The notes under the pieces: generated by a model
What the model was told of the DNA's origin: nothing
Databases searched by the model: none
What the model saw: only the letters and a program-made list of their open reading frames with translations
DNA from: an uncultured Roseobacter sp.
Lineage (GTDB): Bacteria > Pseudomonadota > Alphaproteobacteria > Rhodobacterales > Rhodobacteraceae
Assembly (NCBI RefSeq): GCF_947493125.1
Contig: NZ_CANLQB010000007.1
Coordinates: 248,001-312,000, forward strand
Direction of reading: 5' to 3'
Length of the DNA: 64,000 bases
Program-made: the position numbers and the translations under genes
Shown here: positions 1 to 64,000 of the stretch, piece after piece
Position numbering within the stretch: position 1 is the stretch's first letter
Layout: the number at the start of each line of letters is the position of its first letter

Positions 1-363
1 TGGGTCGAGCAGGCCGCGCTGCTGCTGGTCATGACCATCGCCTTTCTCGGCGCCGCCGTCGGCATTCACGAAAGCACGCATCTCTCCGTCACCGCCTTTC
101 GCAGCATCGTGCCGCGCTGGATGCGGACGGTGTTTGTCGTCACGACGGATCTGCTGCTTGCTGGCTTCGGGCTCCTTTTGCTCTGGCAGGGCACCAAGCT
201 GACGCTGTTCAAATGGGGCTCCATGATCCCCCTCATCCAGTTGCCGGAAGGGCTGCGCTCGCTGCCGCTCACGGTGGGCGGCGGGCTGATCCTGCTCTTC
301 ACGGTGGGCCATCTCCTGCGCCTCGCCACAGGCCATGACAATCGCAGCGACACCATAGGGTAG
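1..363 (+). CDS. TRAP transporter small permease (DctQ-like), 5' truncated by window edge
   Basis: The reading frame is open from base 1, so the gene starts upstream of the window; the in-frame ATG at 31 is internal. The visible 120 residues hold three hydrophobic segments (roughly residues 1-25, 45-65 and 85-110), matching the C-terminal part of the four-helix DctQ/YiaM family. These proteins are the small membrane subunit of sodium-driven tripartite uptake systems for carboxylates, sugar acids and similar anions. It ends 9 bases before the large permease gene, as usual for TRAP operons. The periplasmic binding protein is not in the window, so the substrate cannot be told. Confidence 0.85.
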   Translation, partial: WVEQAALLLVMTIAFLGAAVGIHESTHLSVTAFRSIVPRWMRTVFVVTTDLLLAGFGLLLLWQGTKLTLFKWGSMIPLIQLPEGLRSLPLTVGGGLILLFTVGHLLRLATGHDNRSDTIG

Positions 364-372
364 GATTTTTCG

Positions 373-1656
373 GTGGGCCTTTTTGTTCTTCTGGGCATCT
401 TCGCCCTCTGCGTGATCATCGGTGTGCCGGTGGCCTTTGCGCTTGGCATCTCGGCTCTGGCCGCCTTCTGGTTCGAAGGGCTGCCGCTGATGATCGGGGT
501 GCAGCGGATCATCTCGGGCATCAACGTCTTCTCGCTGATGGCGATCCCCTTCTTCATCTTCGCGGGCGAGCTGATGTTTCACGGCGGCATCGCCGCGCGC
601 CTCGTCCGCTTTGCCTCTGCCGCGGTCGGAGCCGTGCGCGGGGGCCTCGGCATCGTGAATGTCTTCTCCTCCATGCTCTTCGGCGGCATCTCCGGCTCCG
701 CTGTCGCCGATATCTCGGCGCTGGGGTCGATCCTGATCCCGGTGATGAAGGAAAAAGGGTATGACGCCGATTACGCGGTGAACGTAACCGTCACATCCTC
801 CATCGCGGGCATCATCATCCCGCCCAGCCACAACATGATCATCTTCGCCATCGCGGCGGGCGGTGGCATTTCGATCTCGAAACTTTTCCTCGCGGGCGTT
901 CTGCCGGGCCTGCTGATGTGCCTCTGCCTCGCGGTCGCTGCCTATCTGGTCGCGGTGAAACGCGGCTACCGCGCCGAAGTGTTCCCGGGCTGGAGCAGCC
1001 TCGCGCTCAGCTTTATTGCCGCCATCCCGGGCCTCTTCACCGCCGTGATCATCGTCGGCGGCGTGCTCTCCGGCATCTTCACCGTCACCGAATCCGGCGC
1101 GTTCGGCGCGATCTATGCCTTCGTCGTGACCCTGTTCGTCTACCGCAGCATCACATGGGCCAGCTTCCGCACCGCGGTGGCGCAATCGGTGCGCACGACC
1201 GCGATGGTGATGATCCTGATCGCCTGCGCCGGGGCCTTTGCCTATATGCTCACCTTCTACCGCGTGCCCGACAAGACCGCAGCCCTGCTCACCGGGCTCA
1301 CCGACAACCCGATCCTGATCCTGCTGATGATCAACGCGGTGCTGCTGATCCTCGGCATGATCATGGATATGGCCGCACTGATCCTGATCTGCACGCCGAT
1401 CTTCTTGCCGGTGGCGACCAGCCTCGGGATCGACCCGCTGCAATTCGGCATGATCCTGATGGTCAACCTGGGCCTCGGGCTTTGCACGCCGCCCGTCGGC
1501 TCCTGCCTCTTTGTCGGCTGCGCCGTGGGCAAGCTGCCGATGGAAACCGCCGTGCGCACCATCTGGCCGTTTTACCTCGCGATCTTCGCGGCGCTGATGA
1601 TGATCACCTTCATCCCCGCCGTGTCGATGAGCCTGCCGACCCTGCTCAGCCCCTAG
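373..1656 (+). CDS. TRAP transporter large permease (DctM-like)
   Basis: A 427-residue polytopic membrane protein of the DctM family, the subunit thought to carry out sodium-coupled translocation. Family hallmarks are visible: a start like GLFVLLGIFALCVIIGVPVA, a glycine/serine-rich stretch FGGISGSAVADISALG near residue 105, an IIIPPSHNMIIFA segment near residue 150, and a C-terminal GLCTPPVGSCLFVGCAVG loop. The length is typical for the family (about 425-435). It starts with GTG, 9 bases after the small permease. It forms the inner-membrane complex with the preceding gene; substrate unknown. Confidence 0.93.
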   Translation: MGLFVLLGIFALCVIIGVPVAFALGISALAAFWFEGLPLMIGVQRIISGINVFSLMAIPFFIFAGELMFHGGIAARLVRFASAAVGAVRGGLGIVNVFSSMLFGGISGSAVADISALGSILIPVMKEKGYDADYAVNVTVTSSIAGIIIPPSHNMIIFAIAAGGGISISKLFLAGVLPGLLMCLCLAVAAYLVAVKRGYRAEVFPGWSSLALSFIAAIPGLFTAVIIVGGVLSGIFTVTESGAFGAIYAFVVTLFVYRSITWASFRTAVAQSVRTTAMVMILIACAGAFAYMLTFYRVPDKTAALLTGLTDNPILILLMINAVLLILGMIMDMAALILICTPIFLPVATSLGIDPLQFGMILMVNLGLGLCTPPVGSCLFVGCAVGKLPMETAVRTIWPFYLAIFAALMMITFIPAVSMSLPTLLSP

Positions 1657-2029
1657 AACTGCGCGGACATCCGCAGCGAGATCCGGGCCTCGGTGACGAA
1701 GTCATGCGTGAGAAGCGTCTCCCCCGCAGCCCGGCTCTGCGGCCAATCCGGATGGCGACGCCCGCGCCGACCAGAAGATAGCTGCGATCCACCAGCGTAC
1801 CAAGAAAGCGGAAGGCCGAAGGCCGCGCCCGGCCATCTTCGACAAATCGCGCGCTCAAACGCGACTGAGACCTGGTGCCCAGCACACAGCCGCCTCTCGA
1901 CCCCATCGGCTGCAAAGAGCGTTTCGCTTTTCTCACGGGAGGCATAGCTGATAAAGGCTGCAAACTACGATTCCACCGGTATCGAACGGGCACATAAAAC
2001 CCAAACCTAAATGACTTCAACCAAAGCAC
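1653..2029 (-). pseudogene. Remnant of an outer-membrane beta-barrel C-terminus (frameshifted)
   Basis: Read leftward, one frame gives barrel-like alternating sequence (FRFLGTLVDRSYLLVGAGVA). A one-base shift near 1740 continues it as ETLLTHDFVTEARISLRMS followed by AQF and a stop at 1653-1655. Amphipathic strands ending in a terminal phenylalanine are typical of porin and autotransporter barrels. No complete gene, signal peptide or upstream passenger is visible; the part above about 1830 is not recognisable. The stop overlaps the last codon of the TRAP permease on the other strand. I read it as a decayed fragment; a sequencing frameshift cannot explain the missing N-terminal part. Confidence 0.4.
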
Positions 2030-2082
2030 GAAGGTGCCGGCGCTGTCATGAAAAGACCGCGCGGTCTTTTTCGGGGACGCCG

Positions 2083-4851
2083 CTAGAGCTCGCGCACCGT
2101 CCGCCGCTCAACCGGGGTGAAGTCGCGCCCGACCATCCGGCGCACCCGCGCCACCCAGCTTTCGGGCCGGAAATCCAGCACAAGCAGGCCGCCCGCCGCA
2201 TCATCCATCGCCAGCTCCGAGCCATCGGGCGCAAAACACAGGCCGATCCCGGCATCTCTCGTCCCCAGCGGCGGGATCGTGGCGATTTGCGTGCCGTCGC
2301 TGGCATCATAGAGCACGAAGCTTCCGCCATAGTCTCCCTTTGCCGCGATGAAATAGGCGTCCGGATCAATCGCAACGCGCCAGATGGCGCCGAGGCCACT
2401 GCCATAGGCCGAGAGCCTCTCAATCGCCTCGGCGTCCCAGATCTCGAAGCCTTCGGACCCAAACACCAGCAGACGCGTCCCGGCCTGGGTGAAACGCACC
2501 TGGGCAATCTCCAGCGCGGTCTCGGCGCGGTGCTCATGGACGAAGTGACCCTGCTCAGACCGAAAGAGATCCACGCCCCCACGCTCGCGCGGCACCGCCA
2601 CCCGCTTGGTTGCGGCGCAATAGTCCAGACCGGCCAGATCGGCGTCGTCCTCCAGGCCGAGCGTGGCCCACTGCCCCAGCGGAACAAGCGCGCCCCGCTC
2701 CGCATCGAAGAGCGCAAGCTCCCCCGTGGCCACGCGCCCGAGCAGCCCGCCTTCGGACCCGCGCGGCGTCACACGCGGATCGAAACGGACATCCTGCAAG
2801 GGACGCGTCGCGGCTGTGATCCTGGCCACCCGCCCATCCTCCAACACACCGAGAAGCGTCTTTCCCGCGAACTGGATGGCGGTGATCGGGGGCGCCTTGA
2901 CCAGCCGTCCGCGCCGCTGCCGCCGCTCCCAGATCAGCAGTTGGCCGTCCTCGTTGAGGCGCGCCACCCGCGACAGGTTTGACTGATAGGCCAACTGGCG
3001 GATCGGAGGGATGTCGGCCCGTCGGCTGATGGCATCGGGTACTGCGAGGTGCTGCGACAAGGCATGCTGTCTGTTCTTGGACAACAGCGCCACAGACCCA
3101 TCGGGCGCCAGCGACACATATCCCAACGGGCTCTCGGGCGGGCCGGGCTGGACGCAATTCACATACCAGCCGTGAGATCGGGGCTCGGCCTGTGCATGGA
3201 CAAGACGGTAACGCGGCCCCGCGGCCTTCTCGGCCGCGGCAAAGCGCACATGCATCTCGTCGGAGAAGGCAATCTCCTCGGCATCGCTGTGCACCGCAAG
3301 TATGTCCGGATCGATGCTCACCCGAAACCACGGCCGTGGCGCATAGTCGTCGAACCGGTCATGCCGCATCACCTGCCGCGTACGGGGGCTGATGCGGCAA
3401 TATCCCGTCCGCGTCGCAAACGGGGCCGCGCGGCCGGGATCAGTGCGCCGGAACCGGTTGCTCCGCAGATCCAGCAAAGCACTGATCGGCGGGCCGTCTG
3501 CGGGTGGTCCGCTGTCCGCAATGCCCAGACCACTGAGCAGCAGACCCCCATCCGCCATCCACCAGGCGCGCTCGACATAGGAGAAATGCGACCGGGCGCT
3601 ATAGGTCTGCGCGCCGCTCCTGAGATTTATGACCAGCAGGGTTCCCCGGCTCGACACAAACATCTCGTCATGCGCCTCGCTGGCCGCGAAGGCACTTGGG
3701 AAAAAGGGCTGCGACACGCGGTGGATTTCGACCAGCAGCTGATCCGGACGCTCCGCGTCGGCCCGCAGGAAAGACCCGTTGTCGGCTTCGATGATCAACT
3801 CCTGCGCCGGACCGACCAAGCTGATGTTCACGATGCTCACGTCCGGATCCATGACCGGTGTCTCACCGATCAGTTCCGGCGTGGCACCCAGCCTGCAGAC
3901 CCGCCGCCGGTCACGCGCCACCCCATGCACATGCGCCAGACGGCGCCCATCTGCCGAGAACGCCGCGCCATCGCGCAAGTCATATTTCGCGCCGGGCGGC
4001 GTGTAGGTCCCCACCGGCGCCAGCATCTGCATCAGTCTCGGGTGGCTCATCGCCCGCTGGCACAGCGCAATCCGCGCCTGCCGGGTCGGCGCCCGCGTCC
4101 AGGCCTCCACCCCCACCAGCCCGGCCAGATCGTGCCGTTGATCCGCGAGGATCTGGCTGCGCGCGGCCAGCGCCCGGGACTCCGCCCGCTGGCGCAGCGC
4201 GCGCTCGTGCGCCGCGCGGTCCTCGGCGGCCCGTAAGGCGGCCTCCTGCCCGGCGCGCGCCCGCTCCCCCGATGCCATCACGAAGGTCCGCACCAGTTCG
4301 CCCACCTCCGGGGCATCCTCGGGCGGCTGCAGCACGAACTGCTCCGCCTCGCTCAGAACGGCGCCGGTCAGCAACTCCTCCTCCCGCTCAGGCGCGGCCT
4401 CCCAGGCGCGGGCACGCTGCTGCAGCCGCGTGTGATACCGCAACCAACGTGGCGCGACGCGGATGCCGTCGGTCAGCCGCGCCAGATTGGCGGCGACCTC
4501 GGCCTCCGTCCGCATAGAGACATAGTTCAGCGCCCGCATCCACGTCGGCACGGCGGCGCGGTCATGATCCCTCATGACCACGATGATGATGCGCTTCTTC
4601 TGGAGCCGGGCCTGTTCGATCTCCCACAGGCACACGCGGGACGCCACGCTTGCCGCCGTCAGCGCAAAAACCACCACATGTGCCGCGTCGATCATGCCCA
4701 GCAGGCGGGCCCGCCATGGCTCACCGGGCCGGATGTCCTCGACGTCGATCAGAACATCGAAGGCACCCGTCTCCAGTTGACCCTGCAGCCTCGCCACCTG
4801 GGCCCGATCCCGGCGCGCATACGACAGGAAGATCGACAGGCGCTGCTCCAT
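2083..4851 (-). CDS. TIR domain protein with C-terminal beta-propeller (WD40-like) sensor
   Basis: 922 residues from the ATG at 4851; the longer ORF track start (4962) adds a basic, unconserved leader. Residues 1-130 are a TIR domain: RLSIFLSYARRD strand, IDVEDIRPGEPW loop, and CLWEIEQA with Glu77 in the position of the NADase glutamate. Residues about 140-270 form a helical, Arg/Ala-rich linker (QRARAWEAA, ASGERARAG) of the kind seen in proteobacterial TIR-propeller proteins. Residues about 275-922 contain repeated blade motifs such as FSADGRRLAHV, LAPDGSVALL and FAPDGSELAMDD. Known TIR domains of this type cleave NAD+ or make cyclic-ADP-ribose-like signals in anti-phage defence; the propeller would sense the trigger. 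It lies 28 bases after a broken SLATT-like gene on the same strand. Function in defence is inferred. Confidence 0.8.
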   Translation of the reverse strand: MEQRLSIFLSYARRDRAQVARLQGQLETGAFDVLIDVEDIRPGEPWRARLLGMIDAAHVVVFALTAASVASRVCLWEIEQARLQKKRIIIVVMRDHDRAAVPTWMRALNYVSMRTEAEVAANLARLTDGIRVAPRWLRYHTRLQQRARAWEAAPEREEELLTGAVLSEAEQFVLQPPEDAPEVGELVRTFVMASGERARAGQEAALRAAEDRAAHERALRQRAESRALAARSQILADQRHDLAGLVGVEAWTRAPTRQARIALCQRAMSHPRLMQMLAPVGTYTPPGAKYDLRDGAAFSADGRRLAHVHGVARDRRRVCRLGATPELIGETPVMDPDVSIVNISLVGPAQELIIEADNGSFLRADAERPDQLLVEIHRVSQPFFPSAFAASEAHDEMFVSSRGTLLVINLRSGAQTYSARSHFSYVERAWWMADGGLLLSGLGIADSGPPADGPPISALLDLRSNRFRRTDPGRAAPFATRTGYCRISPRTRQVMRHDRFDDYAPRPWFRVSIDPDILAVHSDAEEIAFSDEMHVRFAAAEKAAGPRYRLVHAQAEPRSHGWYVNCVQPGPPESPLGYVSLAPDGSVALLSKNRQHALSQHLAVPDAISRRADIPPIRQLAYQSNLSRVARLNEDGQLLIWERRQRRGRLVKAPPITAIQFAGKTLLGVLEDGRVARITAATRPLQDVRFDPRVTPRGSEGGLLGRVATGELALFDAERGALVPLGQWATLGLEDDADLAGLDYCAATKRVAVPRERGGVDLFRSEQGHFVHEHRAETALEIAQVRFTQAGTRLLVFGSEGFEIWDAEAIERLSAYGSGLGAIWRVAIDPDAYFIAAKGDYGGSFVLYDASDGTQIATIPPLGTRDAGIGLCFAPDGSELAMDDAAGGLLVLDFRPESWVARVRRMVGRDFTPVERRTVREL

Positions 4852-4879
4852 CACCGGTCGGGCCTGGGATCTCTGCCGC

Positions 4880-5807
4880 TCACCCCGGCCCGCCGCCTGC
4901 CACCGGTATCGCCGGAGCTTTGGTGGCAGTGGCCGCAAGTGCCGAAAACGCGCCCGTGTCAACCTCCAGGATAGCGATCACCTCATCGACATAACCCAGC
5001 GCGGCCTCCAGATCATGGGCCGCGGCTGCATCGGTCAGCCGCGCCCCCCTCCGCGGCCAGCGGGCTGAGCTGTTGCAGCGTCGTGTCATGCAGGGCGGCG
5101 CGCTCGCGGTCAAAGCTCATCTCGCGCCAGCTCTTCACCCCGGCCAGCAAGGCGGCTGACATCACCCCCAGAAAGGCCGCGAACACGACCAGCGCCGGGC
5201 TGCCCAGGGACCCCAGCGAGGACGCCACCACCCCAAGACCCAGCACAAGCGCCCCCACCGGCGCCAGCCGGGACGAGCGCGTGTCATGCGCCGAAGCCGC
5301 CTCGCGCAGATACGCCACCTGCCCCTGCACGAAGGCCTCCAGAACATGCTGTCCGGTCTGTTAGAAAACCGCACGGCCCTGAGCATGCGCCACCTCCAGC
5401 GCTGTGCGGTACAGCACCCCGCGATCCGCTTCCGCCTACGTGCGGTTGGCGATCCACCTGGTGGCAAAACGCGCCTCGCTCAACAGATAGGCGAAGATCG
5501 CCGCTGCACCGAGCGCCAGCGCCTGCAACACCCCCAACGGGGTCCGATAGGCGGTCGCCAGATCCTGGAACTGTCCGACAAGCCCGCCCCGCCCGGTGCT
5601 GGTGTCCGCACCTGCGCCCCCCGCCTCGAACCCAAGCAACAGCAACCCGCCCAACAGGGCCGACACCGCGGTCGCGGCGATGAACGCGCTCATGCAGCGC
5701 CGATAGGCCGCCTGGGCCTCGCGCGCCTTCGCGGCGGCATGCGCGCGGCGGGCCTGCACCTCGCGGTATTTCGGGGCAGTCTGAACGCTTTCGGGCAGAG
5801 CGGCCAT
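4880..5807 (-). pseudogene. SLATT-like membrane effector gene, broken by two stops and a frameshift
   Basis: Starting at the ATG at 5807 (good Shine-Dalgarno AGGAG 8 bases upstream), the frame encodes a helical lead (AHAAAKAREAQAAYRRC), two membrane helices (AFIAATAVSALLGGLLLLGF and LQALALGAAAIFAYLL), then WIANRT and an in-frame TAG (5436-5438). The same frame continues as AEADRGVLYRTALEVAHAQG to a TAA (5361-5363), then through two more membrane helices (VGALVLGLGVVASSLG, ALVVFAAFLGVMSAALLAG). At a run of six G near 5052 a one-base shift is needed to reach a coherent C-terminus (LTDAAAAHDLEAALGYVDEV ... PVAGGGPG) ending at 4880. The 2TM plus basic/acidic helix layout resembles SLATT predicted pore-forming effectors. 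Three lesions in one otherwise coherent protein indicate inactivation, unless readthrough and frameshifting occur. Confidence 0.6.
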
Positions 5808-6054
5808 GGGCACTTCTCCTTCAACAGGTGACCTCGCCTGACGGCCCACCGGCTCTGACCGTGCCCGCACCGCCAGCTTTGCAAATTTGCCGCGCGGCTG
5901 TCCAGTTCACCGCGCACGATCCGCATCGCCGGCCCAGCCACACCGCAACTGCGAAAACCGACCGATCCACGCGGCCAATCCCTTGTTTCCCCGCAAGACT
6001 TCCCCACATCAAAGACACGTTAGAGGCGATTGCAGCGAGGGAGGGCGTCTGCCG

Positions 6055-6834
6055 GTGAAAAACATTGTTGTGGCAAGCGATTTGTCGGACAGGTCGCGAC
6101 AGGCGGTTCGGCGCGGCGTGCATCTGGCGGCGGACATGGGCGCCCGGCTCACCGTTCTACATGTGGTCGACGCGGCCATGCCGGACCGGCTGTCAAACCG
6201 GGTGCAGACCGAGGCCGCGGCACTTCTGGCCGAAGAGGTTGCCGAGGACGCGGATGGCCGCACCCTCGATCACCTGATCGAAGTCGTCGTCGGCGATACG
6301 GTCGAAGAGATCCACAACGCGGTCGAAGGGTTGGGCGCCGATCTGCTGATTGTCGGCCTGCACCGCCGGCGCGTGTTCCTCGACCACATCAAGGAAACCA
6401 CGATGGAGCATCTGATCCGCGCCAGCAGCCTACCCGTCCTTCTGGTCGCAGGGGACGCGGACCGCCCCTATGCCCGGGTGCTCGGTGGTGTCGACCTGTC
6501 GCCCGTCTGCGCCGCGGGTCTTCACAAGATCCGCATGATTGCCCCATCGGCTGAGCTGACGCTGTTTCACGCCCACGAGGTGTCCTTCCGCAACGAGGCC
6601 GAGCGCGACTATGCCACCTGGACCGCCGTCTCCGCGCTGCCCGACAACCTGCCGCCGCCGGTTTTCGTCGAAGGCAAGGCCCGCGAGGCGCTGGAAGAGG
6701 TCATGGCAGAGACGGATTGCGACCTGCTGGTCATCGGCGCCTACACCCGGTCGAACGCCGGGCGCTACATGCTGGGCGGCTTTTCCTCCGGCCTGATCCG
6801 CAAGCCGCCCTGCGATCTGCTACTGGCGAAATAG
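6055..6834 (+). CDS. Tandem universal stress protein (two UspA domains)
   Basis: 259 residues from the GTG at 6055 (VKNIVVASDLSDRSRQ), with a GAGGGAGGG Shine-Dalgarno region about 8 bases upstream; the ORF-track start further upstream has no family sequence. Domain 1 (about 1-140) has the IVVASDLS start strand, VLHVVDA and LLIVGLHRRR; domain 2 (about 145-259) has VLGGVDLSPVC and ends with LLVIGAYTRSNAGRYMLGG, close to the glycine-containing nucleotide-binding loop of Usp proteins. The first domain lacks that loop. USPs are soluble stress-response proteins that bind ATP or act as sensors; the role here is unknown. It is divergent from the SLATT-like pseudogene and stands alone. Confidence 0.85.
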   Translation: MKNIVVASDLSDRSRQAVRRGVHLAADMGARLTVLHVVDAAMPDRLSNRVQTEAAALLAEEVAEDADGRTLDHLIEVVVGDTVEEIHNAVEGLGADLLIVGLHRRRVFLDHIKETTMEHLIRASSLPVLLVAGDADRPYARVLGGVDLSPVCAAGLHKIRMIAPSAELTLFHAHEVSFRNEAERDYATWTAVSALPDNLPPPVFVEGKAREALEEVMAETDCDLLVIGAYTRSNAGRYMLGGFSSGLIRKPPCDLLLAK

Positions 6835-8447
6835 TCAGTCCTGCGCACGGCGCGGGTCCTGGCCAAGGCGCCTGATACCGGGCCGGCACCTCTGTCTTGT
6901 GTCATTCCCGGCCGGGCACATCCGAGAAGCTTTTCGTCACCTGCGGATCACGTGCGCGCCCCACCGAGACACGGCAGCCTCGGCCAACTGCCCGTCGTCG
7001 ATCAAACCTGCGTCGAGACACATGCCAGCCCATCCAAATAGCACCTTTTATAGGTCCAAAAAGCGGTCGTCGCTCCCTACCAGTTCAGGCTGAAACGCCG
7101 ACCGGACGGCGGGTCGACCGCATGACCCGGTTTCGGCCCGGATCCGGACCCGCGCCCGCCGGAGATCCTCCCACATACCGCGGGCCAAACCTGGTGATCG
7201 ACGGCCCGCTCATTCTTGGGTCTCTGCCACCCGCACCCGGCTCGCTGCCATATTGTCACAGACCCAAAACCGTCGGAAAATATGGCGGGTGCACCCGCGC
7301 CCACGCTCACCAGGTCCTTTGACGGTATCCAGTATCCAAAAATCTGTCGCTCCCCTTGGAAGACCGCGCTCTTGCCTCGCCGCCCGAGCCCCTTTGTCCA
7401 CGGCAAATCCATACGGCTGCGCACACTCGAACGCGCAGGAGCGTCCGACAGGTCGCGGGCATCATATCACTGCTGCGCGTGCCGCAGATCAGAACATCGC
7501 CACGGCCGTTCAGAGCCACGCGTTCTGGCCGCATCAAACAGTCGAGCACAATAGGATCACGCCGCCGGAGGTGCCGGAGCCGAACCACCGCGCGCCGCCG
7601 CCGGTCACCGCATCTCATGACCCGCGCCTGACGTCCCATACATCAGCGGTGCTGAACGATGCAGCCCCGCCGCAGACCTCCCCAGATCCTTAACCAGACG
7701 CTGACCGGGTTTGCCGCCCCCCTCCACCAGGCCACGCCCGGACGTGGAACAGTCCGTTGCCCAGTCGTCTCCCTGAGCGATGGTCCGCCATTTACGCGCG
7801 AAGCAAGGCCGCGGATGCTTATGCGCAGGGCGTTGAGCGGATGCCATCACCACCTGCGTGCGCCCCTCATCTGTCGCTCACATGGTCGGTGGAACCATGG
7901 ATCATGCCTGAGTGTCCGAAGACAATGCGGCGGCGCGGTCTCCCGCACGCGCGCCAATCCACCTGCTGTTCACGGCGCTCGATCCCGCGCGTCTCATCGG
8001 CCTACACCAGATCAAGACCCCACCGGGCAAAGAAGGCGACCGATAGGCTTGATCTGTCTGGCGGGCTTCTGTAGCGCCAGCCGTCCCCGCGCACCGGGCA
8101 ACATCCCTGCGCCCCCGGCGCGGACATCTGATCCTGCAGCCGCAGGAAAGACTGTCCGCAGTCATGTAACACAGCCACAACCTCAGAGCCGTGGTGATCG
8201 TACGCTGCACGGCGCCAGACGCATCACCGCTTGCTATCGTGAGCTTGCCAGTACCCGGGTGCCCCGGCCCGACCCGCGATACTCGTTTGACCCTCCACTA
8301 TGCTCCGAAGAGCATGCCGATGTCTGCCGCGCAGGGCTCTGGAGCGGCCGCGCCCAGCGCCTGTCGCGAGAGCCGCAGCGCACCCCTGGATGTCAAGCCT
8401 TCACATCCTCCGCCCGGCGCGCTCACCGCGAGAGTTCCGCCTTCGGG
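6835..8447. other. 1.6-kb stretch without recognisable genes
   Basis: Between the universal stress gene and the BLUF gene every ORF on both strands is Arg/Pro/Ser-rich, lacks a recognisable domain and has no convincing start region; several overlap each other in different frames. I see no tRNA, no direct repeats, no IS ends and no protein remnant that I can name. The stretch looks like decayed or non-coding DNA inside an accessory region. A small RNA cannot be excluded by eye. Confidence 0.5.
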
Positions 8448-8906
8448 TCAGGCGGCCCGGTCGGAGATCTCGTTCTTAAGCGTCAGAGCGTGAAGCGTCT
8501 CAAAGATCTGTTGGCCAGTCAGCCGGGAAATATCGAAATTGGTTTGCGACCCGATCCCTCCGAAGAGCTCTGCATAGACGCGATCACTGCCGACAAAGCC
8601 CATCGACCAACTGGGAAAGGCTCTCGTCGTGATGCGGCTGGTCTCGAGGACCGTGATATGATCGTGACGCTCGTCCATCTGGATGCGCTCGAACGTCTCT
8701 TCCACGGCATCGATTGGACCTTCAAGCACCTGCCCAAAGACACCCGCATTGAAGATCAGCGCGCCGGTCACCCCGGCAGCCTCGTTGTTTCGCTGAGACG
8801 TTTTCAGGATCTCGTCAATTTCACCGGCCATCATTTCACGATTGGTGATGGCGCTTTGATAGCTGAAATAGATGACGCGCAGCAGGTCCGTATCGGCGGT
8901 GATCAT
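8448..8906 (-). CDS. Stand-alone BLUF-domain blue-light sensor
   Basis: 152 residues from the ATG at 8906, whose ATGA overlaps the TGA of the upstream GGDEF-EAL gene; a Shine-Dalgarno AAGGAG lies within that gene's last codons. The BLUF signature is complete: Tyr13 (RVIYFSYQSA), Asn41, Gln59 (GVFGQVLEG), Trp100 and Met102 (PSWSMGFVG), with the same spacing as AppA Tyr21/Asn45/Gln63/Trp104/Met106 apart from a longer first loop. BLUF domains bind FAD and change a Tyr-Gln hydrogen-bond network on blue light. The remaining 45 residues form a short cap (FGGIGSQTNFDISRLTG). No output domain is present, so the signal must pass to a partner, most simply the coupled GGDEF-EAL protein. Confidence 0.92.
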   Translation of the reverse strand: MITADTDLLRVIYFSYQSAITNREMMAGEIDEILKTSQRNNEAAGVTGALIFNAGVFGQVLEGPIDAVEETFERIQMDERHDHITVLETSRITTRAFPSWSMGFVGSDRVYAELFGGIGSQTNFDISRLTGQQIFETLHALTLKNEISDRAA

Positions 8907-10624
8907 CCTTGGTCTCCTTCTTTCGCGCATGGCGGCTGGTCCTGATCCATGGTCGGCAGCGGCGCCGTCAGGAAGGACCCGATTTCGGTCGGCTTGATCG
9001 GTCGGCCGATCAGGAAGCCCTGAATTGACGCACAGCCGTTGGCCCGGATACGCGCCAGTTGCTCAACGGTTTCGACACCTTCGGCAAGCACGTTCATGCC
9101 AAATGCCGCGCCGAGCTGCGCAACCGCCTCGACGATCTGGTGCGCGTTGTCGTCAGCGAAGGGCTCCCGCACAAAGGACTGATCGATCTTCACCTTGTCG
9201 AACGGGTATTTGCGCAGATAATTCAGCGACGAATAGCCAATGCCGAAATCGTCGAGCGAGATCCTGATCCCGAGGGATCGCAGATCGTTCATCCGCTGCA
9301 GCACGACCTCTTCCTTCTTCAGAAGCGTGGTCTCGGTGATCTCCAGTTCAAGCCGGTGCGGCGCCAGACCGGATGTCGCGAGCGCCGTGCTGACCGCGTT
9401 CACGAAACCGCTGTCCTCGAACTGCATGGACGAGACATTGACCGCCACCGCGATGTCCTCGGGCCAGGCTGACGCCGCCTTGCAGGCTTCGGCCAGAACC
9501 CAGGCCCCGATATCGATGATCAGCCCCGTGTCTTCGGCGATCCGGATGAAGTCGGACGGCAGGATCTGGCCCATGTCCGGATGGTTCCAGCGGATCAGGG
9601 CCTCAAACCCGGTGACCCGGTGCTCCTGAAAATCCACCTGCGGCTGGAAGACGATCTCGAACTGCTGCAGGAGGAGCGCCTTGCGCAGATCCATTTCAAT
9701 GTCGCGCCGCCGCTCCAACTCGGCAAACATCTCGTCTTTGAACCAGCTGAACTGGTTGCGGCCGGACCGTTTGCTCTCGTAAAGCGCGATATCGGCTCTC
9801 TGCAGCAGTTTCTCCGGATCACGCTCCTCCGGCCGCCGCGCCGCCAAGCCGATGCTCACGCCGATTGTCAGCTGGTGACCGTCGATCAGGAAGGGCCTGC
9901 TGACCATCTTGATGATGCGTGCGGCAATATCTTCGGCGCAGGACAGCGGGTTGTCGGCCAGCAGAATGGCAAACTCGTCGCCACCAACCCGGGCAACGAC
10001 GTCTTCCCGCCGGATCGCCCTCTTCAGCCGCTCTGCCACTTTGCGCAGCAGACCATCCCCAACCGTATGCCCCAGGGTGTCGTTGACCTGCTTGAAGTGG
10101 TCCAGATCGAGAAACAGCGCAACGACGCCGTCCCTCTCTCCCTGGTCTTCCCGGACCATCTGCTCAAAGCAGGTCTTGAGATATTTCCTGTTGCCCAACC
10201 CCGTGAGCTCGTCCGCTTCGAACTGCGGCGCGGCCCCCTGAGACTGGCCTTGCGCATTGCCCGCAATGCCGATCCATCCTCCCGCCGGGTTGGGCGACCA
10301 GGCAATGTCGGCCCGCATCTGCGACGTCTCCGCAGCCACGGCAGGGACATCGCACGCGGGCGGCCGGGCCTCCGCCGGGAGCGAACAGGCCTTGAACACC
10401 TCAGGATAGTGGCGCCCCAGAACGGCGTCGGGGTCCGTCTCCGCCGCACTCACCGCGCTCAGGAACGCGTCATTGACAAAGGACACGGCACAGGTCGCCG
10501 AAATCGCGACGACCCCGACGTCCACATTGCGCAGCCCCATGAGAATATCCGCCGGATCCCCCATCAGGGGCGATCCGATAGGGGGCGAATTCAGATCATC
10601 CGCGGCATGGTGGTGCTGCGCCAA
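8903..10624 (-). CDS. PAS-like/GGDEF/EAL cyclic-di-GMP enzyme
   Basis: 573 residues from a TTG start with a strong AAGGAG 6-8 bases upstream. Residues about 25-90 are a PAS-like sensor (NVDVGVVAISATCAVSFVND). The GGDEF domain (about 140-300) has an intact VARVGGDEFAILLAD active site preceded by RRED five residues earlier, the RxxD inhibitory site for c-di-GMP. The EAL domain (about 320-560) has GFEALIRWNHP, AVNVSSMQFED, LDDFGIGYSSLNYL and KIDQSFV, so the metal and catalytic positions look intact. It could therefore both make and degrade c-di-GMP. Its stop overlaps the start of a BLUF gene by four bases, suggesting that the two products are made together and that light controls the enzyme in trans. 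Confidence 0.93.
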   Translation of the reverse strand: MAQHHHAADDLNSPPIGSPLMGDPADILMGLRNVDVGVVAISATCAVSFVNDAFLSAVSAAETDPDAVLGRHYPEVFKACSLPAEARPPACDVPAVAAETSQMRADIAWSPNPAGGWIGIAGNAQGQSQGAAPQFEADELTGLGNRKYLKTCFEQMVREDQGERDGVVALFLDLDHFKQVNDTLGHTVGDGLLRKVAERLKRAIRREDVVARVGGDEFAILLADNPLSCAEDIAARIIKMVSRPFLIDGHQLTIGVSIGLAARRPEERDPEKLLQRADIALYESKRSGRNQFSWFKDEMFAELERRRDIEMDLRKALLLQQFEIVFQPQVDFQEHRVTGFEALIRWNHPDMGQILPSDFIRIAEDTGLIIDIGAWVLAEACKAASAWPEDIAVAVNVSSMQFEDSGFVNAVSTALATSGLAPHRLELEITETTLLKKEEVVLQRMNDLRSLGIRISLDDFGIGYSSLNYLRKYPFDKVKIDQSFVREPFADDNAHQIVEAVAQLGAAFGMNVLAEGVETVEQLARIRANGCASIQGFLIGRPIKPTEIGSFLTAPLPTMDQDQPPCAKEGDQG

Positions 10625-10924
10625 CGTCCATCTCCTTCAAAACTGGGCACTGTCCTACCACTGCCTTGGTGTAGGATTCGTTTAAAGGCACAGGCATGAA
10701 ACCTTGTATTCAAACGATCTTTCTTAAAACTGTCGCGCCTTTGCCCACAGCCCCATGCCTGGAGCAGATCCCCAGACGGCCGGGCACACACCCAAGGTCA
10801 GAGCCCGATCTGCACCTCGCAGAGCGCCACCCCACCCCGGCCCGGTTGCTGGCGGGATGAGAACCGAGATGGCTTTTTGTGTCGCGATCTGGCAGATTTG
10901 CAGCATTCTTTTTGGATCTTGAGC
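10625..10924. other. Divergent intergenic region between GGDEF-EAL gene and unknown cassette
   Basis: 300 bases between divergent starts. It holds an imperfect inverted repeat (annotated separately at 10653-10676) near the GGDEF-EAL start and a T/A-richer patch at 10865-10920 that could carry the promoter of the rightward cassette. I could not assign -35/-10 boxes with confidence. Confidence 0.4.
10653..10676. promoter_or_regulatory. Inverted repeat upstream of GGDEF-EAL gene
   Basis: TCCTAC and GTAGGA arms are separated by 12 bases, 29 bases before the TTG start of the GGDEF-EAL gene. The inner part can pair a little further (ACC/GGT). It could be an operator or a leader hairpin. There is no independent support. 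Confidence 0.25.
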
Positions 10925-11734
10925 ATGTCGAATTCAAGCAGAGCCCTGCGGCAGGTCGTGTCGCTCGATGGCTGGATCGCCACATTTGACGCAGACGACA
11001 CCGCAACCGTGCATGCCGATGTGGTTTTCCGCGAAGGCCGGTTCGGCGCCGAGCAGGACGACAAGGTGCGCTTCCGCCTGTCGCTCAGGCGGGCTGAAAT
11101 CGTGGTGATCGCGCCCGACACCGAACCCCTGCGCGTGATCCGTTCATCCGTGGAACGCACCCCCGCCCGCGAAGAGCAGACCCGGCTGGTCACCCATCAG
11201 ACCACGGCGCAAGCCCATGGCAAGGCGGGGCTGTCCCTCTCCAGCGCTCTGACCCCCGGGGCCGACCTCGCCCTCGGGGCCGAAGCGCATCGCTCGCTGA
11301 CCACGCGGCAGGAGTTGACCGAGAAGGTCGCCGGGCACGTCGAACAGCATTTCACGACCCTCGAAGGGCACCCGGCGTGGGAGGTGCGCGCCATCGGTCG
11401 CGACTGTCTGGACGGCTCCCCCTGGGACGCGGCCGGCGCCCCGCGGCTCAAGGTCAAGAGGCAGGCCGAGCGCAACGCCGACGGCGACAAGCCGACGATG
11501 CGCTTCGAGATGCGCTGCCGGCGGGAAGACATCGAGATCTCCGACCTCGAACTCAAGGACCCGGAAAAACAGGGCTGGTTCGCCCGACGCTCCAACCGCG
11601 ATGTCAACCTCGCCGCCGCCGAGCAGGTGATCAAGGAAGAGCTGCTGTCGGCGGGCTTCCTGCAGGTCGCCGATCTGAACGAAAAACATGCGGATGTCGT
11701 CATCGCCGATGTCATCGTCTCCGAGGACTGGTAG
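10925..11734 (+). CDS. Unknown protein, first gene of a two-gene cassette
   Basis: 269 residues from the ATG at 10925 (MSNSSRALRQVVSLDGW), chosen because the upstream extension is unlike the rest. I recognise no family. The N-terminal 75 residues look beta-rich (DGWIATFDADDTATVHADVV, RFRLSLRRAEIVVIAP). The middle has a Gly/Ala/Leu-rich stretch (LSLSSALTPGADLALGAEA), and the C-terminal part is charged with DIEISDLELKDPEKQGWFA and a final DVVIADVIVSEDW. There is no signal peptide or membrane helix, so it is probably cytoplasmic. Its stop overlaps the GTG start of the next gene by one base, so the two are surely co-expressed and probably interact. Confidence 0.7.
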   Translation: MSNSSRALRQVVSLDGWIATFDADDTATVHADVVFREGRFGAEQDDKVRFRLSLRRAEIVVIAPDTEPLRVIRSSVERTPAREEQTRLVTHQTTAQAHGKAGLSLSSALTPGADLALGAEAHRSLTTRQELTEKVAGHVEQHFTTLEGHPAWEVRAIGRDCLDGSPWDAAGAPRLKVKRQAERNADGDKPTMRFEMRCRREDIEISDLELKDPEKQGWFARRSNRDVNLAAAEQVIKEELLSAGFLQVADLNEKHADVVIADVIVSEDW

Positions 11735-13665
11735 TGCCCGGCTGGCAGGAGAAGGTCGTGCAGGTGATGCTCGCCGAGACCTCCGATCTGCGGGCGCTGG
11801 CGCGCATGGTCGGGCACGATCCGACTACCTTCTGGCGCGATGCAAACTTCCGGCAGGCAGATCTGTCAGGCCAGGATCTCAGTGGGCTGGATATCTCCGC
11901 CGCGATCCTCCCGCCAACCGCGCAGGCGGCCTCTGAGCCCGCGCCTGGCAGCCCGAATCTCGCGGACAACCCCAAAGCGGTGGCCCATGACCACCTGGTT
12001 CGCGGACTGAAAGCCTTGGACCGCGTCCTCGCAGATTGGCCACACTACGAAGCGCCTCTCGCCAACGCGCTTGCGGCGTTCAGACTTGCCGTCGACGCCC
12101 ATCAGTCGCTCTCCGAGACCGCCGGGGAGGCCGAGGCCCGCTACAGATTGGCCGAAGCCCTGCTGCTGCGTGCCTATGCCTCCGCCGACCACGTCAAGGA
12201 TGCCATCGACACCGCGGAATACGAGTTGCGCCACGCCAAAACGTTGCGGGAAGCCTCGGATGACACCGACCGACTGGCGCGGTATCATGACGCGCAGGGC
12301 ATGGCGCTGCGCCTCAAATCGCGGACGCAAGAGGACGTCGCGGCAATAGACACCCTCACCCGCGCGCAAACCTGTTTCGACGCCATGACCGAGCATGAGG
12401 CATCGGCGCGGTCTGAGATCCGCAAGATGGGCGTCTTTCGCGAAATCTTCCTCCGGGGTGGAACCACCAACAGCGCCGACCACGCGATCCTCAGCGTTCA
12501 CATCAAAGAGCTGGAGCGGATCTGGTCGCCGGTGACTGGTCCCGTCCCCGCAGCCATCGCCGCAGCGGCGCAGATCGAACACAGCGCCCATCGTCTCACC
12601 CTGGCCCAGATGACCCGCCAACCGCTCGGCACCAAGGCGCGCGAGGACATCCGCGACACGCTCATCACGGCCATGCGGTCCGCGTCCTACCTCGACTGGA
12701 TCGAAGCGCAGCGCTGCCTGACCGACCTCGACGCGCTGCAACAGGCCCCGGATCCGCCCCCCGCAGACGCGGACGCATCCCCGACGCTGGACGCCGCCCG
12801 CACCGAGGCGCTGAGCCGCGCGCAGGCCCGGCTGGCCGAGGGTGACGCCCACCTGCGCGCGCTCATCTCCGCCCCCGATCTCGATTTCACACAGCTTGAC
12901 CCTGCGCTTGATTGCTACGCCGACGCCGAAGACCTCTATGGCCTCCTTGAAGATGTCGCGCTGATCGAGGGCGAGCCAGGCCGGGCCTATGCCATCCTGC
13001 GGCGCGGCATGGCGCATCTGCTGAAAACAACAGATGACGCGCTGACCGGCCAAGCCCAGGCCGAGGCCTGCACCGACGCCCGCTTTGCCATGGATCTGGC
13101 GGCGGCCAGCCTCGCCGGGCGCAGCGATGTGCCGCTCGCCCTGGCCGAAGCGCTCGACGCGCAGGCCTTCGGTCTGCGGATCGAGGCCCATGTCTCCACC
13201 TCCGCCGCAGCTGTCGACGCCTTGGCGGAAGCCGCAGCCCTGCACCGCCGGGCCAGTGGCGTCGAAGGCCTGCCGCGCGCGGTGAGCTATCGCTATCGCA
13301 CCCACGCCTTCGGCGCGGAGCGGGAGCTGGAAGAGCGCCGGTCCGCCGACCCGGCCACGCTCCAGGCCAGCCGCCTGCGCGCGCAAAAGGCGCTGCAGAC
13401 CAGCGACAGCAGACGCACCGACCGGACCAGCGCCGCTGAGGAAGCGGCGTATATGGCGATGCTCGCCGAATACGCGATGTCCGTCACCGCCGAACTGAAG
13501 CTTGCCGCGCCCGCAGATGTCAAAGAGCAGCGCGCGCAGAGCAAGGAGACGACCGATCAGACCCTGCAAGAGGCGATGGCGCTGGCCGCCACGCTCTTCA
13601 TGCCGCTCGACTGGATGCTGCTGCATCGCACACGGGCACAGCTGCGCAGGCTCGACGCGCACTAG
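11734..13665 (+). CDS. Unknown helical-repeat protein with N-terminal pentapeptide-like segment
   Basis: 643 residues from a GTG that shares its first base with the preceding stop; GAGG lies about 8 bases upstream. Residues about 12-55 read DLRALARMVGHDPTTFWRDA then NFRQADLSGQDLSGLDIS, an A(D/N)L-type pentapeptide-like run. The rest is long Ala/Glu/Arg-rich helices (SETAGEAEARYRLAEALLL, AEDLYGLLEDVALIEGEPG, GRAYAILRRGMAHLLK) resembling a TPR/SEL1-like solenoid, but I could not fix repeat borders. No catalytic motif, membrane helix or signal peptide is seen. Such solenoids usually bind proteins, so this may be a scaffold or sensor for the preceding gene product. Function unknown. Confidence 0.7.
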   Translation: MPGWQEKVVQVMLAETSDLRALARMVGHDPTTFWRDANFRQADLSGQDLSGLDISAAILPPTAQAASEPAPGSPNLADNPKAVAHDHLVRGLKALDRVLADWPHYEAPLANALAAFRLAVDAHQSLSETAGEAEARYRLAEALLLRAYASADHVKDAIDTAEYELRHAKTLREASDDTDRLARYHDAQGMALRLKSRTQEDVAAIDTLTRAQTCFDAMTEHEASARSEIRKMGVFREIFLRGGTTNSADHAILSVHIKELERIWSPVTGPVPAAIAAAAQIEHSAHRLTLAQMTRQPLGTKAREDIRDTLITAMRSASYLDWIEAQRCLTDLDALQQAPDPPPADADASPTLDAARTEALSRAQARLAEGDAHLRALISAPDLDFTQLDPALDCYADAEDLYGLLEDVALIEGEPGRAYAILRRGMAHLLKTTDDALTGQAQAEACTDARFAMDLAAASLAGRSDVPLALAEALDAQAFGLRIEAHVSTSAAAVDALAEAAALHRRASGVEGLPRAVSYRYRTHAFGAERELEERRSADPATLQASRLRAQKALQTSDSRRTDRTSAAEEAAYMAMLAEYAMSVTAELKLAAPADVKEQRAQSKETTDQTLQEAMALAATLFMPLDWMLLHRTRAQLRRLDAH

Positions 13666-13708
13666 GCTGCTTGGCGGCCTTCAAACCCGGCGCAGGCTCC
13701 ACCAGCCC

Positions 13709-14458
13709 CTACAAGGGCGTCGCAAAGGACCTCGAGCCGCGTCCCTCTTGCGCACGCCGCCGGTCCTCCTCCGCAATCGCGGCATCGAGCGGCGCCCGGT
13801 CCGTCAGACCCGAGAAATCATCGCGGCGCGGCATCACATGCGCCACATGCAGGAAACGCTCCTGCGCCACATCGTAAAGACGGCGCAGCTCCGGCAAGGG
13901 ATCCGCGTGATCATCGGCGCGCAGATCAAGCCAGGGATAATCCTCGCCGCGGTGGATGCGCAGCGCCGCGGACTGCTTGCCGCGCTTGTCTCCGCCCGCA
14001 AGCTCTCCGGCCTCCATGGCCGTCAGCAGACGCTCCGCAAAGGGAAGGTCAGCCGCCGACTGATACGCCGCCAGCGTCTCGACGATCACCGCCTCTCCGG
14101 CCAGCATGTTCCCGGCGACCGACACGTCCTCGCCGGAGACATGCCCGCACCAGTCTATGCAGTCCTCACCGGTGTGCGCGGCGATGTCACCTGCCGCATC
14201 GATCATATGCGCCTGCCGCTGCGCCTCTCCGCCGTCCCGCGCGACCAGATCGGCCAGAACAGCGGAAGCCGCTTCGCCCACGGCCATCCGATCTGCCGCC
14301 TCGATGCCCCAGAGCGGGTTCACGAAGGCCTGCGTTGCAACGGCGCATCTGCCGCCGCGAATATGCGGCACCAGGGCGCCCACGGCAAAAAACCGGGAGG
14401 CCACGGCAATCCCCAGATCACCAGTTGACGGGTCGCGCGCAACAATCGAATAGGTCAT
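13709..14458 (-). CDS. DUF1028 family protein (Ntn-hydrolase-like)
   Basis: 249 residues, beginning MTYSIVARDPSTGDLGIAVA and GALVPHIRGGRCAVATQAFVNP, the typical N-terminal sequence of DUF1028 proteins, which are suspected Ntn-fold hydrolases of unknown substrate. The start has a good AAGAGGAG Shine-Dalgarno. It is the last gene of the leftward peptide operon, 13 bases after the gamma-glutamyltransferase-like gene. That context suggests action on amide or peptide bonds of the imported compound. It has no signal peptide and is probably cytoplasmic. Confidence 0.88.
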   Translation of the reverse strand: MTYSIVARDPSTGDLGIAVASRFFAVGALVPHIRGGRCAVATQAFVNPLWGIEAADRMAVGEAASAVLADLVARDGGEAQRQAHMIDAAGDIAAHTGEDCIDWCGHVSGEDVSVAGNMLAGEAVIVETLAAYQSAADLPFAERLLTAMEAGELAGGDKRGKQSAALRIHRGEDYPWLDLRADDHADPLPELRRLYDVAQERFLHVAHVMPRRDDFSGLTDRAPLDAAIAEEDRRRAQEGRGSRSFATPL

Positions 14459-14471
14459 CGGTCTGCTCCTC

Positions 14472-16262
14472 TTATCGTCCGGCGGCGTAGGCTTGCATCA
14501 TGCGGGGCGTCGCAGCGGCCTTCAGCATCCCATCCGGCCCGCGGCTTGCCGCGGTCAGCCGCCCGACGGTCCAGGGCTCCGCCACCTCCACATCATGCCC
14601 CCGCGCCCTGAGATCGCTGATCACCGCCTCGCCAAAGGCCGGCTCCAGCATCAGATGCCCGGGCCTAGTGCCGCGCGGATAGAAGGACGACTGGAAATGC
14701 CCCGTGTGAAACAGCGGCCCGTCGATCGCTTCCTGCAGGTTCAGCCCCCCGTGCACAAGGCGCAGCAGCAGGATCAGCTGCCACTGGTCCTGCTGGTCGC
14801 CGCCGGGTGTGCCAAAGGCGTGCCGCGTGCCGTCGGGCTCCTGTGCCATCGACGGCGAGAGCGTCGTGCGCGGCCGCCGACCCGGTGCGAGGGACGTGGG
14901 CAGCCCCTCGTCCAGCCAGAACATCTGCGCTCGGGAGTTGAGCGGCATGCCAAGCCCGGGCACCACCGGCGACGACTGCAACCAGCCGCCCGACGGCGTG
15001 GCAGAGACCGCGTTGCCCCATTGGTCGATCACGTCGATATGCACCGTGTCGCCGCGCCGTTCCGTCAGATGCGCCATGGTCGGCTCACCCGCGCCCACCC
15101 CGGGGCCCGCGGCCTGCGGGGCGGCGGCCCGGGCGACGGCCGCATCGGCCCAGGCGTCATAGCCCTCCACGCGACCGGGCCGCTGCTCCTGAGAGCTGGT
15201 CGCACCGATCAGATCGCGGCGGCCTTCGGCATAGGCACGCGACAGCAGCGACGCTGTCGGGATATCGCTGTGCAGCGGATCCCCGTAATAGGCTTCCCTG
15301 TCCGCAAAGGACAGCTTCATCGCCTCGATGACCCGGTGCACGAACTCGGCGCTCGTTGCATCCATTGCGCCAATGCCACTGCCCTCCAGAATCCGGAGCG
15401 ACTGCAGCAGGGTCGGCCCCTGGGTCCAGACCCCGCCTTTCCAGACCGTCCACCCCTCATAGTCGACATCGAGCGGCGGCTCATAGGTCGCTTCCCAGGC
15501 GGCCATGTCCTGCCCGGTCAGCACGCCTTTCCGGCGGCCCCCGGCGGCATCCATCACGCAGGCATCGCGCATCCAGCTGTCGATGGCCTCGGCGATGAAG
15601 CCTTCGCGGAACGTGCGCCGCGCCGCCTCGATCTGCGCCTCCCGCCCGCTGGCGCCCTCGGACTCGGCCAGCAGCCGCTCCCAGGTGTCGGCCAGCGCCG
15701 GGTTTCGAAAGAGCGCGCCGGCAACAGGGGCCGCCCCGCCCGGCATCCATGTCTCATAGGACGTGGACCATTCGTCGCGGAAGAACTCCGCAAGCCCCGC
15801 GATCGTCCCCGCCACCCGTGGCAGGACGGGATGACCATGGCGCGCATAATAGATCGCAGGCTCAAGAATTTCGCGCAGCGACAACCGCCCGTGATCGCGC
15901 AGCATCAGCATCCAGGCATCGAAGGCCCCCGGCACCACGGTCGCCAGCAGGCCCGAGCCCGGAATGAGATCCAGCCCCTCGGCGCGGTAGTGCTCAATCG
16001 TCGCCCCCGCCGGGGCCACCCCCTGCCCGCAGACCACCGTGGGCGCGGCATCCCCCGCAAGCCGGATCAGCGCAGGCATATCCCCCAGCGGCCCGTTCAG
16101 ATGCGGCTCAACCACATGCAGCACGAACCCCATGGCCGCCGCCGCATCAAAGGCCGAGCCCCCCTGCTCCAGCAGCTTCATGCCCACCGCCGAGGCGATC
16201 CAATGTGTCGAGGTGCAGACGCCGAAGGTTCCCTTGATCTCGGGGCGGGTTGTGAAAGTCAT
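14472..16262 (-). CDS. Gamma-glutamyltransferase family hydrolase, cytoplasmic (YwrD-like)
   Basis: 596 residues, an Ntn-hydrolase that matures by self-cleavage before a threonine. The likely nucleophile is Thr406 in GDTVHIDVIDQWGNAVSATP, followed by SGGWLQSSPVVPGLG and LAPGRRPRTTLSPSMA, the substrate-binding part. The N-terminal half shows GMKLLEQGGSAFDAAAAMGF and EPHLNGPLGD. Unlike periplasmic GGT of E. coli there is no signal peptide, so it should hydrolyse gamma-glutamyl compounds inside the cell after import. It sits 15 bases after the DppC-like permease and before DUF1028. Substrate (glutathione, gamma-glutamyl amines or similar) is inferred only. Confidence 0.88.
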   Translation of the reverse strand: MTFTTRPEIKGTFGVCTSTHWIASAVGMKLLEQGGSAFDAAAAMGFVLHVVEPHLNGPLGDMPALIRLAGDAAPTVVCGQGVAPAGATIEHYRAEGLDLIPGSGLLATVVPGAFDAWMLMLRDHGRLSLREILEPAIYYARHGHPVLPRVAGTIAGLAEFFRDEWSTSYETWMPGGAAPVAGALFRNPALADTWERLLAESEGASGREAQIEAARRTFREGFIAEAIDSWMRDACVMDAAGGRRKGVLTGQDMAAWEATYEPPLDVDYEGWTVWKGGVWTQGPTLLQSLRILEGSGIGAMDATSAEFVHRVIEAMKLSFADREAYYGDPLHSDIPTASLLSRAYAEGRRDLIGATSSQEQRPGRVEGYDAWADAAVARAAAPQAAGPGVGAGEPTMAHLTERRGDTVHIDVIDQWGNAVSATPSGGWLQSSPVVPGLGMPLNSRAQMFWLDEGLPTSLAPGRRPRTTLSPSMAQEPDGTRHAFGTPGGDQQDQWQLILLLRLVHGGLNLQEAIDGPLFHTGHFQSSFYPRGTRPGHLMLEPAFGEAVISDLRARGHDVEVAEPWTVGRLTAASRGPDGMLKAAATPRMMQAYAAGR

Positions 16263-16277
16263 GGCAGGTCCTGATCT

Positions 16278-17141
16278 CTATGTGTCACGAGGGTCGAGCG
16301 CATCGCGCAGCCCGTCCCCCAGAAGGTTGAACCCGAGCACCACGAGGAAGATCGCAATGCCGGGATAGAGCGCCATCCACGGCGCCTGTTCGAGGAAGTT
16401 CTTGGCGATGTTCAGCATCGAGCCCCACGACGGCGCGGGCGGCTGCTGGCCCAGCCCGAGGAAGCTCAGCGATGCCTCGGCAATGATCGCCGTGGCAATC
16501 GTGAGCGTGCCCTGAACGATGATGGGCGGAAAGATATTCGGCAGGATATAGCGCCAGATCAGCGCGAGGTGCCCCACGCCGATGGCCCGGGCACTTTCCA
16601 CGTAGTCTTCGGTCATGACCGCAAGCGTCTGTCCGCGCGCCAGCCGGATGAAGATCGGCATCGCCGAGACACCGATGGCGATCATCGCGTTGGTCAGCGA
16701 TGGCCCGAGAAACGCCGCAAGCGCAATGGCAAGGATCAGAAACGGTGCCGCCAGCAGCGCTTCGGTGACCCGGCTGATCACCGCATCGGTCCAGCCGCGC
16801 CGATACCCGGCCAGCACCCCCAGAGGCACCCCGAGCGCCACCGCGATCATGACCGAGACCACCCCCGCCAGAAGCGAGGCCTGCGCCCCCCAGATCATCC
16901 GCGACAGCACATCCCGGCCGATCTCATCGGTGCCGAAAGGGTGCGCAGCACTTGGGGTCTTGCGCACGGCGGACCAGTCGGTCTCCGCCGGCCCCGGCAC
17001 CGGCAGCAGCGGCGCCAGAAGGGCGATCAGGACGAAGAAGACAACGATGGCCCCGCCCAGAAGCGCCGAGGGGCTTTTGCGGAACTTGACCCAGGCGCGG
17101 CTCTGACGCTTGGGCAGAACGGGATCGGCAACAGCGCTCAT
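16278..17141 (-). CDS. Peptide ABC transporter permease (DppC/OppC-like)
   Basis: 287 residues with an N-terminal cytoplasmic start (FRKSPSALLGGAIVVFFVLI), HPFGTDEIGRDVLSRMIWGA and several membrane helices, the arrangement of DppC-type permeases. The EAA loop appears as ESARAIGVGHLALIWRYILP. Its ATG overlaps the stop of the DppB-like gene (ATGA), so the two permeases are translated together. It pairs with the neighbour to form the inner-membrane channel for the binding protein encoded upstream. Confidence 0.93.
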   Translation of the reverse strand: MSAVADPVLPKRQSRAWVKFRKSPSALLGGAIVVFFVLIALLAPLLPVPGPAETDWSAVRKTPSAAHPFGTDEIGRDVLSRMIWGAQASLLAGVVSVMIAVALGVPLGVLAGYRRGWTDAVISRVTEALLAAPFLILAIALAAFLGPSLTNAMIAIGVSAMPIFIRLARGQTLAVMTEDYVESARAIGVGHLALIWRYILPNIFPPIIVQGTLTIATAIIAEASLSFLGLGQQPPAPSWGSMLNIAKNFLEQAPWMALYPGIAIFLVVLGFNLLGDGLRDALDPRDT

Positions 17142-18082
17142 GTGTCCCTCATGCGTGGGTTCAGAACGCGGTAGGCCGCATCCGCCAGAATATTCATGAA
17201 AATAAAGGCAATGCCGGTGCAGAGCACGATGCCTTGCACCACCGCATAGTCCCGGTTGAAAACCGCATCGACGACCAGCTTCCCGAAGCCCGGAATGGTG
17301 AAGATCTGCTCGGTCAGAACCGCCCCGGCAAGCAGCTCGCCAAACAGCAGCGTGGTGACCGTCACCACCGGCACAAGCGCGTTCCGCAAGGCATGTTTGA
17401 CGAGCACCGTGCGCTCCCGCAGCCCCTTGGCCCGCGCCGTGCGCACATAATCGGACTGCAGCACGCTCAGCATCGCCGAGCGCGTATGCCGCATCAGCGT
17501 CGCGGCGATGGCCGTCCCGAGGACGAAGGCGGGCATCAGCATGGTGCGGATGGATTGCAGCGGATCCTCCGAGAGCGGCTGATAGCCCGAAGCAGGCAGC
17601 CAGCCCAGTTTCACAGAGACCAGCAGGATCAGCATGATCCCCAGCCAGAAGTTCGGCACCGACAGCCCCGACAGGGCGATTAGGTTCGCCAGCCAGTCAA
17701 TCCACGTGCCCTTCTTGTAGGCCGAGAGCACACCGGCCGGGATACCGATCAGCATCGCGATGATCAGGGCCATCACCGCCAGCTGGATGGTCACGGGCAG
17801 CTTCTCTCCAATCAGCTCCAGAACCGGCTGGTTGGTGCGCAGCGAAATCCCCAGATCGCCCTGCAGCGCGTTGCCCGCCCAGGCAATGTACTGCATCGGC
17901 AGCGGATCGTTGAGCCGGTACTTCTCGCGCAACGCCGCGATCACCTCCGGATCGCGCTCCTCGCCTGCCATCACCAGCACCGGATCCCCGGGCAGCAGCT
18001 TCTGCAGAGAAAAGACGAAGATGGAGATCAGAATGATCGTGGGGATCGCGATCAGAACGCGACGGGCAAGAAAACCGAGCAT
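17138..18082 (-). CDS. Peptide ABC transporter permease (DppB/OppB-like)
   Basis: 314 residues. The start MLGFLARRVLIAIPTIILIS and the motif KLLPGDPVLVMAG are classic for DppB/OppB permeases, as is DYVRTARAKGLRERTVLVKH, the EAA loop that contacts the ATPase. About six membrane helices are visible. It lies 54 bases after the binding-protein gene and overlaps the DppC-like gene by four bases. Confidence 0.93.
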   Translation of the reverse strand: MLGFLARRVLIAIPTIILISIFVFSLQKLLPGDPVLVMAGEERDPEVIAALREKYRLNDPLPMQYIAWAGNALQGDLGISLRTNQPVLELIGEKLPVTIQLAVMALIIAMLIGIPAGVLSAYKKGTWIDWLANLIALSGLSVPNFWLGIMLILLVSVKLGWLPASGYQPLSEDPLQSIRTMLMPAFVLGTAIAATLMRHTRSAMLSVLQSDYVRTARAKGLRERTVLVKHALRNALVPVVTVTTLLFGELLAGAVLTEQIFTIPGFGKLVVDAVFNRDYAVVQGIVLCTGIAFIFMNILADAAYRVLNPRMRDT

Positions 18083-18136
18083 GGCTCACAGGGCTCCGGG
18101 TGAGGGCCCGGCCGTCCGGCCGGGCCGTTGCAGGGG

Positions 18137-19645
18137 CTAGTTCTGGCTCACACCATGCAGGCGGATCATCCCGTCAGGATAGGCCTGGAAGCCCGAGACA
18201 CTGTCGTCCAGCGCCCAGATCCAAACCGGATGATACAGATAGATGACCGGCATATCTTCCTGCTGTATCGCCACCGCCGCGTCGTAGCTCTCCTTTCGCA
18301 CAGCCGGGTCGGTCGACAGGCGCGCCTCGTTCAGGAGGGTGTCCATCTCCGGGTTGGAATATTTGGAATCGTTGATCCCGCCACCCGTGGTCATGAACTG
18401 ATGGATGTTGCCATCGGGGTCGACGCGCCCGGACCAGCCGATCTGGCTCGCCGTGTAGTCGCCCGCCGACTGATCCGCCAGCAGCGTCGCGAACTCCTTG
18501 GCCGCCAGCTCGATGGTGATCCCGGCTTCTCCGGCCATCGCCTGAATGACCTGCATCACCTGGGTCTGCACCGGGTTATTGGCGACCTGGATCTCGATGG
18601 TCAGCCCATCCGCATGTCCGGCCTCGGCCAGCAGCGCCTTGGCGGCCTCCACATCTCGCTCCGGCACGGGGAACTCCGCGTTGTACCAGGGAGACGCAGG
18701 CGAGAACGGCTGGTTTCCGGGCGCAAACGCCCCTTCGAACACCACCTGGTTCAACGCCGCCCGATCAATCGACAGCGACAGCGCCTGGCGCACCAGGTTG
18801 GACTGGCCCAGCGGGTTTTGAGCGCGTTCGCCATTGCCCACGTTGATCGTCATCCCCTGATACCCCAGTGAGGTGGCGCGCTCGAGCTGCAGCCCGTCAT
18901 CGCCCTCCACCGAAGACACGTCCGTGGCCGCCAGACGCTCCAGCATATGCAGATCCCCTGCCCGCAGGTTCGCCAGACGCACGGTCGTATCCGGGATCGG
19001 CAGGAAGGTCACCGTATCGAAGTTGATCTCATCCGCGCGGTAGTACTCCGCGAATTTCTCCAGAACGATGCGGTCCTGCTGAATGCGCTCCACGAACCTG
19101 AACGGCCCCGCACAGACGGGGGCCAGACCGAAATCATCGCCCGCCGCCTCAAAGGCCGTCGGCGACAGCATCATGCCGGAGCGGTCCGCGAACTGCGCAA
19201 TCAGCGTCGCATCCGGTGCCGCCAGGGCCATCTTGATTGTGAACTCGTCCACGACCTCCCAGCTCTCGATGGAGCGCACTTCCGACTTGCGGCGCGAGGT
19301 CTCGAGGTTCTTCGAGCGGTCGATGTTGGCCGCGACAGCCTCCGCATTGAAGGGCGTGCCATCGTGGAAGACGACATCTTCGCGCAGCGTCATGGTCAGT
19401 TCGGTGCCATCCGCGTTCCACTCCCACCCCGTGGCCAGCGCCGGGATGATCTCGAGGTCCGGTGTGATATCGACCAGCTTGTCGCAGAGCGACGCATAGA
19501 CAATCCGGCCCACGAAGGTGCGCGACTGATCCGGGTCGAGCACGTCCGGGTCTTCCTGAAGTCCGATCTTGAAGTCCTGCGCCTGCGCAAGGCTCGTGCC
19601 AAGCGCCAGCAGCGCGGCGGCGGTCAGTGTTCTACCGATACGCAT
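18137..19645 (-). CDS. Periplasmic peptide-binding protein (SBP_bac_5 / DppA-like)
   Basis: 502 residues from the ATG at 19645, with AGAGAGGAAA upstream. The ORF-track extension to 20053 is just the antiparallel frame inside the ATPase gene. Residues 1-22 (MRIGRTLTAAALLALGTSLA, then QAQ) are a signal peptide. The mature protein begins DFKIGLQEDPDVLDPDQSRT and has LATGWEWNADGTELTMTLRE and VVFHDGTPFNAEAVAANIDR, hallmarks of family 5 binding proteins for peptides, nickel or opines. The start lies 14 bases inside the preceding ATPase gene. The binding pocket cannot be read by eye; substrate is inferred from the GGT-like gene. Confidence 0.95.
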   Translation of the reverse strand: MRIGRTLTAAALLALGTSLAQAQDFKIGLQEDPDVLDPDQSRTFVGRIVYASLCDKLVDITPDLEIIPALATGWEWNADGTELTMTLREDVVFHDGTPFNAEAVAANIDRSKNLETSRRKSEVRSIESWEVVDEFTIKMALAAPDATLIAQFADRSGMMLSPTAFEAAGDDFGLAPVCAGPFRFVERIQQDRIVLEKFAEYYRADEINFDTVTFLPIPDTTVRLANLRAGDLHMLERLAATDVSSVEGDDGLQLERATSLGYQGMTINVGNGERAQNPLGQSNLVRQALSLSIDRAALNQVVFEGAFAPGNQPFSPASPWYNAEFPVPERDVEAAKALLAEAGHADGLTIEIQVANNPVQTQVMQVIQAMAGEAGITIELAAKEFATLLADQSAGDYTASQIGWSGRVDPDGNIHQFMTTGGGINDSKYSNPEMDTLLNEARLSTDPAVRKESYDAAVAIQQEDMPVIYLYHPVWIWALDDSVSGFQAYPDGMIRLHGVSQN

Positions 19646-20753
19646 GGGGTGTTTCCTCTCTGTTGGATGGGTCTTGATGGGTGATGGGGTCGGCCTGGGC
19701 GCGTGCGGCGCTGTAGATCTCGAAGCGCCGCGTGGCCGCGGGGGTGCGCTGCACGTCGTCCGGCTGGATGCCCTTGAGCGCCAGATCGCCCGAGAAGTGG
19801 CAGGCCGCCTGATGGCCGTCGCCCACATCGCGCAGCGTCGGCGCCTCAGTGCGGCAGATATCGGCGGCATAGGGACAGCGGGTGTGGAACCGGCATCCCG
19901 ACGGCGGCGCAATCGGGTTCGGCGGGTCGCCTTCGATGGCCACATGCGCCTTGCGCGCGCCCACCGACGGGATCGGAATGGCTTCGAGCAGCGCCTCGGT
20001 ATAGGGATGCGCAGGGGCCTGAAACAGCCGGTCCGCCGTGCCGATCTCGACAATCCTGCCCAGATACATCACGGCCACACGGTCAGACATATGCCGGATC
20101 ACCGCCAGATCATGGGCAATGACGATCAGCGTCAGGCCAAACGCCTCCTTCAGATCCTCGAGAATATTGATCACCTGCGCCTGGATCGAAACATCAAGCG
20201 CGCTGACCGGCTCATCGCCGATCACCACCTTCGGGCCGGAGACCAGCGCCCGCGCAATCCCGATCCGCTGCCGCTGGCCGCCGGAAAACTCATGCGGGTA
20301 ACGGTCCGCGTGTTCGGGCCGCAAACCGACCCGCGTCAGAATGCGCGCAACGGCGCTGCGACGTTCCTCGGCGGTGCCGATCTCATGGGTCCGCAGCGGC
20401 TCCTCGATCAGCGCGCCCACCGTCATGCGCGGGTTCAGCGATGAAAACGGATCCTGAAAGATGAACTGCAATTCGGCTCGCAGAGCGCGCAGCGCCTGCT
20501 CCGACAGATCGCCAATATCCTTGCCCTGATAGGCCACCCGCCCGTCGCTGGGCTCGATCAGCCGCACCAGCAGCCGCGCCAGGGTGGATTTGCCACACCC
20601 CGACTCACCCACGATGGCAAAGGTTTCTCCCTCGGCAATCGCCAGGTCCACGCCATCGACGGCCCGCACCACTGTGGGCGCACCGAACAGCGGTTTCCTG
20701 GTCACGAAATGCCGCTTCAGCGCGCGGGCCTCGAGGATCGGTGTGCCGCTCAT
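19632..20753 (-). CDS. Peptide ABC transporter ATPase (DppF/OppF-like)
   Basis: 373 residues. Walker A is [17 protein letters not shown], the signature SGGQRQRIGIARALVSGPK, Walker B VVIGDEPVSALDVSI. The C-terminal oligopeptide domain GCRFHTRCPYA, with the cysteines typical of DppD/DppF proteins that can bind an iron-sulfur cluster, is followed by about 60 less conserved residues. The start ATG overlaps the previous ATPase stop by four bases. It forms the ATPase heterodimer with the neighbour. Confidence 0.95.
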   Translation of the reverse strand: MSGTPILEARALKRHFVTRKPLFGAPTVVRAVDGVDLAIAEGETFAIVGESGCGKSTLARLLVRLIEPSDGRVAYQGKDIGDLSEQALRALRAELQFIFQDPFSSLNPRMTVGALIEEPLRTHEIGTAEERRSAVARILTRVGLRPEHADRYPHEFSGGQRQRIGIARALVSGPKVVIGDEPVSALDVSIQAQVINILEDLKEAFGLTLIVIAHDLAVIRHMSDRVAVMYLGRIVEIGTADRLFQAPAHPYTEALLEAIPIPSVGARKAHVAIEGDPPNPIAPPSGCRFHTRCPYAADICRTEAPTLRDVGDGHQAACHFSGDLALKGIQPDDVQRTPAATRRFEIYSAARAQADPITHQDPSNREETPHAYR

Positions 20754-21757
20754 GCGATCCGCGCCTCCGTCTCGGCGGTGGCCCCTTCCAGCGGCGCGCG
20801 CCAGCAGGACACGCTGTGCCCGGGCGCGATGTCACGGGCCGCGGGCGCCTGCGCGCAGTCCTCGCCCGCAAACGGACAGCGCGCCGCAAAGCGACAGCCC
20901 TGCGGCATGTCCACGGGGCTCGGCACAGAGCCGGGGATCGTGACCAGACGGTCGCGGCTGCCACCAAGCGACGGCATCGACCTCATCAGCCCCAGCGTAT
21001 AGGGATGCTGCGGATCATCGAAGATCTGCGCGGCCGATCCGGCCTCCGCAATCCGGCCCGCGTACATCACAGCCACCTTGTCGGCCATTTCCGCCACAAC
21101 GCCCAGATCATGGGTGATCATGATCAGCGCCGCACCGCTCTCCCGCGACAGCGAGCGCATCAGATCGAGGATCTGCGCCTGGATCGTCACATCCAGCGCG
21201 GTCGTCGGCTCATCCGCGATCAGCAGCGAGGGGTCATTGGCCAGCGCCATCGCGATCATCGCGCGCTGCCGCATGCCCCCCGACAGCTGATGCGGGTATT
21301 CATTGAGCCGCTTCTCCGCGGCGGGAATGCGCACGCGCTCCAGCATCTGCAACGCCCGCTGCCGCGCCGCCTCCAGCCCGAGACCCTGATGCTCGCGCAC
21401 CGATTCCGCGATCTGCTCGCCGATCTTCAGCGCCGGGTTCAACGAGGACATGGGCTCCTGGAAGATCATCGCCATCCGGCCCCCGCGCACCTGCCGCAAA
21501 TCCTCCTGCGACATGGTGAAGAGGTCCTCGCCCTGAAATTCGGCGCGCCCGCCGGACTGCTGCAGGGGCGGCGTCGACAGAAGACCCATCAGCGCCAGCG
21601 CGGTCAGGCTCTTGCCGCAACCGGACTCGCCCACGATGCACAGCGTCTCGCCCGCGTTCAGCGTAAAAGAGACCCGGTCGACAATCGGTTCCGGCGCGCG
21701 CCCTATGCGAAGTTCGAGATCCTCGACCACAAGAACAGGCGGCGCCGGGTGTGTCAT
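20750..21757 (-). CDS. Peptide ABC transporter ATPase (DppD/OppD-like)
   Basis: 335 residues with Walker [18 protein letters not shown], signature [20 protein letters not shown], Walker [16 protein letters not shown], and the C-terminal [19 protein letters not shown] motif typical of oligopeptide ATPases. It overlaps the GntR regulator upstream and the second ATPase downstream by four bases each. Together they show a tightly coupled operon. Confidence 0.95.
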
Positions 21758-22512
21758 GTCTCTGACCGCTCCATGGACGCCTTGAGGTTTTCCGACAGCG
21801 CCTCCAAATGGGCCCGCATCGCGGCTGCAGCCGCCTGCCCGTCCCGGCGCTCTATGGCGTCGATGATGTCGCGATGCTGACGATCATAAAGCGTCATGGT
21901 CTCGGCGGTGCGGGCGCGGTGCCGCTTCTCCTGCCACTCCGCGCCCATCCTCACCTCATCCAGCAGCGCAAAGGCGGTCAGCATCACGCGGTTCCCGGCG
22001 ATCCGCGCGATCGCCCGGTGCAGCGCGCCGTCCCACAGCTCCGCCGTGTCGGCATCGAGCGGCTGCGACGCGCGACGCGCGAGCTTCCGCAGCTTCTCCA
22101 CATCCTCGCCCGTGGCCCGCTTGGCGCAGAGATCCGCCAGCGCGGGCTCAATACAAAGACGGGCCTCCATCACCACGAGCGGATCCGCATCCGGTGCAAT
22201 CTCCGCTGCCAGCGCGCCCGCCGGGTCGGGCGGCTGCCCCGCGAAGGTCCCGCTGCCCTGCTTGCGCCAGATCAGCCCCTCGGTCTCCAGCGTGTCGAGG
22301 GCGCGCCGCACCGTGCGACGCCCGCAGCCCAGTTCGGCCGCCAGTTCGCGCTCGGTCGGAAGACGGCCATTCGCGGGCAGCTTTCCGGTTTCGATCATCT
22401 GTCGGATCGTGGCGAGCGCCGCGGCAGCGTTGTCGGTCGATTCCGGCGCGTAGTTCACAGTCAGCCCCACCCTGAAGACGTAACATTCTGTCATTGGTCC
22501 TGCACCAATCAT
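21754..22512 (-). CDS. GntR/FadR-family (FCD) transcriptional regulator
   Basis: Up to 252 residues. The winged helix-turn-helix is clear: GKLPANGRLPTERELAAELG followed by GCGRRTVRRALDTLETEGLI and WRKQGSGTFAG. The C-terminal part (AEIAPDADPLVVMEARLCIEPA to MRAHLEALSEN) is an FCD ligand domain with histidines suited to metal and carboxylate binding. It is the first gene of the peptide/GGT operon and overlaps the next gene, so it probably controls its own operon in response to the substrate or a product. The start is uncertain: the ATG at 22512 lies inside an ATTGGT palindrome, so the ATG at 22494 or a GTG near 22461 may be used instead. Confidence 0.9.
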   Translation of the reverse strand: MIGAGPMTECYVFRVGLTVNYAPESTDNAAAALATIRQMIETGKLPANGRLPTERELAAELGCGRRTVRRALDTLETEGLIWRKQGSGTFAGQPPDPAGALAAEIAPDADPLVVMEARLCIEPALADLCAKRATGEDVEKLRKLARRASQPLDADTAELWDGALHRAIARIAGNRVMLTAFALLDEVRMGAEWQEKRHRARTAETMTLYDRQHRDIIDAIERRDGQAAAAAMRAHLEALSENLKASMERSET

Positions 22513-22520
22513 CTATTGGT
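22493..22520. promoter_or_regulatory. Candidate GntR operator (ATTGGT inverted repeat plus third half-site)
   Basis: ATTGGT and ACCAAT form perfect 6-base arms around a 5-base spacer (22493-22509), and another ATTGGT follows at 22515-22520. TGGT/ACCA arms are the usual core of FadR/PdhR-type operators. The position at the head of the regulator-first operon fits autoregulation. Confidence 0.5.
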
Positions 22521-22737
22521 CCGCATATCCGAGTCAAGCGCGGATGATCATTTTGCCAGGCGCCCGCACCGCAACCCCGCAAAAAGCCCATTTAACCGTC
22601 AGAACGGATTTACATTTCCGGCCTCGCTCCCGGAACCGCCGCGCGGTCTCGACAGGAGCGCAGCGATGATCGCAGGCGCTCCCATCGGCCTGCCCACCGA
22701 CAAGCCCGTCCCCCCGAAAAGGCGCCGACCCAGGCGC

Positions 22738-23082
22738 TCAGTTGATCGGAAACTGCAGCAAGCACTGGTTGGCGAAGCGCCGGAAATCGTCCAGCGTCTC
22801 CAGCACATCCCGCCGGTCGCGCACCACCCGCAAGGCATCCTTCTTCTGCCGCCAGGTGCCGCTGACATGCTCGGCCAGGATGCGCACGGTGATGTCCAGC
22901 ATCACGTCCTTCTCCAAGGACGAAATCCCACCCGATGATTCCAGCGCCACTGCGGTGAAGGCCAGCGTATTGGCACAGCGCAAGGCCGCCGCCTCCTCGC
23001 CGGAATAGGTCTTCTGCCCCGCCAGCACGGGCCCCGCCGAAAGCACCAGCACCAGCGCACAAAGAGCACCGCGCAAGCTCAA
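22738..23082 (-). CDS. Small exported protein of unknown function
   Basis: 114 residues with an N-terminal signal peptide (MSLRGALCALVLVLSAGPVL, then AG). The mature part has two cysteines (LRCANTLAF and ANQCLLQFP) that could form a disulfide and is mostly helical (FTAVALESSGGISSLEKDVM). I recognise no family. Its ATG overlaps the stop of the stand-alone RAM-domain gene by four bases, so both come from one transcript. Periplasmic location inferred. Confidence 0.65.
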   Translation of the reverse strand: MSLRGALCALVLVLSAGPVLAGQKTYSGEEAAALRCANTLAFTAVALESSGGISSLEKDVMLDITVRILAEHVSGTWRQKKDALRVVRDRRDVLETLDDFRRFANQCLLQFPIN

Positions 23083-23318
23083 AAGACCTTGAACGTCATC
23101 GTCGTCAGCGACCGCTCAATCCCTGTGATGTCGAGAAGATTTTCATTGATGTATTTGCCCACATCCGCCTCTTTCGGAATGTAGAGCTTCATCAGCAGAT
23201 CATAATCGCCACTGGTCGAATAAAGCTCTGAGTGGATCTCGCGCAACGCGATCTCCTCCGCCACGCTGTAGGTCGTACCCGGCGTACAGCGGATCTGGAT
23301 AAAGACACATGTGGCCAT
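23079..23318 (-). CDS. Stand-alone AsnC/Lrp ligand-binding (RAM) domain protein
   Basis: 79 residues from the ATG at 23318, which has AAAGGAG 6 bases upstream; the ORF track start at 23399 adds unrelated sequence. CVFIQIRCTPGTTYSVAEEI and ELYSTSGDYDLLMKLYIPKE are the ferredoxin-like RAM fold of Lrp regulators. There is no DNA-binding domain, so it is one of the small SraA/RAM-only proteins that may bind amino acids or pair with full Lrp proteins. It is divergent from hisB (141 bases apart) and coupled to a small exported protein gene. Confidence 0.85.
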   Translation of the reverse strand: MATCVFIQIRCTPGTTYSVAEEIALREIHSELYSTSGDYDLLMKLYIPKEADVGKYINENLLDITGIERSLTTMTFKVF

Positions 23319-23458
23319 GAACGCTCCTTTGCGGGGGCGCATCGCCCTCGGCCCAAGCTGGCATATCCGGCACGCCCGCCGCAATCCCGAATGTCGCATC
23401 TTGGCCTGCCGAAACAGGCTGTTATAAGGGCGCGCACAGTCCTTGGCCCGGAGAGCCC

Positions 23459-24046
23459 ATGCGCAGCCACACGATCACCCGCGCCACCGCGGAAACCGAG
23501 ATCACCGTGACCCTCGATCTCGACGGCACGGGCGCTTACGACAACGAGACCGGCGTGGGGTTCTTCGACCATATGCTGGACCAGCTGGCGCGCCACGCGC
23601 TCATCGACCTGACCGTGCGCGCCACGGGCGATCTGCATATCGACGACCACCACACCGTGGAAGACACCGGCATCGCCATCGGCCAGGCGCTGGCCGCAGC
23701 CCTTGGCGACAAGCGCGGCATCCGCCGCTATGGGTCCTGCCTGCTGCCGATGGATGACGCGCTGGTGCGCTGCGCGCTGGATCTCTCCGCGCGCCCGTTC
23801 CTGATCTGGAACGTCGACCTGCCCACCCCAAAGATCGGCAGCTTCGACAGCGAGCTGCTGCGCGAGTTCTTCCAGGCGCTCAGCACCCATGGCGGCATCA
23901 CGCTGCATGTGGACATGCTGCACGGGCTCAACAGCCACCACATCGCCGAAGCCGCGTTCAAATCCGTGGCGCGTGCCCTGCGCGACGCGGTGGAGGTGGA
24001 CCCGCGCAAATCCGACGCGATCCCCTCGACCAAGGGCGCGCTCTGA
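23459..24046 (+). CDS. hisB: Imidazoleglycerol-phosphate dehydratase
   Basis: 195 residues, the usual length for a monofunctional HisB. It catalyses dehydration of imidazoleglycerol phosphate to imidazoleacetol phosphate in histidine synthesis. The metal-binding repeats are visible: [38 protein letters not shown]-type ([20 protein letters not shown]), and [20 protein letters not shown]. It starts at an ATG 1 base after a purine-rich region and is followed by hisH after one base. Confidence 0.97.
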
Positions 24047-24047
24047 C

Positions 24048-24686
24048 GTGCTGACAGCCATCATCGACTATGAGAGCGGCAATCTGCACTCCGCCCAGAA
24101 GGCGTTCGAGCGGATGGCGGCGGAGACCGGCGGCGGAGACATCGTCGTGACGGGCGACGCCGATGTGGTCGCGCGCGCCGACCGCCTGGTGCTGCCGGGC
24201 GATGGCGCCTTTCCGGCCTGCATGGCCGCGCTCAAGGGCCACTCTGGCCTCTATGACGCGATGGTCGAGGCGGTCGAGGTCAAGGGCCGCCCGTTCATGG
24301 GCATCTGCGTCGGCATGCAGCTCATGGCGAGCTGGGGGCGCGAGTACACCGACACGCCCGGGCTCGACTGGGTGGGCGGCGAGGTGCGCAGGATCGTGCC
24401 CGCCGATCCGGCCCTGAAGGTGCCGCATATGGGCTGGAACGATCTGGTCCTGGGCGGTGCGCACCCGGTGTTCGACGGCGTGCAGACGGGCGAGCACGCC
24501 TATTTCGTGCACAGCTATCACATGCAGGTCGCCGACCCCGGCCAACGGCTCGCCCATGTGGATTATGGCGGGGAGGTCACCGCCGTGATCGGGACGGGCA
24601 CCATGATCGGGCTGCAGTTTCATCCCGAGAAGAGCCAGGCCACCGGGCTGCGCATGATCGGGAACTTCCTGCGCTGGTCGCCCTGA
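24048..24686 (+). CDS. hisH: Imidazole glycerol phosphate synthase, glutaminase subunit
   Basis: 212 residues from a GTG start one base after hisB; the ORF track start is in-frame inside hisB. VLTAIIDYESGNLHSAQKAF is the typical HisH start. The glutaminase triad is present: Cys in GRPFMGICVGMQLMASWG, and His/Glu in IGLQFHPEKSQATGLRM. It supplies ammonia through the HisF barrel to form IGP and AICAR. Its partner hisF is 3 kb downstream after unrelated leftward genes. Confidence 0.96.
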   Translation: MLTAIIDYESGNLHSAQKAFERMAAETGGGDIVVTGDADVVARADRLVLPGDGAFPACMAALKGHSGLYDAMVEAVEVKGRPFMGICVGMQLMASWGREYTDTPGLDWVGGEVRRIVPADPALKVPHMGWNDLVLGGAHPVFDGVQTGEHAYFVHSYHMQVADPGQRLAHVDYGGEVTAVIGTGTMIGLQFHPEKSQATGLRMIGNFLRWSP

Positions 24687-25197
24687 GCAGCCCGTTGCGC
24701 TGCGGCTCGCTCCGCTCCTGACCGCCCGACATCAAGATCATTACCCTGACACGCCATACCGAGGCCGGTCGCACCCGGCGGGATCAACAAGCGGGCAACG
24801 CGGCCACGCGCTTGCCGATCTGTCGGCAACACAACCACACACCGCAGGGCGCGTCCTGATCCGACAGTTTTCGCCACAGAAGAGGGGTCGCTGTCCCAGT
24901 GGCCGCCGCCGGTGCAACGCTCCACATACCCGGCGCGCTGCACGTAACGCGGACACGCTCAGCAGACCGCGCCACCGCGCCGGGCCCGCACAACCGGCCT
25001 CAAGTCGATCCGACCCCAGATCCGCGCAGGGTCGGAGCACGCACGCCACCACGCAAGCGGCCCCACGGCACCTCCAGAACAGACATCAGCCCCCCGCGTG
25101 ATGACACCCGAGGGGCACTGCGGCCACTGCCACCAGCCGGCTGCGCGTCACGGCCCTGCATTCCTGGACTGCAAAACCGGCAGGTCCAGGGACAGCG
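24687..25197. other. 0.5-kb intergenic stretch, no gene seen
   Basis: Between hisH and the leftward hypothetical gene at 25198. ORFs here are short, Arg/Pro-rich and overlapping. I see no RNA gene, repeat or protein remnant. It resembles the empty stretch at 6835-8447 in character and could be decayed sequence. Confidence 0.45.
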
Positions 25198-25671
25198 CTA
25201 GTCCTGGCTCTGTCGTGCGACGACCAGCGGGCGGGACCCGAACGACAGCGTATTGCCCTCGTCATCGAGCAGCGACCAGCGCGCCGCAAACAGGTAATAG
25301 CTGCGCGTCTCCCAACCGGCCTGATCCCGCTGGAACCGTGGCCGCCACGCCCCTTCGATCAGAACTGGCAGGCGCATGTGATCCGTATCGGGCGGCGGCA
25401 GGCCTTTCTCGGCGGCCTCTTTCAGCGCCTTCGCCCGCACCTGGCGCAGCCGCGCCTCGAGCGGGCCGACCTCCTTCACCCGGCGCCCGGCAAAGGCCAC
25501 CTCGATCTCGATGGTGCGGTTCACGAACCCTCGCACCACAAGATCGTTGCGCCCATTGTACATGCTCTGAGGCACCAGCTCGACCTGAAGCTGGCCAACC
25601 TTGTTCTTGAACAGCCCGGAGTCCTCATACTCAGGCGTCACTTCTGAAGCTGGTCTACGACGATGTGGCAT
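25198..25671 (-). CDS. Hypothetical protein
   Basis: 157 residues, not recognised. It has a beta-rich pattern (VGQLQVELVPQSMYNGRNDL, VRGFVNRTIEIEVAFAGRR), a charged helix (LEARLRQVRAKALKEAAEKG), and a C-terminal part with aromatic strands (WETRSYYLFAARWSLLDDEG). There is no signal peptide in the annotated N-terminus, and the start is weakly supported, so a longer or different N-terminus is possible. It interrupts the his genes on the opposite strand. Confidence 0.55.
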   Translation of the reverse strand: MPHRRRPASEVTPEYEDSGLFKNKVGQLQVELVPQSMYNGRNDLVVRGFVNRTIEIEVAFAGRRVKEVGPLEARLRQVRAKALKEAAEKGLPPPDTDHMRLPVLIEGAWRPRFQRDQAGWETRSYYLFAARWSLLDDEGNTLSFGSRPLVVARQSQD

Positions 25672-25818
25672 GCCCTGGCCCAGTAAACTTCACCCTCAAC
25701 AACCTCCGCTCACCCGGCCGGATGCGCGAAGCACTCGCGTGTTCCTACGCCATGATCCGTTAAGGAAGCGTTGAACCCGGCACCGGAAACGGCGGATGTC
25801 CGGCCGTCACTCGGCGGT

Positions 25819-26202
25819 CTACCTGACCCGCGACCAGGTCTGTTTCGAACAGATCAGCCCACCGGCCACGCAGCCCGAAAGGCGCATGCTGTCGCCGTTC
25901 AGGTCGATCTTGCCAAGATAGATCTTGTCGTTCGACGGGCGCCAGACCTTGCCGCGGTATTTGCCCCCGCCCTCGGGCGCCATGTCGATCACCAGCGCCT
26001 TGCCGATGTTCTGCGAGGGGTATTCGCCCTGCGCATTGAATGTGCGGTCGATGGTGCCGCAGAAATTGGCCCCGCACGGCGCCATCTTCACCAGCGCATA
26101 GGCCCCGTCATCGGCTTCGGTCTGCCAGGTTCCCTCGATCGGATCGGCCTGCGCCACCCCAGCCGCGATCACCAGCACAGCCGCCATCATCATCCGGTTC
26201 AT
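25819..26202 (-). CDS. DUF2147 family exported protein
   Basis: 127 residues from the ATG at 26202, six bases after GGGAGGAG; the adjacent ATG at 26205 is too close to it. A signal peptide (MNRMMMAAVLVIAAGVAQA) precedes DPIEGTWQTEADDGAYALVK, PCGANFCGTI and YRGKVWRPSNDKIYLGKIDL, the DUF2147 pattern. These are small periplasmic lipocalin-like proteins of unknown role. Two cysteine pairs may form disulfides. Confidence 0.85.
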   Translation of the reverse strand: MNRMMMAAVLVIAAGVAQADPIEGTWQTEADDGAYALVKMAPCGANFCGTIDRTFNAQGEYPSQNIGKALVIDMAPEGGGKYRGKVWRPSNDKIYLGKIDLNGDSMRLSGCVAGGLICSKQTWSRVR

Positions 26203-26381
26203 CATCGTCTCCTCCCTGAGTGGCCACAGGCTTGGCGCGCGCGGCAGCCCCGCGCAAGCATGACCCCGCGTCGCGTTGCAAATGGCTGACAAAAGGTGCA
26301 TGAAGCGCGCGCTGCGCACCGACGTGATACCGACGTTATACCGACGCGATACAGACAGGCCACCGACAGGGATAATTGCCG

Positions 26382-27104
26382 ATGATCCTCTACCCCGCCA
26401 TCGACCTCAAGGACGGGCAGGCCGTGCGTCTGGTGCATGGCGACATGGACCGCTCAACCGTCTTCAACGACGACCCCGCCGCCCAGGCGCGCAGCTTCGT
26501 TGCGGCGGGCTGCGAGTGGCTGCATCTGGTCGATCTGAACGGCGCCTTCGAAGGCGCCCCGGTCAACGCGACCCCGGTCGAGGCCATCCTGCGGAACTGC
26601 GGCGTGCCGGTGCAACTCGGCGGCGGCATCCGGGACATGGCCACCATCGAGATGTGGCTGGAAAAGGGCCTGCGCCGTGTCATCCTGGGCACTGTGGCGG
26701 TCGAGAACCCGGACCTCGTGCGCACGGCGGCGCGGCGCTTCCCCGGCCAGGTCGCCGTGGGCATCGACGCCCGCAACGGCTTTGTCGCCACCAAGGGCTG
26801 GGCGGAGGAAACCGACGTGCAAGTGACTGATCTTGCAAAATCTTTCGAAGACGCGGGCGTGGCGGCGATCATCTACACCGACATCCTGCGCGACGGCGCG
26901 ATGGGCGGGCCCAACATCGCAGCGACCGCGGCCCTGGCACAGGCCATCTCGATCCCGGTCATCGCATCGGGCGGCGTATCCGCGCTCGCCGATCTCATCG
27001 CCCTGCGCGATTGTGGCGCAGATTTGAACGGCGCAATCTCGGGCCGGGCGCTCTATGATGGCGCTATCGATCTTGCCGACGCCCTCGCCGCATTGAAAGA
27101 GTGA
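26382..27104 (+). CDS. hisA: ProFAR isomerase (phosphoribosyl-formimino-AICAR-phosphate isomerase)
   Basis: 240 residues, a TIM barrel that performs the Amadori rearrangement in histidine synthesis. [20 protein letters not shown] contains the first catalytic aspartate; [19 protein letters not shown] holds the second. [12 protein letters not shown] and [14 protein letters not shown] are the phosphate-binding loops. I chose the ATG at 26382 rather than the in-frame TTG two codons earlier. DUF2867 and hisF follow closely. Confidence 0.97.
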
Positions 27105-27107
27105 TCC

Positions 27108-27584
27108 ATGTCCCAGTCCGTGACCAAGACCAACCTGCCGCGCGACAGCCGCCTGCACAGCTATATCCGCCCGGACGATTTTCTCGATTGTTATCAAGTG
27201 GAAAGCGCCCTGACCGCAGGTGACGCCGCCGAGGTTATCGTGGCCTTCCCCGGCTGGGCCAAGGCGCTCGTCGCGCTGCGTGGCATCCTGGTGGCGCCCT
27301 TCGGCCTGATGAACGACGGGCCGGGTGAAAGCGACAAGCTGGGCCCCTTCCCGGTCGAACACACCAGCGACCGCGAAGTCATCGCCGGCTTCAACGACAA
27401 GCACCTCGACTTCCGGGTGAGCGTCTACAGCGCAAGTGGCCACGTCTCTCTGGCCACCTGGGTGCATCCGCACAACATCGGCGGACGCGCCTATCTCACG
27501 GCCATCCTGCCCTTCCATATCGTCATTGCCCGCAACGCGCTGGCCCGCGTAGCACGTGCCGACGGCCTCGCCGGGGTCGCCTGA
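27108..27584 (+). CDS. DUF2867 family protein within his operon
   Basis: 158 residues. The sequence ([71 protein letters not shown]) matches DUF2867, a soluble family of unknown function. It lies 3 bases after hisA and 2 bases before hisF, so it is transcribed with them. Nothing in it suggests a histidine enzyme, and its role there is unknown. Confidence 0.85.
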
Positions 27585-27586
27585 GC

Positions 27587-28348
27587 ATGCTGAAGACCCG
27601 GATCATCCCCTGCCTCGATGTGGCCGAGGGCCGCGTCGTGAAAGGCGTGAACTTCGTGGATCTGCGCGACGCAGGCGACCCGGTGGATGCGGCCATCGCC
27701 TATGACGCCGCCGGCGCGGACGAGCTCTGCTTTCTCGACATCACCGCCACCCATGAGAACCGCGCCACCATGTTCGACGTGGTCACCCGCACCGCCGAGC
27801 ACTGCTACATCCCGCTGACCGTGGGAGGCGGCGTGCGCACCGCTGCGGATGTCCGCGCGCTGCTGCTGGCGGGAGCCGACAAGGTCTCCTTCAACTCCGC
27901 GGCCGTGGCCAACCCCGATGTGGTGGCGGACGCCGCGGATCAGTTCGGCAGTCAGTGCATCGTGGTGGCTTTAGATGCCAAGACCGTAAGCCCAGGAAAA
28001 TGGGAGATTTTCACCCACGGCGGGCGCAAACCCACCGGCATCGAAGCGGTGGACTTCGCACGAACCGTCACCGCAAAGGGTGCCGGGGAAATCCTGCTCA
28101 CCTCGATGGACCGGGACGGCACACGCGCGGGGTTCAACCTCCCGCTCACGCGCGCCATTTCCGAGGCCGTGTCCGTGCCGGTTATCGCATCAGGCGGCGT
28201 CGGCACGCTCGACCACCTGGTCGAAGGGGTCACGCAAGGCGGTGCCTCGGCGGTGCTTGCCGCATCCATCTTCCACTTCGGCGACTATACCATTGCCGAG
28301 GCCAAACGGCATATGGCCGCCGCCGGCATCCCGATGAGGCTCATATGA
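27587..28348 (+). CDS. hisF: Imidazole glycerol phosphate synthase, cyclase subunit
   Basis: 253 residues. The TIM-barrel cyclase that uses ammonia from HisH. The catalytic aspartates are in [20 protein letters not shown] and [20 protein letters not shown]; phosphate loops are [20 protein letters not shown] and [12 protein letters not shown]. The length is standard. Its TGA overlaps the hisE ATG (ATGA). Confidence 0.97.
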
Positions 28349-28656
28349 CCCTGCAGGATCTCTTCACCACCATCGAAGCGCGCAAGACCGCCGACCCCGA
28401 GACCAGCTGGACCGCCCAGTTGCTCGCCAAAGGCCCGGAGAAATGTGCGGAGAAATTCGGCGAAGAAGCCATCGAGGCCATCATCGAGGCCACGCGGGGC
28501 GATAAGGCCAGGCTCACCGCCGAGGCCGCCGACGTGCTCTATCACCTCCTGGTGATGCTCGCCGCCTCCGATGTCCGCCTCGAGGACGTTCTGGCCGAAC
28601 TGCAACGCCGCCAAGGCCAATCAGGTCTTTCGGAAAAAGCCGCGCGTACCCCCTGA
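28345..28656 (+). CDS. hisE: Phosphoribosyl-ATP pyrophosphatase
   Basis: 103 residues, all-helical MazG-like enzyme for the second step of histidine synthesis. [20 protein letters not shown] and [20 protein letters not shown] carry the acidic metal-binding residues. It is translationally coupled to hisF by a four-base overlap. It is a stand-alone hisE, with hisI elsewhere. Confidence 0.96.
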
Positions 28657-28714
28657 GGGTCGGCGGGCGGGCGCCTTTGGCCGCAAGGCCAAACAGAGCC
28701 GCCCAAGACCCTCA
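28654..28714. terminator. Large hairpin between convergent hisE and CoA-binding gene
   Basis: TGAGGGTC at 28654 pairs with GACCCTCA ending at 28714, inner GGGCGG pairs with CCGCCC, and the centre TTTGGCC-GCAA-GGCCAAA is a perfect stem with a tetraloop. There is no clear T-run, so it may act as a bidirectional terminator or as 3' end protection for both convergent genes. Confidence 0.55.
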
Positions 28715-29179
28715 AAGCTTGCTTGAAATCACCCCCGTCGCAAACCCGCCCATGCGCAACTCGCCAAAGAGCCGCTGATACTCGATCTTAGGGCAACGAT
28801 CCTGCACAACTGTCACTCCGCGCGCCTCCGCCGTCGCCGCGGCCTCAGGGTGAGAGACGCCGATCTGCATCCAGATCGTCTGCAATTCCGGAAAACACGT
28901 CAAAGCCTCGTCCACAATCGGCGGCACCGCCTCGGACCGACGAAAAATATCCACCATATCCACCGCACCATCGATGTCCGAGAGCGACGCGCGCACCTCG
29001 CGCCCGAACAGTCGCTGGCCTGCATGGCCGGGGTTCACCGGCACCACCTCATAACCCTTCAGATCCAGGTAGCGCGCCACGTAATAACTCGGCCGCACGG
29101 GGTTCATCGAGACACCAACCACCGCGATGCGGCGGGTGCGATTGAGAATCGCGCGCAGGAGATCGTCCGAATAAGCCAC
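28712..29179 (-). CDS. CoA-binding protein (YccU-like)
   Basis: 155 residues with a Rossmann-type CoA-binding domain: IAVVGVSMNPVRPSYYVARY, LDLKGYEVVPVNPGHAGQRL, and VDMVDIFRRSEAVPPIVDEA. The family (YccU/YneT) is small, cytosolic and of unknown function. It is convergent with hisE. The start has AGGAGG about 6 bases upstream. Confidence 0.9.
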   Translation of the reverse strand: MAYSDDLLRAILNRTRRIAVVGVSMNPVRPSYYVARYLDLKGYEVVPVNPGHAGQRLFGREVRASLSDIDGAVDMVDIFRRSEAVPPIVDEALTCFPELQTIWMQIGVSHPEAAATAEARGVTVVQDRCPKIEYQRLFGELRMGGFATGVISSKL

Positions 29180-29206
29180 CTGTCCCTCCTAGCGAAGCCG
29201 TAGGCC

Positions 29207-29241
29207 GAAAAAAAGCGCCCGATGCAAAAAGCAAGGGGCGC
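29207..29241 (-). terminator. Intrinsic terminator reading leftward
   Basis: On the minus strand GCGCCC and GGGCGC form a stem around a 15-base loop and are followed directly by TTTTTTT. It lies downstream of the zinc-ribbon gene (about 155 bases after its stop) and upstream of the CoA-binding gene. It may end the zinc-ribbon transcript or a small RNA encoded at 29242-29395. Confidence 0.6.
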
Positions 29242-29395
29242 GAAAAGGTACGGAACGAGGGACAGTCATGAAATCAAAAGGCGTTCCGAGCCCTTTGACA
29301 TGACACTTAGATAAGCGCATCGCAGCGCTTAACCAGACTGTCTCGCAAATCTGTGAACGAAGGGTTAATTTTATAAGCCAAATGCTGCCGATCTT

Positions 29396-29710
29396 CTAAT
29401 CGAAGATATCTTCGATCACATCGAACGCCTCTTCGATCAGATGCCGCATGAGTCCCTTGCGACGCTTATGGACCTTCTTTCGTTTCTTCGGGCTCTTGTA
29501 GGTGTGATACGCCCGCTCGTCACCGTGCCTGCGAACGGCTGATGGGCGCACCAGTTCCGTCTTGCCGGGGTGTTCCTGCGGCAGCCGTTTCAACTCATGC
29601 AAGGGCGCACCGCAACTGGAACAGGCCAGCTCATGCCGGTTGCGCCCCAGTACCAGCGCCGCACGGGTGCCGCAATAACAGCATGTTGCGATTTTTGTCG
29701 AATGACCCAT
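29396..29710 (-). CDS. Small zinc-ribbon protein with basic tail
   Basis: 104 residues. CCYCGTRAALVLGRNRHELA followed by CSSCGAPLHELKRLP gives two CxxC pairs, a zinc ribbon. The centre is strongly basic (YKSPKKRKKVHKRRKG), and the C-terminus is acidic (LIEEAFDVIEDIFD). This suggests a nucleic-acid-binding or ribosome-associated protein, but I know no function. It lies 24 bases downstream of the rRNA methyltransferase gene, on the same strand. Confidence 0.8.
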   Translation of the reverse strand: MGHSTKIATCCYCGTRAALVLGRNRHELACSSCGAPLHELKRLPQEHPGKTELVRPSAVRRHGDERAYHTYKSPKKRKKVHKRRKGLMRHLIEEAFDVIEDIFD

Positions 29711-29734
29711 GGCGTTCCCCTTACCCGCCGCGCG

Positions 29735-30511
29735 TCAGGCCGGGGGTTTACTTGCATATAAGGCGATGGCCGCCGCATTCGAGACGTTGAGCGAGCCAAA
29801 TCCGCTCCTCGCGTCGATCCGCACCAGCGCATCCACGGTCTCCTTGGTCTTGGCGCGCAGGCCCGGACCCTCGGCGCCAAGCACGAGCGCCACGGGCCTG
29901 TCCCGCTTGCCCTCCAGGGCTGCTTCGATGGTCTGATCGGCCTCGCCGTCGAGGCCCAGAACCACATACCCCATACGCTGCAATTCGGTGATGGCGTCAG
30001 CGAGGTTGCGCACGCGCAGATAGGGCTGCCGCTCCAGCGCACCACTGGCCGTTTTCGCCAACGCGCCGGTCTCCGGCGCCGAGTGATGCCGGGTACCAAT
30101 CACAGCCGAGGCACCCAGCACCTCTGCCGAGCGGAGGATTGCGCCCACGTTATGTGGATCGGTCACCCGGTCCAGCATCACCACGCGCGGCGCCGCGGGC
30201 CCGATACAGACCTGCTCCAGAGACCCCCAATCCAGCGGCTTGACCTCCAGAGCCGCGCCCTGATGCACCGAGCCGGGATCAAGCGGTGCGGAGAATTTTC
30301 GCGGATCGACCACCTCAGGCGTGATCCCACTCTCAAAAATGGCCTCGGCGAGCTTGGCCTGCGCGTTCAACGTCACCACAAGCCGCAGCTTTCGCCGCGC
30401 GGGGTTCAGCAGCGCATCGCGCACCGCATACAGGCCGAAGAGCCAGACAGTCTCCCGTCCCTGCGCCTTCTTCTCCTGCTCTTTCTGCACAACCCACTTG
30501 GGTTTTTTCAT
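29735..30511 (-). CDS. rlmB: 23S rRNA 2'-O-ribose methyltransferase, SpoU/TrmH family (RlmB-like)
   Basis: 258 residues from the ATG at 30511 (MKKPKWVVQKEQEKKAQGRE); the longer track start at 30589 lacks family sequence. The N-terminal substrate domain has WLFGLYAVRDALLNPARRK. The SPOUT knot motifs are present: VMLDRVTDPHNVGAILRSAE, PVALVLGAEGPGLR and FGSLNVSNAAAIALYAS. RlmB modifies a guanosine in the 23S rRNA peptidyl transferase region. TrmH relatives cannot be fully excluded. The tRNA-Tyr is divergent upstream. Confidence 0.9.
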   Translation of the reverse strand: MKKPKWVVQKEQEKKAQGRETVWLFGLYAVRDALLNPARRKLRLVVTLNAQAKLAEAIFESGITPEVVDPRKFSAPLDPGSVHQGAALEVKPLDWGSLEQVCIGPAAPRVVMLDRVTDPHNVGAILRSAEVLGASAVIGTRHHSAPETGALAKTASGALERQPYLRVRNLADAITELQRMGYVVLGLDGEADQTIEAALEGKRDRPVALVLGAEGPGLRAKTKETVDALVRIDARSGFGSLNVSNAAAIALYASKPPA

Positions 30512-30623
30512 CACGCCCGCCCCATGGTTGGCCCCGTCGAAAAAGGCGGTGATTTCGCCTTGACGCTTCTCAGCACCGCTTGTAATCACGCCTTCACCGC
30601 GGGTGCAACTGACCTCGCGGCGT

Positions 30624-30707
30624 GGGCGACAGGCCGCAAGGTGTGGCAGGGGACTGTAACTCCCTCGCGGAGACGCACGCCTGGTTCGATTCCAGGGTCG
30701 CCCACCA
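30624..30707 (+). tRNA. tRNA-Tyr (anticodon GUA)
   Basis: A class II tRNA with CCA encoded. Acceptor stem GGGCGAC pairs with GTCGCCC, D-stem GCCG/TGGC, anticodon stem GGGGA/TCCCT around loop CTGTAAC (anticodon GTA), a long variable arm (GCG-GAGA-CGC), and T-arm CCTGG-TTCGATT-CCAGG. The discriminator is A. Folded by hand; every stem forms. Confidence 0.93.
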
Positions 30708-30855
30708 TCTGCAAATTTCCATCACAACACCCCCCTAACAGCTTGAAAGGCGGGATCATTTCAGCGGTTCGAAGACCCTTATTTCGACCGTAGACCAAAG
30801 GCTCTGAAAAGGCCAAAGCTATCACATTCCGTATAAGGTCGAGGTTCCCTTTTTC

Positions 30856-32151
30856 TCATATTTCATAAGGGTTTGCGAGGAATCGTATGGCGTGTTCGAA
30901 CGACTTTCTGAAGGTGTCAGGTTTGGAGCCGACAAAAACGATACGCTCCTCTATCAGCCGGTTATCCTGCTCCATCATCTCGATACGTTTCTTATAGGCT
31001 CTAACCACACTGCAGCTATCGGCTTCGATTAAGCGATCAAGCAACTTGTCGATCTGTTTTTGCAGCTTTGCTGCTTCAGCCTTCAAGCTGTTGACTGCCG
31101 CACCCGACTTTGAAACCCGACCGTCCCATACATCCTTGAACATCTTCGCAGCAAGCTTGAGCAGTGCTTGACTAGGCACAAGTCGCCTTAAAACATCAGC
31201 TACCGCGCTCTCCACATCATCTCTGCGGACAGACTTTCTATGCGAAGGACACGACTTCTGTGCGCACAGGTCGTAAGGGTGCTTGACACCATTTCGACTA
31301 CGCGACCAGCAAGCCGTCATTGGCGCTCCACAATCAGCGCAACAGACAAATCCGCGAAGAGGAAAGTCTTCGTTTATGTCTTTACAACGAGGAGCCATGG
31401 CCTTTCCATCGAGGACATCCTGCACGCGGAGCCAATCCTCAAGCGAAAAAAGCGGTTCGTGGACTCCTCTTTGATCAATAATCCCCCAGTTCTTGACAGT
31501 GATCAGTCCGGTATAGAGCTTTCGTCTGAGAATGTCTGAAACAACAGACCGATGCACACCGCCGTTGGAGCAGCATCTGATATCTGAGTTCTCATCGAGA
31601 AACCGCTTCACTTCACCGATTGACCGAAATCTTTCATGTGTCATCCCTGAGAAAGCTTCGCGGACCATAGAAGCGGCTGGCTCATCCGGCACACGCATCC
31701 TCTCGTGCCCGGGAACCTTTTGATACTGATATCCTTAGACAGGTGCGAAGAGATAGTATCCTTGCTTCACCCGCGCGCTCATTTTCTGAATGACCTGACG
31801 ACGATTTTGTCTGCGCTCAAGCTCCCCCTTCGCAGCCATGATAGTCTCGATAAACTCGCCCTCTGGCGTATCCTCAAATCTGAAATTCAGACACTCGGGC
31901 GTCGCGCCCACATCGCTTAAAGTCCGTCGCAGCTTGATATGAAATTCAGTGTCACGCGAAAATCGCTTGAGATTGTCAAAAATGACCACAAAATTCTCGT
32001 CCGGCTGAGCTCGGAGGAACGCAAGCGATGCGACCATGCCCGGTCTGTCCATGAAGTCGCCACCACCCGACACATCGTCAGGAAACGTTGCCGCAACCTC
32101 ATACCCTTGGCTTGCAGCATATTCGCGACAACGGATTGCGGTCGCGGACAT
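30856..32151 (-). pseudogene. Large serine recombinase remnant (N-terminally truncated, in-frame stop)
   Basis: The frame from 32151 reads CREYAASQGYEVAATFPDDV, SGGGDFMDRPGMV, FVVIFDNLKRFSRDTEFHIK and ECLNFRFEDTPEGEFIETIM, the catalytic domain of a large serine recombinase, but lacks the first 30 or so residues with the nucleophilic serine. It stops at TAA 31735-31737 just before GYQYQKVPGHERMRVPDEPA. The same frame continues with the recombinase domain, a zinc ribbon (FVCCADCGAPMTACW, CAQKSCPSHRKS) and a coiled coil (LKAEAAKLQKQIDKLLDRLI) to 30856. The 5' end abuts the ridA-like gene. The DNA is visibly more AT-rich than its surroundings, a sign of transfer. It is almost certainly inactive. 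Confidence 0.85.
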
Positions 32152-32180
32152 TCCAGATCAGCCGAGCCAGCAGGCGCCCG

Positions 32181-32579
32181 TCACACGCCGGCGAGGACTT
32201 CGATCTCGACCAGTAACTCGGGACTGGCCAGGCCCGCCACAACCAGTGTCGTCACTGCCGGTGGGGTGTCGGTGCGCCAGCGGCTTTGACGGATCGCCGA
32301 GAGCTCCGGCAGATCGTCCGGGCGCGTCAGATAGTAGGTCACCCGCAAGATATCCGCGAGCCCCATGTCGCTCGCATTCAGCAGCGCCTCCACATGGTCC
32401 ATCGCCTGATGACACTGCCCAGCGAAATCAGGCGGTGTCGGACCCTCGAGCGGGATACCGATCTGTCCCGACAGAGCGATGAGGCGGCTGGGCGCTTCTA
32501 GCCGGGTGCCATGCGTGTAGATCCCCGCGAACTGGGGCGGTACAGGGCGGACAGTGGATGGGGACAGTCGTGTGAGCAT
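32181..32579 (-). CDS. RidA family protein (YjgF/UK114)
   Basis: 132 residues. ALSGQIGIPLEGPTPPDFAG, LLNASDMGLADILRVTYYLT and VTTLVVAGLASPELLVEIEV are the RidA trimer fold; the arginine that binds the substrate carboxylate in true RidA (in the NR-A-R-C region) is not obvious, so it may not be the canonical imine deaminase. It lies next to the recombinase remnant, whose 5' end stops about 30 bases from its 3' end. Cytosolic. Confidence 0.85.
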   Translation of the reverse strand: MLTRLSPSTVRPVPPQFAGIYTHGTRLEAPSRLIALSGQIGIPLEGPTPPDFAGQCHQAMDHVEALLNASDMGLADILRVTYYLTRPDDLPELSAIRQSRWRTDTPPAVTTLVVAGLASPELLVEIEVLAGV

Positions 32580-32827
32580 CGGTCGGATCCTTCTAATCTC
32601 CTTGACGCCGCGACCCTACCCACCGTGACGGCGCCGGAACCAATCAAAAGCCGCCCCTTAGCCAAAAGGCACACTTGTCGATCTTTTTACTCTTTCTCCG
32701 GCTTTGCAAACTGCCGCGCGGCGGCTGTCATAAGTCAGTTCAATCCGGCAACGCGATCTCTCAAACCACTTTTGCACCGCTGTTGTTGTTCCTATAGTTG
32801 CAAAAACCCCGGAGCAGACAGGCACAT

Positions 32828-33835
32828 ATGGCCGAGACGGCTGAGACATCCCGAACCGAGTTCAACGTTGTCGTGGTCGCGCAGAAGGGCCGGCTGACCT
32901 ATGAAGCGCTGCTCTTCGCCGCCTCGCTACGGCATATGAGCCCCGCATTCACAGGCCGTCTGCTGATCGCCGAGCCGCAGCCCGGTCCGCGGTGGCCGAA
33001 GGACCCGCGCATCACCGACCGCGCCGCTCTGGACCTGCTGCAATCCCTCGGCGCAGAGATCATCCCCTTCGCGTGTCATCACTTCGGCGCAGACTACCCC
33101 TATGGCAACAAGATCGAGATGCTGCACGCGCTGCCCGAGGAGGAGCCCTTTGTCTTTTTCGACACCGACACGCTGATCACCGGCGACCTGACAACGGTAC
33201 CTTTCGATTTCGACCGGCCCTCGGCCTCGCTGCGGCGCGAGGGCACCTGGCCGAAGCCGGAGCTCTACGGGCCGGGGTACACAGCCCTCTGGAAGTCGCT
33301 CTACGACAGGTTCGGGCTGGAGTTCGACAGCTCACTCGATCTGACCGAGCCGGATGAGTACTGGAAGCGCTATCTCTATTTCAACGCCGGCTATTTCTTC
33401 TATCGCTGTCCCCGGGCGTTCGGTGCCCGCTTTCAGGAGTATGCGGTCGCGATCCGAGACGATCCGCCGACGGCGCTCTGTGCGCAGGACCTGTACCCCT
33501 GGCTCGATCAGATCGCCCTGCCTCTGGTCATTCACAGCTTCGGCGGCGGGCGCGATACGCTGCCCGCCGGATTGCTCGACGGGTCGATCAGTTGCCACTA
33601 CCGCCTGTTCCCGCTGCTCTATGCACGGGAGAGCGATCACGTGATCAAGGTGCTGGAAGAGGTGGCCGCCCCCAACAAGCTCAAGAAGGTGCTGAAGACG
33701 CATGAGCCAATCAAGCGGATGGTCTATCAGGGACGTGGCCCCAAAGTGCGCGCGCTCTTTGACCAGAACCATCTCCCCAGACGGGAGCAGGCCATCAGAA
33801 ACCGCATCAAATCCAACGGCTTCTGGATGCGCTGA
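32828..33835 (+). CDS. Putative GT-A-like glycosyltransferase, conserved in Rhodobacteraceae-type genomes
   Basis: 335 residues from the ATG at 32828. It starts with a beta-alpha pattern (FNVVVVAQKGRLTYEALLFA), has YGNKIEMLHALPEEEPFVFF followed by DTDT, a DxD-type metal/nucleotide-sugar motif, then FNAGYFFYRCPRAFGARFQE and a SCHYR segment. This order (strand, DxD, FNAG) is usual for GT-A fold nucleotide-sugar transferases. There is no signal peptide or membrane helix. The acceptor is unknown and no glycan cluster surrounds it. Assignment is by motif only. Confidence 0.55.
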   Translation: MAETAETSRTEFNVVVVAQKGRLTYEALLFAASLRHMSPAFTGRLLIAEPQPGPRWPKDPRITDRAALDLLQSLGAEIIPFACHHFGADYPYGNKIEMLHALPEEEPFVFFDTDTLITGDLTTVPFDFDRPSASLRREGTWPKPELYGPGYTALWKSLYDRFGLEFDSSLDLTEPDEYWKRYLYFNAGYFFYRCPRAFGARFQEYAVAIRDDPPTALCAQDLYPWLDQIALPLVIHSFGGGRDTLPAGLLDGSISCHYRLFPLLYARESDHVIKVLEEVAAPNKLKKVLKTHEPIKRMVYQGRGPKVRALFDQNHLPRREQAIRNRIKSNGFWMR

Positions 33836-33908
33836 GGCCGCCGCCCTTGTATGCCCGCCGGGCTTGGCCTAACGATACCGGCAAAACACGTCCACGAGGA
33901 GGAACCCC

Positions 33909-35201
33909 ATGACAGACGGCCCCGATTACGGCTTTGACACGCTGCAGATCCACGCAGGCGCGCGGCCCGACCCGGCCACGGGCGCCCGGCAGACGCCAAT
34001 CTACCAGACCACGGCTTACGTGTTCCGCGATGCAGATCATGCCGCGGCGCTCTTCAATCTGCAGGAAGTGGGCTTCATCTACTCACGCCTGACCAACCCG
34101 ACCGTCGCGGTTCTGCAGGAGCGGATCGCGACGCTTGAGGGCGGTGTTGGCGCGGCGTGCTGCTCTTCGGGACACGCGGCACAGATCATGGCGCTCTTCC
34201 CGCTAATGGGGCCCGGCAAGAACATCGTCGCCTCGACGCGCCTTTATGGCGGCACAGTCACGCAGTTCAGCCACACCATCAAGCGCTTCGGCTGGTCCTG
34301 TACCTTCGTCGATTTCGATGATCTCGATGCGGTGAAAGCCGCGATTGACGACGACACGCGCGCCGTCTTCTGCGAGGCCATTGCGAACCCCGGTGGCTAT
34401 ATCACGGATCTCGACGCGATTGCGAAGATCTCCGACGCGGCGGGCATCCCGCTGATCGTCGACAACACCTCCGCCACCCCCTATCTTTGCCGCCCCATCG
34501 AGCACGGCGCGACACTGGTGGTGCATTCGACGACGAAGTACCTCACCGGCAACGGCACAGTGACGGGCGGTTGCGTGGTGGATTCAGGGAAGTTCGACTG
34601 GTCGGCGAATGACAAGTTCCCGTCGCTGAGCCAGCCCGAGCCCGCCTATCACGGTCTGAAGTTCCACGAAACCTTCGGGCCGCTGGCCTTCACTTTCCAC
34701 TCCATCGCCATCGGGCTGCGCGATCTTGGTATGACCATGAACCCGCAGGCGGCGCATTATACGCTGATGGGGACCGAGACACTGAGCCTGCGCATGGACA
34801 AACATGTGGAGAACGCCGAGACCGTGGCAGGCTGGCTCGAAAAGGACCCCAGGGTCGAATATGTGACCTATGCAGGCCTGAAATCCTCGCCCTATTTCGA
34901 CCGGGTCAAGAAGATCTGCCCGCGCGGCGCCGGCGGGCTCTTCACCTTCGCGATCAAGGGCGGCTATGAGGCCTGCGTCAAGTTCGTGAATGCACTGGAA
35001 ATCTTCAGCCATGTGGCGAACCTCGGCGACACGCGCAGCCTCGTCATCCACTCGGCCTCGACAACGCACCGGCAGCTGACGGCGGAGCAACAGGAGGCTG
35101 CGGGGGCCGGGCCGGGCGTGGTGCGGATCTCCATCGGGACAGAAAACGCCGAGGATCTCATCGCGGATCTCGATCAGGCGCTCTCAAAGGCAACGAGCTA
35201 A
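33909..35201 (+). CDS. metY: O-acetylhomoserine / O-acetylserine sulfhydrylase
   Basis: 430 residues, a Cys/Met-metabolism PLP enzyme. The start GFDTLQIHAGARPDPATGAR and QTPIYQTTAYVF are typical of MetY; the PLP lysine is in VVHSTTKYLTGNGTVTGGCV and the C-terminus has FSHVANLGDTRSLVIHSAST. It makes homocysteine from O-acetylhomoserine and sulfide. A Shine-Dalgarno GAGGAGG lies 6-8 bases upstream. Related gamma-lyases share these motifs, but length and start favour MetY. Confidence 0.92.
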   Translation: MTDGPDYGFDTLQIHAGARPDPATGARQTPIYQTTAYVFRDADHAAALFNLQEVGFIYSRLTNPTVAVLQERIATLEGGVGAACCSSGHAAQIMALFPLMGPGKNIVASTRLYGGTVTQFSHTIKRFGWSCTFVDFDDLDAVKAAIDDDTRAVFCEAIANPGGYITDLDAIAKISDAAGIPLIVDNTSATPYLCRPIEHGATLVVHSTTKYLTGNGTVTGGCVVDSGKFDWSANDKFPSLSQPEPAYHGLKFHETFGPLAFTFHSIAIGLRDLGMTMNPQAAHYTLMGTETLSLRMDKHVENAETVAGWLEKDPRVEYVTYAGLKSSPYFDRVKKICPRGAGGLFTFAIKGGYEACVKFVNALEIFSHVANLGDTRSLVIHSASTTHRQLTAEQQEAAGAGPGVVRISIGTENAEDLIADLDQALSKATS

Positions 35202-35223
35202 GACACCTCTTGCCGACAAAATA

Positions 35224-35243
35224 GGGCGCTCAGAGGAGCGCCC
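35224..35243. terminator. Bidirectional hairpin terminator between metY and SIMPL gene
   Basis: GGGCGCTC-AGAG-GAGCGCCC is a perfect 8-base stem with a 4-base loop. It has TTCGTTC after it on the plus strand and TATTTTG on the minus strand, between two convergent genes. Confidence 0.75.
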
Positions 35244-35267
35244 TTCGTTCGGCCCGGCAAGCCAGTG

Positions 35268-35951
35268 TCACTCGGCAATCGCAAAAACGATGTTGACCTG
35301 CGACATCACCGACACTTCGCCCTGAGCAATCGGCACATCCGCAGCCGAGCGCGCCATCGGCATATTGAGCATCTCGGGCCGGGCGCCGCCTCCATGCTCA
35401 CTGATCGTCTGAATGGCGCCCAGCGGGACTCCCGCCGCCGCGGCCAGCTGCTCAGCACGATCCACGGCATCCGCGACGGCCGCTGCCCGGGCCGCATCCT
35501 GCGCCGGTTTCGGGTCCTGCAGACCAAACGATAGCCCGTTGAAAGAATTTGCCCCATCGGTGATCACCAGATCCAGCACCCGGCCAAGCCCGTCGAGATC
35601 GCGCACGCGCACCATCAACATATTGGTCGCCGCGAACCCCGTGATCCGGCGGTTGTTCGAGGTGTAATCCGACCAGACGGGCTGCAGCGACAGCTGGTCG
35701 GTCTGCACATCGCGCGCGGCGACCCCGGCTTCTTCGAGGCGGGCCAATACCGCCGCGACCCCTTCGGTCGTGGCCGCCATGGCATCGGCGGCCTGTTCGG
35801 CCTGATGGGTCACACCAAGCCGCAGCATCGCCATATCAGGCACCGTTTCGACCGACCCCACACCCGTAACCGTGATCAGGCGATCTTCGTCGGCAAGGGC
35901 CAGCCCCGCGGAAAAGACCAGCATTAGCATCGTCTTCAGAACATATTTCAT
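35268..35951 (-). CDS. SIMPL domain (DUF541) periplasmic protein
   Basis: 227 residues from the ATG at 35951 (AGGAG seven bases upstream). A signal peptide (MKYVLKTMLMLVFSAGLALA) is followed by ITVTGVGSVETVPDMAMLRL, GVTHQAEQAADAMAATTEGV and QPVWSDYTSNNRRITGFAAT, the SIMPL/YggE family. YggE-type proteins have been linked to lower oxidative stress, mechanism unknown. The C-terminal region with MARSAADVPIAQGEVSVMSQ is typical too. It is convergent with metY. Confidence 0.92.
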   Translation of the reverse strand: MKYVLKTMLMLVFSAGLALADEDRLITVTGVGSVETVPDMAMLRLGVTHQAEQAADAMAATTEGVAAVLARLEEAGVAARDVQTDQLSLQPVWSDYTSNNRRITGFAATNMLMVRVRDLDGLGRVLDLVITDGANSFNGLSFGLQDPKPAQDAARAAAVADAVDRAEQLAAAAGVPLGAIQTISEHGGGARPEMLNMPMARSAADVPIAQGEVSVMSQVNIVFAIAE

Positions 35952-36109
35952 CGTTATTCTCCTGATTATGGCGGCATGTGATACAAGGGAGGGCCTCGAC
36001 GGCAAGCGGTTAATCCCGCGTTTACTTTTCCTCGGCAAAGACCTGCTGTATGCTTCGCTCGCCCATGAACCACCTGTGCAAGCCCTATCATGACTGGTAA
36101 ACCCACGAC

Positions 36110-38434
36110 ATGAAACCAAACTTCGCGCTATCTCTCTCGTTCGAGAGCATCCGCCTCTTGCACCGCGCACCCGGAGGCTGGCGCGTGGTCGGCGAAGTTT
36201 CGCCAGAGTCAGATGACCTGATCGGCGCGCTGTCGGCCCTGCGGGAGATGGGCACCGCGCTGGCGCCTGACGGGCTGCGCTGCAAGGTCGTGATCCCCAA
36301 TGAGCAGATCAAATATCTGACGCTTGAGACACCTGGTCTCGGCCCGTCAGAGGCCCGCGATGCCGCGCGCGACGCGCTGGGACGTGCGACACCCTACGCC
36401 GTGGACGATCTGGCCTTTGACATCGTGCAGGTGGGGGATGTCACGCAGGTGGCCGCGGTCGCGCTTGAGACGCTGCGGGAAGCGGAGGACTTCGCGACAG
36501 AGCACCGCTTCCACCCGGTCAGTTTCGTCGCGATGCCCGAAGAGGCCTTATACACCGGCGAGCCCTACTTCGGCCCCGCCCGAAGCGCCCGCGACGTGCT
36601 TGAGCCCGGACAGACTGTGGAGCCTGACAGCAGCGCCATTGTTATTCTCGGCCCGGTTGAAGAGGACGACGAGCCCGTGCCCGAGGTGGCTGAGGACGCC
36701 TCGCCGCTTGTGAACGTCATGGCCGCCGCGCCAAGTGCAGCGCCGACCTTCAAGTCCGCCCGAGGCGTCGATACACCCGAAGATGATATACTGGAGGAGG
36801 CCCTGGCAAGTCTGCGGGCGGATCATGCGACCGCCGGTGTTACGGACCCCACGCTGCCGCCGCGGGACGTCGACCCGGTGGCGCCGTCCTTTTCGAGCCG
36901 CAGGTCCCCGCCGGGCTCCGCGCCGCTTGTCTACGAGACGGCGCCGGAACCGCAAGTTCTGACCGCCTTCGCAGAGCCGGCGGAGCCTTTCGTACCGAAG
37001 CCACGGAGTGACGCCGAAGCCCGTGCGTCCCGCGCGCCGATCCCGGCGGCGGGCCCGGTCACGCCCAAGGTGCGCAGCGAAGCCGAACGGATGACCGTTT
37101 TCGGCGCACGACACACGGCACCAGCGGACCAGGCGCGGCGCGGCCTGCCGCTTGGCATGACAGCACTTCTGCTCCTTCTCCTCGTGGGGATCGGCACTTG
37201 GTCCTTCGGCAGTTTGCAGGACACCATCGCTGGCTGGACCGGTCGCACGGGCCCCGGATCGCCAGAGATCACAGCCATCGGGGTGGCGCCACCAATCAAT
37301 CCATCGGTCCAGGAGCAGCCCGACACCCCACCCTCCGACACCGAGGTCGCTGCCCGGCCCGCGCCGCTCAGCGATGAAGACGCCGCCGTCCTCGATGCGC
37401 TCCGCACGCCGTTGACAACCGAAGAAACAGACCGCGCAGATGACGAAAAACTGCGCGCCGCCTACGCGGTCACCGGAATTTGGCCCCGCGCACCGGAGGT
37501 CCCGTCCCCGCCCCCGCTCGTCGACATCGAAGATCTCTACGTGACCAGTATTGACCCCATTGAACCGGCGTTTGACGCGGTGGCCCTGCCCGACGTTGCG
37601 GCCTTCGACCAGGACGCGCTGTTTGATGCGCCGGGATCGCCGGCTGCCGCGGGCACAACCTTTGCCATGGACGGTCGTGGCCTTGTCATCGCGACCCCGG
37701 ACGGCGCGCTGAGCCCGGATGGGATACGCGTGGTCGCAGGCCCCCCGCCTGCACAACCGGCAGCCTTCCCGGACCGCGGTGGGACCAGCGCCGAAGTAAA
37801 CCCGGTACAGAGTGCACTCGCCCAGTTCCGGCCCAGGAGCCGCCCCGCCGATCTGGTGGAAAATACGGAACGGGCCACGCTGGATGGGCTCACCCGTGAT
37901 GAATTGGCAGAGCTGCGCCCCCCCGTCCGGCCTCAACGCCCGGCGGTGATTGCTGCCGCCAGCGCGGCAAGCGCCAGCCTCGTGCCCCTAGATGATGCCG
38001 CGGCGTCCGCGGAGGTCGAACCCAGCGGCAGCCCCCTGGCCGTGGCCGCCTCCCTCCGACCGGACGCGCGCCCAAGCAATTTCAACCAGATCGTCGCGCG
38101 CGCCCAGCAAACCGCCGCCTCGGCCGCCGCAATCGGCGCGGCCAGCATTGCCGCACCCGCGCCACGCTCCGTTACACCTCAGATCCCGTCGAGCGCATCG
38201 GTCGCGCGCGAGGCCACGCTCCGCAACGCGATCAATCTGCGTAAAGTCAATCTTATCGGGGTCTATGGCACCCCATCGGCGCGCCGCGCGCTGGTGCGCC
38301 TGTCGAACGGACGGTACAAGAAAGTGCAGGTGGGCGACCGGATCGACGGAGGTCGCGTCTCCGCCATCGGCGAAGGCGAACTGCGCTACCAGAAACGAGG
38401 ACGCAACATCGTCCTCAAAATGCCCCGCGGGTAG
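36110..38434 (+). CDS. Membrane protein fusing a PilM/GspL-like N-terminus to a GspC/PilP-like C-terminus
   Basis: 774 residues. Residues 1-150 (VVIPNEQIKYLTLETPGLGP, ARDALGRATPYAVDDLAFDI) resemble the actin-like cytoplasmic part of PilM/GspL proteins of type IV pilus and type II secretion platforms. Residues 150-340 are Pro/Ala/Glu-rich and disordered. A single membrane helix (GMTALLLLLLVGIGTWSFG) lies at about 345-365. A long Pro/Ala-rich periplasmic spacer follows (repeated RPxxRP-type segments), and the last 75 residues (NLRKVNLIGVYGTPSARRAL, RLSNGRYKKVQVGDRIDGGR, VSAIGEGELRYQKRGRNIVL) resemble the homology region of GspC/PilP. No other secretion genes are nearby. The match is by pattern, so the role is open. 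Confidence 0.65.
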   Translation: MKPNFALSLSFESIRLLHRAPGGWRVVGEVSPESDDLIGALSALREMGTALAPDGLRCKVVIPNEQIKYLTLETPGLGPSEARDAARDALGRATPYAVDDLAFDIVQVGDVTQVAAVALETLREAEDFATEHRFHPVSFVAMPEEALYTGEPYFGPARSARDVLEPGQTVEPDSSAIVILGPVEEDDEPVPEVAEDASPLVNVMAAAPSAAPTFKSARGVDTPEDDILEEALASLRADHATAGVTDPTLPPRDVDPVAPSFSSRRSPPGSAPLVYETAPEPQVLTAFAEPAEPFVPKPRSDAEARASRAPIPAAGPVTPKVRSEAERMTVFGARHTAPADQARRGLPLGMTALLLLLLVGIGTWSFGSLQDTIAGWTGRTGPGSPEITAIGVAPPINPSVQEQPDTPPSDTEVAARPAPLSDEDAAVLDALRTPLTTEETDRADDEKLRAAYAVTGIWPRAPEVPSPPPLVDIEDLYVTSIDPIEPAFDAVALPDVAAFDQDALFDAPGSPAAAGTTFAMDGRGLVIATPDGALSPDGIRVVAGPPPAQPAAFPDRGGTSAEVNPVQSALAQFRPRSRPADLVENTERATLDGLTRDELAELRPPVRPQRPAVIAAASAASASLVPLDDAAASAEVEPSGSPLAVAASLRPDARPSNFNQIVARAQQTAASAAAIGAASIAAPAPRSVTPQIPSSASVAREATLRNAINLRKVNLIGVYGTPSARRALVRLSNGRYKKVQVGDRIDGGRVSAIGEGELRYQKRGRNIVLKMPRG

Positions 38435-38466
38435 GTCCCCGGCACGAGCCGAGTCACCAGCAGGTC

Positions 38467-38489
38467 GGGTGGGCTTTCAGGCCACCCTT
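38467..38489. terminator. Hairpin between convergent membrane-fusion gene and hpd
   Basis: GGGTGG and CCACCC can pair across a 9-base loop with an extra inner C-G pair. It lies between two convergent genes and its right end touches the hpd stop codon. There is only a short T/A tract, so it is a weak terminator candidate. Confidence 0.4.
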
Positions 38490-39594
38490 ACTCGGCTGCC
38501 AATTCTCCGCTGTTGATCTGTTCCTGCTCGATGCTCTCGAACAGCGCCTTGAAGTTGCCCTCGCCGAATCCATCGTCGCCCTTGCGCTGGATGAACTCGA
38601 AGAAAATGGGGCCAATCACGGTCTTCGAAAAGATCTGCAACAGGATCTTCGTCTCACCACCATCGACGACACCTTCGCCGTCGATCAGGATACCGTGCGT
38701 CTTCATCCGGTCCAGCGGCTCCTCATGACCGACGACCCGGTCATGGCTCAGGTCATAGTAGGCGTCGGGCGGCCCGGGCATGAACTTCAACCCGCGCGCG
38801 GCGATCTCATCGGTACTGTCGTAAATGTCGCGCGCCCCCACGGCGATGTGCTGGATTCCCTCGCCGTTGTACTTCTTCAGATAGGAAACGATCTGCCCCG
38901 TCTCCCCCCGGTCTTCGTTGATCGGAATGCGGATACGCCCGCACGGCGAAGTCAGCGCCCGGCTCAGCAAGCCGGTATACTTGCCTTCGATGTCAAAGAA
39001 CCGGATCTCGCGGAAGTTGAACAGGTCACCATAAAACCGGAACCATTTGTCCATGTTCCCCTTGTGCACATTGTGCGTCAGGTGATCGAGATAATAGAAC
39101 CCGACCCCCGCCGGCTTTGAGCGCGCGATCCAGTCGTACTCCTCGTTGTAGGGGCTGGTGTCATAGTACTGATCCACAAAATACAGCAGCGAGCCCCCAA
39201 TCCCAATGATTGCAGGGACATCCAGCACCTTGTCGTCACCCTCGTAGGGGGTGGCCCCTTTTGCCACCGCATGGTCAAACGCCCGCTGCGCGTCCACGAC
39301 ACGCCATCCCATCGACGGCGCGCAGGGCCCGTGTTCGGCAACAAATCGCGCGCCAAAGCTCTCTGCTTCGGCATTCAGGATGTAGGTGATATCCCCCTGC
39401 TGCCAGAGCTCAATCCGCTTGGTCTTGTGGGTGGCCACATGCGCGTAGCCCATGCGCGCGAAGAGATCACGCAACTCTTGCGGATCCGGATGCGCAAACT
39501 CCACAAACTCGAACCCATCGGTTCCAACCGGGTTCTCGGCTGTGATCTCGGATTTCGGTGCGTCGTGCGGGAACGGGCCCATTCTGGTCTCCAA
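38488..39594 (-). CDS. hpd: 4-hydroxyphenylpyruvate dioxygenase
   Basis: 368 residues, a VOC-fold Fe(II) enzyme converting 4-hydroxyphenylpyruvate to homogentisate in tyrosine breakdown. The C-terminal domain shows HLTHNVHKGNMDKWF with the first iron histidine, IQHIAVGARDIYDS with the second, and FFEFIQRKGDDGFGEGNFKA with the glutamate ligand and the lid helix residues. The length is in the bacterial range. Divergent to an Lrp-type regulator with a likely operator between them. Confidence 0.97.
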   Translation of the reverse strand: METRMGPFPHDAPKSEITAENPVGTDGFEFVEFAHPDPQELRDLFARMGYAHVATHKTKRIELWQQGDITYILNAEAESFGARFVAEHGPCAPSMGWRVVDAQRAFDHAVAKGATPYEGDDKVLDVPAIIGIGGSLLYFVDQYYDTSPYNEEYDWIARSKPAGVGFYYLDHLTHNVHKGNMDKWFRFYGDLFNFREIRFFDIEGKYTGLLSRALTSPCGRIRIPINEDRGETGQIVSYLKKYNGEGIQHIAVGARDIYDSTDEIAARGLKFMPGPPDAYYDLSHDRVVGHEEPLDRMKTHGILIDGEGVVDGGETKILLQIFSKTVIGPIFFEFIQRKGDDGFGEGNFKALFESIEQEQINSGELAAE

Positions 39595-39648
39595 TCGGTC
39601 AGGTGAATCGCAAACGTCAGGGTATTTTGCTTAAGATATGGCATCTGA

Positions 39649-39665
39649 TGCGCTAAATCTGCGCA
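39649..39665. promoter_or_regulatory. Candidate Lrp operator between hpd and regulator
   Basis: TGCGC and GCGCA form perfect 5-base arms around a 7-base spacer, in the 145-base divergent region, 55 bases upstream of the hpd start and 75 bases upstream of the regulator start. Size and place fit an Lrp/AsnC dimer site. Confidence 0.4.
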
Positions 39666-39739
39666 AATCCGGCCTTAACACTGGCGCTCAATGCGGGAAC
39701 ACCGCAAGATGCCTTCATTCTGATGCAAAAGGACGCATC

Positions 39740-40195
39740 ATGCTGGATGAGATCGACACCCGCCTGCTGCAAGCGCTCCAACGTGACGCGCATCTGACTG
39801 CGCAACAGCTGGGCGAGTTGCTGCACCTCTCGCCGAGCCAGGCGGGGCGAAGACGACAACGGCTGGAGAGCGCCGGCTACATCCAGGCCTATACCGCCCG
39901 GCTGGACCCAAAGCGGCTGGGGCTGCACGTCCAGGGCTTTGTGCAGGTGCATCTGAGCACCCATGGGCCCGAACATTCCAAAAGCTTTGCGCGGCTCGTG
40001 AACACGCGGCCCGAGATTACCAGCGCATGGACAATGACCGGCGATGCGGACTATTTGTTGAGGGTGTACTGTGCCGACCTGCCAGCGCTCAATACGCTGA
40101 TCCACGAGATCCTGCTCCCGCATCCGGCCGTTGCACGTGTGCACAGTCAGATCGTCATGGACCAGCTGAAATCCGACGGGCCGCTGCCCACTTGA
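39740..40195 (+). CDS. Lrp/AsnC family transcriptional regulator of hpd (inferred)
   Basis: 151 residues from the ATG at 39740 (AAAGGA upstream). The N-terminal helix-turn-helix is MLDEIDTRLLQALQRDAHLT, with LSPSQAGRRRQRLESAGYIQ as the recognition part. The C-terminal RAM domain has ITSAWTMTGDADYLLRVYCA. Standard Lrp length. Divergent from hpd, it most likely responds to an aromatic amino acid or keto acid and controls hpd; inferred from position. Confidence 0.92.
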   Translation: MLDEIDTRLLQALQRDAHLTAQQLGELLHLSPSQAGRRRQRLESAGYIQAYTARLDPKRLGLHVQGFVQVHLSTHGPEHSKSFARLVNTRPEITSAWTMTGDADYLLRVYCADLPALNTLIHEILLPHPAVARVHSQIVMDQLKSDGPLPT

Positions 40196-40219
40196 CCTCA
40201 ACGAGGAGACCTCCCCGCT

Positions 40220-42094
40220 ATGGACAGCTTTCTGTTTCAGGCCTCGATCTATCTGGCCGCGGCGGTGATCGCCGTGCCCTTTGCCTCGCGGCTGGGGCTC
40301 GGCTCGGTTCTGGGGTATCTCGCGGCGGGCATCATCATCGGGCCGCTTCTCGGGCTGGTGGGCTCGGAAACCGAGGATCTGCAGCATTTTGCCGAATTCG
40401 GCGTTGTGATGATGCTGTTCCTCATCGGGTTGGAACTGGAACCCCGCGCGCTCTGGGATATGCGGCACCGGCTCATCGGTCTCGGCGGGCTGCAGATCAT
40501 TCTCAGCGCGCTGGCCCTGATGGCGATTGCCATGGCCTATCAGCAGCCCTGGGGTGTGGCCTTGGCGATTGGTCTGGCCTTGTCCCTCAGCTCAACGGCA
40601 ATCGTCCTGCAAACCCTGTCGGAAAAGGGTCTGATGCAGACCAGCGGCGGGCGCTCCGTCTTCTCCGTCCTGCTCACACAGGACATTGCGGTGATCCCCA
40701 TCCTGGCCTTCCTGCCGCTTCTGGTCGCGACCGTACCGGCGCAGCTCGCGGGCGACGGGTCGATCCAGCGCGCAGGCGATGACGCACATGACAAGGCACA
40801 TCACTCGATGTCGCTGGTGGAGGGTCTGCCCGGTTGGGGCGTCACGCTGGTCACCATCGCCGCCATCGCGGCGGTGATCTTGGCCGGGGTTTTTCTGACC
40901 CGGCCACTCTTCCGCTACATTCACTCGGCCCGGCTGCGTGAGATGTATACAGCACTCGCGCTGCTGATCGTTGTCGGCATCTCCTTCCTGATGACGCTTG
41001 TGGGCCTCTCCCCCGCGCTCGGCGCATTCCTTGCGGGCGTCGTGCTTGCCAGTTCCGAGTTCCGACACGAGTTGGAAACGGACCTCGAGCCCTTCAAGGG
41101 GCTACTGCTCGGCCTCTTTTTCATTACCGTGGGCGCGGGGATCAACTTCACCCTGCTCTTCGACAACGTCTTCAACATCATCGGCATGGCCCTGCTGGTC
41201 ATCCTGCTCAAAGGCATCATCCTCTATTTTCTCGGGCGCGCCTTCAAGCTCAAGGGCAAGGACCACTGGCTCTTCACGCTGGCGCTGGCCCAAGCAGGTG
41301 AGTTCGGCTTCGTGCTGGTGTCGTTCTCGGTCGTTCAGGGTGTGATCCCGCGCGGCGTGGCCGAGACGCTCCTGCTCGTCATTTCCATTTCGATGCTGAT
41401 CACGCCGCTGCTCTTCATCATCTACGACTACCTCTCAAAACGCGCGCCCGAGACGGCAGAGCAGCACGAGGAAGACGAAATCGACATCGAGGGCCCGGTC
41501 ATCATCGCAGGCATCGGTCGGTTTGGTCAGATCGTCAACCGGCTGGTGCAGGCCAACGGGTTCAACACCGTGGTGCTGGATCATGACATGGAGACCATCG
41601 CGGTGATGCGGCGCTTTGGCTTCAAGGGTTTTCTGGGCGATCCGACCCGGCCCGACATCCTGCGGGCGGCAGGGCTGCAGGACGCACGCGTGCTCGTGGT
41701 GGCACTGGATGATCCGGAGGCGGCGATCACGCTGGTCACCTATGCGCGCAAACTGCGGCCAGACCTGCACATCGTGGCGCGCGCACGCGACCGGACCCAT
41801 GTCTATCGCCTGTATCAGGCGGGCGCCGACGACATCGTGCGCGAGCTCTTTGACAGCTCTCTGCGCGCCGGGCGCTATGTGCTGGAGAACATCGGGCTGA
41901 GCGAGTTCGAGGCGGCAGAGGCCGAGAAGATCTTCTACCACCACGACCGCTATTCCGTCCGCGAGCTCGCCAAGCTCTGGGATCCGGAGGTTCCGGCGAG
42001 CCAGAATCCGGCCTATCTGGCCCGCGCGAAGGAACTGCAGAAAGAGCTGGAGACCGCCATTCTCAGCCGCGATTCAGAGCAGAAGCGCGCCTGA
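40220..42094 (+). CDS. CPA2-family monovalent cation:proton antiporter (KefB/KefC-like)
   Basis: 624 residues. Residues 1-400 hold about twelve membrane helices with YLAAGIIIGPLLGLVGSETE, MMLFLIGLELEPRALWDMR and LSLSSTAIVLQTLSEKGLMQ, typical of the CPA2 antiporters. Residues about 425-550 are an RCK/TrkA-N Rossmann domain (VIIAGIGRFGQIVNRLVQAN, VVLDHDMETIAVMRRFGFKG) that binds nucleotides and gates the channel. The tail is charged. This fits potassium or sodium efflux against protons. A glutathione-binding role like E. coli KefC is possible but not shown. Its stop abuts the convergent cobT stop. Confidence 0.92.
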   Translation: MDSFLFQASIYLAAAVIAVPFASRLGLGSVLGYLAAGIIIGPLLGLVGSETEDLQHFAEFGVVMMLFLIGLELEPRALWDMRHRLIGLGGLQIILSALALMAIAMAYQQPWGVALAIGLALSLSSTAIVLQTLSEKGLMQTSGGRSVFSVLLTQDIAVIPILAFLPLLVATVPAQLAGDGSIQRAGDDAHDKAHHSMSLVEGLPGWGVTLVTIAAIAAVILAGVFLTRPLFRYIHSARLREMYTALALLIVVGISFLMTLVGLSPALGAFLAGVVLASSEFRHELETDLEPFKGLLLGLFFITVGAGINFTLLFDNVFNIIGMALLVILLKGIILYFLGRAFKLKGKDHWLFTLALAQAGEFGFVLVSFSVVQGVIPRGVAETLLLVISISMLITPLLFIIYDYLSKRAPETAEQHEEDEIDIEGPVIIAGIGRFGQIVNRLVQANGFNTVVLDHDMETIAVMRRFGFKGFLGDPTRPDILRAAGLQDARVLVVALDDPEAAITLVTYARKLRPDLHIVARARDRTHVYRLYQAGADDIVRELFDSSLRAGRYVLENIGLSEFEAAEAEKIFYHHDRYSVRELAKLWDPEVPASQNPAYLARAKELQKELETAILSRDSEQKRA

Positions 42095-43108
42095 TCACCC
42101 GTCGGACACGCCCGCCTCCGCGAAAGTCGCCATACCGCTGAGGCAGGCGACCGCGCCCTTGAGAATCCCGAGCGACAGCGCCGCTCCGGAGCCCTCGCCC
42201 AGGCGCAGATCCAGCGACATCAGGGGCGCTTTGCCCAGCGCCTCCAGCAAGCGCCCATGCGCGGTTTCCGCGCTCAAATGGCTGGCCGTGCAGTGATCGA
42301 GCGCGCCGCCTTGCGTCTTCTCCAGCGTCAGAGCAGCAGCGGTGCAGATGAATCCGTCGAGCAGGACCGGAATGCGCAGACTGCGGGCCCGAACAATCGC
42401 GCCCGCCATCGCGGCCAGCTCACGCCCACCGAGACGGCGCAGTGTCTCCAACCCGTCGCCCTGCCCCCTATGCCGCGCCATGGCCTCGGCCACAACACGG
42501 GTCTTGACCTCAAGCCCCGCGTCATCGACGCCGGTGCCGCGCCCGGCCCACCCCGACGCGTCCCCCCCCAGCAGAGCCGCCGCAAGTGCTGCGGCGGAGG
42601 TGGTGTTGCCGATGCCCATCTCACCGACCACCAGCACGTCCGCCTCGGGGTCGACCGCCGACCAGCCGGTCGAGAGCGCCTCGACAAGCTCCGCCGCGCT
42701 CATCGCCGCCTCTTGGGTGAAATCTGCCGTGGGTCTGTCCAACGACAGCGCGTGCACGTCCAGCTGCGCGCCGAATGTCCGGGCCAACTGGTTGATCGCC
42801 GCACCGCCGTGCTGGAAATTCAGCACCATCTGGGCGGTCACTTCCGGCGGGAAGGCCGAGACGCCTTGCGCCGCCACGCCATGATTGCCTGCAAAAATGA
42901 TGATCTGAGGGCGCTCGACGGTCGGGCGCGCGGTTCCGCGCCAGCCCGCGTACCAGATCGCCAGGTCTTCCAGCCGTCCCAGCGCGCCGGGCGGTTTGGT
43001 CAGCTGCCCGTTCCGGTCCGTGGCCGCCGAGACCGCCGCCGCATCGACACCGGGCTGCTTTGCCAAAAGCGTCCTGAACTCCGCCATATCGGAAAAAGCT
43101 GCCGTCAT
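42095..43108 (-). CDS. cobT: Nicotinate-nucleotide:dimethylbenzimidazole phosphoribosyltransferase
   Basis: 337 residues from the ATG at 43108; the track start at 43285 lies within the divergent cobS region. It activates dimethylbenzimidazole for the lower ligand of cobalamin. Typical motifs: [60 protein letters not shown] and [17 protein letters not shown]. The general-base glutamate lies in the LRLGEGSG stretch. Divergent with cobS, starts 82 bases apart. Confidence 0.96.
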
Positions 43109-43190
43109 CGGTGTCCCCCGGTTGTAACCTTCCGCGCACCTGATTACCCAATGAGCAAACGCCCACAAGGCAAGAACGACCGATCCGCGC

Positions 43191-43952
43191 ATGAAAACCG
43201 ACAGTTTCCCGTCCTGGTTCACCGACATCCTGCTAGCGGGCACATTGCTCAGCCGGGTGCCGCTGCCGCATCTGTCCGAGGCCACATTTGCACGGGGCGC
43301 CCAGGCTGCGTGGGCCTATCCGATTGCAGGGGCCGGATTGGGCGCGATTGCAGGGTTGGTCGCTTCACTGTGTCTTGCGCTGGGGCTGCCTGCCGTCTTC
43401 GCTGCGGGTGCGTTGCTGATCACATTGATGGTGCTGACCGGTGCCATGCATGAGGACGGGCTTGGAGATACGGCGGACGGTTTCTGGGGCGGGTTTGAGC
43501 CCGCGCGGCGGCTCGAGATCATGCGCGACAGCCACACGGGGACCTATGGCATTCTCGCGCTGATCCTGATCACCGGGCTGCGCTGGAGCGCCTATGCGGC
43601 GCTTCTGCCCTTGGGTGTGCTGCCGGTCATCGCCGTCGCGGCCCTGTCGCGGGCGGGTATGCCCTGCCTGATGGCCGCCCTGCCCCATGCGCGCGACGAT
43701 GGGCTGTCAAAGAGCGTGGGGCGGCCGGATGTGCCGACGGCTGTGCTGGGGCTGGGCGTTGCACTTCTGCTCGCGGGGCTCTGCGTCGGGGGCGCGGCCA
43801 TTGGCGGCCTCCTGGCCATCCTCGCGGCCACAGCGGTGGTGGGCGCCATCGCGCGCAGCAAAATCGGCGGGCAAACCGGAGATGTCTTGGGCGCAGCACA
43901 GCAGATCAGCGAGCTCTTCGCTCTGGCCGCGTTCATCCTGCTGCTCACGTAA
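43191..43952 (+). CDS. cobS: Adenosylcobinamide-GDP ribazoletransferase (cobalamin synthase)
   Basis: 253 residues, an integral membrane enzyme that joins adenosylcobinamide-GDP with alpha-ribazole, the last step with CobT product. [40 protein letters not shown] and [20 protein letters not shown] are family signatures including the acidic metal site. Several hydrophobic segments cross the inner membrane. Divergent from cobT. Confidence 0.96.
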
Positions 43953-43986
43953 AAAAACCGCGCCGGATGAGGCGCGGTTTTTCCTT
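43951..43986. terminator. Bidirectional intrinsic terminator between cobS and carD
   Basis: AAACCGCGCC-GGATGA-GGCGCGGTTT is a perfect 10-base stem with A-run before and T-run after, so it works for both cobS (rightward) and carD (leftward). Confidence 0.9.
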
Positions 43987-44001
43987 TAGATCTGGAGCCT
44001 G

Positions 44002-44514
44002 TCAGGCAGCCACGCGGCTTTCCAGCACATCGCCCACCTGCTTGGCCGCCGCCAGCTCGTCACCGCCGCTCACGGCAGCGACCTCACGGGTCAGGCGTTC
44101 CAGCGCCGCTTCATAGAGCTGACGCTCGGAGTAGCTCTGCTCGCGCTGATCATCAGTGCGGTGCAGATCGCGCACCACCTCTGCGATTGCGATCAGATCG
44201 CCAGAATTGATCTTCTGCTCATACTCCTGCGCCCGGCGCGACCACATCGCCCGCTTGACCTTGGCCTTTCCCTTGAGCGTCTTCATCGCATGGGTGATCA
44301 CATCCGGAGAGCTCAACGCCCGCATCCCGATCTCCGTCGCCTTGTGCGTTGGCACCCGCAGCGTCATCTTGTCCTTCTCGAACGAGATCACGAAGAGCTC
44401 GAGCGAGATCCCCGCGACTTCCTGCTCCTCGATCGACAGGATCTGGCCCACGCCATGCGCGGGGTAGACGACAAACTCATTCGGACGGAAATCAAGTTTC
44501 TTCGATTTGGTCAT
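44002..44514 (-). CDS. cdnL: CarD/CdnL family RNA polymerase-binding regulator
   Basis: 170 residues. The N-terminal RNA-polymerase interaction domain is NEFVVYPAHGVGQILSIEEQ, the second helical domain runs from RVPTHKATEIGMRALSSPDV to LYEAALERLTREVAAV. CdnL binds the beta subunit and stabilises promoter open complexes, especially at rRNA promoters in alphaproteobacteria. Length is standard. A 284-base upstream region holds an AT-rich patch with TATATT near 44690 (minus strand) that could be its -10 box. Confidence 0.93.
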   Translation of the reverse strand: MTKSKKLDFRPNEFVVYPAHGVGQILSIEEQEVAGISLELFVISFEKDKMTLRVPTHKATEIGMRALSSPDVITHAMKTLKGKAKVKRAMWSRRAQEYEQKINSGDLIAIAEVVRDLHRTDDQREQSYSERQLYEAALERLTREVAAVSGGDELAAAKQVGDVLESRVAA

Positions 44515-44798
44515 TCAGCGTTCCTTACAACTGGGCACTCTGGTCCTGGCGTTCGACAGTCAAAATCACACTGAGCGGTGACCTTTCGGCCGCGCGTCCG
44601 AGTGTGACTAATTCGAATTTTCTGTGCCGGCGTCCTCTACCACGCGCGGCGATGAGCGGTCCCGATTACGACTTTGTGACGGCAATATAACACAAAAATG
44701 GGCCGCAAAAAAGTGAACCCTGCGTCAGAGGATAAAAAACACCGTAAAACAAGCCGCTTAGGACCTGCACCTCGCAGGAATCAACCTCGAATCGGCCC

Positions 44799-45137
44799 TT
44801 ATCCGCCCTCTCCCGGCGCCTCGGAGAAGTATTTTTCGAGCTTCCCGGTCTCACCATCGCGCTCATCAGCATTAGGGAGCGGGTCTTTCTTGGTGATGAT
44901 CACCGGCCACATCTCGGAGTATTTGCGGTTGAACTCGACCCATTTCTCCATATCCGGCTCGGTATCCGGGCGGATCGCGTCCGCAGGGCATTCGGGCTCG
45001 CACACACCGCAATCGATGCATTCGTCGGGGTGAATGACCAGCATGTTCTCGCCTTCATAGAAGCAATCCACCGGACAGACCTCAACGCAGTCGGTGTATT
45101 TGCAGGCAATGCAGCTGTCGTTCACGATATAGGTCAT
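44799..45137 (-). CDS. fdxA: Seven-iron ferredoxin (3Fe-4S/4Fe-4S)
   Basis: 112 residues. [20 protein letters not shown] with [20 protein letters not shown] and [14 protein letters not shown] hold cysteines for one 3Fe-4S and one 4Fe-4S cluster, followed by the longer C-terminal extension usual in alphaproteobacterial FdxA. It is a small cytosolic electron carrier. It lies downstream of the S4 gene on the same strand after about 50 bases. Confidence 0.95.
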
Positions 45138-45189
45138 CGGACCCTCATTATCCCCAATCTCACTGGGTTAGCTAAATGAGCCAACCCGA

Positions 45190-45567
45190 TCATTCAAGAG
45201 AGCGGGCCTTAGAAAGATCATGGATGCGGCGATCCTTCTTGGTCGGGCGACCTTTTCCTTCGAAACCGGGGTTTTCGGGGGCAGTTTTTCGGGATTTGGG
45301 CTCTGGCGGGGACAGATCGGTGTAAAGCGTCTGCGCCTCGGTGGCCGGGCCGCGCCGCGTGCCCACGGCGTCGATGCGGATCACCCGAATGTGATCGCCC
45401 TGCGCGAAGGTCAGCACGTCTTCCGGGCCCACCATCTGGCTGCGCTTTTCCGTGCGGGTGCCATTGACCCGCACCTCCCCCCCCGCGACCCGCGTGGCCG
45501 CCAGAGAGCGCGTCTTGAAGAACCGCGCATGCCAGAGCCATTTGTCGAGACGGAGTTTTTCAGCCAA
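45190..45567 (-). CDS. S4-domain RNA-binding protein (Hsp15-like)
   Basis: 125 residues. The S4 fold starts MAEKLRLDKWLWHARFFKTR and VAGGEVRVNGTRTEKRSQMV, then GDHIRVIRI. The C-terminal tail is basic (GKGRPTKKDRRIHDLSKARS). Hsp15 of E. coli binds the free 50S subunit with attached nascent chain. It directly follows the helicase stop with no gap, so the two are translated from one message. Confidence 0.92.
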   Translation of the reverse strand: MAEKLRLDKWLWHARFFKTRSLAATRVAGGEVRVNGTRTEKRSQMVGPEDVLTFAQGDHIRVIRIDAVGTRRGPATEAQTLYTDLSPPEPKSRKTAPENPGFEGKGRPTKKDRRIHDLSKARSLE

Positions 45568-48387
45568 TCACTTGGTGTCCTTGAGCCCCATGAGAGCCGC
45601 GGCAAAGGGGTTGTCGGGGTCGATCTTCTTCTCGGACTTCGGCGGCCGGGCAGAGAATTTCTGGGCCCCCTTGTCCTTCTCGCCCCGCGGGCCGCCCCGC
45701 TTGCCTTTGCCACCAGGTTTGCCCTTGCCCTTGCTTCGGTCCCCACCCTGTTTGCGGCCTGCACCGTGAGCGCGCGGTGCGCGACCCCAGGTGAAGGTAT
45801 AGAAGACCTCGGTCTCTGGCCCGGCATCTTCCGCATCGGGCGCAGTGCCAATTGGGGTCTCCTCGGCAGGTGTGTCGGGCACGGCAGCCTCCGCCGCGAC
45901 CGCATCATCCAGAGTGGCGCCTGCAGGGGCCGTGTCAGACTCGGCCTCGTCCATCACGGGCGCATCTTCGGCGGGCGTGGGCGCCTCTGCCACAACCGCA
46001 TCCACCGGTTTGACCTTCTCGCGCTCGCCCCGCTCCGCCTTGTAGCCCAGCCCCTGCATCAGATCGGCGAACTGCTCCAGCGTCATGCCGGTGATCGACA
46101 GCATATCGGCGGTGGCCTCGAAGCCTGCGCGTGAATTCTCGCCGCGCAGCATATCCGCGAGCCGTTCCAGCATGTCGATGCGGATCGCGCGCTCGCCGGC
46201 AACCCGGTAACCCGCCATCGTGTCGGCCCCCTCAGGCGCAGCCGCATCCGCCGGAATGGTCACAAGCCCCGGCGGCGGTGCCTCGGGGAAATCACTCAGT
46301 CCCTTGGAGAGCGACCACAACACAAGGCGCAACCGCGTGGGCGCGGGCTTCAGCAGCAGCGGCATGAAAATCGTGAACTGTCCAAAACGGATGCCGTGCT
46401 TGCGCAGAGCCCCGCGCGCGTCCTGATCCAGCGCTTTGACCTCGTTGGCCACCGCCGCACGCGGCAGAACGCCAAGCGCCTCGACCATCTGGAAGGCAAA
46501 GCCGCGCGCAAGGCCGGTCAGCGTCTCGTCGCGGTTCAGGGTGATCAACGGCTCGAAGAGTGCGGCGATCTTGCGGTCAATGAAATGCTGCAGGCGGCGC
46601 TGCACCTTCTGTGCGACCTCCGGGCCTGCCACATCGTCGACAAAGACCTCGACCTGCGGTTTCAATGCCTCTGGCCCCGCAATCAGCTTGCCAACGGCAT
46701 CCTTGCCCCACATCAGGCCGCCCTGTTCGGTGAAGTCGATCTCCGTATCAGGGGCGTTGTAGAAACGGTCCGCGCGCAGGTGAAATTGTGGCGCCAGCGC
46801 CTGAAGCGCCGCCGATTTGATCGTCTTGGCCTCGGCACCGGTCGCGCTCTTGTCCTGGCTGAACCGGAACCCTTCCAGGCGCCCTACAAATTCCCCTTCG
46901 ACGGTCACTTCGCCGGTATTCGATACGTCTGCCACCATGGCTTCCTTCTGGCCGAGCCGGCGCAAGAGCACGGATGTGCGCCGGTCTACAAATCTTTGGG
47001 TCAAACGCTCGTGCAGCGCGTCCGACAATCGGTCTTCTACAGAACGCGCCTCCTCTCGCCAATGGATTTCGTCAGCCGTCCAGCCCTTGCGCTGCGCCAC
47101 ATAGGTCCATGTGCGGATAAACGCCAGTCGCTTTGACAACGCGTCAATGTCGCCATCGGTTCGATCAATTCTCTGGATTTGTCGCGCCAGCCACTCGTCG
47201 GGGATCTGCCCGCGCTCATGCAGATGGTTGAAGATCACCTCCAGAAGGCCGGCGTGCTCGGCGTGGCTGATGCCGCGAAAATCGGGAATGCGGCACACAT
47301 CCCAGAGCAGGCGGACCGAGGGCCCATCGGTGCAGCGCGCCGTGATCTCGGCATCCTGCGCCAGAGCTTTCAGCGCGCTCAGGTCATCCGCGTCCCGCGC
47401 CTTGACCAACATCTCGTGATCGGGGCTCGTTTCCAGGGTCGCAATCAGCCGCTCGATGGAGCCGAATTGCAGCGCATGATTGCGCCAGTTCAGCTTCTTC
47501 AGCGGCGTGAAGCGATGCGCCATGATGGCCTCGGCAACGCCCTCGTCCAGCGGCGCAGCATCGCCGGTGACGCCGAAGGTGCCGTTCTTCATGCCGCGGC
47601 CCGCCCGGCCCGCAATCTGGGCCAGTTCGTTGGGGGCAAGCGGACGCATGCGCCGCCCGTCGAACTTGCTGAGCGCAGAGAAGGCCACGTGATCCACATC
47701 GAGGTTCAGCCCCATGCCGATGGCATCGGTGGCGACGAGGTAATCCACCTCGCCATTCTGGTACATGTCCACCTGCGCGTTGCGCGTGCGCGGGCTCAGC
47801 GCGCCCATGACCACGGCCGCTCCGCCCTTCTGGCGGCGGATGAGCTCGGCGATCGCATAGACATTCTCAACCGAAAACCCGACGATAGCGCTGCGCGGCT
47901 TCATCCGGCTTATCTTTTTCGCACCTATGTAGGTGAGATCCGACATCCGCTCGCGTTGCATGAACTGCGCCTGAGGCACCAGTGCCCGGATCGGCCCGCG
48001 CATCGTGTCGGACCCGAGAAAGAGCGTCTCATGCAGGCCCCGCGCCCGCAACAGCCGGTCGGTGAAGACATGCCCGCGTTCAGGATCGGCGCAAAGCTGG
48101 ATCTCGTCCACCGCAAGGAAATCGCACCCCATGCCCTCCGGCATCGCCTCGACCGTGCAGACCCAATACTGCGTGCGGGGCGGGACGATCCGTTCCTCGC
48201 CGGTGACCAGAGCCACAACCGACGGGCCGCGCGCCGCCACCACCCGATCATAGACTTCACGTGCCAGCAGCCGCAGCGGCAGCCCGATCACGCCGGTCCG
48301 GTGGCCCAGCATCCGCTCGATGGCATAGGTGGTCTTGCCTGTGTTGGTCGGGCCCAGAACGGCCACCACCCGCGTGTCACCTGTCAC
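45568..48387 (-). CDS. Suv3-like superfamily 2 RNA helicase
   Basis: 939 residues. Walker A is VLGPTNTGKTTYAIERML, motif II FLAVDEIQLCADPERGHVFT, motif III-like LFLGSDTMRGP, and motif VI QIAGRAGRGMKNGTFG. This is the bacterial relative of mitochondrial Suv3, an RNA helicase with a role in RNA decay. After about residue 740 the sequence turns Ala/Glu-rich (VVAEAPTPAEDAPVMDEAES) then ends in a basic Gly/Lys/Arg tail (KQGGDRSKGKGKPGGKGKRG), possibly an RNA-binding extension. It is followed without a gap by the S4 gene, suggesting a joint role on RNA or ribosomes. Confidence 0.9.
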   Translation of the reverse strand: MTGDTRVVAVLGPTNTGKTTYAIERMLGHRTGVIGLPLRLLAREVYDRVVAARGPSVVALVTGEERIVPPRTQYWVCTVEAMPEGMGCDFLAVDEIQLCADPERGHVFTDRLLRARGLHETLFLGSDTMRGPIRALVPQAQFMQRERMSDLTYIGAKKISRMKPRSAIVGFSVENVYAIAELIRRQKGGAAVVMGALSPRTRNAQVDMYQNGEVDYLVATDAIGMGLNLDVDHVAFSALSKFDGRRMRPLAPNELAQIAGRAGRGMKNGTFGVTGDAAPLDEGVAEAIMAHRFTPLKKLNWRNHALQFGSIERLIATLETSPDHEMLVKARDADDLSALKALAQDAEITARCTDGPSVRLLWDVCRIPDFRGISHAEHAGLLEVIFNHLHERGQIPDEWLARQIQRIDRTDGDIDALSKRLAFIRTWTYVAQRKGWTADEIHWREEARSVEDRLSDALHERLTQRFVDRRTSVLLRRLGQKEAMVADVSNTGEVTVEGEFVGRLEGFRFSQDKSATGAEAKTIKSAALQALAPQFHLRADRFYNAPDTEIDFTEQGGLMWGKDAVGKLIAGPEALKPQVEVFVDDVAGPEVAQKVQRRLQHFIDRKIAALFEPLITLNRDETLTGLARGFAFQMVEALGVLPRAAVANEVKALDQDARGALRKHGIRFGQFTIFMPLLLKPAPTRLRLVLWSLSKGLSDFPEAPPPGLVTIPADAAAPEGADTMAGYRVAGERAIRIDMLERLADMLRGENSRAGFEATADMLSITGMTLEQFADLMQGLGYKAERGEREKVKPVDAVVAEAPTPAEDAPVMDEAESDTAPAGATLDDAVAAEAAVPDTPAEETPIGTAPDAEDAGPETEVFYTFTWGRAPRAHGAGRKQGGDRSKGKGKPGGKGKRGGPRGEKDKGAQKFSARPPKSEKKIDPDNPFAAALMGLKDTK

Positions 48388-48411
48388 GGCGCTGTCCTTC
48401 GTGTCCGGTGC

Positions 48412-48969
48412 TTAGAGCGTACGGCCAATGCCGCGGCGCTTGAGCTGCTCCATGGCGGTATTGGCGTTCTCGTGATGCGGATGCAAGACCAGGACGCGCT
48501 CGAACGCCTGCGCTGCGCGCTCCAGATCGCCGAATTCCTGCAGCATCACGCCAAGGCCGAAAATGGCATTGTAATTGTTCGGGTTGAGCGCCAGCGCGCG
48601 CTCCAGATCATCCAGCGCCGGGCCGTAGAGACCGGCCTGGTAGAAGGCCGTGGCCCGCGCATGCCAGCCTTCGGCGAACTCCGGCGCGTGATCGGTCAGC
48701 GCGGTCAGGTGGTCGATGGCCTTCTCGGTCTCTTCCTCTTCCAGCGCGTCCCGCCCCCGTTTCAGCAAAAGGTTCATCGACGGAGACCCCGAGTTGTCCC
48801 AGATCAGCGACAACTCCCGGTCCAGCCTGGGGGCTTCGGACTCCGGTGCCTCCTGCAACTGCTGCAAAAGCGCGTCCTCTGATTGCTGTGCCGACACAGA
48901 TGCCGCAAAAACCAGCGCTGCGACAAATGCCGTAACGACATGTTTGAGGAAATGGAGTTTCATGCTCAT
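48412..48969 (-). CDS. Periplasmic TPR protein
   Basis: 185 residues from the ATG at 48969 (or 48963). A signal peptide (HFLKHVVTAFVAALVFAASV) is followed by TPR repeats: LLKRGRDALEEEETEKAIDH, HARATAFYQAGLYGPALDDL, IFGLGVMLQEFGDLERAAQA. The 3' end lies 24 bases from the helicase start and on the same strand, so they may share transcription. Role unknown; TPRs bind other proteins. Confidence 0.85.
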   Translation of the reverse strand: MSMKLHFLKHVVTAFVAALVFAASVSAQQSEDALLQQLQEAPESEAPRLDRELSLIWDNSGSPSMNLLLKRGRDALEEEETEKAIDHLTALTDHAPEFAEGWHARATAFYQAGLYGPALDDLERALALNPNNYNAIFGLGVMLQEFGDLERAAQAFERVLVLHPHHENANTAMEQLKRRGIGRTL

Positions 48970-49044
48970 AACAGATCTGAATGTAACAGGCGGCACGGGC
49001 AATTCCAGACCCCGCGACTGCCACAAACCCAAAAGGGCGTGAAG

Positions 49045-49335
49045 ATGAGCGATATTGTGAACGAAGCCGTGGCCGCATTGAATGAAAAACTTGCGGGATC
49101 CGACTTTGGCGGCACCGCAAAATTCGACATCGCGGGCGAAGGCACCGTGATGATGGACAGCAGTGGCGCACGCGCCGGAGACGAGGCCGCGGACGTCACG
49201 CTCTCTGCTGACGCGGAGACGTTCAAATCCATCCTCGACGGCGAGACCAACCCGACCAGCGCCTTCATGACCGGCAAGCTGAGCGTCGACGGTGACATGG
49301 GCATGGCAATGCAGCTGGCCTCAGCACTCGCCTGA
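49045..49335 (+). CDS. SCP2 sterol-binding domain protein
   Basis: 96 residues from the ATG at 49045. VNEAVAALNEKLAGSDFGGT, VMMDSSGARAGDEAADVTLS and AFMTGKLSVDGDMGMAMQLA are the single SCP2 fold, a lipid-binding pocket. Stand-alone SCP2 proteins bind fatty acyl or related lipids. The stop TGA shares its last base with the start ATG of the next hydrolase gene, so the products may act on a common lipid. Confidence 0.92.
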   Translation: MSDIVNEAVAALNEKLAGSDFGGTAKFDIAGEGTVMMDSSGARAGDEAADVTLSADAETFKSILDGETNPTSAFMTGKLSVDGDMGMAMQLASALA

Positions 49336-50282
49336 TGACCCTGTCCCCTGCGCCCTTTCTCGGCGACATCGCATTCGGGGCCCCCGGAGGCGTCGCACAT
49401 TGGGCGCAGACCTCGGACGGGCACCGCATCCGCCTCGGCGTCTGGCAGAGGCAGGAGGCCAAGGGCACGGTGCTCATCTTCCCCGGGCGCACTGAGTTCA
49501 TTGAAAAATACGACATCTGTGCGGCGCAACTGGCCCGGCGCGGCTTTGCCAGCATGGCCATCGACTGGCGCGGGCAAGGCCTCGCGGACCGGCTGCTCGA
49601 CAATCCGCTGATGGGCCATGTGGCACGGTTTCCGGACTATCAGAAAGACGTGGACGTCATGGTGCGCGCGGCACGCACCCTTGAGCTGCCGCGCCCCTTC
49701 TTTCTGCTGGCCCACTCCATGGGCGGCGCCATCGGGTTACGCGCGGCCATGGAAGGTCTGTCCGTGCAGGCAACGGCCTTCACGGGGCCGATGTGGGGCA
49801 TCAAGCTCTCCCCCCATCTGCGCCCGGTCGCCTGGGTGCTCAGCCACGTGATGCCGCATGTGGGCCGCGGCGACCGGCTGCCGCCCGGAACCAAGATCGA
49901 GCATCACGTGCTGACGGACGGGTTCGACGGCAACCTGCTGACGCGCGACCGGGAACAATTCGACCTGATGCGCAAACAGCTCGAAACGCACCCGGAACTG
50001 GCCTTGGGTGGGCCGAGCTTTGTCTGGCTGCGCGAGGCGCTGCAGGAAACGCGGCATCTTGCCAGCCGCCCCTCTCCCAACCTGCCCTGCCTGACCTTCG
50101 TGGGCACAAACGAGCGGATTGTCGATCTCCCGGCCATCGAGGCCCGGATGAAGACCTGGGCGCGGGGAACGCTTGAGCTTGTGGAAGACGGCGAGCATGA
50201 GGTGCTGATGGAAAGCGAGGCCGTGGCCGGGCCGCTCTTTGATCAGATCGCCACCCTCTTTCTCAGCGGCGGCCACGGCTGA
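49335..50282 (+). CDS. Alpha/beta hydrolase (lysophospholipase/monoacylglycerol lipase-like)
   Basis: 315 residues. LIFPGRTEFIEKYDICAAQL, SMAIDWRGQGLADRLLDNPL and FLLAHSMGGAIGLRAAM carry the oxyanion and nucleophile (GHSMGG-type, here AHSMGG) motifs of PldB-like lipases, with the acid in LTFVGTNERIVDLPA and the histidine in LVEDGEHEVLMES. No signal peptide. It overlaps the SCP2 gene by one base. Confidence 0.9.
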   Translation: MTLSPAPFLGDIAFGAPGGVAHWAQTSDGHRIRLGVWQRQEAKGTVLIFPGRTEFIEKYDICAAQLARRGFASMAIDWRGQGLADRLLDNPLMGHVARFPDYQKDVDVMVRAARTLELPRPFFLLAHSMGGAIGLRAAMEGLSVQATAFTGPMWGIKLSPHLRPVAWVLSHVMPHVGRGDRLPPGTKIEHHVLTDGFDGNLLTRDREQFDLMRKQLETHPELALGGPSFVWLREALQETRHLASRPSPNLPCLTFVGTNERIVDLPAIEARMKTWARGTLELVEDGEHEVLMESEAVAGPLFDQIATLFLSGGHG

Positions 50283-50321
50283 CATCTGGGCAAATCGGCC
50301 GGATCGTCTAAGTTGCCTGCC

Positions 50322-51329
50322 ATGAGCCCCGCCCTGACCTTCACCGACCGTGGCATCTATTGTGCCGCGGGCGATTTCTACATCGACCCGTGGCGCCCGG
50401 TGGAGCGCGCGCTGATCACCCACGGCCATGCCGACCACGCGCGCTACGGGCACAAGAGCTACATGGCAACGCACGCCGCGCTGCCGGTCATGCGCCACCG
50501 GCTCGGAGACATCTCCGCGCAAGGCATCGCATTCGGTGAGCCGCTGACGATCGGCGACGCCACCGTCTCCTTTCACCCCGCAGGCCACGTGCCCGGATCG
50601 GCCCAGATCAGGGTCGAGGTCGCGGGGGAAATCTGGGTGGCCTCGGGGGACTACAAGGCGGAAGCGGACGGGCTCTCCGAAACCTTCGAGCCGCAGCGCT
50701 GCCATCACTTCATCACCGAATCGACCTTCGGCCTGCCTGTCTTCCGCTGGCAGCCGCAGGCCGTGGTCGCGCAGGAGATCAACGCCTGGTGGGCGGGCTG
50801 CGCGGCTGCAGGCAAGACGGCCTTCCTGGGCGCCTACGCCCTGGGCAAAGCGCAACGGCTGCTGACCCTGCTGGACACGGATATCGGGCCAATCCTGACC
50901 CACAGCGCGGTTGAGAACACCAATGAGGTCCTGCGGGCGCAGGGCCTTGCGCTGCCCGAAACCATTGCCGCCACCGCCGAGCTTGACCCCAAGGTCCACA
51001 CAGGCGCGCTTGTGCTGGCGCCGCCCTCGGCTCTGGGCAGCGCCTGGACGAAGAAGTTCGGAGCACAGGAAACCGCCTTCGCCAGCGGCTGGATGCAGCT
51101 GCGCGGGGTGCGGCGCCGGCGCGCAGGCGACCGCGGGTTCGTCATCTCCGATCACGCGGATTGGCAGGGCCTGCTCGATTGCATCACCGCCACGGGCGCC
51201 GAGAACATCTACGTCACCCATGGCTACACCGATATCTTCGCGCGCTACCTGAACGACAATGGCTGGTCTGCCGAGGTGGTCCCCACAGGATTCGAAGGCG
51301 AAACGCTCGATGCGGAGCCGGCCGCATGA
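50322..51329 (+). CDS. Ligase-associated DNA exonuclease (metallo-beta-lactamase/beta-CASP-like)
   Basis: 335 residues from the ATG at 50322 (a TTG at 50313 is also in frame). The metal motif is ALITHGHADHARYGHKSYMA, then SFHPAGHVPGSAQIRVEVAG and IWVASGDYKAEADG, and ITESTFGLPVFRW, with HSAVENTNEVL later. It matches the exonuclease found beside ATP-dependent DNA ligases in a DNA damage response gene set. Its stop overlaps the ligase start by four bases. Confidence 0.9.
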   Translation: MSPALTFTDRGIYCAAGDFYIDPWRPVERALITHGHADHARYGHKSYMATHAALPVMRHRLGDISAQGIAFGEPLTIGDATVSFHPAGHVPGSAQIRVEVAGEIWVASGDYKAEADGLSETFEPQRCHHFITESTFGLPVFRWQPQAVVAQEINAWWAGCAAAGKTAFLGAYALGKAQRLLTLLDTDIGPILTHSAVENTNEVLRAQGLALPETIAATAELDPKVHTGALVLAPPSALGSAWTKKFGAQETAFASGWMQLRGVRRRRAGDRGFVISDHADWQGLLDCITATGAENIYVTHGYTDIFARYLNDNGWSAEVVPTGFEGETLDAEPAA

Positions 51330-52924
51330 AAGATTTCGCCGCCCTCTTCAATGCCATCGACCAGAGCACCAAGACCACGGTGAAGGTGGCCGCCCTGGCG
51401 GAGTATTTCGCGGCTGCACCGGATGTCGACCGGATCTGGACCATCGCCCTCTTCTCCGGGCGCAGACCGAAGCGCGCCGTCACCACCACCAGGCTGCGGG
51501 AATGGGCGGCGGAACGGGCGGGCATTCCACTCTGGCTCTTTGAGGAAAGCTATCCGATCGTAGGCGATCTGGCCGAGACAATCGCTCTGGTTCTGCCGCC
51601 GGTGGAGACGACATCGGACGAGGGCCTCTCGCATTGGATCTCCGAACTGCGCGGTTTGGCGGCGGTGGATGAACCTGCCCGTAAGGCCGCGGTCCTTGAC
51701 GCATGGGACCGGCTCGGAGGCACCGAGCGCTTCGTCTTCAACAAGCTGATCACGGGTGGCTTTCGCATGGGCGTCAGCCAGAAACTGATGACCCGCGCGC
51801 TCGCCAAGGCCACCGGCAAACCCGAGGCGGAACTGGCGCATCGCCTGATGGGCAACTGGCACCCCGACGACACCAGCTGGGAGACGCTGATCGAGGCCGA
51901 AGATGCCTCCGCCGATGCGTCGCGCCCTTACCCGTTTTATCTGGCCTACGCGCTGGAGGACGGGCCCGAGGCACTTGGCGCGCCCGAGGACTGGCGGGCG
52001 GAGTGGAAATGGGACGGCATCCGTGGCCAGCTGATCCTGCGGGAGGGGCAGCATTTTGTCTGGTCCCGCGGCGAGGAACTGATGACCGACCGCTTTCCGG
52101 AACTGGCCCGTGCCGTCGATTTCCTGCCCGCCGGCACGGTGCTGGATGGCGAGCTTCTGGTCTGGCACCCGCAGACCGAGAGCCCCGCCAGCTTCAATGC
52201 GCTGCAACGCCGGATCGGCCGCAAGACCGTGCCGAAAAAGCTGTTGGCCGAGACTCCCGTGGTCCTGCATGCCTATGACCTGCTCGAATGGCAGGGCGCG
52301 GACCTGCGCGACACACCCTTTGCCGAGCGCCGCGCCCTGCTGGAAGGCGCCTGCGCCGACTTGCCGCCCGAGGCCCCCGTGCGCCTCTCACCGCAGCTCG
52401 ACTTCGAGAGCTGGGACGATCTGGCAGAGATGCGCAGCATCGCGCGGGACGAAAACGCCGAAGGTGTGATGCTCAAGCGCGCGGGCAGCCCCTATCTGAT
52501 CGGGCGCAAGAAAGGCGACTGGTGGAAATGGAAGCTCGACCCGCTGACCGTCGACGCGGTGATGATCTACGCCCAGGCAGGCCACGGGCGGCGCGCCAAC
52601 CTCTTCACCGATTTCACCTTCGCGGTCTGGAACGGCAACGATCTTGTCCCCTTCACCAAGGCCTACTCCGGCCTCACCGACGCCGAATTCCGCGAGATCA
52701 CCAAATGGGTGCGCAAGAACACGCTGCAGCGCTTTGGCCCGGTGCGGCAGGTCACGCCGCACCACGTGTTCGAGATCGCCTTCGAAGGCATCCAGGCCAG
52801 TCCGCGCCACAAGTCTGGCGTTGCCCTGCGGTTTCCGCGTATGTCGCGCTGGCGGCAGGACAAACCGCTGCAAGAGGCCAATACGCTGGAGGATCTGAAC
52901 GACATGCTGAGGGTCTATGGATAA
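51326..52924 (+). CDS. ATP-dependent DNA ligase
   Basis: 532 residues. The N-terminal domain (MKDFAALFNAIDQSTKTTVK, KLITGGFRMGVSQKLMTRAL) resembles the DNA-binding part of LigB-type enzymes. The nucleotidyl motif EWKWDGIRGQLI has adenylated Lys228; further motifs are VLDGELLVWHPQTESPASFN and EGVMLKRAGSPYLIGRKKGD, WWKWKLDPLTVDAV. It joins nicks with ATP in repair. Start ATG overlaps the exonuclease stop. Confidence 0.95.
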   Translation: MKDFAALFNAIDQSTKTTVKVAALAEYFAAAPDVDRIWTIALFSGRRPKRAVTTTRLREWAAERAGIPLWLFEESYPIVGDLAETIALVLPPVETTSDEGLSHWISELRGLAAVDEPARKAAVLDAWDRLGGTERFVFNKLITGGFRMGVSQKLMTRALAKATGKPEAELAHRLMGNWHPDDTSWETLIEAEDASADASRPYPFYLAYALEDGPEALGAPEDWRAEWKWDGIRGQLILREGQHFVWSRGEELMTDRFPELARAVDFLPAGTVLDGELLVWHPQTESPASFNALQRRIGRKTVPKKLLAETPVVLHAYDLLEWQGADLRDTPFAERRALLEGACADLPPEAPVRLSPQLDFESWDDLAEMRSIARDENAEGVMLKRAGSPYLIGRKKGDWWKWKLDPLTVDAVMIYAQAGHGRRANLFTDFTFAVWNGNDLVPFTKAYSGLTDAEFREITKWVRKNTLQRFGPVRQVTPHHVFEIAFEGIQASPRHKSGVALRFPRMSRWRQDKPLQEANTLEDLNDMLRVYG

Positions 52925-53798
52925 GCCGGACGCGCAGATGCCGCCCGCCCCCGACGCGCCCGCGCACCGCGCTCCGGAGGGCGCCTGTGATGCGCATGTG
53001 CATCTGGTCGCGGGCCGGGAAGAGTTTCCGCTTTGGGACGGGCGCGTGGAAAATCCGGCTCCGGGTCCGGATCTCGACGGCTGGCTTGCGATGTTCCGCA
53101 CGCATCTGGAGACGCTTGGCTTTTCGCGTGGCGTGATCGTGCATTCGATCCTCTACGGCACCGACAATGCCGTGACCGTCGAGGCGGTGCGCCGCCTGGG
53201 TGCGGGTTTTCGCGGGGTCGGCCTGCTGCCTGATGGCGCCAGCGACGCGCAGATGGATCGCTTTGTGGAGTGGAATATGACCGCCGTCCGCCTCAACTAT
53301 GTGCACGGCGGCGTGCTCAGCTGGGAGGGTGCCAAGGCCATGGCCCCGGCACTTGCCGAACGCGGGCTGCACATCCAGATGCTCTGCCACGCGGATCAGC
53401 ACATGCAAGACCTCGCCGAGGAGGTCCGTGCGCTGCCCGTCGATGTTGTCTTTGACCACATCGGATGGCCGAGCGCTGCGCTGGATCCCGAGGCGCCGGG
53501 TGTCCAGGCGCTCTGCCGCCTCCTGGGCACCGGCAAGGTCTGGGTGAAACTCTCGGCGCTCTACCGCATGTGCCCGGCCCGCTATCGCGCCGCGGATGCT
53601 CTCGTTGCGGCGCTCATCGCGGCCAATCCAGAGCGCTGTCTCTGGGGGTCGGACTGGCCGCACCTGATGCTCGCCGATGCGGCGATGCCCAAAGCCGCTC
53701 AGCTGCTGGACGCCTTTGACCGCGTCGTGCCGGATGCCTGCACCCGTCAGCAAATCCTCGTGGACAACCCGGCAACGCTCTTCGGCTTTGACCGGTGA
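52917..53798 (+). CDS. Amidohydrolase (2-pyrone-4,6-dicarboxylate lactonase-like)
   Basis: 293 residues, a TIM-barrel amidohydrolase. GACDAHVHLVAGREEFPLWD holds the N-terminal HxH, NYVHGGVLSWEGAKAMAPAL and VFDHIGWPSAALDPEAPG follow, and CLWGSDWPHLMLAD holds the catalytic aspartate. It resembles PDC hydrolases of lignin and protocatechuate 4,5-cleavage, but broader lactonase/decarboxylase relatives share these. It overlaps the ligase by eight bases; the place suggests co-transcription, not a common function. Confidence 0.87.
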   Translation: MDKPDAQMPPAPDAPAHRAPEGACDAHVHLVAGREEFPLWDGRVENPAPGPDLDGWLAMFRTHLETLGFSRGVIVHSILYGTDNAVTVEAVRRLGAGFRGVGLLPDGASDAQMDRFVEWNMTAVRLNYVHGGVLSWEGAKAMAPALAERGLHIQMLCHADQHMQDLAEEVRALPVDVVFDHIGWPSAALDPEAPGVQALCRLLGTGKVWVKLSALYRMCPARYRAADALVAALIAANPERCLWGSDWPHLMLADAAMPKAAQLLDAFDRVVPDACTRQQILVDNPATLFGFDR

Positions 53799-53850
53799 AA
53801 TGAGCCGCGATCGGGGCGGCGCCGGACAGGTGCCCGGCGCCACGCGCTGA

Positions 53851-54756
53851 TCATGAACAGCTGCCGTCCAGCCCGACCATACCATTGCCGACGCCCGTCA
53901 CCATGACGGTGCAGGTCTGATCGCCCACGGCAACCTCAATCGACGTGCCCGACGCGACCGTGACCGTGTCGATGCCATTCACCGCGAGGCGCGCGGCAGA
54001 GCCATCCGCAGCCAGAGATGACACGAAGACGCGCAGGGCGCCGTCCGCCAGAGACACCGTGGTGCCGGGCGTGTGGCCCTCTTCCGGAGCGGGCGGGACA
54101 TCGGCTGGCGCCGCCTCCGCGGTCTCGCTGCCGCAATCGGATCCGATGGTTGCACCCGCCTCGGTCACCTCCACGAGGCCGACCGTACAGTCTGCGCCCT
54201 CAAGGGTGACGCCGGCTGTCTCGCCGACAGACAGGGTCCGCGCCGCGCCATTCACGCTGAGCCGTGCGCTCCGGCTGTCCTGATCGACCGCCGAGACAAA
54301 CACACGCACCGCACCGTCCGCAAAGATCGCCGTCTCACCGACCCCGAGCGCATCGGAGGTCGCCATGTCCGAGACCGTGCCGCCCTCCGCCGGCGCGGCA
54401 TCGCTTTCCGGCGCAGAGGTGACCCCGTCCGCCAGGGCCGCCAGGTCGGCCACCCGTGCCTCGGCCTCCTCGGCCAGCGCGGTCATGCGGCTTGAGACAT
54501 CCGCTTCCAATGCCGCCAGTTTCTCGTCCATTTGAGCGGCTGTCGCAGAGGCGCTGTCAGCGAGGCTTGCCTCCAGCTCGGCGATCCGCGCCTCCAGAGC
54601 GCCCGTGGCCTCGCTCATGGCCGCCGTTGCGGTCTCGCCCGCCTGACCGACCGCACGTTCAATCTTGCCATCCGTCAATGTCCCGCTGATCGCCACCGAG
54701 AGCAGAACGCCAAACAGCAAGCCCCCTCCCACTCCAACGGCCAATTGATTTTGCAT
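53851..54756 (-). CDS. Membrane-anchored coiled-coil protein with two repeated beta modules
   Basis: 301 residues, start GGAGGGG-supported. A membrane helix (LAVGVGGGLLFGVLLSVAIS) at 5-25 is followed by an Ala/Glu coiled coil (EARIAELEASLADSASATAA, DEKLAALEADVSSRMTALAE) to about 110. Two similar modules follow: VGETAIFADGAVRVFVSAVD ... CTVGLVEVTEAGATIGSDCG and GTTVSLADGALRVFVSSLAA ... CTVMVTGVGNGMVGLDGSCS. Each pairs a strand-rich segment with a C-x-n-C, hinting at a disulfide. The body is probably periplasmic. I recognise no family. Confidence 0.7.
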   Translation of the reverse strand: MQNQLAVGVGGGLLFGVLLSVAISGTLTDGKIERAVGQAGETATAAMSEATGALEARIAELEASLADSASATAAQMDEKLAALEADVSSRMTALAEEAEARVADLAALADGVTSAPESDAAPAEGGTVSDMATSDALGVGETAIFADGAVRVFVSAVDQDSRSARLSVNGAARTLSVGETAGVTLEGADCTVGLVEVTEAGATIGSDCGSETAEAAPADVPPAPEEGHTPGTTVSLADGALRVFVSSLAADGSAARLAVNGIDTVTVASGTSIEVAVGDQTCTVMVTGVGNGMVGLDGSCS

Positions 54757-54967
54757 TTATATCCCCTCCATCTGAAACGCCCGGCGATACTCTGGTATCG
54801 CATTCGTGTGACGCGGTTGAGTCTAAAGGATTCGCGGCGTCTTACTAAGAATTATGTGCCCTCATCCGGTTGCGAAGCCTGCGCGAGGGTTTTACCTGAG
54901 CAGAAGAGCCCTAGGTGACGGCAAAGCCAATGCCGCGACCGCGCGCCAGATGGATCAGGAGACCACG

Positions 54968-56782
54968 ATGTTCAACCGCCCGCTTTACGACGCAAATGCC
55001 TCAGGCGCCTCAAACCCTCTGGGGGATCTGCCCGAATGGGACCTGAGCGATCTCTACAGCGGCGAAGACGCGACCGAACTCAAGCGCGATCTGGACTGGC
55101 TGGAGCAGGCCTGCGCCAGCTTTGCCACGGACTATGAAGGCAAGCTCGCGGATCTGGACGCGCCCGGCTTTCTGGACTGCGTGCTGCGCAACGAAAAGAT
55201 CAATCAGGTCGCCGGGCGGATCATGTCCTTCGCCGGGCTGCGCTACTACCAGCTGACGACGGATGCGGGCCGGGCCAAGTTCATGTCGGACCTGCAGGAG
55301 AAGATCACCAATTTCACCACGCCGCTGGTGTTCTTCACGCTGGAAATCAACCGGCTGGCGGATGACCATCTGGACACGCTCTACACGCAAAACGCCGATC
55401 TGGCGCGCTACAAGCCCGTCTTCGACCGTATCCGCGCCATGAAGCCCTATCAGCTCAGCGACGAGCTGGAGAAATTCCTGCACGACCTGGGCGTCGTCGG
55501 TGACGCCTGGGAGCGGCTCTTTGACGAGACCATCGCCGGGCTGGAGTTCGACGTCGACGGCGAGACGCTCAACATCGAAGGCACGCTGAACCTCTTGACC
55601 GACCCCGACCGCGCCCAGCGCGAAGCGGCGGCGCGCGAACTGGCCACCGTGTTTGCGGCCAACATCAAGACCTTCGCCCGGGTGCACAACACCCAGGCCA
55701 AGGAAAAGGAAATCGTGGACCGCTGGCGTGGCATGGAAAGCCCGCAGCTCGGCCGCCACTTGAGCAACCAGGTGGAGCCCGAGGTGGTCGAGGCGCTGCG
55801 CAACGCCGTGGTCGAAGCCTACCCCAAGCTCAGCCACCGCTACTATGAGCTCAAGCGCAAGTGGCTCGGGCTCGACAAGATGCAGGTCTGGGACCGCAAC
55901 GCGCCGCTGCCCATGGAAGACACCCGCATCGTGGGCTGGGACGAGGCCGAGAAAACCGTGATGGACGCCTACAGCGCCTTTGACCCGCGCATGTCGGAAA
56001 TCGCCGAGCCGTTCTTTCGCAAAGGCTGGATCGATGCGGGTGTGAAACCGGGCAAGGCGCCCGGCGCCTTTGCGCACCCCACCGTGACCAATGTGCACCC
56101 CTACGTCATGCTGAACTACCTCGGCAAGCCGCGCGATGTGATGACCCTCGCGCATGAGCTCGGCCATGGCGTGCACCAGGTGCTGGCCGCGGAACAGGGC
56201 GAGATGCTCTCCTCAACGCCGCTCACGCTGGCGGAAACGGCGAGCGTCTTCGGAGAAATGCTCACCTTCCGCAAGATGCTCGACGGCGCAACCGACGCGG
56301 CGCAGCGCAAGGTGCTGCTGGCCGGCAAGGTCGAGGACATGATCAACACGGTTGTGCGCCAGATCGCGTTTTACGACTTCGAATGCAAATTGCACGCGGC
56401 GCGGCGCGGCGGCGAGCTGACGCCCGATGACATCAACGCGCTGTGGATGTCCGTGCAGGCCGAAAGCCTCGGCCCGGCCTTCGAGTTCATGGACGGATAC
56501 GAGACCTTCTGGGCCTATATCCCCCACTTCGTGCACTCGCCCTTCTATGTCTACGCCTACGCGTTCGGAGACGGTCTGGTGAACGCGCTCTACGCGGTCT
56601 ACGCCGAGGGCGACGCGGGCTTCGAAGAGAAATACTTCGACATGCTGAAGGCCGGCGGCTCAAAACATCACAAGGAGCTTCTGGCGCCCTTCGGGCTCGA
56701 TGCCTCTGACCCGGCCTTCTGGGACAAGGGCCTGAGCATGATCTCGGGCTTCATCGACAAGTTGGAGGCGATGGAGGGCTAG
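54968..56782 (+). CDS. pepF: Oligoendopeptidase F (M3 family metallopeptidase)
   Basis: 604 residues from the ATG at 54968, seven bases after AGGAG; the upstream ORF part is unrelated. LAHELGHGVHQVLAAEQG holds the zinc HExxH (about residues 396-400), with ETASVFGEMLTFRKML carrying the third ligand glutamate. The preceding AFAHPTVTNVHPYVMLNYLG is the M3 pattern. It breaks short peptides in the cytosol; the length is typical. Confidence 0.95.
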   Translation: MFNRPLYDANASGASNPLGDLPEWDLSDLYSGEDATELKRDLDWLEQACASFATDYEGKLADLDAPGFLDCVLRNEKINQVAGRIMSFAGLRYYQLTTDAGRAKFMSDLQEKITNFTTPLVFFTLEINRLADDHLDTLYTQNADLARYKPVFDRIRAMKPYQLSDELEKFLHDLGVVGDAWERLFDETIAGLEFDVDGETLNIEGTLNLLTDPDRAQREAAARELATVFAANIKTFARVHNTQAKEKEIVDRWRGMESPQLGRHLSNQVEPEVVEALRNAVVEAYPKLSHRYYELKRKWLGLDKMQVWDRNAPLPMEDTRIVGWDEAEKTVMDAYSAFDPRMSEIAEPFFRKGWIDAGVKPGKAPGAFAHPTVTNVHPYVMLNYLGKPRDVMTLAHELGHGVHQVLAAEQGEMLSSTPLTLAETASVFGEMLTFRKMLDGATDAAQRKVLLAGKVEDMINTVVRQIAFYDFECKLHAARRGGELTPDDINALWMSVQAESLGPAFEFMDGYETFWAYIPHFVHSPFYVYAYAFGDGLVNALYAVYAEGDAGFEEKYFDMLKAGGSKHHKELLAPFGLDASDPAFWDKGLSMISGFIDKLEAMEG

Positions 56783-56794
56783 ACCCTCCCGCCG

Positions 56795-57493
56795 TCAGGT
56801 CAGGACCATGTCGTCTTTCGCCGAGAGGAATCCTTTGACGATCTGGTGAATGCCGTCTGACCCGCCCGCAAGAATAAGCGCCGTAAAGAGCACATCCACG
56901 GCGACAAAGAATTGCGCTTGATCAAAAAGGCCAAGGAATTTGTTCGCCGCCGAAATGCTGGTGATATCGACGAATTCAGACAGCACGGTGGTGCCCGTCA
57001 GCGCCACCAGCCCGCCCAGAACGGTGGCCGTTGTCGCAGCAAAGGCGGCCTTCTCGGTGCCCAGCTCCTCACGCTGTGGCATCGCCACCTGATCGGCCTC
57101 GATCTTGTCTTTCTTGGCCGCTCTGATCTGATCGCGCAGGCGCTTTATGGTGGCGTTCTTGGCATCGTTTGCCGCGGCCAGCGCCGCCTGATCGGTCATT
57201 GCCGGGACGGGCTGTTGCAGCTCCATATCCAATGCGGACTGCAGGATCGCGCATTTGCGCCGGAGCTTGACGACCTCGGCATCGACATCCAATTCGCGCT
57301 TCATGAATTTGTTGTTCACGATGACCTCGACGGCCCGCTCGATCAGCAAAGCGAAAAAAGTGAGGGCCAGCAAATGGGTCACCACCCGCTCCGCGAGGCC
57401 GTCCTCGAAAGACATGCTGCCAAAGCCGATTGCCGCGGCATAAGCCGCAACCGCCGCCACGACGAATATCGCAAGATAGGGGCCGTATTTCAT
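56795..57493 (-). CDS. Membrane protein of unknown function with central coiled coil
   Basis: 232 residues; start with TTAGGAG eight bases upstream. Two N-terminal membrane helices (YLAIFVVAAVAAYAAAIGFG, THLLALTFFALLIERAVEVI), a charged coiled-coil region of about 90 residues (RKCAILQSALDMELQQPVPA, ATIKRLRDQIRAAKKDKIEA), then two C-terminal hydrophobic segments (FAATTATVLGGLVALTGTTV, FFVAVDVLFTALILAGGSDG). I do not recognise it. The layout, helix pairs flanking a cytoplasmic charged part, could be a sensor or small pore-like protein. Confidence 0.7.
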   Translation of the reverse strand: MKYGPYLAIFVVAAVAAYAAAIGFGSMSFEDGLAERVVTHLLALTFFALLIERAVEVIVNNKFMKRELDVDAEVVKLRRKCAILQSALDMELQQPVPAMTDQAALAAANDAKNATIKRLRDQIRAAKKDKIEADQVAMPQREELGTEKAAFAATTATVLGGLVALTGTTVLSEFVDITSISAANKFLGLFDQAQFFVAVDVLFTALILAGGSDGIHQIVKGFLSAKDDMVLT

Positions 57494-57809
57494 TTTAATC
57501 TCCTAAATCAATGTCTTGCTCAAAGAACTTCAATAAAAACTTACATGACCGCGCGATGAAACAGCGCCATCAGCGGGACCTGCATCGCGGGGTCGCTTCA
57601 GCGCACACCGGAACAATTGGCGGCGCGCAAACCCGGGACAGGACAGGCCCGACGTGGATGGTACCCTATTCTTGCTCTTCAATCCAGCAAAGCGGGACAG
57701 GTTATATGCAAAGGCACACCGCCCAGGCTCAGGCAAGGCTGAGCTTGGGCGGCAGATGGAAAGCTAGGCGCGGACAGCTTTTCCCAGGCGTGCCCGCGTG
57801 CATTTGCGA
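57494..57809. other. Intergenic region between membrane gene and rpoH 3' end
   Basis: 316 bases with no gene. It holds the hairpin at 57719-57752 next to the rpoH stop and the leftward promoter region of the membrane gene; I could not place its promoter boxes. Confidence 0.4.
57719..57752 (-). terminator. Long hairpin downstream of rpoH
   Basis: CCGCCCAGGCTCAG-GCAAGG-CTGAGCTTGGGCGG is a 14-base stem with one mismatch and a 6-base loop, 58 bases beyond the rpoH stop. The U-tract is poor, so it may be a Rho-dependent stabiliser or weak terminator. Confidence 0.5.
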
Positions 57810-58706
57810 TCAGGCGCTGGTCAGCATGCCCTTCTCACGCGCCAATTCGCGCATCTTCTTCTGCAGCTTCTCAAAAGCCCGCACCTCGATCTGACGAATG
57901 CGCTCGCGGCTGACGTCATATTCGGCGCTGAGGTCCTCAAGCGTCACGGTCTTGTCCGACAGGCGCCGTTGCGTGAGGATGTCCTTCTCGCGGTCGTTCA
58001 GGACACTCATCGCCTCGCCCAGCAACTCGCGACGCGCTTCAAGCTCGTTGCGCGCCTCATAATCGCCAGCCTGATCCGCATCTTCATCCTCGAGCCAATC
58101 CTGCCACTGCATGGCCCCTTCGGTTTCCGAACCCACGGTGGCGTTGAGCGACGCGTCCCCACCCGACATCCGCCGGTTCATGGAAATCACCTCATCCTCG
58201 GTCACGCCCAGATCGGTCGCGATCCGGGTCACGTTTTCGGGGCGCAGATCGCCTTCCTCCAGCGCGCCGATGCGGCTCTTGGCCTTGCGCAGATTGAAGA
58301 ACAGCTTCTTCTGGCCGGAGGTCGTGCCAAGCTTGACCAGGCTCCAGCTCCGCAGGATGTACTCCTGGATCGACGCCCGGATCCACCACATCGCATATGT
58401 GGCAAGCCGGAATCCCTTCTCGGGGTCAAAGCGCTTGACCGCCTGCATCAGACCCACATTGGCCTCGGAAATCACCTCGGCCTGGGGCAGACCATAGCCG
58501 CGATATCCCATCGCGATCTTGGCCGCGAGGCGCAGGTGCGAGGTGACCATCTTGTGGGCGGCCTCGGTGTCCTGCTCTTCGACCCAGCGCTTGGCCAGCA
58601 TATACTCTTCTTCTGGCTCGAGCAGCGGGAATTTGCGAATTTCCTGCATGTAGCGGTTCAATCCGCCTTCCGGCGTCGGGGCCGGTAGATTTGCATAGTT
58701 TGCCAT
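57810..58706 (-). CDS. rpoH: RNA polymerase heat-shock sigma factor (sigma-32)
   Basis: 298 residues. Region 2 is FRLATYAMWWIRASIQEYIL, and the RpoH box is QKKLFFNLRKAKSRIGALEE; region 4 (VTLEDLSAEYDVSRERIRQI) is the -35 reader. The N-terminus ANYANLPAPTPEGGLNRYMQ is typical of alphaproteobacterial RpoH. Some relatives carry two RpoH copies; only one is here. A sigma-32-like promoter lies 35-60 bases upstream. The 5' region contains a GGGAGG Shine-Dalgarno inside GGGAGGCTCCC, which could weakly hide it. Confidence 0.97.
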   Translation of the reverse strand: MANYANLPAPTPEGGLNRYMQEIRKFPLLEPEEEYMLAKRWVEEQDTEAAHKMVTSHLRLAAKIAMGYRGYGLPQAEVISEANVGLMQAVKRFDPEKGFRLATYAMWWIRASIQEYILRSWSLVKLGTTSGQKKLFFNLRKAKSRIGALEEGDLRPENVTRIATDLGVTEDEVISMNRRMSGGDASLNATVGSETEGAMQWQDWLEDEDADQAGDYEARNELEARRELLGEAMSVLNDREKDILTQRRLSDKTVTLEDLSAEYDVSRERIRQIEVRAFEKLQKKMRELAREKGMLTSA

Positions 58707-58740
58707 GGGAGCCTCCCAATGTTTACAGGCTTAACATGAA

Positions 58741-58768
58741 ATATGGTGTCTGAACCGATCAGTTCAAG
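58741..58768 (-). promoter_or_regulatory. Heat-shock (sigma-32-type) promoter of rpoH
   Basis: On the minus strand CTTGAA (58763-58768) and CACCATAT (58741-58748) are separated by 14 bases, close to the CTTGAA-N13/14-CCCCATNT consensus for sigma-32. The rpoH ATG is about 35 bases downstream. The spacer includes the inverted repeat TGAAC/GTTCA. Autoregulation by sigma-32 has been shown for Caulobacter rpoH. Confidence 0.6.
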
Positions 58769-58892
58769 CCACCTCTTCCAAAAATGTTAACGGAAACAGT
58801 ATCGCGTCCTGATTAATGAAAGACTGACACAAAGCGCCCGCGTTAACACTTCACGTGACTGTGCGCTCACGCAGGCTTGCGAAATATGTCAG

Positions 58893-59918
58893 TCAGGCCC
58901 GCAGCGCGGCCAGAAGGTCCGTCATATCCGCCGGCAAGGGCGCTTCGAACCGCAGTTTCGCCCCCGTCAGCGGGTGCACGAAGCCCAGAACGGCGGCGTG
59001 CAGCGCCTGGCGCGAGAAACGGGTGATCGCACCTGCGGCGGTCTCGCTGAACGCCCGGACCGGCAGCTTGCGCTTGCCGCCATAGGTCGGATCGCCCACC
59101 AGCCCGTGGCCGGCATGTGCCAGGTGCACCCGGATCTGATGGGTGCGGCCGGTTTCCAGCCAGCATTCCATCAGCGCCAGGGTGGGCGGGTCGCCAAAAG
59201 AGGCAACGTTGCGGGCGCGGGTGACCGCATGGCGTCCGCCCTGAAACACGACGGCCTGACGCTGGCGGTCGGTCCTGTGGCGCGCCAGCTGGGTGGTGAT
59301 CTTGAGGATATTGCCCGGCTCGAAACGCGTGCCCTTCACGCCGCGCAACCGGGGGTCATTGCCGTCCGGAACCCCATGGACCAGGGCCTGATAATAGCGC
59401 TCCACGGTATGCGCTTCGAACTGCGCGGCAAGGCCGTGATGGGCTGCATCCGATTTGGCGACAACAAGCAGCCCCGAGGTGTCCTTGTCGATCCGATGCA
59501 CGATCCCCGGCCGTTTGGTGCCACCGACGCCCGACAGCTCCGCCCCACAGTGCGCCAGCAGCGCGTTGACCAATGTGCCGGAGGGCGTCCCGGGCGCGGG
59601 ATGCACCACCATCCCCGCAGGCTTGTTCACAACAATGACATCTGCGTCCTCGTGCACGATCTCCAATGGGATGGCTTCGGGCAGGATATGGCTCTCCTGC
59701 GCCTCCTCAACGGTGATCGTAACGCCCGCCCCGGCCGCGACGCGGGCCTTGGGATCGACCTGTGCCACCCCATCCACGAGGACCGCGCCCGAGGTGATCA
59801 GACGCGCCAGCCGGGTCCGCGACAGCGCGGCCTCCTCTGGCACATCCCGCGCAAGCGCCTTATCAAGACGCGGCGGCGGTGCGGCGTCGATGGTGAAGTG
59901 AATGTGGCGAGACGGCAT
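58893..59918 (-). CDS. rluD: RluA-family 23S rRNA pseudouridine synthase (RluD-like)
   Basis: 341 residues from the ATG at 59918. It has an N-terminal S4-like part (RLDKALARDVPEEAALSRTR, RLITSGAVLVDG) then the catalytic domain with VVNKPAGMVVHPAPGTPSGT, VHRIDKDTSGLLVVAKSDAA holding the catalytic aspartate, and WLETGRTHQIRVHLAHAGHG. RluD modifies helix 69 of 23S rRNA. RluC-type enzymes are similar; length and S4 part fit RluD. Its ATG and that of the divergent small gene share CATG. Confidence 0.92.
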   Translation of the reverse strand: MPSRHIHFTIDAAPPPRLDKALARDVPEEAALSRTRLARLITSGAVLVDGVAQVDPKARVAAGAGVTITVEEAQESHILPEAIPLEIVHEDADVIVVNKPAGMVVHPAPGTPSGTLVNALLAHCGAELSGVGGTKRPGIVHRIDKDTSGLLVVAKSDAAHHGLAAQFEAHTVERYYQALVHGVPDGNDPRLRGVKGTRFEPGNILKITTQLARHRTDRQRQAVVFQGGRHAVTRARNVASFGDPPTLALMECWLETGRTHQIRVHLAHAGHGLVGDPTYGGKRKLPVRAFSETAAGAITRFSRQALHAAVLGFVHPLTGAKLRFEAPLPADMTDLLAALRA

Positions 59919-60225
59919 GGACAACCCTGAAATGAATTCGGACACAGCGCCTCAAGAGCCCGCCAACCTGCGGTTTCTGCGTCGACTGGTGACGGTGCTG
60001 ACCGCCACGATGATAGGCGGTGTCATACTGATCATCGCGCTGATTGTCATGCGTTTCAACGCACCACCACCCGATTTGCCCGACAGTATCGCAGTACCGG
60101 GCGGAGCCGCGGCCATCAGCTTCACGCAAGGGCCCGACTGGTACGCCGTGACCACGGATGCAAACCAGATCCTGATTTTCGACCGCGTCACCGGCCAGCT
60201 GCGCCAAACCATTGAAATCGACTGA
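59917..60225 (+). CDS. DUF6476-like small membrane protein
   Basis: 102 residues if started at 59917, or 97 from the ATG at 59932. RFLRRLVTVLTATMIGGVIL and IIALIVMRFN form one membrane helix near the N-terminus; the rest (AAISFTQGPDWYAVTTDANQ, ILIFDRVTGQLRQTI) is a short periplasmic or cytosolic strand-rich part. It resembles the DUF6476 family of Rhodobacterales. Function unknown. It is divergent from rluD and followed by an AEC transporter gene. Confidence 0.8.
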   Translation: MDNPEMNSDTAPQEPANLRFLRRLVTVLTATMIGGVILIIALIVMRFNAPPPDLPDSIAVPGGAAAISFTQGPDWYAVTTDANQILIFDRVTGQLRQTIEID

Positions 60226-60277
60226 GCGCGCACCCGTCACGCCATCGCTCTCCCCCGCCTGAGAAGAGACCCGCCTT

Positions 60278-61159
60278 TTGGACCTTGCCCTGAAAGTCAT
60301 CGAGATCACGGCCCCGGTGTTTCTGCTGGTGGGCATGGGTTTTCTCTGGGTGCGCCTCGGCTTTGAATACCGGGTGCAGTTCGTCACGCGGCTGTCCATG
60401 ACCCTGGCGATTCCGGCTCTGATCTTCGTCGCGCTGATGGAGACGGAAATTCCTGCCGACTCGCTCTCCAAGATCAGCCTCGCCGCCGTCGTCGGCTATA
60501 CCTGCGCAGCCTTCGGCGCCTGGGTCCTCCTGCGCCTGACCGGGCTCGATCTGCGGACCTATCTGGCGCCGGTCATGATGGGCAACACCGGCAACATCGG
60601 CCTGCCGCTCGCGCTCTTCGCCTATGGGGACGAAGGGCTCGGTTATGCGGTGGTGGTCTTCGCCATCTCCTCCATCTTCGCCTTCACCTTCGGGGTCTGG
60701 ACCGTGGCCCGGACCAACTCGCCCCTCACGATGTTCAAGGAGCCAATGGTTGCGGCCACCCTGCTGGGGGCGCTGTTTCTCTGGCAGGACTGGCAGACCC
60801 CGCTGGTCCTCACCAATACGCTGTCTCTGCTGGGCCAAATGGCTATACCGCTGATGCTGATCACCCTCGGGGTGGCCGTCGGGCGGCTGGCGCCCCAGAA
60901 CGTCGGTCGGTCGCTGTGGGTGGCGCTGGCCAAAATCTCCCTCTGCGCCAGCATCGGGTGGGTGCTTGGGCGCTGGTTTGACCTGCCGCCCGTCGCCTTC
61001 GGCATTCTGGTGCTGCAACTCGCGGCGCCCGCGGCTGTCACGAGTTACCTGATTGCGGAAAAATATGGTGCGGATGCGCAGGCCGTCGCCGGGTTGGTGG
61101 TTGTGTCGACGCTTCTGTCGATCGTCACGCTGCCGCTGCTCCTGAGCCTCGTCTTGTAG
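60278..61159 (+). CDS. AEC family transporter (auxin efflux carrier-like)
   Basis: 293 residues with about ten hydrophobic helices. The start is TTG (LDLALKVIEITAPVFLLVGM). The GNTGNIGLPLALFAYGDEGL motif, MIPLMLITLGVAVGRLAPQ-like segment (AIPLMLITLGVAVGRL) and ASIGWVLGRWFDLP are family features. Bacterial AEC proteins export or import malate and related acids. Substrate unknown. Confidence 0.88.
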   Translation: MDLALKVIEITAPVFLLVGMGFLWVRLGFEYRVQFVTRLSMTLAIPALIFVALMETEIPADSLSKISLAAVVGYTCAAFGAWVLLRLTGLDLRTYLAPVMMGNTGNIGLPLALFAYGDEGLGYAVVVFAISSIFAFTFGVWTVARTNSPLTMFKEPMVAATLLGALFLWQDWQTPLVLTNTLSLLGQMAIPLMLITLGVAVGRLAPQNVGRSLWVALAKISLCASIGWVLGRWFDLPPVAFGILVLQLAAPAAVTSYLIAEKYGADAQAVAGLVVVSTLLSIVTLPLLLSLVL

Positions 61160-61315
61160 CGCGTCACCCGCAACTCGACAGCGGATCGGAGGGCGCCGCC
61201 GCCAATCCCTTCGCCCCGCACCAGGTGGTCGGAAATAGTCCCCCCATCGGGAAGGCCCCTTCACCGCGGCGCCCCTGAACCCCGCAGCATGTCAGACGCC
61301 AGCTGCCACTGATGA

Positions 61316-61999
61316 TCAAGGACGCACAAGTGGCTCCGCTGAGGCGCCAACACCTCCGGATTCTCCATACAGCGCCCGCCCTTCATCGCCGTCCGTCCGC
61401 GTGAGCAAGGCGGAAAGTGCCACAAGCTCCTCTCGGCGCAACTCGTGTCCACCGTTGTGAACCGACGTTGTCACCTCCGCGCCCTGAGCCCTTGACCAGG
61501 TCACCAGCCGCTCTGTCATCGGCCAGGGGCAAATCGGGTCGCGCCGGCCGGCAGTGATCAACAGCTTGCGAGCCCGAAGCCCCGGCGCGGGAGCGGGGCT
61601 CCACGGGATCAGAGGATGCAGCAGCCCCACCCGATCAAACAGATCGGGACGCTTCATCATCACAGCCGCCAGGATGTTGGCCCCGTTGGAATAGCCGAAG
61701 CCATAAACCTCCCGGTACGGATAGCGGCGCGTCCAGCCGTCCACATAGCCCGCCATTTTCGCCGTGGCGCGTGCGAGGTCCTGCATGTCGTAGACCCCTT
61801 CACCGGTGCGGCGAAAGAAGCGCGACGCCCCCCTCTCCAGGATATCCCCGCGCGGCGATACGACACCGCCGCCCGGAACCAGCTCCTGTGCGAGATCGAA
61901 GAATTGAGCCTCATCCCCACCGGTGCCGTGGAAGGCGAAGACAAGCGGCCCGCGCCCCGCGGGGGCCTTGGTCAACGCGTGGTATGCCTCTGCAGTCAT
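61316..61999 (-). CDS. Carboxylesterase, alpha/beta fold (MhqD-like)
   Basis: 227 residues. LVFAFHGTGGDEAQFFDLAQ, VVSPRGDILERGASRFFRRT and YGFGYSNGANILAAVMMKRP, with nucleophile Ser in GYSNGA, fit MhqD-type carboxylesterases. The acid and histidine are in LITAGRRDPICPWP and VHNGGHELRREELVA. It lies 12 bases after the MhqO-like dioxygenase gene. In Bacillus MhqD and MhqO counter quinones; that role is inferred here. Confidence 0.88.
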   Translation of the reverse strand: MTAEAYHALTKAPAGRGPLVFAFHGTGGDEAQFFDLAQELVPGGGVVSPRGDILERGASRFFRRTGEGVYDMQDLARATAKMAGYVDGWTRRYPYREVYGFGYSNGANILAAVMMKRPDLFDRVGLLHPLIPWSPAPAPGLRARKLLITAGRRDPICPWPMTERLVTWSRAQGAEVTTSVHNGGHELRREELVALSALLTRTDGDEGRALYGESGGVGASAEPLVRP

Positions 62000-62011
62000 G
62001 CGGCACCCTCC

Positions 62012-62941
62012 TCATGCAAGCTCTGGCAGTCGTCGTTCGATCTGCGCGCGATAGGGCCGGTAGCGATCCGGCAGCATCAGGGCCTCACCCAAATGCGCCG
62101 TATCCTCATCGCGGTCAAAGCCGGGCTCATTGGTGGCAATCTCGAACAGCACACCCCCGGGGGTGCGGAAATAAATCGCCCAGAAGTAATCCCGGTCGAT
62201 CACGGGCGTGACCTGATAGCCGGTCGCCATGAGCGCCTTGCGGACCTCCAGCTGCGCTGCTCGGTCCTCGACGGCGAAAGCAATGTGATGAACGGAACCG
62301 GCCCCCTGGGTCGCCTGCCTCGCGTCGGGCACCTCTTCGAGATCAAGGGTGCGCGCCGCGTTTCCGCCCTCGATCCGATACCGCGTCACCGATCCCTCGG
62401 TCTCTTCCTTCTGATATCCCATGAAGGTCAACAGCTCGCCCGTGGCCGCCGCATCCGCTAGCCGAAACCGGGCTCCGTGAAACCCGAGCACGCCTTCACC
62501 TGCGCCAATCCCGCCACCGGTCCAGGACGCCCGACCGTCAGGCTCGGCCTCGACAAGCGCAAAGCCGTCGCCATCCGGGCCATCAAACTCCAGTCTGGCC
62601 TCTCCCAGAAACGCGCTGTCTTTCAGGCCGGACACACCCTGCGCTGCAAGATGATCCTTCCAGAAGCCAAGCGCGCCTGTCGGCACTGCAAATTCGGTCA
62701 CGCCAACCTCGCCAGCCCCGCGGGTCCCGCCGGGCATCCCCCCAAAGGGAAAATAGGTCATGACCGACCCCGGCGTGCCCACCTCATCCCCATAGTAGAG
62801 GTGATAGACCTCGGGCGCGTCGAAATTCACGGTCTTCTTGACCCGGCGCAGCCCAAGGGTCCGGGTGAAGAAGTTGTTGTTTTCGGTCGCATCAGCCGCC
62901 ATCGACGTGACGTGGTGCAGACCTTTGATGAGATTTTTCAT
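62012..62941 (-). CDS. Ring-cleaving VOC dioxygenase (MhqO-like)
   Basis: 309 residues, two glyoxalase-like modules. KGLHHVTSMAADATENNNFF and TLGLRRVKKTVNFDAPEVYH begin the first; VHHIAFAVEDRAAQLEVRKA and FRTPGGVLFEIATNEPGFDR the second, with metal His and Glu at the equivalent places. This is the pattern of MhqO/LinE-like hydroquinone dioxygenases. It is the first gene of the pair and is divergent from a LysR regulator. Confidence 0.9.
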   Translation of the reverse strand: MKNLIKGLHHVTSMAADATENNNFFTRTLGLRRVKKTVNFDAPEVYHLYYGDEVGTPGSVMTYFPFGGMPGGTRGAGEVGVTEFAVPTGALGFWKDHLAAQGVSGLKDSAFLGEARLEFDGPDGDGFALVEAEPDGRASWTGGGIGAGEGVLGFHGARFRLADAAATGELLTFMGYQKEETEGSVTRYRIEGGNAARTLDLEEVPDARQATQGAGSVHHIAFAVEDRAAQLEVRKALMATGYQVTPVIDRDYFWAIYFRTPGGVLFEIATNEPGFDRDEDTAHLGEALMLPDRYRPYRAQIERRLPELA

Positions 62942-63035
62942 GATGCGTTTCTACCCTTTGCAACTCGTCGAGGCAAAGGTGGGGGGGAATATTCCAAAAA
63001 ACTACAGCATCAAATTTGCATTCACTATGCCGATC

Positions 63036-63051
63036 TCTGATAATAATCAGA
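63036..63051. promoter_or_regulatory. Inverted repeat in the mhqO-like/lysR intergenic region
   Basis: TCTGAT-AATA-ATCAGA is a perfect 6-base inverted repeat with a 4-base spacer, directly before the lysR ATG. LysR regulators bind such A/T-centred dyads (T-N11-A type). It is the most likely operator for autoregulation and control of the dioxygenase. Confidence 0.5.
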
Positions 63052-63966
63052 ATGCAGCAAGATCTCAAACCAATCCGGGTGTTCCTCGCGGTGGCGCGCC
63101 TGCAAAGCTTTGCCGCCGCCGCCAGGTCGCTTGCGATGACCCCTGCGTCCGCAACGCGCATCGTCGCCAAACTCGAAGAGGAGCTTGGTCAACAACTGCT
63201 GCTCCGGACCACCCGACAGGTCTCCCTGACATCCACCGGCGCGCTGGTGGCCGCACGCTATCAGCCCCTTGTCGAGGCGTTCGATCAGGTGAGGGCCGAA
63301 CTGGACCGGGAGATGCAGCCGCACCGCGGGCGTCTGTCCATCAACGCACCGATGGCCTTTGGCCTCCGGCTGATGCCGGGCCTGATCGACAGCTTTCAGC
63401 TGGCATATCCGAACATCGACCTGACCATCCGCCTCACGGACCGGCTCGTCGATATCGTCTCCGAGGCCTGCGATCTGGCCATCCGCGTATCGGAGCCGCC
63501 AACCGACAAGTCCACCATCTGGCGGAAGCTCTGCGAAGTTCCGATGCGCGCGGTCGCCGCGCCGTCCCTCTTCGCGCGCGTTCCACGACCGGATACGCCG
63601 GACGATCTGGAGCGACGCCTGTGTCTCTCCTATGGTGAGACCATGGACGGCGAAGTCTGGCGCTTTCAGAAGGGCGGTGTGAAACGGGCGGTCACCGCGG
63701 GACACGCCATTCACTCCAACAACGGCGATCTGCTCTATCGTCTGGCCCGGCGGGGCGTAGGCATCGTTGTCTTGCCGGAGTTCCACGTGGCGGATGGCTT
63801 AAGGAGCGGAGAGGTCGAAGCGGTCCTTCCGGACTGGGATCTGCCGTCGCTTTGGCTGTCGCTCTACTACCCGCCCTACGAGGCGCTGCCTCCCCTGGTG
63901 GCAACCTTCACGGACTTCTTCGAAGCCTATCTGGCCGAGGAGAGTGGGTTCGCCTTCCAGACCTAG
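63052..63966 (+). CDS. LysR-family transcriptional regulator of quinone-type genes (inferred)
   Basis: 304 residues from the ATG at 63052; the track start is upstream. The helix-turn-helix is LKPIRVFLAVARLQSFAAAA and MTPASATRIVAKLEEELGQQ, LLLRTTRQVSLTSTG. The effector domain has GRLSINAPMAFGLRLMPGLI and PNIDLTIRLTDRLVDIVSEA. It is divergent from mhqO-like/mhqD-like genes and likely controls them. In some bacteria a MarR or Rrf2 regulator does this job; here it is LysR. Confidence 0.93.
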   Translation: MQQDLKPIRVFLAVARLQSFAAAARSLAMTPASATRIVAKLEEELGQQLLLRTTRQVSLTSTGALVAARYQPLVEAFDQVRAELDREMQPHRGRLSINAPMAFGLRLMPGLIDSFQLAYPNIDLTIRLTDRLVDIVSEACDLAIRVSEPPTDKSTIWRKLCEVPMRAVAAPSLFARVPRPDTPDDLERRLCLSYGETMDGEVWRFQKGGVKRAVTAGHAIHSNNGDLLYRLARRGVGIVVLPEFHVADGLRSGEVEAVLPDWDLPSLWLSLYYPPYEALPPLVATFTDFFEAYLAEESGFAFQT

Positions 63967-64000
63967 CTTCGTCAGGGTATGGAGCGCGTTTGTACCGATC

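What the first reader, a model, noticed from the sequence alone, without database searches (positions are those of the whole stretch)
10925..13665. Unknown two-gene cassette: beta-rich protein plus pentapeptide-led helical solenoid
Two genes overlap by one base, both unrecognised, next to a TIR system and the BLUF/c-di-GMP pair. The second has an N-terminal PTTFWRDANFRQADLSGQDL run, a pattern I associate with multi-domain signalling or conflict proteins, then a 550-residue helical solenoid. Such a pairing could be a sensor plus effector.
Basis: inference. Interest (0 to 1): 0.6.

Follow-up and report, generated by a model that had tools for sequence, protein, structure and literature searches.

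The report
Two-gene cassette with swappable bait domain
A small mobile pair of genes, found scattered in about one percent of Alphaproteobacteria sampled, keeps one gene constant while the second swaps its tail between unrelated proteins, in two cases pieces of the bacterium's own proteins, which looks like a self-destruct or defence device that uses copies of host proteins as bait.

Summary
In detail: gene 1 (10925-11734, 269 aa) and gene 2 (11734-13665, 643 aa) share one base (TAGTG), and Pfam, NCBIfam, PADLOC and PDB name neither. Relatives show what they are. In 20 loci examined (rhizobial plasmids and alphaproteobacterial chromosomes) gene 1 is always followed directly by a gene 2. Gene 2 keeps a docking domain of about 58 residues (a short helical module, usually followed by pentapeptide coils), but its C-terminal part falls into about 11 mutually unrelated types. 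Two types are host proteins: the C-terminal domain of Edd with TPRs in Rhizobiaceae, and FtsA in an alphaproteobacterial MAG, where the segment is 93% identical in DNA to that MAG's own ftsA, with mostly silent differences. Gene 1 and the docking domain co-diversify (Mantel r 0.60). Three genomes of the window's genus share only the cassette, not its flanks. The low-confidence gene 1 model matches the alpha-hemolysin/leukocidin pore-former fold. Best reading, inferred: gene 1 is a membrane-damaging effector and gene 2 holds it and carries a replaceable bait or sensor (a helical solenoid in the window). Defence is likely but untested.

The parts
10925..11734 (+). gene 1: constant component, 269 aa, mainly beta; predicted effector with alpha-hemolysin/leukocidin-like fold (low-confidence model)
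11180..11326 (+). gene 1 residues 86-134: length-variable, G/A/S/T-rich segment, candidate pore stem hairpin
11734..11734 (+). one-base overlap of the two genes (TAGTG)
11734..13665 (+). gene 2: docking domain plus variable C-terminal part, 643 aa, GTG start
11734..11907 (+). gene 2 residues 1-58: conserved docking domain (short helices, then pentapeptide coils at residues about 36-57)
11971..13659 (+). gene 2 residues 80-642: helical solenoid, weakly TPR-like; the variable module of this locus
10895..13656 (+). extent of the mobile cassette: the only stretch shared with the loci in G017 and G010

Best explanation
The two genes form a small mobile conflict cassette, most likely an abortive, probably anti-phage, defence unit. 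Gene 1 is the constant part and most likely the effector: a protein without signal peptide, with a fold resembling beta-pore-forming proteins, that would damage the cell's own membrane from inside. Gene 2 holds gene 1 through its conserved N-terminal docking domain and carries a replaceable C-terminal module that senses attack. In some lineages that module is a copy of a host protein (FtsA, Edd), which is best read as bait for an invader's inhibitor; in the window it is a TPR-like helical solenoid that would bind a protein or peptide ligand. Binding to the module would release or assemble gene 1. Shown: strict pairing, constant and variable parts, co-diversification, host-derived modules, mobility. 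Inferred: physical docking, pore formation, sensing, defence.
For: Pairing: in 20 loci gene 2 lies directly behind gene 1 on the same strand, -8 to +9 nt except in one decayed copy; loci found through gene 1 all have the docking domain, and four genomes found only through the docking domain all have gene 1. Swapping: after removing 60 residues the gene 2 proteins fall into about 11 types without detectable similarity, even where gene 1 is 41-52% identical. Docking: gene 1 and docking-domain identities correlate, r 0.60, p 5e-5, n 15; 0.44, p 7e-4 without the close pair. Host bait: ILV_EDD_C in L010 and L016 over the curated cut-off, weaker in L013 and L014, closest to Edd (37% over 159 aa, against 25-28% for the next paralogues). 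The FtsA segment is 92.9% identical in DNA over 408 nt to the MAG's own ftsA (murC-murB-ddl-ftsQ-ftsA context), 22.5 silent and 6.5 replacement differences. Effector: Foldseek of the gene 1 model against PDB gives 52 hits at E<=0.001, the 50 listed all alpha-hemolysin/leukocidin superfamily, full-length alignment, while the viral library gives none below 0.1. Cost: gene 1 is broken in 3 of 20 loci (L012, L035, L038). Mobility: only the cassette is shared between three genomes of the genus; conjugative plasmids with TIR, SIR2, CBASS-like, ABC-3C neighbours.
Against: The gene 1 model is weak (pLDDT 65, pTM 0.60) and its superpositions are poor (TM 0.2-0.28, rmsd 12-23 A); no Pfam pore-former family matches any of 8 members; strand-like alternation in the supposed stem is no stronger than in the core. 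The window's own module has no known host counterpart, and most module types are unidentified. On chromosomes the cassette sits behind gatB, lepA, accC, purH or nrdB rather than in defence islands. The FtsA case rests on one MAG whose contig ends inside the gene. No complex, toxicity or phage protection has been tested.
Confidence: 0.45

Rival explanations
1. Roles reversed: gene 1 is the sensor or regulator, and the swappable gene 2 tails are the effectors, for example an FtsA copy that blocks division or an Edd domain that poisons sugar metabolism, while repeat proteins recruit other targets.
For: Constant module plus variable effectors is the pattern described for bacterial conflict systems, including variable cell-division domains (PMC7159879). 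FtsA is a plausible dominant-negative division blocker (general knowledge).
Against: The Edd part is only the C-terminal domain, without the rest of the enzyme; no nuclease, NADase or protease domain was recognised by Pfam in any of about 11 tails; gene 1, not gene 2, is the part more often broken.
Confidence: 0.22
2. Toxin-antitoxin or addiction pair: gene 1 is a toxin, gene 2 its neutraliser, and the tails tune expression, localisation or stability without sensing phage.
For: Tight gene order and overlap; plasmid carriage; gene 1 is broken while gene 2 remains in L012 and L035.
Against: Does not explain why a neutraliser would exchange its tail for host FtsA or Edd while keeping only a 58-residue domain.
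Confidence: 0.15
3. Adaptor and cargo of a secretion or contractile injection apparatus: the docking domain is a loading signal, gene 1 a chaperone, the tails delivered cargo.
For: A constant N-terminal module with variable C-termini next to a constant small gene is typical of such effectors (general knowledge).
Against: No secretion-apparatus or contractile genes noted beside the inspected loci, apart from conjugation genes on a plasmid; tails are host-like proteins and repeats rather than recognised toxins.
Confidence: 0.08
4. Accessory scaffold of housekeeping metabolism or division, carried along with operons such as gatB, lepA, accC, purH, nrdB.
For: Several chromosomal copies sit directly behind such genes on the same strand; two tails resemble FtsA and Edd.
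Against: Very patchy: 3 of 385 class genomes, 2 of 398 Rhizobiaceae, 4 of 399 of the phylum; different sites, plasmids; broken copies.
Confidence: 0.08

Closest known systems
NTP-dependent modular conflict systems with effector-associated domains (VMAP ternary and related; PMC7159879)
   Same: Constant module joined to modules that vary rapidly between relatives; pentapeptide, TPR and cell-division domains (MinD/ParA, FtsK, FtsZ, several predicted inactive) occur among the variable parts.
   Different: No NTPase, vWA, protease or known adaptor domain was detected here; only two genes; the FtsA and Edd modules are copies of host proteins.
Alpha-hemolysin/leukocidin beta-pore-forming superfamily
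   Same: Full-length Foldseek alignment of gene 1; a variable G/A/S/T-rich segment at the place of the stem.
   Different: No sequence similarity, no signal peptide seen, a conserved C-terminal helix; low-confidence model.
Bacterial gasdermin systems
   Same: Analogy only: a cytosolic pore former kept in check and released on infection.
   Different: No adjacent protease was found, unrelated sequence, a separate partner gene instead of a C-terminal inhibitory tail.
PARIS (AriA/AriB) and Panoptes
   Same: Small systems that turn an invader's inhibitor into the trigger through a decoy-like sensor (PMC12409349).
   Different: No ATPase, nuclease or nucleotide signal here; the proposed bait is a host protein copy.
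Plant NLR receptors with integrated decoys
   Same: Immune receptor fused to a copy of a host target protein that serves as bait (analogy).
   Different: No NLR core; bacterial two-gene system.
Pentapeptide-repeat proteins (Qnr, MfpA, HetL)
   Same: A short pentapeptide run in most gene 2 docking domains.
   Different: Far too few coils to form a DNA-mimic rod; the coils are missing from the Edd-type members.

Membership tests
Alpha-hemolysin/leukocidin superfamily | Fold: beta sandwich with rim and stem | tested here: inconclusive
   52 PDB hits E<=0.001, the 50 listed all of this superfamily, but TM 0.2-0.28 and model pLDDT 65; none in the viral library
Alpha-hemolysin/leukocidin superfamily | Sequence match to a Pfam pore-former model | tested here: not met
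   No such family among matches of 8 members at E up to 10
Alpha-hemolysin/leukocidin superfamily | Amphipathic membrane hairpin | tested here: inconclusive
   Alternation z about 6 over 13 sequences, but the core beta region scores 8.8
Alpha-hemolysin/leukocidin superfamily | Pore formation in membranes | not testable with these tools
   needs expression and membrane assays
Modular conflict systems with effector-associated domains (PMC7159879) | Constant module with rapidly varying modules | tested here: met
Modular conflict systems with effector-associated domains (PMC7159879) | NTPase core (MoxR, GTPase, STAND) with VMAP or EAD partner | tested here: not met
   No such domain in gene 1 or gene 2
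Known anti-phage systems in PADLOC-DB 2.0.0 | Match to a system protein model | tested here: not met
   0 families for gene 1 and gene 2
Anti-phage defence in general | Co-location with defence genes | tested here: inconclusive
   Seen on several plasmids; chromosomal copies mostly behind housekeeping genes
Anti-phage defence in general | Protection against phage | not testable with these tools
   needs plaque assays
Bacterial gasdermin | Adjacent protease and gasdermin sequence | tested here: not met
   No gasdermin match to gene 1; window neighbours are BLUF, GGDEF-EAL, DUF1028, gamma-glutamyltranspeptidase, TIR, DUF4231/SLATT-like
Pentapeptide-repeat protein family (PF00805) | Score over the curated cut-off | tested here: not met
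   Window gene 2: 14.8 bits against 20.2; some relatives pass (L021 25.2, L033 22.9, L039 21.3)
Toxin-antitoxin pair | Toxicity of one partner neutralised by the other | not testable with these tools
   needs expression assays

The most novel reading that the evidence does not exclude
A bacterial immune cassette with integrated decoys: a constant cytosolic beta-pore former is held by a partner that carries an exchangeable copy of a host protein (FtsA, Edd or others) as bait, so that an invader attacking its normal host target triggers self-destruction. This would be a bacterial counterpart of plant receptors with integrated decoys, and the bait would name the host target that the invaders attack.
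Probability: 0.25. Interest if true: 0.9.

Novelty: new variant of a known kind. Interest (0 to 1): 0.7.

Why it matters
If true, a two-gene family that the searched libraries do not name uses copies of host proteins as replaceable sensors. The tails would then be a readable list of host proteins under attack in Alphaproteobacteria (division protein FtsA, Entner-Doudoroff enzyme Edd), and the constant gene would be a hemolysin-like effector acting inside bacteria. Even the plain result (constant gene plus docking domain with about 11 swapped tails) defines a new modular family and explains a misannotation ('dihydroxy-acid dehydratase' on pSinB).

Tried and rejected
Known-family assignment: Pfam, NCBIfam, PADLOC and PDB sequence searches gave nothing decisive. 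Phage carriage: no gene 1 relative in viral contigs, nor in phage records with the L017 gene 1 as query. A functional link to the BLUF/GGDEF-EAL pair was rejected: G006 has that pair (75% DNA identity) on another contig without the cassette, and G006 synteny downstream begins right behind the cassette. The amphipathic-stem statistic was weakened by a control on the core region. The impression that L018, L021 and L035 end in ribbon-helix-helix domains was not confirmed (no Pfam match; no PDB match for L035) and is not claimed. Foldseek of gene 2 gave only weak TPR-type matches, none at E<=0.001. The weak docking-domain hits in G026, G240, G126 and G161 are pentapeptide or LRR proteins; G026 and G240 lack gene 1, the other two were not tested, and all four were left out. 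The remainder of the FtsA-type gene was not found in the MAG. Plasmid relatives of the Sinorhizobium tail are only the same gene 2. A Microvirga hit to the Edd part has no gene 1 or docking domain nearby.

Full report
OBSERVATION. Gene 1 runs from ATG 10925 to TAG 11732-11734, and gene 2 from GTG 11734 to 13665; they share one base. Neither has a recognised family: gene 1 has no match in Pfam, NCBIfam or PADLOC, and gene 2 has only a sub-threshold pentapeptide match at residues 36-57. No PDB sequence matches gene 2 or a gene 1 profile. Both frames are conserved in a second genome of the genus (gene 1 87% identical, gene 2 58%), so the pair is real.

DISTRIBUTION. Gene 1 is rare and patchy: 3 of 59 relatives, 3 of 385 genomes of the class, 2 of 398 Rhizobiaceae and 4 of 399 of the phylum, all of the same class. 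It is on 7 rhizobial plasmids, 6 of them conjugative, and in MAGs or isolates of Roseobacter, Rhizobium, Sinorhizobium, Erythrobacter and Acetobacteraceae. No relative turned up in viral contigs.

STRICT PAIRING. In all 20 loci examined gene 1 is followed directly and on the same strand by a gene 2 with the same N-terminal domain; the spacing is -8 to +9 nt except in the decayed copy of G010. The test works both ways: four genomes found only through the docking domain of gene 2 turned out to have gene 1 immediately upstream.

A CONSTANT AND A SWAPPABLE PART. The first 58 residues or so of gene 2 are conserved (...LAETSDLRALARMVGHDPTTFWRDANFRQADLSGQDLSGLDI in the window). In the model they form short helices at residues 4-12, 19-25 and 30-33 followed by pentapeptide coils; the Edd-type members keep the helical half and lose the coils. 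After removal of 60 residues the C-termini fall into about 11 types without detectable similarity: solenoid (window, G017, G010), TPR (L033, L034), Edd plus TPR (L010, L013, L014, L016), a Sinorhizobium type (L011, L012, L019, L020), FtsA (L017), and six singletons (L018, L021, L035, L036, L039, L040). One weak match between L034 and L038 (E 0.008) is at the level expected of helical repeats. Gene 1 identity and docking-domain identity correlate (Mantel r 0.60, p 5e-5, n 15; 0.44 without the close pair), while tails differ even between pairs with gene 1 at 41-52%. That is what recombination behind a docking domain would leave. That the domain physically docks on gene 1 is inferred.

TWO TAILS ARE HOST PROTEINS. 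(a) In Rhizobiaceae, residues about 58-211 match the C-terminal domain of Edd/IlvD dehydratases (Pfam ILV_EDD_C E 4e-13 and 5e-12 in L010 and L016; weaker in L013 and L014). The closest is Edd (NCBIfam edd E 8e-19; 37% over 159 aa to the R. phaseoli dehydratase L107, against 25-28% for its next paralogues). Only this domain is present, so the part cannot be the whole enzyme. The gene on pSinB is annotated 'dihydroxy-acid dehydratase' for this reason. (b) In MAG Umea2_bin-3006 the tail is the N-terminal part of FtsA (TIGR01174 E 2e-22). It is 92.9% identical in DNA over 408 nt to the same MAG's own ftsA, which lies behind murC, murB, ddl and ftsQ (gene names read from the translations). The 29 differences are 22.5 silent and 6.5 replacement; outside the identical end pN/pS is 0.11. 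Both contigs stop at the same exact 141-nt end, as expected when an assembler meets two near-identical copies; the rest of the gene is not visible. The mismatches outside the shared end argue that these are two real copies, but it is one MAG.

GENE 1. The AlphaFold2 model from 8 sequences is mainly beta with a C-terminal helix (pLDDT 64.8, pTM 0.60). Foldseek against PDB returns 52 chains at E<=0.001, and the 50 listed all belong to the alpha-hemolysin/leukocidin superfamily, aligned over nearly the full length, but with TM 0.2-0.28. The viral library gives nothing below 0.1. Residues about 86-134, the least confident part, are length-variable, the least conserved stretch of gene 1 and rich in G/A/S/T, at a position comparable to the stem of those proteins (general knowledge). 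Alternation there is significant but not more than in the core, so it supports strands, not a membrane hairpin as such. Gene 1 is broken in 3 of 20 loci (L012, L035, L038), in two of them with gene 2 intact, which would suit a costly effector; sequencing error cannot be excluded. I put the fold claim at about even odds.

MOBILITY AND CONTEXT. Three genomes of the window's genus share only 10895/10906 to about 13656 and nothing of the flanks. G006 has 84% DNA synteny with the window from 13711 onward and lacks the cassette, with other genes at that site; it also has the BLUF/GGDEF-EAL neighbours on another contig. On plasmids the cassette lies beside TIR, patatin and nucleotidyltransferase (L010), TIR/SIR2/DUF4231/ABC-3C (L011, L110) or SIR2/AAA genes (L013). 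On chromosomes it mostly sits directly behind housekeeping genes on the same strand: gatB twice, lepA, accC (with aat behind), purH, nrdB, perhaps using their transcription (inference).

MECHANISM. The most economical reading is a conflict cassette in which constant gene 1 acts and gene 2 holds it and presents an exchangeable sensor. Copies of FtsA and Edd make little sense as scaffolds and moderate sense as poisons; they make good sense as bait for inhibitors of the host protein. Guard- and decoy-like sensing is established in bacteria in other forms (PARIS, Panoptes; PMC12409349), and constant-plus-variable systems with inactive cell-division domains are described (PMC7159879). Searches of the open library found no description of this pair, of a hemolysin-like defence effector or of host-protein decoys in bacteria; that library lacks most subscription papers. 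The window's own solenoid resembles TPR proteins only weakly, so its target is unknown. Pore formation, docking, sensing and defence are all untested.

VERDICT. A real, paired, mobile, modular family, new to the libraries searched; mechanism inferred with moderate confidence.

Noticed in passing
window 2083-4962 (-), 5013-5870 (-): TIR protein with a propeller-like C-terminal half (TIR_2 E 3e-20; THOC3 propeller 5e-5), followed by small DUF4231/SLATT-like membrane ORFs; a separate candidate conflict system.
   Followed up: partly
window 8448-10624 (-): BLUF and GGDEF-EAL genes overlap and travel as a unit: 75% DNA identity in G006 on another contig, without the cassette.
   Followed up: partly
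L033, L034, L035, L036, L040, L018: The cassette sits immediately behind gatB, gatB, lepA, accC, purH and nrdB on the same strand, in L036 between accC and aat; why it lands behind housekeeping genes is unexplained.
   Followed up: partly
L101 and L102 (MAG G695 contigs C4 and C7): Two contigs end with the same 141-nt ftsA stretch, one in the ftsA operon and one in gene 2.
   Followed up: yes
L010 8819-10720 (pSinB): Annotated dihydroxy-acid dehydratase is a chimera of docking domain, Edd C-terminal domain and TPRs, so the name is wrong.
   Followed up: yes
L029 (G026 contig C44): A TIR-like ORF precedes a pentapeptide plus LRR protein whose start weakly resembles the docking domain; gene 1 is absent. 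Possibly a wider family of pentapeptide-led partners.
   Followed up: no
L040 8177-9013 (-): This gene 2 tail is visibly very rich in acidic residues; it could be a nucleic-acid mimic.
   Followed up: no
window 30001-32000: G+C drops to 0.55 next to a tRNA-Tyr gene at 30624-30707; possible integrated element.
   Followed up: no
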